A DNA stretch of 40,076 nucleotides from Geobacteraceae bacterium (GTDB lineage Bacteria; Desulfobacterota; Desulfuromonadia; Geobacterales; Geobacteraceae): contig WSYB01000021.1 of assembly GCA_009773645.1 (NCBI GenBank), positions 26,715 through 66,790 of the forward strand, in the 5' to 3' direction. The position numbers and the translations under genes are program-made. Of the stretch, positions 1 through 40,076 are shown piece after piece (positions within the stretch are counted from its first letter, which is position 1; each line of letters opens with the position of its first letter). Under the pieces are notes generated by a model. That model was not told where the DNA came from, searched no databases, and saw only the letters and a list, made by a program, of their open reading frames with translations.

Positions 1-112
1 ACCTTTCACCTTTCACCTTTCACCTTTCACCTTTCACCTTTCACCTTTCACCTTTCACCTCTCACCTTTCACCTCTCACCTCTCACCTCTCACCTCTCAC
101 CTCTCACCTTTC
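1..112. repeat. Tandem heptamer array, ACCTTTC/ACCTCTC type
   Basis: Sixteen consecutive 7-bp units can be counted: eight ACCTTTC, then a mix of ACCTCTC and ACCTTTC. The array begins at or before the window edge. On the minus strand it enters the 3' end of the glycosyltransferase gene ending at 97 and supplies its last codons and its TGA stop. Confidence 0.97.
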
Positions 113-843
113 ACGCCTTTCCATTCCATCGCTCTCTTCAGCAAATGATACGCCAGAAACCAGCGTCTTTTGATCTGCGTCCACGGCATGAAGCGGATGC
201 GGAAATCGGTGAGACTTGCCCCGTGCTTGCGGTACTTGATGGTTTTGACCGGGACGAACTCGGTCTTTCCCATCAGTTCGCACAACTGCCCGAGCCACAT
301 GTCGTGCATGGGAATCCGCTTCGGGAACGGAAGGGCGACCGAAAGCAGCTCCCGGGAGAAAGCGAGACAGCATCCCGGATAGCGATTGTCGAAGATGTTC
401 TTGAAAAAGCCCGGCCCTGCATTCAATCGCCCGAAGATGGAGTCGCCGATGACCGCTTCGTCCGCGTCCACCACATACCCGTCCAGGGCGATGAGATAAA
501 ACCTGTGGGGCCTGGCCGCAAACTTCTCCCGGATCACCGCCACCTTGTTGTCGAGCCAGACATCGTCCTGGTCGGAGAGGACGATGATGTCGCCGGTTGC
601 CTTCGTGAGGGCGTTTTCGAAGTTGAAGATCGGGCTGTGAAAGGTGTTGTTTTCATAGAGGCGGATGCGCGGGTCGTGAAAATCCTTGATGATGGCGACG
701 GTCTTATCGGTCGATGAATCGTCGGAGATCACCACCTCATCGTCCGGCCCCAGCTGCGTCAGAATGGACTCCAACTGCCGGCGGACGTACCGTTCACCGT
801 TGTACGTCGCCATGCAGACGGAGATGGACTCCTCGCTCCTCAT
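97..843 (-). CDS. Family 2 glycosyltransferase (rhamnosyltransferase-like)
   Basis: Predicted 248-residue GT-A enzyme transferring a sugar from a nucleotide donor to a growing surface glycan on the cytoplasmic side. The N-terminus shows the GT2 strand [12 protein letters not shown] (residues 8-19), the SDDSSTD acidic turn near 40 and the SDQDDVWL metal-binding DxD region near 90; HDMWLGQL near 180 fits the usual ED-type catalytic region. The start ATG overlaps the upstream ATPase stop as ATGA, with AAGG and AGGA just before it, suggesting translational coupling. The last residues (VKGER) and the stop are encoded by the heptamer array. The first 110 residues closely resemble the GT2 gene at 2111-3031, but this protein is about 58 residues shorter. 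The sugar is unknown; family assignment is firm. Confidence 0.93.
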
Positions 844-2018
844 TCCTGACCTTCCAGTGACCGCAACATTTCATGAATATCCGTCACCGGATAAATCCGT
901 ACATCGTTGCGCACCTGGGTCTCCTCTCCCCCATAAATCAGCCCTCCTCCCCACGGCAGCTCCAGGTCCAGCGCGGCAAAATTCTTCAGTCCTTTGAAAA
1001 AATCCCGCGAAATGGTCCCCCCCGCCTTGATTTCCACCGGGAAAAAATGCGGCCCGATTTCAAGGAGCAGGTCCACTTCGTTACCTTTGCTGTCGCGATA
1101 AAAGCTGAGATTATTGCGCAGCCCCCTGTTAAACCTGTATTTAAGGGCGTCAATGACCGCCATATTCTCAAACAGGTTGCCCCGCAACGGATCCCGGCTT
1201 ACGTGGAGTTCGCTTTCCAACCCGAGGAGGTAACTCGCCAGCCCCACATCATAAAAATAAAGCTTGGGGGACTTGACAAGGCGCTTTGAGACGTTCCTGT
1301 ACCAAGGGTGCAGAATAAATACGACATAGCTCGCCTCAAGCAGCGAAAGCCAGCCACGCGCCGTGGTATGGGATATCCCCACGTCACTGGCCAGCCCTTG
1401 CATGTTGAGCAGTTGCCCCACCCTTCCGGCGCACAGCCTGACGAACTTCTCAAACAGGCTCAAGTCCTTGATGGTAACGAGCTGTCTGATATCCCGCTCC
1501 ACGTAGGTTTCAAAATAATCCCCCAGCGCCTGGGTGGGATTCAGCCCCTGGTCGTATATCCGGGGGTAAAAACCGGTCAGGAGCATATTATCGATGGATT
1601 TCGGGGGATAGTTGCCGCGCAACTCCGCAATACTGAAGGGAAGAAGCTTCAGAAGGGCGGTCCTTCCCGCCAGCGACTGATTGATGGTGTTCAACACCTC
1701 AAATTGCTGACTGCCGGTTACAATGTACTGGCCGGGGAGTTTCCGCTCATCGACGATGGTTTGAATGTAGGACAATAACTGAGGAGCGCGCTGGATCTCA
1801 TCCAGAATGGCTCCGTCAGGGTATCTGGCCAGGAAACTGCGCGGATCGTCCAAGGCAAATTGCCGCGTATCGGGTGTTTCCAGGCTGACGTATGCCTTTT
1901 CAGGGAACGCCTTGCGGCACAAGGTTGTCTTGCCGCTCTGCCGCGGCCCGGTAATGGTTACCACCGGATATTGGCTGGCAAGGCTTTTCAGGACCGGTTC
2001 GATATCTCTCTGGATCAT
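840..2018 (-). CDS. AAA-type ATPase with DUF4143 domain
   Basis: Predicted 392-residue ATPase of the AAA_14/DUF4143 family, whose cellular role is generally unknown. Walker A is GPRQSGKTT near residue 25, Walker B is AILDEIQ near 70, and VTGSQQF resembles a sensor region. The C-terminal DUF4143 part has a PD-(D/E)XK-like pattern, EVDLLLEIG followed by PVEIKAG. The ATG at 2018 is preferred because AGGA precedes it with suitable spacing; the reading frame extends to a TTG at 2060 without a convincing ribosome site. It is unrelated to polysaccharide synthesis and sits between two closely similar GT2 genes with heptamer repeats on both sides, so it looks like a cargo insertion. Genes of this family are common in accessory DNA. 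Confidence 0.92.
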   Translation of the reverse strand: MIQRDIEPVLKSLASQYPVVTITGPRQSGKTTLCRKAFPEKAYVSLETPDTRQFALDDPRSFLARYPDGAILDEIQRAPQLLSYIQTIVDERKLPGQYIVTGSQQFEVLNTINQSLAGRTALLKLLPFSIAELRGNYPPKSIDNMLLTGFYPRIYDQGLNPTQALGDYFETYVERDIRQLVTIKDLSLFEKFVRLCAGRVGQLLNMQGLASDVGISHTTARGWLSLLEASYVVFILHPWYRNVSKRLVKSPKLYFYDVGLASYLLGLESELHVSRDPLRGNLFENMAVIDALKYRFNRGLRNNLSFYRDSKGNEVDLLLEIGPHFFPVEIKAGGTISRDFFKGLKNFAALDLELPWGGGLIYGGEETQVRNDVRIYPVTDIHEMLRSLEGQE

Positions 2019-2080
2019 GCAGTCAATCCTAACCGGTATTGGTGCAATTTGCAAGTTCAACTTTCATATTACACCAAATT

Positions 2081-2101
2081 CACCTTTCACCTTTCACCTT
2101 T
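2081..2101. repeat. Short CACCTTT heptamer array
   Basis: Three 7-bp units of the same family as the array at the left edge, located between the upstream GT2 stop and the ATPase start. The two arrays therefore bracket the ATPase-GT2 pair. Confidence 0.93.
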
Positions 2102-2110
2102 AAAAAGCGT

Positions 2111-3031
2111 CTAACAGATGAGCAGCATGCCTACGTTTCTGACCAGGCCGGTATGGAAAAAACCGTACTTCAGGATGTAATATCTTTTCATCAGACAGCC
2201 TTGTTCGCCTAACCTTGAATAGATACCTGTCATTTCCCTGTTTCTGGCGCTCAAAAGCTTGCTGTACCGTTGCAGGAAGACACCCGCCTGTTTCCGGATT
2301 CGCACAATATCCCTCTTGGAGTTCCCAAGTTCCGACACCAGCCGGAATAGATTAAACAGGCTCCATTGTCGTGCCCCGACGTCATTTTCCCCGTGCTGCC
2401 GGTATAACATGGTGGGCTCGGACACATGCCCTATTCTACCGAAAGCTGCCGCCACCAGGGCCAGCCACCAGTCATGCATTACGGCTTCCGGGGGAATCGG
2501 CAGGGCGATGTCGCGAAGTGCCCTGTTCATCATTATCGTGCAGCCGCTTACGGTGTTCTGCACCAGCAGCCGGTTCAGCGACACTCCTTTTTGCGGGTCG
2601 GTCTTCTGAAACCGCCACAGGGACTCCGCAACCACTTCCAGATTGGCAGTCACCACCTTCAAGTCGGTATGGACCAACAGCGGCGTCTCTTTGCCGTACA
2701 TCCCCTCCAGTTCGTTCATTTTTGCCAGGGTGAGCCGTATCTTCCGGGGCAACCAGACGTCGTCCTGGTCCGCCAGGGCCATGTAATCCCCGCCGGCCTT
2801 TCCCAGCGCGTTCGCAAAATTTGCAATGGGGTTAAAAAACGTGTTGTTTTCATACAGCCGGACCCGCGCGTCGCCGAATCCCTTGACGATATCGACCGTC
2901 CTGTCGGTGGAAGAATCGTCGGAGATGATGACTTCGTCATCTGGTGCCAGCTGAAGCAGGATGGATTCCAGTTGCGCGTGGATGTACTGTTCGCCGTTTC
3001 GGGTCGCCATGCAGACGGATACTTTTGGCAT
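2111..3031 (-). CDS. Family 2 glycosyltransferase (rhamnosyltransferase-like)
   Basis: Predicted 306-residue GT2 enzyme for cell-surface glycan assembly. It begins MPKVSVCMATRNGEQY, has the ISDDSSTD turn near residue 40, ALADQDDVWL near 90 as the metal/nucleotide site, and MHDWWLAL near 190 as the likely acceptor/base region. The C-terminal 50 residues (RYYILKYGFFHTG...) are typical of longer rhamnosyltransferase-like members. The start at 3031 is chosen because AAAGGA lies just upstream and the gene then follows the preceding stop by 20 bp; a longer reading frame to 3103 would overlap the upstream gene. It is a paralogue of the gene at 97-843, with near identity through the nucleotide-binding half. 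Exact donor and acceptor cannot be told. Confidence 0.93.
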   Translation of the reverse strand: MPKVSVCMATRNGEQYIHAQLESILLQLAPDDEVIISDDSSTDRTVDIVKGFGDARVRLYENNTFFNPIANFANALGKAGGDYMALADQDDVWLPRKIRLTLAKMNELEGMYGKETPLLVHTDLKVVTANLEVVAESLWRFQKTDPQKGVSLNRLLVQNTVSGCTIMMNRALRDIALPIPPEAVMHDWWLALVAAAFGRIGHVSEPTMLYRQHGENDVGARQWSLFNLFRLVSELGNSKRDIVRIRKQAGVFLQRYSKLLSARNREMTGIYSRLGEQGCLMKRYYILKYGFFHTGLVRNVGMLLIC

Positions 3032-3051
3032 CTTCCTTTTGTGTTTCCCCT

Positions 3052-4002
3052 CTACCCTGCGTTGCCGGTATATTTGCCGGCACGTCCCCTGATGCCGTCC
3101 CACACTCCTTTCAGCATCATGCGCACCTGCTGGAGACGCGGGGGGGCCGTGAGTGTGAAGACGACGAACATGAACGCCAGCTGCACCGACTCATTCATAA
3201 TCCATTGAAACGGCACGTAATCTCTTCTGGCAACCATTATGGCATTGCGGAAGTAGTAGTAGTGCCGAAGCGGCGTGTGATAGGGGATATGCTGCCAGCG
3301 GCCGATCCAGAGCTTCACGAGCCGTTCTCCTACGCTGTGATACATGACCGCATCGCAGACCCCGAACGCCCGATATCCCCTGGCGCCGGCCCGCAGAAAC
3401 CATTCGGTGTCAACCAGGTCGATGAACAGCCCATCGTCCATGGGGCCGACAGCATCTAGCGCCTCGAACGGGATCAGCGTACCGGATGAGATGAGGAATT
3501 CGGATGGGATGTACCGCGTTTCAGAACCTGAGCAGTAAACAGCCCTGTATTTCAATGGACCGAACTGGTTGAACCAGGCTGAATGTCCGGTGACGGGGTC
3601 TGTGTAACGGGGACCGACACCGGAAACGGATATTCCCTGGGACTGGAGGTCCATCAAGGCAGAGAGGAGGCGTTCCACCATGTTGTCTGCCGGAATGCTG
3701 TCCTGGTCCAGGAGGAGCACGTGGGTAAATTTATTCTGTTGCGCCCACGCGATGCCCCGGTTGTGACCTGCGGCCACACCCAGGTTTTCACCCAGCGTCA
3801 GCAACGACAGCCGGCCTTCACGTTGCTGAATCTGCAACCACTCAACGGCATCCATGTGCGAACCGTTGTCCACTACCACCACACCTTGCACCTGTGGCAG
3901 TATGGCATTAATTAACGCTTCGAGTTTGCTTAAAGAAGGATTGTAGGTAACAACGATGGCACAGACGTCGTGGTCAATTTTCATTGGGATATTAATAATC
4001 AT
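3052..4002 (-). CDS. Family 2 rhamnosyltransferase-like protein
   Basis: Predicted 316-residue GT2 enzyme similar to RfbF/WbbL-type rhamnosyltransferases. From the start used here, AIVVTYNP lies near residue 15, VVVDNGS near 45, ENLGVAAGHNRGI near 75 and LLLDQDSIP near 95 (the DxD equivalent); DLVDTEWFLRA near 200 is the acceptor/base motif. The C-terminal half carries a hydrophobic stretch (WIMNESVQLAFMFVVFTL) likely to associate with the membrane. The start is uncertain: ATG at 4002 is used, ATG at 3984 gives MKIDHDVCAIVV and fits family N-termini equally well, and neither has a clear ribosome site. The frame could run to a TTG at 4086 but would then overlap the upstream gene. It probably belongs to one operon with its neighbours. 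Confidence 0.92.
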   Translation of the reverse strand: MIINIPMKIDHDVCAIVVTYNPSLSKLEALINAILPQVQGVVVVDNGSHMDAVEWLQIQQREGRLSLLTLGENLGVAAGHNRGIAWAQQNKFTHVLLLDQDSIPADNMVERLLSALMDLQSQGISVSGVGPRYTDPVTGHSAWFNQFGPLKYRAVYCSGSETRYIPSEFLISSGTLIPFEALDAVGPMDDGLFIDLVDTEWFLRAGARGYRAFGVCDAVMYHSVGERLVKLWIGRWQHIPYHTPLRHYYYFRNAIMVARRDYVPFQWIMNESVQLAFMFVVFTLTAPPRLQQVRMMLKGVWDGIRGRAGKYTGNAG

Positions 4003-4009
4003 AAAGGTG

Positions 4010-5053
4010 TTAAGGGAAACTATATACACCCAGCCCTTTTGTATCACTTCCTTCGCCAGTATAATATATTCGTTGCTCACCTCCAACAGCTAAATATGAA
4101 GGTAAGCCAACTCTTAAGTTCTCCCAATTTGGAGAATTGCTTTGTGGCAGTAAATAAATTGTACCCGAAGGGAAATTAAATTTATCATTTGATTCAGACA
4201 TACTGATAGCTGTCCTGCCGAAATTATCGTAAAGCAATTTGTATAGGCTGCCATTTTTAACTACTTGCCCGCGATTTATCAGCTCAGCTGAAACTGGTGC
4301 AGGATTTGAGAGGCCAAGAGGTTTACTGACATCATAATTCATCATTACAAAATTATGACCTGTACTATCCAGTGCTTTTGCTGCAAGCAAACGCACATAT
4401 CCATCGGTAAAATACAGATACAACTGATCATCTTCGACTAAGATCGTAGGCCAACTTAAACCTGACCCTGTAACCATACCCCACAATCCTTGAACTTCGC
4501 CTTGCTTTGTCCATGGGCCAAACCAACTATCTGCAGTCGCATGGAAAATACGATTATTCGACCCGTCACAGCTATCAGTACCTTCATAAAACATATGCCA
4601 TTTGTTTTTCCAGTATACGACAGATGGGTCTCCTATAAGTGCGGATTCACCAGCACCCCCTATATTAAGCACCATGAAAGGAGGAATGTTCCCATAACCA
4701 TCATTTGCGTTCCAGCCTGCTGGATCTTTCCCTTCACCAAAATGCCAAGTCAACCAAATTCTGTCACCCCACCATGTATTACATTTTGAATTGTATGTTC
4801 CATTATCTCCAGGCGTCGTATTTGCCGGTTTTCCATTTACAACTGAACTGCTTATTGAAAAGTACATCAAATAACGATCCCATCCTTGTTCGTGTAAAAC
4901 CCACTGACCAAAATAACCAGTATATGTAGGTGCAGGTCCGTAAGTAAGTAAGCGTTGCGCCCCAAGACTGAAAGAAGGAAGAACAAAACATAACAAAAAT
5001 GTAATAATTGGTAGAACAATTCTACAATTCTTGAATTTAAGCAAGCTCTTCAT
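4010..5053 (-). CDS. Exported beta-propeller protein, GH43-like fold
   Basis: Predicted 347-residue secreted protein. A lysine-rich start and a hydrophobic stretch (IVLPIITFLLCFVLPSF) form a signal peptide with likely cleavage after SLGA, so it should act in the periplasm or outside. The mature part resembles five-bladed beta-propeller glycosidases: GDPSVVYWKNKWHMFYEG near 140 is typical of GH43/GH32-type blades, and LSWPTILVEDDQLYLYFTDG near 205 looks like another blade. Acidic residues are present but the catalytic set cannot be assigned by eye. The ATG at 5053 has an excellent AGGAGGT nine bases upstream. About 210 bp of AT-rich gene-free DNA precedes it, so it may have its own promoter. 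A polysaccharide-trimming enzyme or lectin is an inference from the fold and locus. Confidence 0.85.
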   Translation of the reverse strand: MKSLLKFKNCRIVLPIITFLLCFVLPSFSLGAQRLLTYGPAPTYTGYFGQWVLHEQGWDRYLMYFSISSSVVNGKPANTTPGDNGTYNSKCNTWWGDRIWLTWHFGEGKDPAGWNANDGYGNIPPFMVLNIGGAGESALIGDPSVVYWKNKWHMFYEGTDSCDGSNNRIFHATADSWFGPWTKQGEVQGLWGMVTGSGLSWPTILVEDDQLYLYFTDGYVRLLAAKALDSTGHNFVMMNYDVSKPLGLSNPAPVSAELINRGQVVKNGSLYKLLYDNFGRTAISMSESNDKFNFPSGTIYLLPQSNSPNWENLRVGLPSYLAVGGEQRIYYTGEGSDTKGLGVYSFP

Positions 5054-5265
5054 TTTCAACTACCTCCTATCATTAATATCGGTATTGCAGCCTATCATTT
5101 CCTGCACTATAATTTTCTATCTAACTTCATAGCCGAGTTTATTGGAGTATATTTACGCTAATTACTGTATCCGAGCCTAATAACCCGCAAAATCGTAGCT
5201 AACCATCAGCTAGAAAATTAAACCTTGTATGGATATTAGTAATAAACATATTATGATTATTTACA

Positions 5266-5919
5266 TTATTTCTTAGTATCTTTAAAAAGAGATGCAAATT
5301 TAGTCCAAAATATTTTTGCTATAGCTATATCGTTATCTATCTTAAATCTTTCCGTTTCTCTTCCTAAGGAATAGGTTCTTATTGGCTGTTCGGCATTACC
5401 GATGTAACCATGCCGTACCTCTATATGAACGCAAAATTCCTTTGCTATTCCCTTAAAATATTTTAGGGCAAATGCAACAGATACATTATTTTTTTTCAAA
5501 TCCATTAACGTCTCTGCATCAATTACATATTGAATTTCTTTAAGGAGCCATCTACATTTTATAATTTTTTCCCAGAATTCAACGAACCAGTTTGTAATAT
5601 GTAAGTAATGGTCTTCATTGAAGAACATTTTATGATCAGTTATAAATGCAGGATTTGACCAAGCATACGGAGTCCATAACTCCATTATTGCGCCATCTTG
5701 AGCCACTCTGCTGAACTCAGCAAAAATCTTTGTGGGATCCCCCAAATGCTCAAGAAAATGCGACGAAAAAATCGCTTCAACACTTTTATCCGGAAAAGGT
5801 AGCGGCTCTTTTCGTAAATCTACAACATAATCAACTCCGGGCAATGGAAGGATATCTACCCCCAAATATCCTTCTTTCTTACATTCACCGCACCCGACAT
5901 CAATTCTATAGGCAGCCAT
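5266..5919 (-). CDS. Class I SAM-dependent methyltransferase
   Basis: Predicted 217-residue methyltransferase. From MAAYRIDVGCGECKKEGYLG, the glycine-rich SAM loop is DVGCG near residue 7; YLGVDI is the acidic strand-2 end, and FSSHFLEHLGDP near 55 is the motif-IV equivalent of type-11 methyltransferases. The reading frame extends upstream to 5988, but that extension lies in the inverted-repeat element and does not look like protein, so the ATG at 5919 is preferred; only a weak GGGGTG precedes it. The gene lies among glycosyltransferases and may methylate a sugar or chain end; the substrate is unknown. Confidence 0.87.
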   Translation of the reverse strand: MAAYRIDVGCGECKKEGYLGVDILPLPGVDYVVDLRKEPLPFPDKSVEAIFSSHFLEHLGDPTKIFAEFSRVAQDGAIMELWTPYAWSNPAFITDHKMFFNEDHYLHITNWFVEFWEKIIKCRWLLKEIQYVIDAETLMDLKKNNVSVAFALKYFKGIAKEFCVHIEVRHGYIGNAEQPIRTYSLGRETERFKIDNDIAIAKIFWTKFASLFKDTKK

Positions 5920-5938
5920 GAGCACCCCAAAAATGGAT

Positions 5939-6120
5939 TTAATTAGTTTCCATCCGGAAACGGTCTTTTCCCGCCCTGGCGGTGTCAATCTGCGGTCTTG
6001 CTTGTGCGGCGTACCGATGTACGCCTCCGCGCAATCCCTTGATTTCCTTGCCAGGACAAAAAAATCCTCGTTTCCAATCTGGAAACCAATAGTTTCTCAT
6101 CCGGAATGGAAACTAATTAA
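5939..6120. mobile_element. MITE-like 182-bp inverted-repeat element
   Basis: The ends are inverted copies: TTAATTAGTTTCCATCCGGA at 5939-5958, and at 6100-6120 the reverse complement of the same sequence with one extra T. Inside are further palindromes: GTTTCC/GGAAAC at the left end, GGCGTAC-CGAT-GTACGCC near 6008-6025, GTTTCCA-ATC-TGGAAAC near 6069-6085, and CCTGGC/GCCAGG spaced about 70 bp apart. It holds no credible gene. The TAA stop of the methyltransferase gene ending at 6117 lies in the right terminal repeat. No clear target duplication is seen. It could be a nonautonomous transposon or a REP/BIME-like element transcribed as a structured RNA. Confidence 0.75.
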
Positions 6121-6689
6121 TCATATTCATAAATATAGTTTCCTGGTGTCACAGATATTTTTTCTCCATACAGTCTGACGTTCAGAAACGATTCTAGATC
6201 TTTTATATTAGGCTCGCGCTCAGAATATATTCTTGCAGGGAATTCATAGTCAGTAGAGATAACGTGAAATCCCATCTTCGTCCCAAATAGACCCGCCAGA
6301 GCTTCCCGTGAGAAGCGAAAGTAATCATAAGGATACGCATGCAAAGGGAAGGTCTGGTGAGTTTGAATAAAAAGGATTCCACCGACTTTCAGTATCTTCA
6401 TTAACTCATGAGCAGCAAGATGTGGATACTTAAAATGCTCAAAGGTCGAACAGGAAATAACAGCATCAAACTTATTGCAGCCAAATACTTCAGAAAGCTT
6501 ATGGCCATCTGCAACTACATCAACGTCCAAACCTGGTTGTATATCGGTACCAATAAATTCGGAAGCATGTTGAACCCATTCATTATGTTTAGTCGATCTA
6601 TCAGGAATTGATCTTCTTGTTCCCAATTCCAATACTGCTGGATTTCTTATTTCCTTACATTTTATTACAAATTGACTCAAAGGGTCCAC
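6117..6689 (-). CDS. Class I SAM-dependent methyltransferase
   Basis: Predicted 190-residue methyltransferase. AVLELGTRR near residue 19 is the SAM-binding loop, EFIGTDIQPG near 45 the acidic strand, and FDAVISCSTFEHFKYP near 75 the post-motif region typical of type-11 enzymes. The start codon is GTG with GAGGTG five bases upstream; that ribosome site overlaps the stop of the upstream gene, giving tight operon spacing of 8 bp. The TAA stop lies in the right end of the inverted-repeat element, so the element may have altered the original C-terminus; length alone does not show truncation. The substrate is unknown, possibly a glycan or lipid-linked sugar. Confidence 0.88.
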   Translation of the reverse strand: MDPLSQFVIKCKEIRNPAVLELGTRRSIPDRSTKHNEWVQHASEFIGTDIQPGLDVDVVADGHKLSEVFGCNKFDAVISCSTFEHFKYPHLAAHELMKILKVGGILFIQTHQTFPLHAYPYDYFRFSREALAGLFGTKMGFHVISTDYEFPARIYSEREPNIKDLESFLNVRLYGEKISVTPGNYIYEYD

Positions 6690-6697
6690 TTATCACC

Positions 6698-7774
6698 TCA
6701 ATTAATTTCTGATTTTGACAACAGTTTTCTGATAGCATCTTCCCAGTCACTTGCTCTGTGCTGTAATGTTCTATTTATCGTCACATATTCATAAGCATTA
6801 TTTGCTATTTTATTGCGAAGAAACTTATCACTTATTAATTTGTCCAACGCATCGAACCAACTTTCTGCGTTGTTTTCGCAAAGCCAACCAGTTTCTAGAT
6901 GTCTGACCGTCTTCTTATATGCGTCGACATCACTGCAAACTGTTGGTATTCCCAGCAGACTGTAGTCAAGGAACTTGATGTCCGACTTATATTTGTTAAA
7001 TTTTGTATCTTCCAACGGTGCAATTCCGATATCCCAATGCATATTCTCCATAGCCCACTTTATGAATTGCGGATATTGATGGTGCTTCCCAACATTAAGG
7101 GGCTCAAACGCTAGTCCCTTAAAGCATTCAGAAATCCTGTCCTCACCAGTAATGCCTACCAGTTGAAATTTAACGCAATCTCGATATTGGTGCAGAATTT
7201 CACGAAGCGGCTGCATAATCATCATCAGATCATTTACATGAGTCATGGTCCCCATGTACCCGATGAGGATCGTAGAATCTTTCTTGTCAGAATCAAAATG
7301 AATCCTTTTGTTTTCAGAAGGAAATAATTGCTCGTCAAGGGCGTTCGGCACCACTTCAATATTGTCATTCAAATTATTAAAACGGTTCTTCAAATTATCT
7401 GTTGAAACGATTACCCCGTCCGCCTCTCGAATAAAATAACGTACGACCATGCGCATAATATCGTTTGGCCAGGACCCCCATGGCTGGTTAATGTGAAGAT
7501 CTATGAGATTGTCATCCAACGTATAAAGGAATTTTGCCCCCTTTTTTCTTATGTCAGCCACCAGCTTCTCGGCTAAAGGCACTGATATATCAGGCCTCCA
7601 GAGGCGCTCCACCAGTACAACATCCATTGGTACATTTGTAAGTTCAATCCCTTGTGTTACCTTAATGGCGTTACAAATGGTGGGGTGATGGAAAGGCCGT
7701 AGCAAACGAATGTGCCCGCAACCATGTGGATTTGAATCCTTACCATACTCATAAAGCAGATGTATTCTGAGCAT
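6698..7774 (-). CDS. GT-B glycosyltransferase (GT4-like)
   Basis: Predicted 358-residue GT-B fold enzyme. The N-terminal half shows DVVLVERLWRP and KFLYTLDDNLIDL; VSTDNL near 125 is followed by VVPNALDEQLF near 145, the usual linker into the donor-binding domain. ILIGYMGTMTHVNDL near 170 starts the C-terminal Rossmann fold, and DIGIAPLEDTKFNKYKSDIKFLDYSLLGIPTVCSD near 255-290 is the family's donor-site region. ATG at 7774 is used because AAGGTG lies six bases upstream; an in-frame GTG at 7783 would sit within that site. It is 15 bp downstream of the 1055-residue glycosyltransferase and probably co-transcribed. The sugar specificity is unknown. Confidence 0.9.
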   Translation of the reverse strand: MLRIHLLYEYGKDSNPHGCGHIRLLRPFHHPTICNAIKVTQGIELTNVPMDVVLVERLWRPDISVPLAEKLVADIRKKGAKFLYTLDDNLIDLHINQPWGSWPNDIMRMVVRYFIREADGVIVSTDNLKNRFNNLNDNIEVVPNALDEQLFPSENKRIHFDSDKKDSTILIGYMGTMTHVNDLMMIMQPLREILHQYRDCVKFQLVGITGEDRISECFKGLAFEPLNVGKHHQYPQFIKWAMENMHWDIGIAPLEDTKFNKYKSDIKFLDYSLLGIPTVCSDVDAYKKTVRHLETGWLCENNAESWFDALDKLISDKFLRNKIANNAYEYVTINRTLQHRASDWEDAIRKLLSKSEIN

Positions 7775-7789
7775 CAACGTCACCTTCTA

Positions 7790-10700
7790 CTAAGTGCATT
7801 TCAAAATATTCATGATGTTATAGGCTGACTTTTCCGGATAATGTCCCGCGATAGTTTTGATCGCTCCCGTCTGGAGCTTCAAACGTAGCTTGTGATTGGC
7901 AATCAAATGGTTAAGGGCCACCATACAATTTGCCTTCGAACTTGTATCAACCAGCAAGGCGTTTTGCTCATGTAGCGCAAAACTATTGCTTCCCCCTGAT
8001 TTTGGGACAATAACAGCGACGCCACAGGCCATGGCCTCCATCGCAGTAAGACCCATTGCTTGGAACGTTGAGAAGTCCGCAAAAATATCTGCTTCATTGA
8101 ATAATAAAGCTAACTGCGTAGAAGACTGGAAGCCGACATTGCGGAATGCGAAATCCCTTGGCAGTGACAAAAAGTCGGGGTCTTCAGGGCTTACGCCAAA
8201 GACAATGATATCAACCTTATCACCATAATTTTGCGACACCTCGCGGAGCAATTCCATCGTGACCAATGGGTTTCTTCTCGGAGTATTAGGCCGAATCATC
8301 GCAACAATCCGGATTGGTCTGTCCGGCCAGCTGGCATCTCTGCGAACACGTGGTCTGAACAAAGCCACATTGCAACTTGGCCCAATTACATGGCAATCAC
8401 GACCGACCTGTTCTCGAACTACAGCCTTATTCCATTCTGTTTTGGTAAAATAAGTCATATCAGGTATCAGGTTATATGATTCCAAAGCGACATTGTACTC
8501 TTTTGTCCCTTTGTTATAAAAAAATGGTTCGTAATCCTGAATATAATAGCCCAATGTTATCTGTTTATTATTTATTAAAGGCACCAACCAAGGGACTGAT
8601 GTATTTGATGTTGCGATTACAACATCAAAAATTTGACATATTTTGTGAACTTCATCACGTGATGGCGCATATATTACAGGTACGTCAAGACCGTGATAAC
8701 TTCTTTCGAAATCTTCACGCGCAACCGCTAAGTTCAATATCCGACAATCTACGCCAAATTTTCTTAATGCTTGAGCCTCTGAAATTACTACATTAGCTCC
8801 ACCGCAGGCTTCTCTTATCGGCAGGATAAAGACAACTCTTTTACCCTCCCATTGTTTTCGAGCCTTCTCAATCAGATATTGTCGTTCTATGAGGAGTTTA
8901 GCATGACTTCTGAGTCCCAATAGCACTTTGTCATTTGTGCAGAATTCCACACTATCATCAATAATTTCTTTCCCATGCTTTTTGGCCAATGCAACTCCGG
9001 CCTCTGCGCTTAACTTACTGCGGCGTTCATGGGAATAACTTTTCGATTGAGCGTGATAAATGTAGACATCATCTGCTATAGCAAGGGTCCATCCTGCAGC
9101 ACGGGCACGGAGGCAATAATCGTTCTCTTCGCCGTACCCCTTTGCAAACGTCTCTTCATCGAAGTAACCGATGTCACTCACAACCTGTCTTTTTATCATG
9201 ATGCAAAAACCATTCAGAAGCGTAATCCGAGGATAGACCCGCTCAGACCATGCAGCTACCAGATCACACATTTCGTCAACATTCATCCCTTTGGTTAAAG
9301 GGTTTGCTGACCAATCGCCATCTTCATCAAATATCTCCGGGATAGATTGCCAGGAAGCAGTATTGCTCAAAGGGCCAACAAGCCCAATAGCAGGATCAGA
9401 TTCTGCACACATCACCATCCGATCAAGCCAGTGTTGAGTAACAATTGTATCGCTGTTCAGCAGCACAACATACTCACCCTGTGATGCACGGAGCCCCTGA
9501 TTTGCAGCAAAAGTATACCCTCTGGCAGATTCGTTCCGGATTAAAATTGCGCCTTGATTATCTGCAAAATGTTTTAGATAATCTCTGGTATCATCATTAC
9601 TTCCATCATCTACAATAATAATCGAATAAGGAGGGAAACTGTATCTAACTACAGAATTGAGACACTCCTTGACATCACTCAAAGCGTTATGAACACAAAT
9701 AACAATGTCAAGGTTTGTAGTATGTGGCATTATGCTATGATCGTTCAAATGAATGCTAGAATACTTGGAACTAATATTGATAGCTCGCTCAATGCTGTCT
9801 TGTTGCAGGTTTAATGCACACTCCCTTGTCCTCAGAAACGTGCCTCTAAAACCATACTGAGTCCAATACGCAAACGTTGCTTTCAAGAGAGCTTGCAGCC
9901 CCTTGATTCCGCCACCGTTATCTCTGACATGGGCAGCAACCAGCTTTGCCAACAGTCTTGACGAATTGCCTACATATGATAGTTTACTTGCGCACCATCT
10001 TAAAGGTTGGGTAATCTTCCAGCTATACGAGTTCAAGAGATTATTTATCACGGTATCTTTATCAGAAATCTCATTGTGTAAAAAGGCAATAACATTTTCT
10101 TTTCCCGCGACTTCCTGCTTTAGTTCTGCCGTTTCCTGCTTTAATTCTGCTGTTTCCTGTTTTAATTGTGCCGTTTCCTGCTTTAGTTCTGTCACATAAC
10201 GTATATGTTCCGCAAATTCTTTCAAAGTCTGATGATACATATCATATTCATCACAACCAGTAAAATCCAAGCGGCTTGTCGGAAATATTTCCCCCATGTG
10301 AGGCGGTGGGGCTACTTTTCCCAATCGGAAATTCTCATCAGAATGCATGCATAAATATTCAGCCGCCCGCGCGTTGATGTCCACCTCCCGCGTCAGATCG
10401 AGGTGTCTGATGATGATCTTCAGTGACGGGTTGATCACGTAATAGCCGGCCCGAACAAATTCGTAAGCAATCCGGTTGTCGCAGCCTGGTATTCCTAAAC
10501 AGAAACCAGCAAATATCCTGTCCAGTGGAACGGGGGTTTTAAAAATCCAGGCATCCTGGCTGCCATGGGCATAGGCGGCATCCACCAGCTTTATGCTGCC
10601 GTCTTTCTGTACGTCGTGGCGTGTCAGGGCGAATATGGAGTTATCAAGGTTGGCTTCTTGCAGATGTAGTAAGCTTTCATCGAAATAAATATCCGCATTG

Positions 10701-10957
10701 GCCAACATCCAGAAGTCATGGCTCTGAAATTGATTAGCATATTGAAACGCCTTCTCGAAAGTCAGTCTTTCCTTTATAACAGTTTGCCCGATTTTTTCCT
10801 GATTGGGAAACTGCGAGAGGTCGAACTGCTCTTCGGTGAGAAGATGGATCATGCTGATGTAAGGATTTTGCAGATTATTGACGAGACAACTGTCAATTTC
10901 CTGCTGACGATCTTCGCGGTCGCATTTGTAATATTGTACAATAAGATGAATTTTCAT
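7790..10957 (-). CDS. Multidomain glycosyltransferase (GT2 plus GT4, coiled coil)
   Basis: Predicted 1055-residue protein. Residues 1-240 form an N-terminal domain with FWMLANADIYFDESLLHL, suggestive of a divergent GT-A or sugar-binding domain. Residues about 256-310 are a coiled coil built from ELKQETA heptads. SYSWKITQPLR near 310 matches a motif found at the C-termini of two other proteins in this window. A GT2 domain follows (about 416-660), with IVICVHNALSD, IIIVDDGSNDDTRD, LLNSDTIVT and GYGEENDYCLRA. A C-terminal GT4-type domain (about 720-1055) has RIVAMIRPNTPRRNP and FQAMGLTAMEAMACGVAVIVPKSGG with its E-x7-E-like donor site. The ATG at 10957 avoids overlap with the preceding gene, though no ribosome site is evident. 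Such fusions can add several linkages or control chain length; which applies here is unknown. Confidence 0.92.
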   Translation of the reverse strand: MKIHLIVQYYKCDREDRQQEIDSCLVNNLQNPYISMIHLLTEEQFDLSQFPNQEKIGQTVIKERLTFEKAFQYANQFQSHDFWMLANADIYFDESLLHLQEANLDNSIFALTRHDVQKDGSIKLVDAAYAHGSQDAWIFKTPVPLDRIFAGFCLGIPGCDNRIAYEFVRAGYYVINPSLKIIIRHLDLTREVDINARAAEYLCMHSDENFRLGKVAPPPHMGEIFPTSRLDFTGCDEYDMYHQTLKEFAEHIRYVTELKQETAQLKQETAELKQETAELKQEVAGKENVIAFLHNEISDKDTVINNLLNSYSWKITQPLRWCASKLSYVGNSSRLLAKLVAAHVRDNGGGIKGLQALLKATFAYWTQYGFRGTFLRTRECALNLQQDSIERAINISSKYSSIHLNDHSIMPHTTNLDIVICVHNALSDVKECLNSVVRYSFPPYSIIIVDDGSNDDTRDYLKHFADNQGAILIRNESARGYTFAANQGLRASQGEYVVLLNSDTIVTQHWLDRMVMCAESDPAIGLVGPLSNTASWQSIPEIFDEDGDWSANPLTKGMNVDEMCDLVAAWSERVYPRITLLNGFCIMIKRQVVSDIGYFDEETFAKGYGEENDYCLRARAAGWTLAIADDVYIYHAQSKSYSHERRSKLSAEAGVALAKKHGKEIIDDSVEFCTNDKVLLGLRSHAKLLIERQYLIEKARKQWEGKRVVFILPIREACGGANVVISEAQALRKFGVDCRILNLAVAREDFERSYHGLDVPVIYAPSRDEVHKICQIFDVVIATSNTSVPWLVPLINNKQITLGYYIQDYEPFFYNKGTKEYNVALESYNLIPDMTYFTKTEWNKAVVREQVGRDCHVIGPSCNVALFRPRVRRDASWPDRPIRIVAMIRPNTPRRNPLVTMELLREVSQNYGDKVDIIVFGVSPEDPDFLSLPRDFAFRNVGFQSSTQLALLFNEADIFADFSTFQAMGLTAMEAMACGVAVIVPKSGGSNSFALHEQNALLVDTSSKANCMVALNHLIANHKLRLKLQTGAIKTIAGHYPEKSAYNIMNILKCT
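10112..10192 (-). repeat. 21-bp coding tandem repeat (coiled-coil heptads)
   Basis: About four copies of a 21-bp unit reading TTTCCTGCTTTAGTTCTGCC with variation on the plus strand. On the minus strand they encode successive seven-residue ELKQETA heptads, the coiled coil of the large glycosyltransferase. Copies differ mainly at synonymous positions. Slippage or recombination here would change coil length by whole heptads without a frameshift. Confidence 0.88.
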
Positions 10958-10973
10958 AATGTTAGCATTGACT

Positions 10974-12047
10974 TTATCTTTTGAACAGATCAAGAATACG
11001 TCTGACAGGTTCGGTCATTCTCCAACTGAGGCTCTTTTGCAACGCTTCAATCTTGACCGCGCAATCCAGCTCTTTACTACGAAGCAAGTTTATCTCGTCA
11101 AGCTTTGACCTCCTGTCTCCTTCTGTTTCGGTCAACTTGTTAATAAGGTAATTGATAACCAAATCAGAATTATCAGAAAGCTTGTATATTTTATGTTGAG
11201 ACGGCGAAAACGCACTATCCATATACGACGTTACTCCTTGAAAAGAAACAATGACAGGATCGGGGGCTGGTAATAAATCCTTGTCGCAATTTTGAAACAG
11301 AATTGTTTCTTCTTCCAGAACCTTTTCAGCTTCGTCAATGTATTTATCCATAGAAAGGGCTGCTTTTTGATCCCCGTGCCTGCGATAGCCTCCAAGCAGA
11401 GTATCTACAGTATAAAGCCGTGTATGGCGGAAAAAGCGTGTCCACAATTCCAAATCACCGGCATATTTTAAATTGGTACGCAAACCACCACCCGCTTTTA
11501 CCCACAGGGAGCGGCGCCAGAAAGTGCTTTCCTGCTGAATCCAAGGTTTATCATACTCTTTTCCAACAAATTTTGCTCGGGAATATGCCGGCAAGGGACC
11601 GGTATCGATGTCCTCGATATTACCATCCTTATCCCACCAGCTATGCCTGCCGGTCAGCCATTCGATATTTTCGTTAGCTGTAAACAGGTAGGCTACCTTA
11701 TAGAAGGCGTGGTGATGGTACTTGTCGTCGGAATTCAACCAGGCCATTATTTCGCCGGTGGTTTTTCCGAACCCTTCCTGTATTGCAGCATACTGGCCGC
11801 CATCCGGCTTGCTCTGCCAATAGGTCAGGTACTTTTCGTGCTTCTTGATGATCTCTACTGAGTTATCACTGCTGCCGCCGTCCATGACGATGTATTCGAG
11901 GTTAGGATAGTTCTGGGAAAGAACGGAATCGATGCACTCTTCCAGGAAATCGCCTTGGTTATAAGAGGCGGTGACTATTGATATTTTGGGCAGTTCATTG
12001 TTCATAGGGCACATCGCTTTGAACGATATATATTTTAGTGAGTTCAT
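10974..12047 (-). CDS. Family 2 glycosyltransferase with coiled-coil tail
   Basis: Predicted 357-residue GT2 enzyme. ISIVTASYNQGDFLEECIDSV begins near residue 23, YIVMDGGSSDNSVEI near 52 holds the nucleotide-binding acid, and IMAWLNSDDKYHH near 100 is the DxD equivalent; KYAGDLELWTRFF near 205 is the acceptor/base motif. The last 60 residues are helical and charged and end in SLSWRMTEPVRRILDLFKR, the tail motif shared with two other enzymes here. ATG at 12047 is used; ATGs at 12014 and 12005 (MNNELPKISIV) are also plausible, and none has a strong ribosome site. It is the first gene after the sulfur operon. The donor is unknown; WcaA-like exopolysaccharide enzymes have this form. Confidence 0.9.
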   Translation of the reverse strand: MNSLKYISFKAMCPMNNELPKISIVTASYNQGDFLEECIDSVLSQNYPNLEYIVMDGGSSDNSVEIIKKHEKYLTYWQSKPDGGQYAAIQEGFGKTTGEIMAWLNSDDKYHHHAFYKVAYLFTANENIEWLTGRHSWWDKDGNIEDIDTGPLPAYSRAKFVGKEYDKPWIQQESTFWRRSLWVKAGGGLRTNLKYAGDLELWTRFFRHTRLYTVDTLLGGYRRHGDQKAALSMDKYIDEAEKVLEEETILFQNCDKDLLPAPDPVIVSFQGVTSYMDSAFSPSQHKIYKLSDNSDLVINYLINKLTETEGDRRSKLDEINLLRSKELDCAVKIEALQKSLSWRMTEPVRRILDLFKR

Positions 12048-12118
12048 TCACGGCAGGTTCTCCCGCAAACGGGTGTTAATCGCAGACTGCCGGCAAGGCG
12101 TAGCGGGGTGATCGCCCA

Positions 12119-12934
12119 TCAGCCTACTCCCCAGCGTTTATGAACAAACTCTTCACCGAGCTTGAAGATGAACCTGTCGGTAATCAGGCCAATAGTGATT
12201 ATGATGAGCATCGATGCCACCACCAGGGCCATGTCGTGCAGTTCGCGTCCCATCATGAGAGTTGAGCCGATGCCGGTGGTGACGTAGAGGAGCTCGGCAG
12301 CCATGAGCGACCGCCAGGCAAAGGTCCAGCCGAGCTTGGCCCCGGTCACCACCGAAGGAAATGACGCCGGGAGAAGGACATACCGGTAAAATCGCCACCC
12401 CACTGCCCCGAGGATGGGGGCAGCCCGCAGATAGAAGGTGGGTGTCGCCCGCACACCGTCCCTCACGGCGAGAGTGACGGCCATCAGCGACCCCATGATG
12501 ATGACGAATTGCATGGCAGCCTCGGTCAGGCCAAACCAGAGTAACGCCATCGGCAGCCAGCAGATGCTCGGCAGCGACTGCAGCCCCACTGCCAGACTGC
12601 CAACGGTGTCGTCCAGCAGGCGTATTCGCCCGATAAGCAGCCCGAGCGGTACGCCGATAGCAAGTGAAATGCCATAGCCGATACAGAGCCGCCACATACT
12701 CGCAAAAATGGCGGCAGGAAGCGTCCCGTCGGAAAACCCGCTGATGAGTGACTGCAGCACCTCCCTGGGGGGAGGAAAGAGCAGTTCGTTCCAGACCCCG
12801 GCGGATGCCAGAAAATGCCAGAGACAGACCGCCGCCGCCAGGAACGCCAGCCGCATCACGCGCGACCGCATCCTCTCGTGGCGTCTGAGAAAGAGCTGGG
12901 CATGGGAAATGTCCGATTTAGAATCAGTGCGCAT
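12119..12934 (-). CDS. ABC transporter permease, SsuC/TauC-like
   Basis: Predicted 271-residue inner-membrane permease with about six hydrophobic segments. It has the BPD-type EAA-loop region (RAAPILGAVGWRFYRYVLLPASFPSVVTGAKLGW near 185-215) that contacts the ATPase. Family members import aliphatic sulfonates, taurine or nitrate. Start 12934 follows a G-rich GGGGGGA ribosome site and overlaps the ATPase gene by 11 bp; an in-frame ATG at 12952 is an alternative. It is the last gene of a cysD-cysNC-binding protein-ATPase-permease operon, so a sulfur substrate such as a sulfonate or sulfate ester is the most likely cargo (inference from neighbours). Confidence 0.92.
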   Translation of the reverse strand: MRTDSKSDISHAQLFLRRHERMRSRVMRLAFLAAAVCLWHFLASAGVWNELLFPPPREVLQSLISGFSDGTLPAAIFASMWRLCIGYGISLAIGVPLGLLIGRIRLLDDTVGSLAVGLQSLPSICWLPMALLWFGLTEAAMQFVIIMGSLMAVTLAVRDGVRATPTFYLRAAPILGAVGWRFYRYVLLPASFPSVVTGAKLGWTFAWRSLMAAELLYVTTGIGSTLMMGRELHDMALVVASMLIIITIGLITDRFIFKLGEEFVHKRWGVG

Positions 12935-13709
12935 CTGTTCCCCCCGCCTCATTGGCTCTGACAGCCTCCTGGCGCAGTTCGTCGCGAATCTTCGAGGCAA
13001 TTGTCACCACTTGCACATCCTCAAGGTAACGATTGCGGGGGAGATCAATGGGGTATTCCTTCAGTATGCTACCGCCGCGGCCAGACATCAGGATCACCCG
13101 TGAGCCGAGCCGTACCGCCTCACGCACGTTGTGGGTAACGAAGATGATGGTCTTGTTCGTCTGCTGCCAGACCGCTTCCAGCTCCTCGTGGAGCATGTCC
13201 CGCGTCTGAGCGTCCAGTGCGGCAAACGGTTCATCCATGAGGAGAACGGCGGGATCCATGGCGAGCGCCCGGGCAAGGGCAACCCGCTGCTTCATCCCGC
13301 CGGAGAGCTCGTTGATGAAGGAAGAGGCAAAACGGGTGAGGTGAACCATCTTGAGGAGCGCCTCCGCCTTCTCATCCTGGATGCGCTGGTCCACGCCCGC
13401 CATTCTCAGGCCGAAGACGATGTTCTGGCGGACATTGAGCCAGGGGAACAGTGCCGGCTCCTGGAAGATGACGAACCGGTCCGACGAGGGGCCGCCGATC
13501 CGGGCGCCGTCGACCAGGACATCCCCCTGGTCCGGCAGTTCGAAGCCGGCAATGACGTTGAGGAGGGTCGTCTTGCCGCACCCCGACGGACCCACAACGC
13601 AGAGGAACTCCCCTGCTGGGATGGCAAGGTTGACGCCGGTCAGGCCGTGCACCACCCCGGATTGCCCGAGAAATACCTTGGAGACGTTTTTCAGTTCGAC
13701 GTTGGCCAT
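12924..13709 (-). CDS. ABC transporter ATP-binding protein, SsuB/TauB-like
   Basis: Predicted 261-residue ATPase energising the adjacent permease on the cytoplasmic face. Walker A is GPSGCGKTT at residues 40-48, the Q-loop is FQEPALFPW near 82, the signature LSGGMKQ is at 135-141, Walker B is VLLMDE at 155-160, and the switch histidine is in FVTHNVREA near 195. The length and FQEPALFPWLNV sequence fit the nitrate/sulfonate/taurine importer family. It starts 7 bp after the binding-protein stop and overlaps the permease start, so the three are translated from one message. The ribosome site is weak, consistent with coupling. Confidence 0.95.
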   Translation of the reverse strand: MANVELKNVSKVFLGQSGVVHGLTGVNLAIPAGEFLCVVGPSGCGKTTLLNVIAGFELPDQGDVLVDGARIGGPSSDRFVIFQEPALFPWLNVRQNIVFGLRMAGVDQRIQDEKAEALLKMVHLTRFASSFINELSGGMKQRVALARALAMDPAVLLMDEPFAALDAQTRDMLHEELEAVWQQTNKTIIFVTHNVREAVRLGSRVILMSGRGGSILKEYPIDLPRNRYLEDVQVVTIASKIRDELRQEAVRANEAGGTDAH

Positions 13710-13716
13710 ACTGCCG

Positions 13717-14742
13717 TCAATTCCCGCGGAGTGCCGGGAGCGATCTCTTTTTCAGCAGATCATTCAGCAGAGTCAGGTCGAAAAGGCCTCTGATCCCTCC
13801 TGACAGGTCGGCATTCCTGGGGAGATAGCCCAGCTCATGGGCCCAGCGGGCAGAGGTCAGCAGAGGCTGCCCGAGCGGGTCGTAGGTTATCAGCACCCGG
13901 GAGAACGCCTCTGTCAGAATCTGCGGAGGAAGGGGTTTGCCGGCAAGCCGCCCCAGCTGCTCGTTCAAGCGCTTACGGGCGTCGGCGGGATTCTTCTGCA
14001 TCCACTCCGTCACCTCGACATGGGCTTCAAGAAATCGCCTGACCTGTTCCCGGTTCTTCTCGTAGAACTCGGTTCGCACCACGACCACGGCAGTCGGAAA
14101 CTTGCCCTCCGGCCAGAGCGACCGTTCATCCAGCATGATCCTGCCGCCCCCCTCGTTGATGAGCCGCGATACCCACGGCTCGGGCACCCAGGCGCCGGCC
14201 AGCTTCTTCTGCTGAAAGAGCATCAGGATGTCGGGGTTCTTGATCGGGGAAACCGGCACGTCACGGCCGGGGGTGAGGCCGTTGCTCTTGAGCCAGTGCC
14301 GAAGAGCGACATCCTGGGTATTGCCGAGTTCAGGAGAGGCAATCCGCTTCCCCTTGAAGTCCTGCGGCCCCTTGATAGAGGCATTCCCCGGCACGACAAG
14401 TGCCGCTCCGCCGCTGGCCGCCCCGGCAATGATCCTCAGTGCCTTTCCCTTCGAGCGGAGAAAGGCATTCACGGCCGGGTTCGGCCCGACATAGGCAATG
14501 TCGATCTGGCCGGCGATGAGCGCCTCCATTTCCGACGGACCGGCATTGAAGACCTTCCAGTCGACGGCCGAGCCGATGCGCTTCTCGAATGTGCCGAGCG
14601 ACCGCCCGACCAGGGGCTGGGCATGGGTCATGTTCGGGAAATGGCCGATCCTCACCGCCTGGCCGGCCGCGGCATGTCCAATCTGCGAGAAAAACAACGT
14701 CACCATCAGACAACCGGCTATGAACGCAAACCTTGACATCAT
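13717..14742 (-). CDS. ABC transporter substrate-binding protein, SsuA/TauA-like
   Basis: Predicted 341-residue periplasmic protein with a signal peptide (MMSRFAFIAGCLMVTLFF, cleavage near HAAAG). The mature part begins VRIGHFPNMTHAQPL and carries the family's GQIDIAYVGPNPAVNAF near 80 and AGAWVPEPWVSRL near 190, characteristic of SsuA/NrtA/TauA binding proteins. AGGAG lies just upstream of two adjacent ATGs (14742 and 14739); the first is used. The longer frame to 14811 overlaps the cysNC gene and lacks sense as a leader. Located directly after cysNC and before the ATPase, it likely captures a sulfur compound, but nitrate or another anion is not excluded by sequence alone. Confidence 0.93.
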   Translation of the reverse strand: MMSRFAFIAGCLMVTLFFSQIGHAAAGQAVRIGHFPNMTHAQPLVGRSLGTFEKRIGSAVDWKVFNAGPSEMEALIAGQIDIAYVGPNPAVNAFLRSKGKALRIIAGAASGGAALVVPGNASIKGPQDFKGKRIASPELGNTQDVALRHWLKSNGLTPGRDVPVSPIKNPDILMLFQQKKLAGAWVPEPWVSRLINEGGGRIMLDERSLWPEGKFPTAVVVVRTEFYEKNREQVRRFLEAHVEVTEWMQKNPADARKRLNEQLGRLAGKPLPPQILTEAFSRVLITYDPLGQPLLTSARWAHELGYLPRNADLSGGIRGLFDLTLLNDLLKKRSLPALRGN

Positions 14743-14756
14743 GAATCTCCTGACAG

Positions 14757-16646
14757 TTAGGATCGGTCTTTGATAAAATCTGCCAACTGCCGCAGCAGCA
14801 TCGCCAGGCATTGCTCTACGGAATGCGCCCCCGTATCCAGCGTCACCGCAGGGCTTGATGGCGCCTCATACGGTGCCGAGATCCCGGTAAATCCCGGCAG
14901 ATCTCCGGCGCGCGCCTTCTGGTAGAACCCCTTGGGATCACGCCCCTCGCAGACCGAGAGTGATGTACTCAGGTAGACCTCCCGGTACCGGTCCGGGCCG
15001 ATGATCTGCCGCGCCATCTCGCGATCTTCGGCAAACGGCGAGATGAACGAGGTGATCACGATCAGCCCCGCATCGTTCATCAGCCGCGCCACCTCGGCCA
15101 CCCTGCGGATATTCTCCGCCCTGTCTCTGGGCGAAAACCCGAGGTCATGATTGAGGCCGTGCCGCACATTGTCGCCGTCGAGGACAAAGCAGGCATGGCC
15201 CGCTTCGATCAGCCGCCGCTCCAGGGCAAAGGCCAGGGTCGATTTACCGGAGCCGGAGAGACCGGTCAGCCAGAGAGTGACAGGCTGCTGGCGGAAAAGT
15301 GCAGCCCGTGCGGCAGGGGTCACCTGCCCTTCGTGCCAGACCACATTGCTGCGCAGCGGCAGGGCCCGCTCGGTCTTCAGCTCCGCATCATAATCGGTCC
15401 GGTCGATGATCGTGGCGGCCCCGAGCGTATCATTGGTAGTCGTCGACACAATGATGAATGACCCAAGAATACGGTTTTTCCGGTACTCATCGGCAAAAAC
15501 CGGTTTGAACAGCGAGAAGCGAACCCGGCCGATGTCGTTGAGCGCCAGGGCGTCAGCATCCTCCCGCCGAAGCGTATTGGGGTCCACACGATAGTGAATC
15601 GCCTCGCAGCGTGCCTTTATCCATCTGGCGGCATGCTTGATCAAGTACACATCCCCCGGCACGAGCGACTCGTCCCCGGTCCAGACAAGCATCGCCTCAA
15701 GCTCCCTTCTTTCCTGCGGCACGTTGCCGGGATGGACCAGGAGGTCACCACGCCCCACATCTACATCATCTTCCAGGGCAACCGTCACGGACTGCCCTGC
15801 CACCGCGTGATGAACCGCCTCCATCCCAGTGGAGAGTGCTGCGACGCGGGTGCGGAAACCCGAGGGGAGCACCATCACTTCGTCGCCGGAGCGAAGCACC
15901 CCCGAAGCAACTCTGCCGCCGTAACCACGGAACGTGCCCGGCAGATGGACGACCCGCTGGATGGGGAGGCGGAAATCGACCAGGTTGCGGTCACCGGCAA
16001 TATAAACCTCTTCCAGGAAAGATAACAGGGGAGGGCCGGCGTACCAGGGCATATTCTCGCCGCCACGCACCAGGTTCTCACCGCTGACGGCGCAGACAGG
16101 GATGAAGCAGAGGTTACCCAGCCCGAGACGGACGGAGAACTCCTGATATTCCGCCTCGATCTCCCGGAAACGCTCCTCGGCGTAGCCGACCAGGTCCATC
16201 TTATTGATGGCCACCACGAAGCGGGGTATCCCCAACAGGGCACAGATGAAGGCATGTCGCTTGGATTGGGTGGAGACCCCCAGTCGGGCGTCGATGAGGA
16301 GAACGGCGAGGTCGGCCTGGGAGGCTGCCGTCGCCATGTTCCGGGTATACTGTTCGTGCCCCGGGGCATCGGCAATGATGAAGCGGCGGCGGGAGGTCGA
16401 GAAATAGCGGTAGGCCACGTCAATGGTGATTCCCTGCTCACGTTCCGCACGCAGTCCATCGGTCAGCAGCGAAAAGTCGAGGTCTGCATCCTCGTCGGCA
16501 TCGGCACTCCGCAAAGATGCCACATGATCGTCATAGAGCGCGCCGACATCGTATAAAAGGCGGCCGATGAGGGTCGATTTCCCGTCATCCACGCTGCCGG
16601 CCGTGAGGAAACGGAGCATATCGGGGGTATGCGTCGCAGCTTTCAT
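14757..16646 (-). CDS. cysNC: Sulfate adenylyltransferase subunit 1 / APS kinase fusion
   Basis: Predicted 629-residue bifunctional CysN-CysC (NodQ-type) protein. The GTPase half drives ATP sulfurylase with CysD: G1 loop GSVDDGKST at residues 17-25, G3 DAPGH at 93-97, G4 NKMD at 148-151, then translation-factor-like beta-barrel domains to about 440. The C-terminal APS kinase domain (about 440-629) has P-loop GLSGSGKST at 462-470, DGDNVRHGLNHDLGF, TSFISPF and CEGRDPKGFYQKA, so it should phosphorylate APS to PAPS. The ATG at 16646 overlaps the cysD stop by one base (TGATG), with GGGAGGGA eight bases upstream. Both active sites look intact. It makes the donor for sulfotransferases or for sulfate reduction. 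Confidence 0.98.
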   Translation of the reverse strand: MKAATHTPDMLRFLTAGSVDDGKSTLIGRLLYDVGALYDDHVASLRSADADEDADLDFSLLTDGLRAEREQGITIDVAYRYFSTSRRRFIIADAPGHEQYTRNMATAASQADLAVLLIDARLGVSTQSKRHAFICALLGIPRFVVAINKMDLVGYAEERFREIEAEYQEFSVRLGLGNLCFIPVCAVSGENLVRGGENMPWYAGPPLLSFLEEVYIAGDRNLVDFRLPIQRVVHLPGTFRGYGGRVASGVLRSGDEVMVLPSGFRTRVAALSTGMEAVHHAVAGQSVTVALEDDVDVGRGDLLVHPGNVPQERRELEAMLVWTGDESLVPGDVYLIKHAARWIKARCEAIHYRVDPNTLRREDADALALNDIGRVRFSLFKPVFADEYRKNRILGSFIIVSTTTNDTLGAATIIDRTDYDAELKTERALPLRSNVVWHEGQVTPAARAALFRQQPVTLWLTGLSGSGKSTLAFALERRLIEAGHACFVLDGDNVRHGLNHDLGFSPRDRAENIRRVAEVARLMNDAGLIVITSFISPFAEDREMARQIIGPDRYREVYLSTSLSVCEGRDPKGFYQKARAGDLPGFTGISAPYEAPSSPAVTLDTGAHSVEQCLAMLLRQLADFIKDRS

Positions 16647-17554
16647 CAGAAGTATCCCTCCCGCTTTTTCCGCTCCATGGAGCCATCCTGGTCGTGGTCG
16701 ATTACCCGCGTCGTCCGCTCCGACAACCGCACCTCCTGGAGTTCCATGATTATCTCGTCCACGGTGGCCGCCGACGATGCCACGGCTCCGGTGCAGGGGT
16801 AGCAGCCAAGGGTCCGGAAACGGCAGAGCCGCCGTTCCGGCCGTTCGCCCGGCAGCAGGCGGGTCTTTTCCCCCACCGGGATGAGTTGCCCGGAACGCTC
16901 CACAACCTCGCGCTCGGCGGCAAAGTACAGCGGCACCACCGGGATCGCTTCCCGTGCAATATAGCGCCATACGTCAAGTTCTGTCCAGTTGGAAAGAGGA
17001 AAAATGCGCATGCTCTCCCCATCGTGCAGGCGCGTGTTGTAAAGCTGCCAGAATTCCGGCCGCTGGCGGCGCGGCTCCCACTGCCCATGCAGATCGCGGA
17101 AAGAAAAAACCCGTTCCTTGGCGCGGGAGCGCTCCTCGTCCCGGCGCGCCCCTCCCATGACCATGTCGTAGCGCCCCTCACGCAAGGCATCCAGAAGCGC
17201 CTGGGTCTTCAGGAAACCGCAGCAGCGCACGGTCCCCATATCCCAGGGATTGGCGCCGGTCTCCAGCGCCTGGCGGTTCTTGTGGACACGCAGGTCAAAA
17301 CCGATTTCCCGCGCCATGCGGTCGCGAAAGTTGATCATCTCGGGAAACTTGAGGTCAGTGTCCACATGGAGGAGGGGAAAGGGGATGGGAGCAGGGTGGA
17401 ATGCCTTGCGTGCAAGATGCAGCATGACCGAAGAGTCCTTGCCGATGGAGTACATCATAACCGGTCGCTCCGCCTCGGCGGAAACCTCGCGGATGATCTG
17501 TATCGCCTCGGCCTCCAGTTCGTCAAGGACGGTGAGGGATAATATCTCTTTCAT
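16646..17554 (-). CDS. cysD: Sulfate adenylyltransferase subunit 2
   Basis: Predicted 302-residue CysD, the catalytic ATP-sulfurylase subunit that joins sulfate and ATP to form APS with CysN. The PP-loop SIGKDSSV lies near residues 36-43; [10 protein letters not shown] near 65, [14 protein letters not shown] near 107, [14 protein letters not shown] near 135 and [15 protein letters not shown] near 185 are all characteristic. The C-terminus [10 protein letters not shown]...RKKREGYF is complete. GAGGAA lies a few bases before the ATG. It is the first gene of the sulfur operon, only 18 bp from a permease gene remnant, so its promoter may lie in or beyond that remnant. No cysH, cysI or cysJ is in the window. 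Confidence 0.98.
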
Positions 17555-17572
17555 GGTTCCTCGCTTAACAGG

Positions 17573-17686
17573 TTATCTCTTGATTATTTGGAACACAACA
17601 GCCCCCGGCACCAGGATAAACCCCGTTACGCCCAAGAAATAGAGAGTCTGCAACCAGTGCTCCCAGAACCATACTTTGTTGATGAG
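17573..17686 (-). pseudogene. Remnant: 3' end of a second Wzm-type permease gene
   Basis: Translating this segment gives 37 residues that begin LINKVWFWEHWLQ and end IIKR followed by TAA. The first 32 match the C-terminus of the intact permease at 18030-18839 at 29 positions (LINRVWFWEHWLQ...). The homology stops abruptly at the LIN residues; upstream DNA is unrelated and no start codon is present. This is a leftover of a related, not identical, ABC-2 permease gene, probably from recombination or replacement. Confidence 0.85.
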
Positions 17687-17708
17687 ACACAAAGCCGGAA
17701 GGAGCTCA

Positions 17709-17957
17709 TTAAGTTAAGCGGCACGGAAGACCTTCCCGATTTTCCCCAGTCCCCGATCCCCGCTTTTGCAGTTCTTTCAGGTGCTTTTGCAATTCGTCAC
17801 ATTTGAACTCAAGATGGTCCAGCCTATGGTAATCCTCTAAAGCATCCTTTTCCTCAAGCGCACCGTCTCTAAACAACTGCTCCAGCTCTTCGACGGAACC
17901 AACCCGGTACTTGCCATGAATTCTGAATATTTCGGTCTTGATCTCACGGAGTTTTTT
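17709..17957 (-). pseudogene. Remnant of a small charged helical protein gene
   Basis: A minus-strand open frame of 82 codons reads LREIKTEIFRIHGKYRVGS, then VEELEQLFRDGALEEKDAL and EDYHRLDHLEFKCDELQKHL. It looks like a real, mostly helical protein but has no ATG, GTG or well-placed TTG, and is preceded in frame by TGA. Its last 16 residues come from a CCCCGNN heptamer run at 17733-17764, so the original C-terminus appears replaced. I do not recognise the family. With the permease remnant it fills most of the 475-bp gap between cysD and wzm. Confidence 0.55.
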
Positions 17958-17984
17958 TCAATAAACAAGTTTATGTGTTACAAG

Positions 17985-18032
17985 CCCGCTTCCCGGCCTT
18001 TACCGTTCCCTGTTCCCCGATCCCGGCCTTTA
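17985..18032. repeat. CGGGANN-family heptamer array
   Basis: C-rich heptamers (TTCCCGG, CCTGTTCCCCGATCCCGG) with two copies of the CGGCCTTTA unit. The second CCTTTA provides the TAA stop of the wzm gene at 18030. Confidence 0.85.
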
Positions 18033-18839
18033 AAGCACATCAGCAAAGTGCGGCCTAAGCCGCCGAAACACCACCGCCCCCACCACCAGGATAAACCCCG
18101 TCACTCCCCAGAAGTAGAGGGTCTGCAGCCAGTGCTCCCAGAACCAGACCCGGTTGATCAGGCTGTCGCGGTAGCCTTCCACGATGTACACCACCGGATT
18201 GAGCTTGAAATAGGGCTGCAGAGACGGCGGCAGCAGTTTGATCGACCAGAAGATGGGTGTCCCCCAGAACATGAACTGCAGCGCCATCGCCACCAGCTGA
18301 CCCACATCGCGCAGAAAGATGATCACCGACGAGGTCAGCCAGGAAAGACCGAGCAACAGGACCAGCGCAGCGGCAAGGTAGTATGGAAGCTGTACACAGT
18401 GAACAGGGATGGGGGACCCGTGTACGACGAACATGATGAAAATCATGGCCAAGAAGAAAAGGTGGATCACAAGAGTCGAGATAAGTTTGACCAGCGGCAG
18501 GATGCCGATGCTGAAGGCCATCTTCTTCACCAGGAAGCTGTTCTCCAGTATCGACCCCGTGGCCGAGGAAAGCGCATCGCTGAAGAAAAACCAGGGGATG
18601 ATCCCCGCCGCCAGCCAGAGCACGTAGGGCACATTGTTCACCGGCTGGCTCTTGAAGGCGAAGGTGAACACGAACCAGAGGATGGCGATGTACACCGTCG
18701 GGTGCACGAAGGCCCACAGCATGCCGAGATACGAGCCCAGGTACTTGTTCCTGAAATCGCGCCTCGTCATCTCGGCAATGATCTGCCGGCGCGAGATCAA
18801 CTCGGAAATGAACGCAGTAAATATTCTCAGATAGTGCAT
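18030..18839 (-). CDS. wzm: Polysaccharide ABC exporter permease (Wzm-like)
   Basis: Predicted 269-residue ABC-2 permease with about six membrane spans, exporting lipid-linked polysaccharide across the inner membrane with a Wzt ATPase. The N-terminal amphipathic RDFRNKYLGSYLGMLWAFVHP (about residues 26-46) is the family hallmark, followed by WLAAGIIPWFFFSDAL and the C-terminal FKLNPVVYIVEGYRDSLINRVWF. ATG at 18839 is used; a TTG at 18857 is a weaker option. The stop codon is contributed by a heptamer array. Unusually, its likely ATPase partner is about 9.8 kb away at 28593-29876, at the other end of the cluster. A partial second copy of its 3' end lies just downstream. Confidence 0.94.
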   Translation of the reverse strand: MHYLRIFTAFISELISRRQIIAEMTRRDFRNKYLGSYLGMLWAFVHPTVYIAILWFVFTFAFKSQPVNNVPYVLWLAAGIIPWFFFSDALSSATGSILENSFLVKKMAFSIGILPLVKLISTLVIHLFFLAMIFIMFVVHGSPIPVHCVQLPYYLAAALVLLLGLSWLTSSVIIFLRDVGQLVAMALQFMFWGTPIFWSIKLLPPSLQPYFKLNPVVYIVEGYRDSLINRVWFWEHWLQTLYFWGVTGFILVVGAVVFRRLRPHFADVL

Positions 18840-18867
18840 ATGAGTCGCAATCTCCAATGGGTAAAGC

Positions 18868-18926
18868 CAGTTTCAGCCTTCACGCATCACGGTCTTTCTC
18901 CCGATTCGTGTTTCACGATTCACGCC
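18868..18926. repeat. Degenerate TTCACGN heptamer array
   Basis: Units such as TTCACGC, ATCACGG, TTTCACG and ATTCACG occur with some decay in the gap between the GT4 gene and wzm. The TGA stop of the GT4 gene (18913) is the reverse complement of a TCA in this array, and its last codons (RRES) are array-derived. Confidence 0.7.
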
Positions 18927-20481
18927 TAACGGCTTTTAACATCTTTCTCAGCGGAGCGGTCAGGCGCCAGGAGAGGCTGTTTTTCAATACATCTATCTCG
19001 TTCTCCAACCTGCAAATACCTTCCATGTTTTGATCCGGCATCTTAGAAGCAAAAGCCTGGCAAATCTCAGGAATCGCCCTTAGCAAAGCTGCAAGCATTA
19101 CCTTGTAACGTATCGCATTAAAACTCGGACCGCACTCCATATCAAGCCCGTCTGCATCCGATCTGTTCTCTGAATTAGTCTTGGCGGACCATGTCTTATA
19201 ATCTGAGCTACAGCGTAGTTCTTCAAAAAGAGCCAGATAACGGTCAGCCTGAATTTTTGGAGTATAAGCTCCATGTACAAACTTTGCGGATTCCGCGCCC
19301 AAACGCTCCCGTAATGCCTTATCAGAGACAAGTTCAACCAGTCTTTCTGCAAGTGCATTCACATCTCCGGTTGGAACAAGCCTGCCGTTAACACCATCCT
19401 GCACCACATCAGGTATTCCGCCACTCCTGAAAGCCAATACCGGCGTGCCGCAAGCCATGGACTCAAGCATCATGTTCGGCAGATTATCCTCCAAGGAAGG
19501 GAGAATGAAGATATCTGCAGCTGAATAAGCCCGAGCGATCAAGGTGTCGTCGCTCACATGGCCCAATTCCTTGATATCCATTCCAAGTTTCGACATATCT
19601 GCAGTAAGGGGGCCGAGAGAAAGAATCGTTATCCCTTTTCTTCTTACAATATCCTCAAATAACGGATTCGTTCTTGCCCTTGCCAATGCGGCCTCAAGTT
19701 CAGCGAACCCCTTGCGCTTTTCATTGCCGGAATCGGCTCCAAACATCAGGACAATATTTTTTGGATCAATTTCAAGGGCTGCCTTAGCATCATCCTTGGA
19801 TATCGGTGTATAGATATCGGTCTCAATAGAGTTGGGGATCACTTCAATTCGACAGTTCCTGAAAAGGGCGCTCTTGCGGGCACAGTCTGCTAACCATCTG
19901 CTGGGGGAAGCAATCGTCAAAGGAAAACCTTCAAAGAGTTCCAGCTTATCCTTTAATATCGCATTTGGAAGAGAATATGGATCATTGGACAGTTGCGGGC
20001 AGTTCCGGCAATCCCTGGTATAGCCGTCACAGCCGGCCGAGTAATGGCAGCCGCCTGTGAACGGACACATGTCATGAAGAGTCCAGACCATGGGTTTACC
20101 GAGCTTCATGAGTTTTTGTATGGTGACTGGTGTCTGGAAAAACCCGACCCAATGTAGATTGATCAGGTCGGCAGACTGAAGTCGCGGTATTGACGAAATA
20201 TCGCGTCCGGGATAGGCAAAAGAAAATAACGTATTGCTGAGGTCGGTTCTGGATGAATCGATATAATATCGTTGAACTAGTTTCCGTAGAATATATTGAT
20301 AGTCGATCTTTTCATTTGGTGTATAGCCGCCTATCTCCATTACAGAGGGATCTGAAGACTTTTTGCTCATTACAACCATGCTGCTCTCTACAGCATTACT
20401 CTTCAAGGCGTTATGCAGCCTGTTTGCCGCCCTGGCTGCACCACCCTGAATGTCGAAAGTGTTGATGATTACTGTTCGCAA
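18913..20481 (-). CDS. GT4 glycosyltransferase (WcaC-like) with coiled-coil tail
   Basis: Predicted 522-residue GT-B enzyme. It starts MRTVIINTFDIQGGAARAANRLHNAL, the glycine-rich acceptor-domain loop of colanic-acid WcaC-type enzymes; WTLHDMCPFTGGCHYSAGC near 130 with DCRNCPQL near 155 is a cysteine-containing segment typical of this subfamily. EVIPNSIETDIY near 215 is the inter-domain linker, and IFILPSLEDNLPNMMLESMACGTPVLAF near 325-350 carries the donor-site E-x7-E. After the catalytic part ends near 405, an extra 115-residue tail ends in a coiled coil and SLSWRLTAPLRKMLKA. The ATG at 20481 fits the family N-terminus. It probably adds a residue to the exported glycan. Confidence 0.93.
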   Translation of the reverse strand: MRTVIINTFDIQGGAARAANRLHNALKSNAVESSMVVMSKKSSDPSVMEIGGYTPNEKIDYQYILRKLVQRYYIDSSRTDLSNTLFSFAYPGRDISSIPRLQSADLINLHWVGFFQTPVTIQKLMKLGKPMVWTLHDMCPFTGGCHYSAGCDGYTRDCRNCPQLSNDPYSLPNAILKDKLELFEGFPLTIASPSRWLADCARKSALFRNCRIEVIPNSIETDIYTPISKDDAKAALEIDPKNIVLMFGADSGNEKRKGFAELEAALARARTNPLFEDIVRRKGITILSLGPLTADMSKLGMDIKELGHVSDDTLIARAYSAADIFILPSLEDNLPNMMLESMACGTPVLAFRSGGIPDVVQDGVNGRLVPTGDVNALAERLVELVSDKALRERLGAESAKFVHGAYTPKIQADRYLALFEELRCSSDYKTWSAKTNSENRSDADGLDMECGPSFNAIRYKVMLAALLRAIPEICQAFASKMPDQNMEGICRLENEIDVLKNSLSWRLTAPLRKMLKAVRRES

Positions 20482-20611
20482 TTAAGTTGCCTATAAGCTA
20501 TTAGTTAGTAACTGTCATTTCCAATAATTCGATAGGACCACAGCAATCTCGTTGTAAACTGGTATTACAACCGATAATTTCACAAGTTATTGCCATTCTT
20601 GTATAAATTTG

Positions 20612-21481
20612 TTATATGAAAGCGATACAGGCTAAAGCTTTGTATCTGAATGATTGAATATAGTTTTTAGACTTATTATATTCGTTGGCGACTAGTAAAT
20701 AGTGCTTGGCCCGTAGTTTCTTAATTTTTCTCTTATAACAGCTGTTAGAATTGAAATGCTGCTGAAGAATTTCATATGCTTTTAAAATATAGAGATATTT
20801 CTGCAATAGAGTAATTGAATACCAGCTTCCATGCCTGTGTTGGCGATAGCAGCCCATGACCTCATTTATTAAACCAATGTTACCGTTCTGTGCTGTCAGA
20901 ATATGAAGTGGCCAATCCGCCATTCTAATTTTAGTAAACCATGAGGGGAATTCAGGAATTGCAGATCTTCGGTACATAACAGTACATGTGGGGATAAAAT
21001 TATATTCCAGCAATTTTTCTAATGTTGTGATTTGAGGAAAATCCTCAGGAAGGAAAACTCTTGAAAGATCGTCTTCTTCCCTGTATTCAATAGCATTATG
21101 AAAGCATATCGAACACTCTTTGTGTTCGTCCAGAAAATCAACTTGCTTTTGCAGCTTATCACTTTCCAACCAATAGTCGTCACCATCAAGTAGCGTAAGA
21201 TACTCCCCTTGAGCTTGGCTGATTATGTTCATCCAATTCCATCTACCCGTAGGCTTACCATCGATATATATTACATTAGACCTGTCGTTCAAGAAGAGGC
21301 GTATTTTATCTGGATGATTTACATAGTACTGTTTTACTATATCTCTGGTGCCATCGTTTGAATCATCCTCACCTATAATTATTTCAAATTGGAAATTGGT
21401 TTTCTGGCTTAAGATGCTTTCAATAGCTTGAGCTATATATTTTTCGTGATTATATGTTGTAAGGCAAACACTTACTTTCAT
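20612..21481 (-). CDS. Family 2 glycosyltransferase
   Basis: Predicted 289-residue GT2 enzyme. VSVCLTTYNHEKYIAQAIESIL at the N-terminus, IIIGEDDSNDGTRDIV near 35 and LTLLDGDDYWLESDKLQKQ near 95 (metal-binding DGDD) are diagnostic; MADWPLHILTAQNG near 185 and GCYRQHRHGSWYS near 210 fit the acceptor/base region. The C-terminal 60 residues are basic and helical, suited to membrane association. The gene is clearly more AT-rich than the cys operon. A gene-free gap of about 130 bp separates it from the GT4 gene downstream. The ribosome site before ATG 21481 is weak (GAGATATG). Donor and acceptor unknown. Confidence 0.92.
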   Translation of the reverse strand: MKVSVCLTTYNHEKYIAQAIESILSQKTNFQFEIIIGEDDSNDGTRDIVKQYYVNHPDKIRLFLNDRSNVIYIDGKPTGRWNWMNIISQAQGEYLTLLDGDDYWLESDKLQKQVDFLDEHKECSICFHNAIEYREEDDLSRVFLPEDFPQITTLEKLLEYNFIPTCTVMYRRSAIPEFPSWFTKIRMADWPLHILTAQNGNIGLINEVMGCYRQHRHGSWYSITLLQKYLYILKAYEILQQHFNSNSCYKRKIKKLRAKHYLLVANEYNKSKNYIQSFRYKALACIAFI

Positions 21482-21579
21482 AACATATCTCGTTTAAAAA
21501 CAATTTCTTAGTAAGCAAGGCATACAATTATCGCAATATATATTAGCACAAGAATATTAATGGTTTGCTAAGCACTAGC

Positions 21580-22809
21580 TTATAGCTGCCTAATACTATA
21601 TATTCTCTTAACAGTTAGGCAGCTAGTCAATATCACTATTAGATAAAAAACATAATAATGCCGTGGGACAAAATGTTGATGCTCTCCTGCATGTTGAATC
21701 ATAGTTATTATCCAAGCATTTGAGATTACAAAACTTGCTGCAACCGCAACGACTTCTTTTTTAATTTTAATTTTATTTTGCTGCAAAAATATTTTATTAC
21801 CTATAACAGTGGCAATAATGCAAAGAGAGAAAACCAGCAGCACTAAAATGAGATAATTTCCAAAAAAGTAGTTACGGTAAGGCAAGTCAAACAAATACTG
21901 ATCGATGACCTTTAAGCGTGAAAACGGTATGCCAGAAGATAATGTTTCATTAATGCTTTTTTGAGCAGCCTTAAACATATCGGCAAAAGCACCGTTAACC
22001 CCCCCGAAATATAGAATATTTTGCAGGAAATGCATTACATGGGCAAATATAAAACCCAGCCCAGGTGCAAGCAAGGTAAAACCAACCGTTTTTTTTCTGA
22101 TAAGGGCGATAAAAGGTTCATTACTGTAGAGCAGCAAAAAAGGAATTGGTAATAGCGCCACGAGAAAAAAGTAATCAAACGATAGCCACCCTTGCATAAA
22201 ACCAAGAACAAGCAATAACGATCTAACTCCCCAGCCATATTTGCCATCCTTTACGGCATAAGCCAACAGTGCAAACATGATCAAAAGGAGTGAAAGGGCA
22301 TTGCCATGATAGTGCAGGGCTAGAACCATCTTCCAGTATGTTGGAACTAAACATACAAGGGTAGTCATAACAACAGAAACATATAATCCTTCGACAAGAA
22401 ATATCAGATATCCAAAGATTGATAGCGCTACTAGGGATAATAGCATTGGCGTATATCTCAGTTTATGAATGCTACCATGCCCTAGAAGTTTGAAATTGAG
22501 ATACCCTAGCCACTCCGGCCCTGGTGGATAATGGGTATAAATTGAAGGTCTGGCAGGGTTTTTCTTTACTCCGTTATCAGGAAACTTATTTCCATATGCA
22601 ATATCAGCGAGTCCGTAGGTATGGAAAAATCCTTTCTCAAGTAAATACTCAGAACCCCGAATTGAATTGGCTTCAGAAAATGGATCCGATGTTTGACACA
22701 AGTTATCACTTAATGCTTCCAATAACCTGAACTCAAATGTGGTGACAATGCCAATCAGCACGGATATGAATATCAGGAATTTATATAAATCTTTTCGTGC
22801 ATCAATCAC
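21580..22809 (-). CDS. Multi-pass membrane protein, possibly GT-C type
   Basis: Predicted 409-residue integral membrane protein with roughly ten hydrophobic spans. A first span (LYKFLIFISVLIGIVTTF) is followed by a large loop of about 90 residues with SDPFSEANSIRGSEYLLEKG and YTHYPPGPEWLGYL. An acidic first external loop and a proline-rich 'HYPPGP' are reminiscent of GT-C glycosyltransferases of the PMT/ArnT type, but the match is not decisive. The start is GTG at 22809 with AGGGGA six bases upstream; the preceding GT9 gene ends 1 bp before, implying one operon. It could transfer a lipid-linked sugar in the periplasm; a polymerase or other role is possible. Function is not established. Confidence 0.82.
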   Translation of the reverse strand: MIDARKDLYKFLIFISVLIGIVTTFEFRLLEALSDNLCQTSDPFSEANSIRGSEYLLEKGFFHTYGLADIAYGNKFPDNGVKKNPARPSIYTHYPPGPEWLGYLNFKLLGHGSIHKLRYTPMLLSLVALSIFGYLIFLVEGLYVSVVMTTLVCLVPTYWKMVLALHYHGNALSLLLIMFALLAYAVKDGKYGWGVRSLLLVLGFMQGWLSFDYFFLVALLPIPFLLLYSNEPFIALIRKKTVGFTLLAPGLGFIFAHVMHFLQNILYFGGVNGAFADMFKAAQKSINETLSSGIPFSRLKVIDQYLFDLPYRNYFFGNYLILVLLVFSLCIIATVIGNKIFLQQNKIKIKKEVVAVAASFVISNAWIITMIQHAGEHQHFVPRHYYVFYLIVILTSCLTVKRIYSIRQL

Positions 22810-22810
22810 A

Positions 22811-24007
22811 TCATTCCCCTGATTTCATGGCTGGTTTCTCCTTGAAACCACTGATAAAAGGAGTTAAATTGCCACAACATGCTTCCGAGTCGTTATACAA
22901 GCAAGAAATACAGATGTTTTCTCCGTTGCAAGGAGGCACTTCTGACACATGAACGCAAGGTGAACAAGCGACTTTCCTGTAAAATATTTTCTCAATCAAT
23001 CCTGGGAACAGTTTCAATCTCGTTGCAGGATCTGTTGGCCCCCAGAAAGAGGTGCACTGGACTCCAAGAATTCGAGCAAAGTGAAGCAAACCTGAGTCTA
23101 TTCCGATAAACTCGTCGCTTTTTGCCAGATATAATATCGATTCGTTAAATATTAATTTTCCACAGTAATTAACATAGGTTGGTCTATCAGATAACGTTTT
23201 GCAATACTGAATAATATCTTCTGCTGACTCAAAATCAGATTCTCCTCCCAAAAATATTATCTCGACTTTTCCGGCCTGATCAAAGTAGTTATTGAGTACA
23301 ATTCCCCATTGTTCCTTTTTTAGCATTCGCTCGCGTCCTAACTCCGAACAGGCATGCCCAATCGCAATTCGATACCCTTTATTTTCTGCTTCTTCTGTAT
23401 TGGGCAAATTTCTCCTTATAAAATCACCACACTCAGTCCATTCAGCAACTTTTGCGTCAAGCAGACGGGCAATCGCTTCATAAAAATAAAAAGAGCCTGA
23501 ATATCTGTTAAAAAAAATCAGGTGCGAACAGATATGTTGCCGCCAAAAAGTGTTTTCCAGGTAAAAACCTATTCTGTTCCTGGCGCACGTAAGGAGGGAA
23601 AAAACCGTGGTTAGCCGACTATATACCTCGAGGTCAATAATAGTATCGACCTTGAAATTTTTTGCTAAGATTGCAGTGCCAGAGGTAAGCAAATGGAAAG
23701 GAGAATGATCATCAACAGTTAATATTTCGTCGAAAATCCCCAAACAGGCTGCGAAGGGGCGAACTGAATTAGTGCATACCAAGCGGAATCGACACTCAGG
23801 ATATCTACGTCTCAAACCAAGCAGCGCAGGAAATGCAATTACCAGACTCCCCCCCCCTTGCATCTTTATGAAACAAACTTCTTTATGTAGTACTGGGGCA
23901 TGATCTCGGCGCAATACAGCCCCCAAGAGCATGGTTGGCAATTTAAATAGTGCAATCAGTGCCCCCCCAAACAGATAATCAAATCGCTTTTTGTGTTTTA
24001 GGTTCAT
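22811..24007 (-). CDS. Family 9 glycosyltransferase (heptosyltransferase-like)
   Basis: Predicted 398-residue GT-B enzyme related to ADP-heptose:LPS heptosyltransferases. VCFIKMQGGGSLVIAFPALLGLRRRYP near residues 44-70 is the N-terminal acceptor-side loop, IIDLEVYSRLTTVFSLL near 122 the conserved DxE region, and FIGIDSGLLHFARILGVQCTSFWGPTDPATR near 300-330 the donor-binding signature. A cysteine-rich C-terminus (CSPCV, PPCNG, CISCLY, EACCG) is typical of one GT9 branch. The ATG directly follows the upstream TGA, with AAGGA in the 3' end of that gene, so translation is probably coupled. The donor may be a heptose or another sugar. Confidence 0.92.
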   Translation of the reverse strand: MNLKHKKRFDYLFGGALIALFKLPTMLLGAVLRRDHAPVLHKEVCFIKMQGGGSLVIAFPALLGLRRRYPECRFRLVCTNSVRPFAACLGIFDEILTVDDHSPFHLLTSGTAILAKNFKVDTIIDLEVYSRLTTVFSLLTCARNRIGFYLENTFWRQHICSHLIFFNRYSGSFYFYEAIARLLDAKVAEWTECGDFIRRNLPNTEEAENKGYRIAIGHACSELGRERMLKKEQWGIVLNNYFDQAGKVEIIFLGGESDFESAEDIIQYCKTLSDRPTYVNYCGKLIFNESILYLAKSDEFIGIDSGLLHFARILGVQCTSFWGPTDPATRLKLFPGLIEKIFYRKVACSPCVHVSEVPPCNGENICISCLYNDSEACCGNLTPFISGFKEKPAMKSGE

Positions 24008-24853
24008 TCATTCCTTCAGGGTAAATTTAAGGCCCATTTCACCAATGTTAAATGGAACATTCCAAGATGGTAGAAGCCGCAAGGCATTAAAACAGAAAGT
24101 GCTTTTATACTTGTGGGCCAAATGGCAAAAAACTACATATGGCGTAACATATTTCGTTGGCGTAAAGACCAAAGTGCACTTCATATTGAATCGTTCAAGA
24201 AATTGGATCAATCCTTTCCGTGACCAATGAAATTTGTGATCAGCAACCCTATGTGGCCAAAAACCTGCCAGCATTCTTTCAGATAATGAGTCGGCCTCTG
24301 GTGAAACAATTAAGAACTCAGCCCCAGGGGATGATACTGAGCATGCCCAAGATAGAAACTGATCAGGGTTTTCCAAATGTTCGAAGCTGTCGAGAAAAAA
24401 CCAAATGTCGATTTTTTCAGGCAAACGATCTGGCAGGGCACTAAAATTGATCAACCTATCATGAGGGATACCCAATTCACAGGCGTGACTTAAATTTGCT
24501 TCAGCAATTTCAATCCCATACACCTTTGCCGAAGCATAATTGAGAAATTGAAGACAATATCCGCCTCCGAATCCAACTTCACAGACAACTTTACCAGCAA
24601 CAACTGTATGGGAGAGTTGGAGCCATTTTTTTAGTGTCCTGACTTTCAGGTTTCCGATTGAATCTTCATAATGGCCTCTGGCCAAAGGATACGATTCATC
24701 ATAAACAAATTGTTGCGTGAGGGAGTTTATGTCCCAAAAAGATCTACATTCAAGACATTCGATCTTTTTCTTTCCGTTAATCTTGCGTTCATGCCCACAA
24801 AGCATAACACAAGTCGATGGTGCTGTATTTATGTTAGTATCTCTATTTCCCAT
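24008..24853 (-). CDS. SAM-dependent methyltransferase with N-terminal Cys motif
   Basis: Predicted 281-residue class I methyltransferase. An N-terminal zinc-ribbon-like pattern (CVMLC then CLEC) is followed by LARGHYEDSIGNLK. VVCEVGFGGGYCLQFL near 90 is the SAM loop, KVYGIEIAEANLSHA near 110 the acidic strand, and DIWFFLDSFEHLENPDQFL near 148 the motif-IV region with the D-S-F-E-H sequence common in sugar and ubiquinone-type enzymes. ATG at 24853 has AAGG seven bases upstream; an in-frame GTG at 24886 is less likely. The next gene begins immediately after its stop. It may methylate a sugar or cap the chain in this ABC-export cluster (inference). Confidence 0.9.
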   Translation of the reverse strand: MGNRDTNINTAPSTCVMLCGHERKINGKKKIECLECRSFWDINSLTQQFVYDESYPLARGHYEDSIGNLKVRTLKKWLQLSHTVVAGKVVCEVGFGGGYCLQFLNYASAKVYGIEIAEANLSHACELGIPHDRLINFSALPDRLPEKIDIWFFLDSFEHLENPDQFLSWACSVSSPGAEFLIVSPEADSLSERMLAGFWPHRVADHKFHWSRKGLIQFLERFNMKCTLVFTPTKYVTPYVVFCHLAHKYKSTFCFNALRLLPSWNVPFNIGEMGLKFTLKE

Positions 24854-24995
24854 GATATACCTTGCTACCCTAATACCATATCGCACAAGCTAGTATAATA
24901 ATAGTTTGCCTTCGGCACTACCCATACTTAACATAAGAATTAGCAAGTTAATTATTATACAAAGGAAGAAACAATCAATACACTCAATAATTAGA

Positions 24996-26132
24996 TTATT
25001 GTTTTAAATCAGATATTATATTGCATATATTTTGGATTACATAGCCATTCAATTCACCATAAATAGGTAAACATAATACTTCTGTAGATACTTTATCTGC
25101 TATTGGTAAGTTTGCTGGGATTGATGAGAATAGATGTTTATAACATGCAAAACTGCTACAAAGAGGATAAAAATATTTTCTAGTGTGGACGTTATATTTT
25201 TTCAGTTCTGTGTAAAGATAGTCTCTGGAAACACCATATTCTTTTTCATTTACCCTAATTACGACATACTGATAATTGTGGTTCACGTCTTCTGAATTAT
25301 TATTGCATATTTTAATACCTTCAATTCCATTCAAATAATTACTATAAGCCAAGAAAATATTTCTCCTTTTCTTTTTTTCTTCTTCAACAAGCCCCAAGAC
25401 CTCTAGCCCGAGTAAGGCCTGCAATTCATTCATCTTCCCGTTAATACCTGGCATCATGACTTCTTCTTCGTTTTTAATGCCAAAGTTTTTTAGTAAATCA
25501 ACGCGATCCTTCATATTTTTGTCATTAAAGGTCAGAGCGCCCCCCTCAGCCGTGTGAAAAAGTTTAGTCGCATGAAAACTGAACATTGATACATCGCCAA
25601 AGGTTCCGATTCCTTTACCGTCAATTTCCACCCCGAAAGCGTGAGCTGCATCATATACGACCTTAAGCCCGTAGCGATTTGCTATCTCCTGAATCTTCTT
25701 AACATCACAGGGAGTGCCATAAACATGTACAGCCAGGATCCCTGTTGTCTGTGGCGTAATCATTGACTCGATTTTATCGGCATCGATATTCATTGTTACT
25801 GGGTCAATATCACAAAATATCGGGCTGATATTGTTCCAGGTTAGTACATGAGGGGTTGCTGCAAAGGTAAAAGGAGTGGTGATAACTTCTCCAGTCAGCC
25901 GGAGGCTTTGACAAGCAACAATGAGAGCTATTGTCCCATTGTTAAATAGCGACAGATATGGGACTTTAAGAATGTCACACAATCTCTCTTCAAGCCTTTT
26001 ATGCTGAGGGCCGTTATTGGTAAGTCTTTTCGATCCCCAAACCTCCTTGAGTTTCTCCACCAAGTTTTCAAGCTTGGGCAAGATTGGCTGAGTGACATAA
26101 ATGGGATCTTCAAATGGTTCAATATTGTTCAT
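24996..26132 (-). CDS. DegT/DnrJ/EryC1-type sugar aminotransferase
   Basis: Predicted 378-residue PLP-dependent aminotransferase that converts a keto-sugar nucleotide to an amino sugar, usually with glutamate as donor. LFNNGTIALIVACQSL near 62-77 binds PLP phosphate; VVYDAAHAFGVEI near 158-170 includes the ring-stacking aspartate; SFHATKLFHTAEGG has the likely Schiff-base lysine at residue 190; GINGKMNELQALLGLEVL near 230 is a family hallmark. AGGGA precedes the ATG at 26132. No dehydratase or epimerase partner is in the window, so the keto-sugar must come from elsewhere. Members with this sequence style include VioA/RfbE-like enzymes; the exact product is unknown. Confidence 0.94.
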   Translation of the reverse strand: MNNIEPFEDPIYVTQPILPKLENLVEKLKEVWGSKRLTNNGPQHKRLEERLCDILKVPYLSLFNNGTIALIVACQSLRLTGEVITTPFTFAATPHVLTWNNISPIFCDIDPVTMNIDADKIESMITPQTTGILAVHVYGTPCDVKKIQEIANRYGLKVVYDAAHAFGVEIDGKGIGTFGDVSMFSFHATKLFHTAEGGALTFNDKNMKDRVDLLKNFGIKNEEEVMMPGINGKMNELQALLGLEVLGLVEEEKKKRRNIFLAYSNYLNGIEGIKICNNNSEDVNHNYQYVVIRVNEKEYGVSRDYLYTELKKYNVHTRKYFYPLCSSFACYKHLFSSIPANLPIADKVSTEVLCLPIYGELNGYVIQNICNIISDLKQ

Positions 26133-26170
26133 TATATTCCCTGATTTAACTTACTATACTATTTAATGCG

Positions 26171-26980
26171 TTATTTGAGGAAAACCTCTAGTTCCGACCC
26201 ATTTAGCTCATTTATAATGGCTGATTTAATCACATCTTGAAGGCCAGTTTTCCACATATCTTTAACCTTTGGGTTTTTAAAAACCGCATATTCATTATCT
26301 ACATGAATTTTTTGAGACAATTTCAAAAACTCCTCTGTCTGAGGTGTATAATCTAAACCACAATAGCTGAATATTCGTCGTATTTGCTGAATTGAATCAT
26401 CGACTAGATTCTCATAACGTACAATTAATACCCTCTCAGGTATTTCTCTAGCAAATTTAAGATACATATTTGTAACTTCCTTCCAATCATCAAACCCCCA
26501 AAATTCTCCAAATCCATTCTTACGACAAGCACCAGTGCGCCATTCTATCAAGGGATCTGCTCCTTGCGGAAATTCTCGAGGTGCGTTTAACCACGAGTAA
26601 ATCGCTCCACACGGGTTCCTTACAATCACAACTATCTTTAAATTATCAACAAGTTTAAGCATTTGTGATGTCAAATTATGAAATCGTGTATCTTTAATTA
26701 CAAGGAATTCCGGGTTTTCATCTTTAACGCTAAAAGTAGGATATAAACCGGATTCCCTGCGCGCAGTTTGCTCCATAAATTCATCATTAGTATGATAAAC
26801 ACGTTTAAATAGCTCCTCCCACTCGTTTAAAGTAGAATGCTCGTTTAATTGATTTTTAAATGCATACGAAAATAATGGCGATAACCTAAATCTAGTTTGT
26901 GGACTACTATCAAAAACTTGCCCTAACCAACTTGTTCCGGATCTGGGCATTCCTAAGACATAAATTATATTATTAAACAT
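26171..26980 (-). CDS. PAPS-dependent sulfotransferase
   Basis: Predicted 269-residue sulfotransferase. The 5'-phosphosulfate-binding loop GMPRSGTSWLG is at residues 10-20, and the 3'-phosphate-binding motif VRNPCGAIYSW at 120-130; VRYENLVDD near 185 is the common C-terminal strand. The length is normal and both motifs look intact, so transfer of sulfate from PAPS to a glycan hydroxyl is likely. AGGGGA sits before the ATG at 26980. It lies between the DegT aminotransferase and a methyltransferase in an AT-rich segment, about 9.4 kb from the CysD/CysNC genes that can make its donor. A sulfated exported polysaccharide is an inference. No other sulfotransferase was seen. Confidence 0.9.
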   Translation of the reverse strand: MFNNIIYVLGMPRSGTSWLGQVFDSSPQTRFRLSPLFSYAFKNQLNEHSTLNEWEELFKRVYHTNDEFMEQTARRESGLYPTFSVKDENPEFLVIKDTRFHNLTSQMLKLVDNLKIVVIVRNPCGAIYSWLNAPREFPQGADPLIEWRTGACRKNGFGEFWGFDDWKEVTNMYLKFAREIPERVLIVRYENLVDDSIQQIRRIFSYCGLDYTPQTEEFLKLSQKIHVDNEYAVFKNPKVKDMWKTGLQDVIKSAIINELNGSELEVFLK

Positions 26981-27034
26981 AAGTTATCCCCTAAAGTAAA
27001 TTTATTCTTAAATGAACAGTGTACCCAATATGAT

Positions 27035-27739
27035 CTATTTCGTAATTAATATATCGAATCTATAATGATAATTAATCATATACGTTGGTTGTACTACTAT
27101 TTCAGACTTCGTATATCCAGCATAACTAGCCATATATGTCAACATGACTTTATTAAACCATGTCCCAATTGCTCTTGTATTTGTTTTTACAGAATGAATG
27201 AAACTATCAATACGCTCTTGTGTATTATAATATACAAAAAACTTGTCGATGTCAGGAATATCGCCAATATAGAATAGTCCGCCAGGCTTTAGCCACAAAT
27301 ATACCTTTTCAAGAATATCAATTACATCTTGATCATTGAAGTGCTGAAGAGCAAAGTACAATATTACCTTGTCAAAAGATTCTGCCTCAAATGTTATCTT
27401 CCTTACATCCTCCAATATGCACGTTACATTTTTATTCTTTTTTGTGTCTATTCTAGTAAGTAGTGGTTCTGATATGTCAACAGCAGTTACTGTCTTGCAT
27501 TTAAGCGATATTGGCAGTGTGATAAGTCCATTCCCAGCACATAAATCCAATATTACATCGCTCTTATATATTTTTAATTTGTTCTCAATAAAGTTTAGCG
27601 TTAGCTCCCAATTTTGTTCGCTAATAGGTATTTTATTAATAGTCCTCCCAATCTGCATTTGGGGATCACTATTATCAAGTATCTGGCTTGTTCTCCAGAA
27701 ATTTACCCAGTAGTCATTATCAAATTCAGATAAGCTCAT
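27035..27739 (-). CDS. Class I SAM-dependent methyltransferase
   Basis: Predicted 234-residue methyltransferase. VILDLCAGNGLITLPIS near residue 61 is the SAM loop, VTAVDISEPLLTRI near 84 the acidic strand-2 end, CILEDVRKITF near 106 and FDKVILYFALQHFNDQD near 124 the following motifs. The ATG at 27739 lies within the last 14 bp of the WbqC-like gene, so the two are translationally linked. It is very AT-rich, like its neighbours. Its substrate is unknown; in ABC-exported O-antigens a methyltransferase often caps the non-reducing end, which would fit its place beside Wzt. Confidence 0.9.
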   Translation of the reverse strand: MSLSEFDNDYWVNFWRTSQILDNSDPQMQIGRTINKIPISEQNWELTLNFIENKLKIYKSDVILDLCAGNGLITLPISLKCKTVTAVDISEPLLTRIDTKKNKNVTCILEDVRKITFEAESFDKVILYFALQHFNDQDVIDILEKVYLWLKPGGLFYIGDIPDIDKFFVYYNTQERIDSFIHSVKTNTRAIGTWFNKVMLTYMASYAGYTKSEIVVQPTYMINYHYRFDILITK

Positions 27740-28490
27740 ATTTAATTAGTCTTTCTTTCGCGCCATCTTTTCCGCAATTCATAAGAACATCTATTATAGA
27801 TAGCCCAGGATAATAAGTATTAGATAATTGTTTATATGGCTGATCGATTGTTTTGACAAACATCAGCTTTATTCCATTTTGCATAAATTCAGTTTTATCA
27901 TATAGGCCTTGTCCACCTATTGCATTTATGAATTCATCAGCTTTTTCAGTATAACATATTTCAAGAACTCGAATTACTTTTACACTTGGTTTACTTAATT
28001 TATAGCAATTAAACTCACCACTAACTAATGGTAATAATGATAACCTGTTTTCCATATCATCGTATTTGGAAATATTATTGTTTAATATAGTATTAATGTC
28101 CAGATAATCGCAAATTGATTTAATCCCTATATAATTAAGATCTGACAGTTTACCGACTTTACTATAAATTACACCTTCAACTAATGAATATGTTTCTTCA
28201 AAATAAGCTGCCTTCTTATAGTTCAAATAAAGACTTTTCATTATTCTTGATCGCCATCTGTTGTTATCAACCAAATCCACGTCTTTTATTTTTTTAAAGG
28301 AGCTTCTTGACTGTATTTCAGCATTTAAATAAGTTGGTTTACCATTTGTTACAAGAAACCTGTTACGATGAATCCACCCATTTTCTATATAATTGAGATT
28401 GTCATAAAGTATATACTTATCTACAGCATGTATCGCCTGAAAATAACCGATATAGGGGAAGAAATATGGCTGCATTATAGCAAGTTTCAT
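27726..28490 (-). CDS. WbqC-like family protein
   Basis: Predicted 254-residue member of the WbqC family, found in O-antigen clusters but without a settled reaction. The signature N-terminus MKLAIMQPYFFPYIGYFQAIHAVDKYILYDNLNYIENGWIHRNR (broken here by description: the MQPYFFPYIGYF and YDNLNYI blocks) and the C-terminal block YPGLSIIDVLMNCG are both present. Start 28490 matches family N-termini; a longer frame to 28532 adds only an AT-rich leader, and no ribosome site is visible at either. Members often accompany sugar aminotransferases and may help modify an amino sugar, which fits the DegT gene two genes downstream. Function remains uncertain. Confidence 0.9.
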   Translation of the reverse strand: MKLAIMQPYFFPYIGYFQAIHAVDKYILYDNLNYIENGWIHRNRFLVTNGKPTYLNAEIQSRSSFKKIKDVDLVDNNRWRSRIMKSLYLNYKKAAYFEETYSLVEGVIYSKVGKLSDLNYIGIKSICDYLDINTILNNNISKYDDMENRLSLLPLVSGEFNCYKLSKPSVKVIRVLEICYTEKADEFINAIGGQGLYDKTEFMQNGIKLMFVKTIDQPYKQLSNTYYPGLSIIDVLMNCGKDGAKERLIKYELI

Positions 28491-28592
28491 AATTATAATT
28501 ATTTCATAATGCTGATTAACTATAGTATACAACTTTAAATAGCAGACTGTATGTTGTTAACAGCACAGGTTTTATTATATTATAGTTATAAT

Positions 28593-29876
28593 CTACTTAT
28601 TTAACTTAACAATATTTACTCTGTTATCCCAATGAACTAAGCCGTATAATCTAACCTTCGGTCGTTCATCCACTTTAAATTGATAAGCTATTGGTATGTT
28701 ATCGCATATGTCAACAAGCGCATTATCTAAATCTATAGGGATTGCAAGTACTGACGATATACTATATTCACCGTGCATTAATGATACAGCAAATTCCCAG
28801 TCTACTAATATTTTATCACCTTTTCTAACGTCCATTATCGGTTTATCTTCGATCATGAGTCCAGAGTAAATTATCTCGATTCCATTTTTGTCACATATCT
28901 TATATCCGCATGACAGTATATCAATGTCCTCGTATGCCTCTATAATATACCTAAGAGTTACTATTTCACCATAGCGAATTGTATTAACAGTTTGCTTATT
29001 ACTATTTAAGATCGTTATGCCAATAAATGAAGCTTTACCATTTTGGATTCTGTTATAACTAGAACTATTATTAATTGTATAGTTATTTATGTCGGTACAT
29101 TTGGTAGTTGCAATATTATTGCTGTCAATTACTGATTTGTTAATATCGTTATCTCTATCATAAGACTCTGTAATTTGTGCGGCATCACCTATCTGTTCAA
29201 TCACTCCTTTAACAATATATATGCCTACGCTACAAACACTTTTTATTGAACGCATGTCATGACTAACATAACATAACGTTGCCCCATTATCTAATATGGT
29301 CCTCATTTTTTTTATGCATTTAGCCTGAAAATATATATCACCTACAGAAAGTGCTTCATCTACTATTAGAATATCTGGCTCAACTAATACCGCCACAGCA
29401 AATGCCAGCCGAACAAACATACCGCTGGAATAGGTTTTTACCGGCTGACAAGCGTATTCGCCTATATCTGCGAAGGAGAGAATATCGTCAAGCCTCTCAT
29501 CCATCTCCTCTCGAGTGTAACCCATAAGCATGCCGTTGAAGTAGACGTTCTCGATACCGGTAAGCTCAGGGTTGAAACCAGCGCCAAGTTCCAGAAGGGC
29601 AGACACCTTGCCGTTGACTGTTACGCTGCCACATGTGGGTGTAAGTACACCTGTTAGGATCTTCAGGAGAGTAGACTTGCCCGAACCGTTCTTACCGATG
29701 ATCCCGAGCGATTCGCCTTTTTTTATCTCGAAACTGACATCATTGAGGGCGTAGAAATCGTGATGGTACTGCCGCCGCAGCGGATGCAGGGATTCCTTCA
29801 GGCGGTCTACGGGGGAATTGTAGAGTTTGTAAATTTTAGAGAGATTTTCTACCTTTATAGCAATAGCGTCAGACAT
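28593..29876 (-). CDS. wzt: Polysaccharide ABC exporter ATPase with Wzt C-domain
   Basis: Predicted 427-residue ATPase that pairs with Wzm. Walker A GKNGSGKST is at residues 61-69, signature YSSGMFVRLAFAVAV near 149-163, Walker B ILIVDE at 169-174 and the switch SHDM near 204. After about residue 250 an extra domain (NGKASFIGITILN..., YIIEAYEDIDIL..., GEYSISSVLAIP) matches the Wzt C-terminal carbohydrate-binding domain, which in studied systems recognises a chain-end modification before export. AAGG precedes the ATG at 29876. The N-terminal half is more GC-rich than the C-terminal half, suggesting the specificity domain was exchanged. Its permease is not adjacent but at 18030-18839. Confidence 0.95.
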   Translation of the reverse strand: MSDAIAIKVENLSKIYKLYNSPVDRLKESLHPLRRQYHHDFYALNDVSFEIKKGESLGIIGKNGSGKSTLLKILTGVLTPTCGSVTVNGKVSALLELGAGFNPELTGIENVYFNGMLMGYTREEMDERLDDILSFADIGEYACQPVKTYSSGMFVRLAFAVAVLVEPDILIVDEALSVGDIYFQAKCIKKMRTILDNGATLCYVSHDMRSIKSVCSVGIYIVKGVIEQIGDAAQITESYDRDNDINKSVIDSNNIATTKCTDINNYTINNSSSYNRIQNGKASFIGITILNSNKQTVNTIRYGEIVTLRYIIEAYEDIDILSCGYKICDKNGIEIIYSGLMIEDKPIMDVRKGDKILVDWEFAVSLMHGEYSISSVLAIPIDLDNALVDICDNIPIAYQFKVDERPKVRLYGLVHWDNRVNIVKLNK

Positions 29877-30045
29877 ATAGCCTTTTCAAATCGTTATTAC
29901 AGCCTCAGACAGCCACTGATGTAGCAGAACAACCATAAAACTAATTTTAGTATACAATATTTGCATAATAAAGTCTCTCAATATTTGACACACTCCTTGC
30001 AGCTTAAATGGGTCTTTACCGTAAAGATGAAAGCGTGAGATTTAA

Positions 30046-30080
30046 TAAAAAAGGCGGCTCACCCGAGGATGGCCGCCTTT
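30046..30080 (-). terminator. Rho-independent terminator
   Basis: Minus-strand stem AAAGGCGGC pairs with GCCGCCTTT around a 13-base loop and ends in a run of six T. It lies about 20 bp after the stop of the exported tail-fibre-like gene. The plus strand has A residues before and only three T after the stem, so it works best for minus-strand transcription. It isolates the exported-protein pair from the wzt cluster. Confidence 0.9.
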
Positions 30081-30102
30081 AAACATCATTAAGGGCAAAT
30101 AG

Positions 30103-30807
30103 CTAGTAAACCACCATTAAAACGCCAGTACTTGTTCTGTAAAACGCCCCAGCAGTAAGACCACCGAGAAGAGCGGCAGCATTGTCGGCATAGACAGGAA
30201 GACCGACAACTTGGAGTTTAGACGTTGGAGCACTCGTTCCAATACCAATATTACCCGATGGAGTTATCCTCAATCTTTCAGCGCCAAATGCCTGACCTAC
30301 AGGGGTAGTAAAAAATACCAGGCGAGTTGCCATTGATGTGGGAGTGAAATCTTCTTCTGCGTTAGCAACAATTGCAGCATTTGCTGACGAATTGAAATTA
30401 GTTCCATCATATCCTCTGAAGTTTAAGTTACCAAGCTGTGCACCATTTAATGTTTTGGTTGGTAGCGCTTTTGTACCATTTGCCATCCTTATTGTAAATC
30501 GCGATGAATCGCCATAACTTGTGAAAACAGAATGGGTGTTGGAGCCCAAAGAAGTAGGCCATTCAGCCACTACTTCCATCGGAGAACCGGGTGTTACGGT
30601 GTTAACTCCCATTCGTTTAAGAACGGGATCCCACTTTAGGAAAGCACCATTGATTGTCCCATCATCCTGAACAGCAAATACAGAATTAGGAGTAGGGGTC
30701 GCATTATCCTTCACCACCAACTTATCATTCCCTGCGCTTGCCGTACCAATCACCAGAGCCGAAATCGCCGCAACCGATGCCATTGTCAAACAAACTTTTT
30801 TCAACAT
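30103..30807 (-). CDS. Exported protein with tail-fibre-like repeat
   Basis: Predicted 234-residue secreted protein. A basic start and hydrophobic core end in a signal-peptidase site near TASA-GND. The middle contains SGNIGIGTSAPTSKLQV, a pattern common in phage tail-fibre and surface proteins, and the protein ends AGAFYRTSTGVLMVVY, an aromatic terminus suggestive of an outer-membrane or assembly signal. I do not recognise a specific function. The start has a strong AGGAGG about seven bases upstream. It lies 52 bp after the YVTN gene and just before a terminator, so the two are probably one transcript. A structural surface or adhesin-like role is an inference. Confidence 0.85.
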   Translation of the reverse strand: MLKKVCLTMASVAAISALVIGTASAGNDKLVVKDNATPTPNSVFAVQDDGTINGAFLKWDPVLKRMGVNTVTPGSPMEVVAEWPTSLGSNTHSVFTSYGDSSRFTIRMANGTKALPTKTLNGAQLGNLNFRGYDGTNFNSSANAAIVANAEEDFTPTSMATRLVFFTTPVGQAFGAERLRITPSGNIGIGTSAPTSKLQVVGLPVYADNAAALLGGLTAGAFYRTSTGVLMVVY

Positions 30808-30859
30808 TGTAAACCTCCTTTTGTCTCTTTTTGATATGTGCCGTTAACCTTAACGTTTC

Positions 30860-32704
30860 TTACTTAATGATAAACGTGTTTTTGCTTAATATCAACGTGC
30901 CGGCGCTGACTTTAAACGGCACACCCGCGGTCTTGATGGTCAGGGTGGTGTTGGGGCTCGCCGAATCCAGGGTTACCGTCTTGGCCAGGTTCGCGTCGAA
31001 ATCTTCGTTGTAGGTGGCCGTGCACGCAATGGGCGCCGCCCCAGCTCCATTATAGGCGCCCTGAAGCGTGGTTACCGGCAACTTGTAGAAGTTGGCTTTC
31101 ATTTCATATTCGCCGGTCAGGAAGTCCGTGTTGATGCCGTTCAACGTCGCTTTGCATAGAGTATAAGCGCCTGAGTAAGGATCTAGTGTCCCAGTGCCAT
31201 CAGGCTCACACCCCCCCCCTGACCACCCCAGGAAAGCGGAACCCGCGTCGGCCTGAGCCACCAGCGTCAGGGCGGTATTAACCGGGAACGATGTGCTGCA
31301 GGAAGAGGTGGTGCAGTTGATCCCGGCCGGCGTGCTGGTCACCGTGCCGGTCCCTGTATTTTGTTTGGAGATGGTGACGGTATAAGAAACCCGGTTGAAC
31401 GTAGCTGAGATGGTGTGCGGTGTTGTTATGTTAGTGAAGGTATAGCTGGACGGAACCGGGTTCTCGGGAGGATTGGTGTCCACCGTCACACTCTGCGTTA
31501 CGAAGTTCGAGGGATGCGCAGGTATAATGTTCACGGTCAGATCACGTCCCTTGGCCGCCTGTATCGTCCCCCCATTCACCGTAATCGTCCCATCGGCAGG
31601 GACAATGTTCCCACCGGTCCCGGGTGTGACCGTGATCGGAATGAGCTCCGGACCGATGAAGTTCCCCAGGCTGTACGGGGTTCCCCCCACGGCCACCGTA
31701 GTCGTTTGGGTTGGTGGGGTTGTTGTCGCATCAATCACTAATACATTGTTGTAGAGCGCGTTCGCCGTCAGCACCCTGGAGCCGGAAGGGGTGACGGCTA
31801 TGCCGTATGGTGAAGCTCCCACCGTCAAGTCCGCCTTACCCGTCACCGTGTCGCTTGCGATATCGATAACGGAGACCGAGTAACCGGTCGCCGAGTTTGA
31901 TACGTACGCCTTGGTCCCGGCCGGATTGATGGCCACGCCGTAAGGCTCCGTCCCTGCGGCAGAGGTGTTGATCGTAGCCGTTACGGTATTTGAGGAGGTG
32001 CTGATCACTGAAACGTTGTTGGAACGGAGATTCGCCACATACACCTTGGTCCCGTCGGGGGTCACGGCAATACCCTTGGGAGCGGTGATGTCGGTGGGCA
32101 GTGCCGGGTTACCCACGGTGATGTCGATAATCTTGGCGGTCGAGGGGCTCGTTTCCAGCAACGCGGTGTTAAACACGGAAACCTTGTTGCTGCCGAAGCT
32201 GGTGACATAGACGCGATTATCCGCCGCACTGGCGCCCATCCCCGGAGTGTACGGCCTCATCGCCACGCCGTCGGGAGAGTTCTGTCCGACCGTGGCCGTA
32301 TTCAATACCGTAAGATAATTTGCGGAGGCGGGATTTATATCGATTACCGAAATGGACATGTTGTCATTGTTGGCAACATAAAGCCGCGTTCCCGCGGGGT
32401 TGACCGCCAAACCACCGGGTGTGTAGGCCAGGGTCATTTTGGCCACGGCGTTGGTCGCCGTGTCGATAACCGAAATGGATTTGCCCGTTTGGTTGGACAC
32501 GTAGACGCGCCCGCCGGAAGGATTTACCGCCACTCCGTAAGGCTTTTGGTCCACCGTAACGGTTGCGGTGACGGTATTGGTGGCCGTATCTATCACCGAA
32601 ACGGTGTTATCGGCGTTGTTCGCAATGTACGCAAATGGCGCCGCATGGGCAAAATTCGCACATCCGAGCAAACAGACGATACTTAAAAATAGCCTTAAGT
32701 ACAT
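30860..32704 (-). CDS. Secreted YVTN beta-propeller protein with InlB-like repeats
   Basis: Predicted 614-residue secreted protein. A signal peptide (LFLSIVCLLGCANFAHA) precedes about seven YVTN-type blades over residues 23-355, each with a form like AYIANNADNTVSVIDTATN and YGVAVNPSGGRVYVSN. Residues about 360-510 hold divergent InlB-type B repeats (GTVTSTPAGINC, GSAFLGWSGGGC), and the last 90 residues are beta-rich. Such proteins are extracellular or surface-bound and often bind other surface polymers. GAGGAGGA lies six bases before the ATG. A sigma-54-type promoter candidate is about 95 bp upstream. The ligand and role are unknown. Confidence 0.93.
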   Translation of the reverse strand: MYLRLFLSIVCLLGCANFAHAAPFAYIANNADNTVSVIDTATNTVTATVTVDQKPYGVAVNPSGGRVYVSNQTGKSISVIDTATNAVAKMTLAYTPGGLAVNPAGTRLYVANNDNMSISVIDINPASANYLTVLNTATVGQNSPDGVAMRPYTPGMGASAADNRVYVTSFGSNKVSVFNTALLETSPSTAKIIDITVGNPALPTDITAPKGIAVTPDGTKVYVANLRSNNVSVISTSSNTVTATINTSAAGTEPYGVAINPAGTKAYVSNSATGYSVSVIDIASDTVTGKADLTVGASPYGIAVTPSGSRVLTANALYNNVLVIDATTTPPTQTTTVAVGGTPYSLGNFIGPELIPITVTPGTGGNIVPADGTITVNGGTIQAAKGRDLTVNIIPAHPSNFVTQSVTVDTNPPENPVPSSYTFTNITTPHTISATFNRVSYTVTISKQNTGTGTVTSTPAGINCTTSSCSTSFPVNTALTLVAQADAGSAFLGWSGGGCEPDGTGTLDPYSGAYTLCKATLNGINTDFLTGEYEMKANFYKLPVTTLQGAYNGAGAAPIACTATYNEDFDANLAKTVTLDSASPNTTLTIKTAGVPFKVSAGTLILSKNTFIIK

Positions 32705-32798
32705 GACTTCCTCCTCTTCATCAACTGGTTATTGCTGGAATTTATGCAAAATCAGAACCAAAAATATAGCGGTGCGTTTCCATCCGACATACACCTTA

Positions 32799-32815
32799 AT
32801 GCAAATTCAGTTCCA
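32799..32815 (-). promoter_or_regulatory. Candidate sigma-54 promoter
   Basis: The minus strand reads TGGAACTGAATTTGCAT. It fits the sigma-54 form TGGCAC-N5-TTGCA with one -24 mismatch and the required GG-N10-GC spacing. It would start transcription near 32788 and leave an 80- to 90-base leader before the YVTN gene. It lies just inside the array-flanked gap. No activator-binding site was identified. Confidence 0.5.
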
Positions 32816-32824
32816 CTTTTTTCT

Positions 32825-32892
32825 GGGACCGGGATTCGGGATTCGGGATTCGGGAACCGGGGACCGGGGACCTGGGACCTGGACCGGGAACC
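32825..32892. repeat. CGGGANN heptamer array
   Basis: G-rich 7-bp units (CGGGATT three times, then CGGGAAC, CGGGGAC and CTGGGAC variants). It is part of the roughly 400-bp gene-free gap between the YVTN gene and the TPR membrane gene. The rest of the gap holds the sigma-54 candidate, about 45 bp of unique DNA and the next array. Confidence 0.93.
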
Positions 32893-32938
32893 ATGAAGCG
32901 AAATTAACGCCTCTTGCCAAAATTGTCAATTGAATTTT

Positions 32939-33120
32939 CGGGGACCGGGGAGGGGATCCGGGGCATAAAATCCGTGATTCGGGACTCGGGAACTTAAAAT
33001 CCGGGACTCGGGATTCGGGATCCGGGATCCGGAAAAGCCTTTACTCTTCCCGCTTCCCGGCCTTTCCCGCTTCCCGGCCTTTACTCTTCACGCTTCCCGG
33101 CCGTCACCGCTTCCCGGCTC
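32939..33120. repeat. Composite inverted heptamer array
   Basis: A G-rich arm of CGGGANN units, including a TTAAAATCCGGGACTCGGGA cassette near 32994, leads to GGAAAAGCCTTTA, then a C-rich arm of CTTCCCG units. The arms are inverted copies and could pair in RNA. The array supplies the last residues (AGKR) and TGA stop of the TPR membrane protein gene. Confidence 0.93.
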
Positions 33121-34864
33121 TTACAGCCGCCTCAAGCTGGGCCGCGAGCCGCGCATCGAGTCTCTTCAACCTGGGCACGATCGCCTGGGCGGAAGCGACG
33201 TCACCGAGCTGAATCAGTGCCAGCCCTGCGTTGTAGAGGGCATTGGGATATCCCGGCGCCATCTGAGCGGCCAGTGTGAAAAAATAGAGCGCCTGCAGCG
33301 GCTTTCCCTGCCGAAACAGCGCCGTGCCCAGATTGTCGTAGGGGAGATAATAATCCGGCCGCAGCTTGATCGCCTCCTTTAACGTCTGCTCCGCCTCACC
33401 CCAGCGCCCCGCATCGGCGTAAGCGGTTGCCAGGGTCAGATAATTGCGCTGATTGTGAGGGGCTTTGCGGACATTGTCCCGGGCAAAGGCGATGGTGTCG
33501 GCCCACAGGGAATTGCGCTGCCAGGTCAGAACGGAAAAGATCAGGATGACCAGACAGGTCAGCGCGGTCCTCACCCGGACGCGCGGAACCCGGCGCAAAA
33601 GCTCCGGCACCACGAGCGCAAAACCGAACATCGTCATGTAGAGGCGGTGCTCCATCACCGCATCGAGGGGGATGACCGTGGATTCCACCGAAAGAGTCAG
33701 AAAGAACCAGAAGATGCCGAAGGAGACGAGCGGCAGCTTTTTCCGCACGTACACCGCCAGACAGAACAGCAGCAGCAGGCCAAGGAAGGCCGCCGCCGTC
33801 TGCAGAGTTACGATCTCGCCGACCAGTGGGTAGCCGTAGTCGAAAACCTGCCCGTACGGGAGAAAGAGGAGACGGAGGTAGAGCCACAACACCGAGAACT
33901 CCGTCGCCAGGTAGACGAGCCGTAAATTCGCGGGGGGCTTGGCAAGGGTGACGGGGGCGGGCGCTTTCGCAGCTTTTGCAGCTTCAGCGGCCGGCTTTTC
34001 AGCGGCCGGGGCCACAGCGGCCTTTGTCCAGTACTGAGCCCTCACCTCATCCTTGAGGACTGACGCCTCACTGCCGATCTGCCGGTAGGAAATCAAGCAG
34101 GTCACCAGCAGAAAGGGGACGAGATAGACCAGGAGCGAGGAGCGAGGAACAAGGAACGAGGAACAGTGAGCAGTGAATTTGCCGGTTCCCGCTTCCCGGC
34201 CTTTCCCGCTTCCCGGCCTTTCCCGGTTCCCGAAAAAAAGATCGACCATCACCAGCGCCACCGGGAGCACCGCCGCATTCTGCTTGGTGCCCAAGGCGAG
34301 AACGCCGCTGGCGATGGAAAGCCCATAGAAAGCCAGGTGGCGGAGTGAGAAGAAACGTTCCCCCCCTTGGAGCCTCTCCCTGGCCACCATGAAGAGAAGG
34401 ATCGACAGGAAGAAAAAAAGTCCGCACAGGCTCGCCATGCGCTGCACGATATAGTTGACCGCCTGGGTCTGGAGCGGATGGGCCAGAAAAATGAGCGCCC
34501 CGGCCGCCGGTAAAAAGCCGGGAAGCGGGAAGCGGGAAGCGGGAAGCGGGGACCAAAATACCCTCTTCAATATCAGATAGATGATGAAGGAGGTGAGGAT
34601 GTGGATGGCGATATTGACCAGATGAAAACCGTAAGGCTCCAGCTCCCCGAAATGATAGTTGAGGGCAAAGGAAAGGTACGCGACACCGCGCGGCCCGGCA
34701 ATCCCGCTGAAGGCCCCGGGGAGATCGCGAATGGAAAGGTTGTCGATTATATTCTGAATATCGTCGAAAAGCCAGGGGATGTGCAACGTCCTGGAATAGA
34801 GCAGGCTTCCCACTGCGACGAGCACGATAAAACAGGCGATGTCACGCCACCGGTTGTTCATCAT
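33104..34864 (-). CDS. Multi-pass membrane protein with C-terminal TPRs
   Basis: Predicted 586-residue inner-membrane protein. Several spans from residue 8 to about 455 include the conserved FLAHPLQTQAVNYIVQRMASL near 128, typical of a TMTC/DUF1736-like, GT-C-style family, and VIPLDAVMEHRLYM near 400. The C-terminal 115 residues carry about three TPRs (RNYLTLATAYADAGRWGEAE, PDYYLPYDNLGTALFRQGK, PNALYNAGLALIQLGD). Uniquely, heptamer DNA lies inside the gene in frame: one insertion encodes SPLPASRFPLPG near 105 and another encodes GNRERPGSGKGREAGTGK plus a serine-rich stretch near 215-240. Both fall in loops between spans. GAGGT precedes two adjacent ATGs. The stop also comes from a repeat. A role in protein or glycan modification is plausible but unproven. 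Confidence 0.9.
   Translation of the reverse strand: MMNNRWRDIACFIVLVAVGSLLYSRTLHIPWLFDDIQNIIDNLSIRDLPGAFSGIAGPRGVAYLSFALNYHFGELEPYGFHLVNIAIHILTSFIIYLILKRVFWSPLPASRFPLPGFLPAAGALIFLAHPLQTQAVNYIVQRMASLCGLFFFLSILLFMVARERLQGGERFFSLRHLAFYGLSIASGVLALGTKQNAAVLPVALVMVDLFFGNRERPGSGKGREAGTGKFTAHCSSFLVPRSSLLVYLVPFLLVTCLISYRQIGSEASVLKDEVRAQYWTKAAVAPAAEKPAAEAAKAAKAPAPVTLAKPPANLRLVYLATEFSVLWLYLRLLFLPYGQVFDYGYPLVGEIVTLQTAAAFLGLLLLFCLAVYVRKKLPLVSFGIFWFFLTLSVESTVIPLDAVMEHRLYMTMFGFALVVPELLRRVPRVRVRTALTCLVILIFSVLTWQRNSLWADTIAFARDNVRKAPHNQRNYLTLATAYADAGRWGEAEQTLKEAIKLRPDYYLPYDNLGTALFRQGKPLQALYFFTLAAQMAPGYPNALYNAGLALIQLGDVASAQAIVPRLKRLDARLAAQLEAAVRAGKR
34131..34232. repeat. Heptamer insertion inside the TPR membrane gene
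   Basis: Three heptamer families are joined within coding DNA: GGAGCGA/GGAACAA units, then CAGTGAG/CAGTGAA units, then a C-rich TTCCCGG array with GGCCTTT spacers. On the minus strand it stays open and encodes GNRERPGSGKGREAGTGK followed by FTAHCSSFLVPRSSLLV. Confidence 0.9.
34518..34554. repeat. Second heptamer insertion inside the TPR membrane gene
   Basis: Five near-perfect units of CGGGAAG. On the minus strand they encode SPLPASRFPLPG between two membrane spans, with no frame break. Confidence 0.92.
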
Positions 34865-34880
34865 CTAGTACCTCTTTATT

Positions 34881-35052
34881 TCGGGATCGGGGATCGGGAC
34901 ATAAAATCCGGGATTCGGGACTCGGGATCCGGGATCCGGAAAGGCCTTTACTGTTCACGCTTCCCGGTTCCCGACCTTTCCCGGTTCCCGCTTCCCGTTT
35001 CCCGGTTCCCGGCCTTTACGCTTCCCGCTTCCCGGCCTTTCCCGCTTCCCGA
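34881..35052. repeat. Composite inverted heptamer array
   Basis: A CGGGATC/CGGGACT arm with the cassette ATAAAATCCGGGATTCGGGA, then GGAAAGGCCTTTAC, then CTTCCCG/GTTCCCG units. It fills the 151-bp gap between the GT4 and TPR genes and continues into the GT4 gene, encoding its final KDREAGKAGKREA and TAA stop. Confidence 0.93.
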
Positions 35053-36305
35053 TCCTTTACCAGCCGGTATATTTCCGCAAGTTCCTTCCCTCTGGCCAGC
35101 CAGGAATGGTCCCGTTCCGCCTTTTCCCGTACCCTTCCGGCCAGGTCCGCCATCCGGGGCTTATCCCGAATGAGGTCCGCTATCCGGGCGGCAAAGTCGG
35201 CGGCGTCTCCGTACCTGGCATAGACCCCGGTATCGCCGAGAATCTCGCGGTTTACCGGGGTGTCGAACACCACGGTGGGAAGCCCGCAGGCCATGTAATT
35301 CAGAAGCTTGCCGTTTGCTTCGCTTAGGGATATCTTCGGAGAGACGGCAATATCGCCGGCGGAGAGGTAAACGGGTGCCCTGGCATAGTCGATCCTGCCG
35401 GTAAAGGTTATGGAGCCGCCGACTCCGGCTTCTTCGGCCTTTTGCCGGTATTTCCCATCGGGAAAGCCCATTATCAGAAAGTGCAGGGACACCCCCGCCT
35501 CCTTGAGCATCCTGATCGCCTCCAGCAGCAGATCAATCCCCTGATACCGGTTAAGGACCCCCAGGAAAACCGCTACCGGCTTGTCCAGCGGAAGCCCCAA
35601 CTCCCTGCGGGCGGCCTCCCCGGGGAACGGCCTGAACTCGTCGGTGTCGACTCCATCCATCACCCCCCTGACGCCGTCATTGCCGGCCCCCCGGTTTTCC
35701 CTGAGCTCTCGGGCTCCTGCGCCGGAACTGGTGATGATGAAATCGGCCCGCCGGTTGATGAACCTCTCCAGGTGCCGGAAAAGGCCGTACAGCATCGACC
35801 CCCGCCTGATAAAACCATGATCGAGCATCTCCGCCGTAAGGCTCCCCTGACAGTCGAATACCAGGGGAACGGACAGCAGCCTTCGGAGAAACAGACCGAT
35901 GAACGCCCCTTCGTGGAGGTGGGCGTGGAGGATATCGGGCTTGAAAAGCCTCGCCGCCGTGAGCGCCCGGCATAGCAGGATCATATCCAGATAGGGCTTG
36001 TGCCAGGACGGCCCGGCGGCAAGCTTCTTATACCAGGGCACCGCCGGAATGCGGTAGGTGGGTATCCCGGGCATGTCGCGGCCTATATGGTAGGTGACAA
36101 TGCGGACCTCGTGGCCGAGCCGGATAAGGGCGCGGGCTTCCTCGTAGATGCGGACATGGCAGCCGCGGTCGGCAAAGTACGGGGTCGGCGCCAGCATGAG
36201 GACGCGGAGAGGGCCGGGAAGCGGGATCCGGGAAGCGGGATCCGGGGTCCGGGAAGCGGGATTCGGGAAGCGGGAAGCGGGATCCGGGAGAAATGCTTCA
36301 GACAT
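35016..36305 (-). CDS. GT4 glycosyltransferase with repeat-encoded ends
   Basis: Predicted 429-residue GT-B enzyme. LRVLMLAPTPYFADRGCHVRIYEEARAL is the first acceptor-domain strand and loop; DILHAHLHEGAFIGLFL near 120, DGVDTDEFRPF near 215, VAVFLGVLNRYQGIDLLLEAI near 240 and SPKISLSEANGKLLNYMACGLPTVVFDT near 340-368 (donor-site E) are diagnostic. Residues 6-32 are translated heptamer repeat (LPDPASR, FPNPASR, TPDPASR, IPLPGP). No ATG, GTG or TTG lies between this repeat and the conserved LRVL strand, so the start must be the ATG at 36305 (AAGGGG seven bases upstream) or at 36311. The C-terminus is also repeat-encoded. The gene overlaps the end of the S23-family gene by 8 bp. Confidence 0.92.
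   Translation of the reverse strand: MSEAFLPDPASRFPNPASRTPDPASRIPLPGPLRVLMLAPTPYFADRGCHVRIYEEARALIRLGHEVRIVTYHIGRDMPGIPTYRIPAVPWYKKLAAGPSWHKPYLDMILLCRALTAARLFKPDILHAHLHEGAFIGLFLRRLLSVPLVFDCQGSLTAEMLDHGFIRRGSMLYGLFRHLERFINRRADFIITSSGAGARELRENRGAGNDGVRGVMDGVDTDEFRPFPGEAARRELGLPLDKPVAVFLGVLNRYQGIDLLLEAIRMLKEAGVSLHFLIMGFPDGKYRQKAEEAGVGGSITFTGRIDYARAPVYLSAGDIAVSPKISLSEANGKLLNYMACGLPTVVFDTPVNREILGDTGVYARYGDAADFAARIADLIRDKPRMADLAGRVREKAERDHSWLARGKELAEIYRLVKDREAGKAGKREA
36214..36290. repeat. Heptamer array encoding a GT4 N-terminus
   Basis: Eleven 7-bp CGGGANN-type units (77 bp) lie inside the 5' end of the GT4 gene. The minus-strand frame has no stop and no start codon and encodes 7-residue repeats rich in Pro, Ala, Ser and Arg. 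Confidence 0.93.
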
Positions 36306-36663
36306 TAGCATTCCCCTTGGTCCGGTAATGCCGAATGAGGCCGTTTAGCATTTGTTTTATCGCTAGAACTCGATGTGCCGTCTCCGTATGATTGTCGCCA
36401 AACCCCAGCCGTTCCGCAATGATGAGCTGCGTTTCCAATTCAGCGGCGGACCCGAGCGCGATAAATAGAAACTGAACGAATTCCTTGCTCGTATTTCTCG
36501 CAGCTCCTTCGGCAATATTCGAAGGGATCGAAACTGCCGCCCTTCGCATCTGGCCCGTCAAACCGTACACCTCTTCCCTGGGAAACGATGCCGACAGCCG
36601 GTATATCTCGGTAACCAGGTCGATACTGTTTTTCCAGACATCCAGTTCTTTGTGATCTTTCAT
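36298..36663 (-). CDS. Four-helix-bundle protein, S23/IVS family
   Basis: Predicted 121-residue protein of the S23 ribosomal-intervening-sequence family, a four-helix bundle whose pentamers are thought to bind nucleic acid; the same fold includes the Avd accessory protein of diversity-generating retroelements. ELDVWKNSIDLVTEIYRLSASFP near the start, TGQMRRAAVSIPSNIAEGAARNTSKEFVQFLFIALGSAAELETQL through the middle, and a final helix are all typical, and the length is normal. ATG at 36663 is used; GTG at 36666 is one codon upstream. No rRNA gene or reverse transcriptase is nearby. It overlaps the start of the GT4 gene. Such genes are frequent between unrelated operons; the function here is unknown. 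Confidence 0.92.
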   Translation of the reverse strand: MKDHKELDVWKNSIDLVTEIYRLSASFPREEVYGLTGQMRRAAVSIPSNIAEGAARNTSKEFVQFLFIALGSAAELETQLIIAERLGFGDNHTETAHRVLAIKQMLNGLIRHYRTKGNANV

Positions 36664-36678
36664 CACTCAACACCATTT

Positions 36679-36859
36679 CGGGATCCGGGAACCGGGAACT
36701 TAAAATCCGGGACTCGGGACTCGGGAAGCGGGATCCGGAAAGGCCTTTACGCTTCACGGTTCCCGGCCTCTCACGCTTCCCGCTTCCCGGCCTTTACACT
36801 TCCCGCTTCCCGGCCTCTCACGCTTCCCGGCCTTTCCCGGTTCCCGCTTCCCGGCCTTT
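36679..36859. repeat. Composite inverted heptamer array
   Basis: A G-rich arm containing ACTTAAAATCCGGGACTCGG, then GGAAAGGCCTTTAC, then C-rich CTTCCCG/CGGCCTTT units. It fills the gap between the S23 gene and the DPM1-like gene and encodes the last 13 residues (KGREAGTGKGREA) and TGA stop of the latter. Confidence 0.93.
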
Positions 36860-37798
36860 CAGATTCACCGTTTCCCTTACCACATAGATCGGCTTTGCCT
36901 GGGCTTCGTAATAGGTCCGGGCGTTCAGCTCGCCGAGGAGCCCCAGGACGATGAACTGCACCCCCATGAAGAGGAGGAAGGCGGTAAGGATCAAGAGGGG
37001 ATTCCTGTTCATGCTGGTATGTTCGAACAGCTTCATGTAGATGGTGACGCCGCCGCTCAAGGCTCCGGCCAGGAGGGTGTACACCCCCCACTTGCCGAAA
37101 AGCTGGATCGGTTTGGTGGAGTAAGTGAGGAGGAACTTCACCGTCATCAGGTCGAGAACGACCCGCATGGTGCGGGAGATGCCGTATTTGCTCTTGCCGT
37201 AAAGCCTCGGATGGTGTTTTACCGGCAGCTCGGTCACCTTGGCCCCCACCTGGGAAGCGAGCGCCGGCACAAACCGGTGCATCTCCCCGTAGAGGTTTAT
37301 CCCCTCCAGCACCTCACGGCGGTACGCCTTGAGAGTACAGCCGTAGTCGTGGAGATGGACGCCGGTCAGCCTGGAGATGAGGAGATTGGCGAGTATTGAG
37401 GGTAGTTTGCGATTAACGAAGGTGTCCCTGCGCTCCCTGCGCCACCCCGAAACCACGTCGTACCCCTCCTCGATCTTTGCCAGAAGCAGCGGTATATCGG
37501 TCGGGTCGTTCTGCAGGTCACCATCCATGGGGACGACGACCCGGCCGGTGGCGGCATTAAAACCGGCAGCCATGGCGGCAGTCTGGCCGAAGTTGCGCCG
37601 GAAGCGAATCACCTTGACCTGCGGGTCCCGCCGGGCAAGGTCGCGCAAAAGCTCAAAGGAGCCGTCGAGAGAGCCGTCATCGACCATTATAAGCTCGTAA
37701 GCGAGGCCGCTCTCCGCCAACGCAGCATTCACCTTGCCATACAGGGCCGGGATGTTTTCTTCCTCGTTGAATATGGGCACCACGATGCTTAAGTCCAC
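36818..37798 (-). CDS. GT2, polyprenyl-phosphate sugar synthase-like
   Basis: Predicted 326-residue membrane-linked GT2 enzyme of the DPM1/GtrB/ArnC type, which loads a sugar onto polyprenyl phosphate. SIVVPIFNEEENIPALYGKV opens the protein; LIMVDDGSLDGSFE near 38 and VVVPMDGDLQNDPTDIP near 88 hold the metal site; FRRNFGQTAAMAAGF near 68 is family-specific. Two C-terminal membrane spans follow (LLAGALSGGVTIYMKLF and LLILTAFLLFMGVQFIVLGLLG). The start is GTG with AAGGTG six bases upstream. The last 13 residues are heptamer-derived. It may feed a GT-C enzyme such as the neighbouring TPR membrane protein (inference). Confidence 0.94.
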   Translation of the reverse strand: MDLSIVVPIFNEEENIPALYGKVNAALAESGLAYELIMVDDGSLDGSFELLRDLARRDPQVKVIRFRRNFGQTAAMAAGFNAATGRVVVPMDGDLQNDPTDIPLLLAKIEEGYDVVSGWRRERRDTFVNRKLPSILANLLISRLTGVHLHDYGCTLKAYRREVLEGINLYGEMHRFVPALASQVGAKVTELPVKHHPRLYGKSKYGISRTMRVVLDLMTVKFLLTYSTKPIQLFGKWGVYTLLAGALSGGVTIYMKLFEHTSMNRNPLLILTAFLLFMGVQFIVLGLLGELNARTYYEAQAKPIYVVRETVNLKGREAGTGKGREA

Positions 37799-37813
37799 GT
37801 ATTACACCTTTTT

Positions 37814-37921
37814 CGGGAACCGGGAAAGGCCGGGACTCGGGATCCGGGAACCGGGAACCGGGAACCGCAAAAGCCTTTACGCTTCCCGCTTCCCGGCCTT
37901 TCCCGGTTCCCGGTTCCCGGC
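37814..37921. repeat. Composite inverted heptamer array
   Basis: CGGGAAC and CGGGACT units, then GCAAAAGCCTTTAC, then CTTCCCG and GTTCCCG units. It fills the gap between the spermidine-synthase-like gene and the GT2 gene. The unique TAG stop at 37923 lies directly beside it. Confidence 0.93.
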
Positions 37922-37922
37922 T

Positions 37923-39524
37923 CTAAATAATCATGTCCCATTCGGTATTTTTCAGAATGCCCTGTCTGATTCTCTCCTTCAACCAGACATCATAAAAATC
38001 GATGGGATTGTAATCGTCTGTAAGGACAATCGCGGGAGTTTCCCGGGGGAACTGGAACGTTTTGCCCCTGAATTCACGCACCGCGGCCGCCAGGGGATGG
38101 ACGGGGAATTTCCTGAACAGTTCGGGGCTTATGGGAGGTAAAGCATGGTTGCAGGCGATGACGGTGAGATTCCCAACCCCCTCCCGCTCTTCCGGTTCGA
38201 AATTCGGGTAGAGTTCCACTGTGGCAAAGATATCTCTCAATGTCTTTATCACGGAAGCGGTCATAAAGGTCTCCTGCTTGATGCTCCCGATCAGGTTTAT
38301 TGCCAGTATGCCGGTACCCGTCAAATGCCCGTTGATAAGCTGCAAAGCCTCCCTGCTGAGCACATGGCCGGGGGTGGTATCGCCGTTAAAGACATCCAGG
38401 ATCACGTAGTCGTATCTCTTGCCGGTTGTATTCAGATGGTAGCGGGCATCTTCCACGATCACGTCGCCGGAAACAGAAAAGCCGAAATACTTTCTCGCTA
38501 TTTCGACGATATCAGGATTAATGTCCACGACATCGGTCCTGACCCCCATCTTTTCGTACCACATGGGAATCACTCCCGCCCCGAGACCGACGACGAGACA
38601 CTCCTTGCCGGCAGGGTTCATGCTGTAGGGAAGAAACTGCGAGTAGTAAGGGTATGCGTATACGGACAAACCATTGGCCATGTCTATGCCGCCCTGAATC
38701 AGGCCGTCAATGACGAGCTCCCTCGTATGCTTTTCCCGATATGAATAATCGAGCACCGTAAGTTTTCCGTAGAAATTCTCCTTGCTGAAAACCTTGGTTA
38801 CCGTGGTGCCGTTACTCATGACCTTCGATACCGGCCCCTCCCCGGAAGGCCATAAAAGGGGGATAACCAGCAGGGCCGTGAAATAATAGTTCTTTCTGAA
38901 GGTCAAAAAATAAATCACGGAGAGCGCGATGAGAACAGTCCCAACTGTGAGAAAAATTTGATTGACCTGAAAATAGGCGATCAACACGAACCCGGTGAAG
39001 ACAGTGCCGATAAAACTTCCCACGGTAGACAACGCATAGAAAAGCCCGACCGTCCTCCCGATATTTTTCATCTCCCGTGCTGCAATCTTGATGATGTATG
39101 GCGATACGCATCCAAGCAAAAACAGGGAAGGGCCGAAAAGTATGGTAGAACTGGCCAATGCCCCCACACGGAGCCCCATCGGGACGCACGCCTTGAGGAC
39201 CGTCCCTTTCAGTAACGGAATCAGTAACACAAAAAAGCCCGATAAAAGGATAATGCCATAGAGATAATCGGGCGTTTCCCTGCGGTCTGAAAATATCCCC
39301 CCCACCGCATACCCCGCCGATAAAGCCACCAGCGTAACGGCGATAAGAGAGGTCCATACAAACAGGCTGGCACCGAAAAAGGGGCCGATGACCCTGGAAC
39401 CGAGCACCTCGATAACCATCACCAGCGCACCACAGAACAAAGATGTAACCATGATGAAAAGAAGAAATGCAGCCGAATCCCCTTTTGCTCCCATTGTGCC
39501 CTTTCCATTCATAGCGTCTCCCAT
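37923..39524 (-). CDS. Membrane-anchored spermidine-synthase-like protein
   Basis: Predicted 533-residue protein. Residues about 20-225 contain seven or eight membrane spans; the rest is a cytoplasmic spermidine-synthase fold. ELVIDGLIQGGIDM near 272, CLVVGLGAGVIPMWYEKMG near 312 (SAM-type nucleotide loop), DVVDINPDIVEIARKYFG near 333 and YDYVILDVFNGDTTPGHVLS near 372 match polyamine synthase-type motifs. These membrane fusions are widespread, but their substrate is not settled, so aminopropyl transfer should not be assumed. ATG at 39524 is used; ATG at 39512 has a better GGGAG site five bases upstream and is a real alternative. Flanked on both sides by heptamer arrays. No other polyamine genes are nearby. 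Confidence 0.9.
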   Translation of the reverse strand: MGDAMNGKGTMGAKGDSAAFLLFIMVTSLFCGALVMVIEVLGSRVIGPFFGASLFVWTSLIAVTLVALSAGYAVGGIFSDRRETPDYLYGIILLSGFFVLLIPLLKGTVLKACVPMGLRVGALASSTILFGPSLFLLGCVSPYIIKIAAREMKNIGRTVGLFYALSTVGSFIGTVFTGFVLIAYFQVNQIFLTVGTVLIALSVIYFLTFRKNYYFTALLVIPLLWPSGEGPVSKVMSNGTTVTKVFSKENFYGKLTVLDYSYREKHTRELVIDGLIQGGIDMANGLSVYAYPYYSQFLPYSMNPAGKECLVVGLGAGVIPMWYEKMGVRTDVVDINPDIVEIARKYFGFSVSGDVIVEDARYHLNTTGKRYDYVILDVFNGDTTPGHVLSREALQLINGHLTGTGILAINLIGSIKQETFMTASVIKTLRDIFATVELYPNFEPEEREGVGNLTVIACNHALPPISPELFRKFPVHPLAAAVREFRGKTFQFPRETPAIVLTDDYNPIDFYDVWLKERIRQGILKNTEWDMII

Positions 39525-39532
39525 GATTAACC

Positions 39533-39654
39533 CCGGGACTCGGAAACTTAGAATCCGGGACTCGGGACTCGGGATCCGGAAAGGCCTTTACACATCCCGC
39601 TTCCCGGCCTTTCTCGCTTCCCGGCCTTTACGCTTCCCGCTTCCCGGCCTTTAA
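39533..39654. repeat. Composite inverted heptamer array
   Basis: A G-rich arm with AACTTAGAATCCGGGACTCG, then GGAAAGGCCTTTACAC, then C-rich CTTCCCG units. It supplies the TAA stop of the partial GT2 gene at 39651 and lies just before the spermidine-synthase-like gene. Confidence 0.93.
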
Positions 39655-40076
39655 GCCCGCCGTATAGTTACGTCTCCGCCCTCTGTGGCACTCCGCCGGA
39701 AACGGGGGAAGAGGAGTCCCCAGATGAGCCCCGCTCCATAGGCCAGATGCAGTGCCGGGAAGATCACCGGCAAAAGCGGGAGCGCCCCTCCAGGCCCTCT
39801 CGTCAGCGACTCGAACAGACTAAAAAACATGTCTGCTAGTGCATAGCATAAAAGCGGGAGATAGTAAACAGGCTTGTCCGCCAAGGGGAGCAGGGTGACG
39901 TAGAGGAGAAAGAGGGACGGGATGAAATTTACGAAACGTGGCTTGCCGCTGATCAGGGTCTGTTCCGCCCTCCCTCTGCCGTAGGTGAAGAGCTGGCGGG
40001 CAAATGCCGTGAATGTGGGGCGCTGGCTCCGGTAAACCGCCAGATCCGGGTCATGGATAAGCCGCAGTCCGCCCTT
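39651..40076 (-). CDS. Family 2 glycosyltransferase, C-terminal part (runs off edge)
   Basis: The frame is open from the window edge and encodes 141 residues. GGLRLIHDPDLAVYRSQRP then TFTAFARQLFTYGRGRAEQ is the characteristic post-catalytic region of ExoA-like membrane GT2 enzymes, followed by three membrane spans (FIPSLFLLYVTLLPLA, VYYLPLLCYALADMFFSLF, LPVIFPALHLAYGAGLIWGLLF). The catalytic N-terminus lies beyond 40076. A TTG at 39884 is not the true start because the protein homology continues upstream. The TAA stop is repeat-derived. Confidence 0.88.
   Translation of the reverse strand, partial: KGGLRLIHDPDLAVYRSQRPTFTAFARQLFTYGRGRAEQTLISGKPRFVNFIPSLFLLYVTLLPLADKPVYYLPLLCYALADMFFSLFESLTRGPGGALPLLPVIFPALHLAYGAGLIWGLLFPRFRRSATEGGDVTIRRA

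Follow-up and report, generated by a model that had tools for sequence, protein, structure and literature searches.

Heptanucleotide tandem arrays in frame within loops of a TPR membrane protein gene of a Geobacteraceae bacterium, and their recurrence in homologous proteins

The stretch of DNA analysed (hereafter the window) comprises 40,076 nucleotides of a 4.74-Mb draft genome, and contains, among glycosyltransferases and other polysaccharide-type genes, a gene coding for a polytopic TPR membrane protein the reading frame of which is traversed by two blocks of heptanucleotide repeats (Table 1). TRF combined with direct reading of the sequence confirmed the presence of both period-7 blocks (34131-34232 and 34518-34554) as described in the initial annotation, and the open reading frame crosses each of them without a stop codon. 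The shorter block encodes SPLPASRFPLPG in frame (residues 105-116, loop A), and the longer block, which occupies the loop of residues 211-245, is a composite within which, as had been noted, three heptamer families meet. Two further claims of that annotation, that the blocks lie in loops between membrane spans and that both the HPxQTQAVxYIxQR block and the TPRs beside the arrays remain intact, were likewise borne out, the former by an AlphaFold model (mean pLDDT 87.7; 50 sequences) in which both blocks are predicted to fall between helices: no helix was assigned at residues 103-116 (pLDDT ~68-82 in that region) or 212-240 (48-66 over 211-240).

Table 1. Coordinates of the host gene and of the repeat arrays, together with the loops and domain junctions at which arrays were located
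Feature	Position	Strand	Basis
586-aa polytopic TPR membrane protein	33104..34864	-	ORF call, Pfam, AF2, VIA-align
Shorter block: heptamer array CGGGAAG x4.6 (34519-34550, 100% matches)	34518..34554	+	TRF
Longer block: AGGAACG-type heptamer array, 4.9 copies, encoding residues 234-245	34131..34164	+	TRF
Longer block: about two heptamers CAGTGAG, linking its other two families	~34164..34177	+	sequence reading
Longer block: 17-nt composite TTCCCGC-TTCCCGG-CCT x2.8	34186..34232	+	TRF
Heptamer/composite arrays downstream of TPR gene, into its last codons (33104-33118)	32828..33118	+	TRF
Heptamer/composite arrays upstream of TPR gene, into end of GT4 gene (35016-35051)	34881..35051	+	TRF
Heptamer array encoding residues 8-33 of GT4 gene 35016-36311(-), N-terminal extension	36214..36289	+	TRF, frame check
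Heptamer/composite array downstream of, and into C-terminus of, gene 36818-37798(-)	36742..36876	+	TRF
Intergenic heptamer arrays	37814..37920	+	TRF
Loop A, homologues (7 arrays)	residues ~101-118 (P0001 numbering)
Loop B, homologues (6 arrays)	residues 161-182 (P0001 numbering)
Loop '2', homologues (1 array)	residues 211-245 (P0001 numbering)
Loop C, homologues (11 arrays)	residues 370-380 (P0001 numbering)
Loop D, homologues (2 arrays)	residues 420-438 (P0001 numbering)
Internal array, E2 acyltransferase linker			Pfam
Internal array, before ABC-F C-terminal domain			Pfam
Internal arrays, both junctions of TP_methylase-CbiA-GATase fusion			Pfam
Internal array, after CbiD			Pfam
Internal array, before Fer4 domains of Fe-S protein			Pfam
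Internal array (L119), inside Fer4 span, between two motifs			Pfam

Characterisation of the predicted protein indicated that TPR Pfam matches were confined to residues 475-572, and all ten families matched at E ≤ 0.001 were TPR models; the Pfam TMTC model gave no match, for which reason the protein is filed here as a member of a GT-C/TPR family and not as a TMTC protein. A plain Foldseek search returned TPR or TPR-like chains, as judged by their names, among the 50 matches listed, and the GT-C matches were obtained with VIA-align, which superimposed the membrane part on Stt3 (8age_A: Z 19.6, 332 aligned residues, rmsd 4.6), Pmt1-Pmt2 (6p25_B: Z 19.3, 348 aligned, rmsd 4.5) and ArnT (5f15: Z 17.3, 319 aligned, rmsd 4.5). 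The membrane part is predicted to adopt a GT-C-like glycosyltransferase fold, a shared fold which gives no function. Asp34, located after the first helix, is invariant in the family, and this residue together with the predicted GT-C-like fold is a feature common to the TMTC proteins and the PMT/Stt3/ArnT enzymes. Eukaryotic TMTC proteins also carry C-terminal TPRs, as does the protein under study. One search for relatives covered 58 genomes; another retained the best 80 of 163 relatives, and those with the best matches include, by name, Geobacter sp. and Pelotalea chapellei.

Comparison with 14 aligned homologues established that the arrays of both blocks are absent from the relatives examined, and led to different outcomes for the two loops, each of which had been supposed to be extra. 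The longer block conforms to that claim: residues 208-248 span 41 residues here, 16-21 in 13 homologues and 44 in one (L047). For the shorter block it holds only against four of the 14, since the stretch corresponding to residues 100-118 (19 residues here) amounts to 8-10 residues in those four, among them the closest relative, L006 of genome G001 (10 residues; 58% identity in search pieces, 54% over the gene), and to 22-36 in the other ten; loops at least as long in homologues, which the initial annotation itself had named as speaking against its view, are consequently what was found at this position. One of those ten, L009, owes part of its longer stretch to a heptamer array, and loop A of array-free homologues averages 23.7 residues. 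As judged from these alignments, the length of loop A varies with or without arrays, and, because the loop is longer in 10 of the 14 relatives and of that mean length where arrays are missing, the shorter array may occupy or stand in for existing loop sequence and need not have lengthened the loop. In the Nitrospirae homologue L047, a different-looking extra peptide (FVIPVKTGIQ...SCFRRNN) aligns to residues 211-245 (P0001 numbering), the loop of the longer array; we take it to resemble a dispersed palindromic repeat read in frame.

The survival of the reading frame had been ascribed to insertion in multiples of three units. Relative to L006, the net gains at the two blocks are 66 and 27 nt, neither of them a multiple of 21, and three-unit (21-nt) stepping is thereby ruled out here as the cause of the kept frame. 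Because 7 = 1 mod 3, a heptamer array is translated into an identical heptapeptide repeat whichever of the three frames is read (CGGGAAG yields REAGSGK, and its reverse PASRFPL). Of all heptamers, 69% are free of stops when a given strand is considered, and 87% when either strand may serve. A perfect array of about three units or more is therefore either wholly open or wholly closed, and the sole remaining demand is on length modulo 3: the kept frame needs no three-unit steps, the total length being what decides.

Arrays of the same kind occur elsewhere in the window (Table 1). Array DNA encodes most of the first ~34 residues of the GT4 gene 35016-36311(-) (36214-36311); the orthologue of this gene in G001 aligns from residue 35, and the true start may lie downstream of the annotated one. 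The adjacent gene 36298-36666(-), of the PF05635 23S-rRNA-IVP type, has heptamer arrays on both sides (36209-36876) and is situated between two glycosyltransferase genes which in G001 nearly abut, so that on sequence comparison the gene looks to have been inserted together with its arrays. A mobile cassette consisting of arrays plus such 23S-IVP (four-helix-bundle) genes was nevertheless dropped as a general mechanism, as two of the four PF05635 genes over the cut-off in the genome are without period-7 arrays in the loci retrieved, such arrays being present in the loci of the window's own gene and L201. Of 12 window genes tested, six occur in unchanged order in G001, where 20 kb contained no period-7 array. 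A 21-nt tandem repeat (3.8 copies, 10112-10191) was also recorded inside the long ORF 7790-10993(-).

Extending the analysis to 440,076 bp (the window plus 20 stretches, some of them picked because they held hits) yielded 47 period-7 arrays as against none in a first-order Markov control, and 0-2 arrays at each of periods 4, 5, 6, 8, 9, 10 and 11; 25 of the 47 were intergenic, 13 were at gene ends and nine were internal. A 400-kb sample chosen by a fixed rule, which all the same includes a stretch (C51:1-20000) holding a second family gene, L139, that accounts for one of its five internal arrays, gave 22 period-7 arrays (ten intergenic, seven at gene ends, five internal) versus no more than one at any of the other periods between 4 and 12, from which ~260 period-7 arrays per genome may be extrapolated. 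With 86% of the sampled DNA called as ORF, the genes having been called by an ORF plus base-composition rule and not by a gene finder, heptamer arrays are under-represented inside coding sequence (p 1e-8 against an assumed 80% coding). Outside the gene for the 586-aa protein, six of the seven internal arrays in the 440 kb were located between or beyond Pfam domains.

The 47 arrays comprise 21 exact unit families, the largest with 14 members (random heptamers: 45.7 and 1.65), in a sample partly chosen for CGGGAAG hits. The main unit family is almost exclusive to this species: the CGGGAAN pattern gave 97 matches in its own genome, compared with four for a reversed control, whereas 140 further genomes of the order gave 0-7 matches apiece. 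In several of the 140 it is the reversed control that finds matches, and these genomes therefore carry other heptamers. When positions 34125-34240 were used as the query, at least 60 similar places were found in the same genome, the query itself included (E ≤ 0.001; 40 of 152 candidates scored), at least 25 of the 60 listed being located at about 1.5-79 kb of contig C47, which holds the window. CGGGAAN conforms to G3N4 and the GTGAAAG, AACGTAG and CCCTTTG-type families do not, as a result of which G-quadruplex formation was set aside as a general common denominator.

A survey of the family itself was then compiled from 172 homologue ORFs, reduced to 168 by removal of duplicates and of matches under 70 bits; this reduction also removed an array-bearing duplicate in L156 that was later counted among the 'other' ORFs. 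Fifteen of the 168 (318 kb) contained between them 29 period-7 arrays, together with three of period 8 and none of periods 4-6 or 9-12, the remaining 153 homologues being array-free. Two of the 29 were C-terminal, and all 27 internal arrays fell in five loops (Table 1), the limits of which were drawn after seeing the hits of this first set and were used unchanged for a second. These loops make up 36.5% of the connecting residues, giving p 1e-12 for 27 of 27 if arrays were spread evenly; independent events may be fewer than the array counts, as paralogues may share arrays by descent, and a conservative count of 11 lineage-loop combinations gave p 1.5e-5. The units vary by lineage (CGGGAAG, CGGAATG, GGAACGA, CGTTCTA, GGATCGA, GTTCGAA, ACGCTAT and others). 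In 123 array-free homologues the five loops have a mean net charge of +1.4 to +2.9, while of the seven other connecting segments all but one are negative, the exception being a short one at +0.56. Since they are net-positive, the positive-inside rule predicts that the array loops are cytoplasmic; helix 314-334 is ambiguous for the count of membrane passes, and the predicted side is founded on charge together with the GT-C comparison.

The density of internal arrays in family genes (27 per 318 kb) was 10-15 times that in neighbouring genes, other ORFs of at least 250 aa in the same loci having three per 360 kb; one of these three belongs to the family gene left out as a duplicate, and without that array the difference corresponds to p 2e-7. 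Expressed as array-bearing proteins, the figures were 15 of 168 for the family and two of 296 for the others (p 1e-5). A second set, of Nitrospirae family ORFs (69 matches listed in seven genomes, 30 loci analysed, 37 ORFs, of which 20 remained once duplicates and previously used ORFs had been taken out), contained 11 period-7 arrays in nine proteins, all 11 within loops B (nine) and C (two), in addition to two period-8 arrays; this equates to 11 arrays in 36.6 kb of family genes versus two in 66.9 kb of flanks. As five of the seven genomes were picked for known array-bearing family genes and several of the genes look like array-sharing paralogues, the set provides support and is not an independent replicate of array frequency. 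The same genomes (G141-G147; L207-L236) each gave 6-19 matches to the GT-C/TPR family, these matches being segments and the gene numbers accordingly somewhat lower, and the family appears notably expanded in all seven.

Taken together, these data make it probable that both blocks are members of a dispersed, genome-wide population of heptamer arrays, kept in genes by filters of stop codons, frame and loop tolerance. Arrays would arrive or expand at many places in the genome and be retained within a gene where the unit is stop-free, leaving the array open whatever frame is entered, where the inserted nucleotides sum to a multiple of three, and where the resultant peptide sits in a linker or loop able to take it. 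In the GT-C/TPR family the permissive sites would be the five loops, all short and net-positive, whose predicted location is on the cytoplasmic side, away from that of the putative active site; the units of the arrays found in them differ from lineage to lineage. Dispersal would proceed by copying combined with local slippage, and retention would be near-neutral. With respect to copying, the loop-C composite of the L026 gene, compared with L166 (G028), comprises a GTTCGAA-block plus a CACCAAT-block that recurs inverted just 3' of the gene (83% over 89 nt), and this recurrence of a composite beside its gene suggests that whole composite arrays get copied.

Slippage in place, starting from a seed that the gene already contained and involving no dispersal, would account for the Nitrospirae loop-B unit (TACGCTA-like), which appears from its sequence to run into the Tyr-Ala codons starting the next helix, but is rather unlikely as the explanation of the blocks described here: in the window genome the same units turn up at numerous unrelated loci, and further occurrences of the 17-nt composite include its junction.

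A second alternative is selection of the array peptides for a function, for instance that of flexible or charged cytoplasmic heptapeptide linkers which engage a partner or modulate the enzyme, with the DNA heptamer as a fast source of them. Two observations accord with this: arrays built of different units are found in the same loops, and the array density of family genes equals or surpasses that of non-ORF DNA in the same loci (30 per 437 kb) or of the Nitrospirae flanks, which exceeds the prediction of plain tolerance and therefore leaves room for a selected function. On the other hand, orthologues 81% identical (L014 and L023) have unrelated units and peptides in the same loop C, most homologues manage without any array, and the longer array loop was poorly predicted in the structural model, so that selection of this kind is judged unlikely.

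A third possibility, that the arrays constitute a phase-variation switch in which gain or loss of units frameshifts the gene on and off, derives some plausibility from the fact that a one-unit change of seven shifts the frame, and from the position of the gene among the glycosyltransferases of a surface-polysaccharide-like cluster. However, orthologues of a related gene at 94% DNA identity in G009 and G028 (the latter 84% complete with 6% contamination) have the same loop-C units and equal array lengths, no length change having occurred in two loop-C arrays inside which substitutions have accumulated, and both single-base gaps between the two genes fall outside the arrays; arrays sit, moreover, in ordinary genes too, and a switch of this type seems improbable. 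An assembly or sequencing artefact, conceivable in that many relatives are MAGs and repeats are error-prone, is very hard to reconcile with loop-C arrays that appear both in separate assemblies and in two genomes consisting of a single contig each (G009, G020), or with ORFs that stay open through the arrays.

Filtered retention of a dispersed heptamer population can also be set beside known systems. Rickettsia palindromic elements, like the heptamer arrays described here, are in-frame insertions of repetitive DNA into protein-coding genes of bacteria, but differ in being palindromic and about 100-150 bp in length. The contention that tolerance of such a repeat family is unusual in bacteria was not upheld: internal arrays account for 9/47 and 5/22 of those sampled in this one genome, and there are precedents from G. 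metallireducens (PMC2700814) and Nostoc (PMC4692102). The GGGNATC and GGGGAYT arrays of Xanthomonas and Nostoc are described in the latter (Rehm et al. 2015) as dispersed through the chromosome, mostly intergenic and of G3N4 units, with intragenic shares of 11% and 7% in two Xanthomonas and with 68% intergenic in Nostoc. Those arrays and the present ones are alike as dispersed, partly intragenic heptanucleotide tandem repeats; this genome differs in having several unit families, not all of them G-rich, and the passages compared do not mention a recurring host gene family or loop positions. The Gmet_H4 elements of Geobacter metallireducens (PMC2700814) are also heptanucleotide arrays of a Geobacter host, the kinship of which to the window genome is inferred at order level; their unit is different, and some are inside genes and were read as regulatory elements, protein loops not being mentioned in the passages compared. 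The Beggiatoaceae TAACTGA direct repeats (PMC4679880) have one unit and are found particularly upstream of start codons; that one orientation is open and codes for a repeating heptapeptide, and that tolerance between modules may occur, has already been proposed for them, so that heptamer repeats and the open-orientation argument are common to both. Since intragenic heptamer arrays and that argument are already in print, dispersed heptamer arrays, some of them inside genes, are already known and the window blocks belong to that kind. Literature searches for the GT-C/TPR family with heptamer arrays gave nothing beyond PMC4692102, PMC2700814 and PMC4679880, and what looks new is the recurrence of varied heptamer arrays at the same loops of one protein family.

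In practical terms, stretches such as REAGSGK or PASRFPL should be annotated as the products of DNA repeats and not as conserved motifs. Heptamer arrays occur widely among bacteria, and in-frame arrays that occupy the same loops with lineage-specific units amount to a natural experiment on the entry of repeat DNA into proteins, and bear both on its limits (stop codons, length modulo 3, membrane side) and on the question of neutrality. A more speculative reading, to which we give only slight credence, is that the GT-C/TPR family serves as an evolutionary landing pad, arrays being repeatedly kept in its cytoplasmic loops as useful frame-agnostic heptapeptides for partner binding or enzyme tuning. 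If true, non-coding repeat DNA would be raw material for new protein loops, the units of which turn over between close species.
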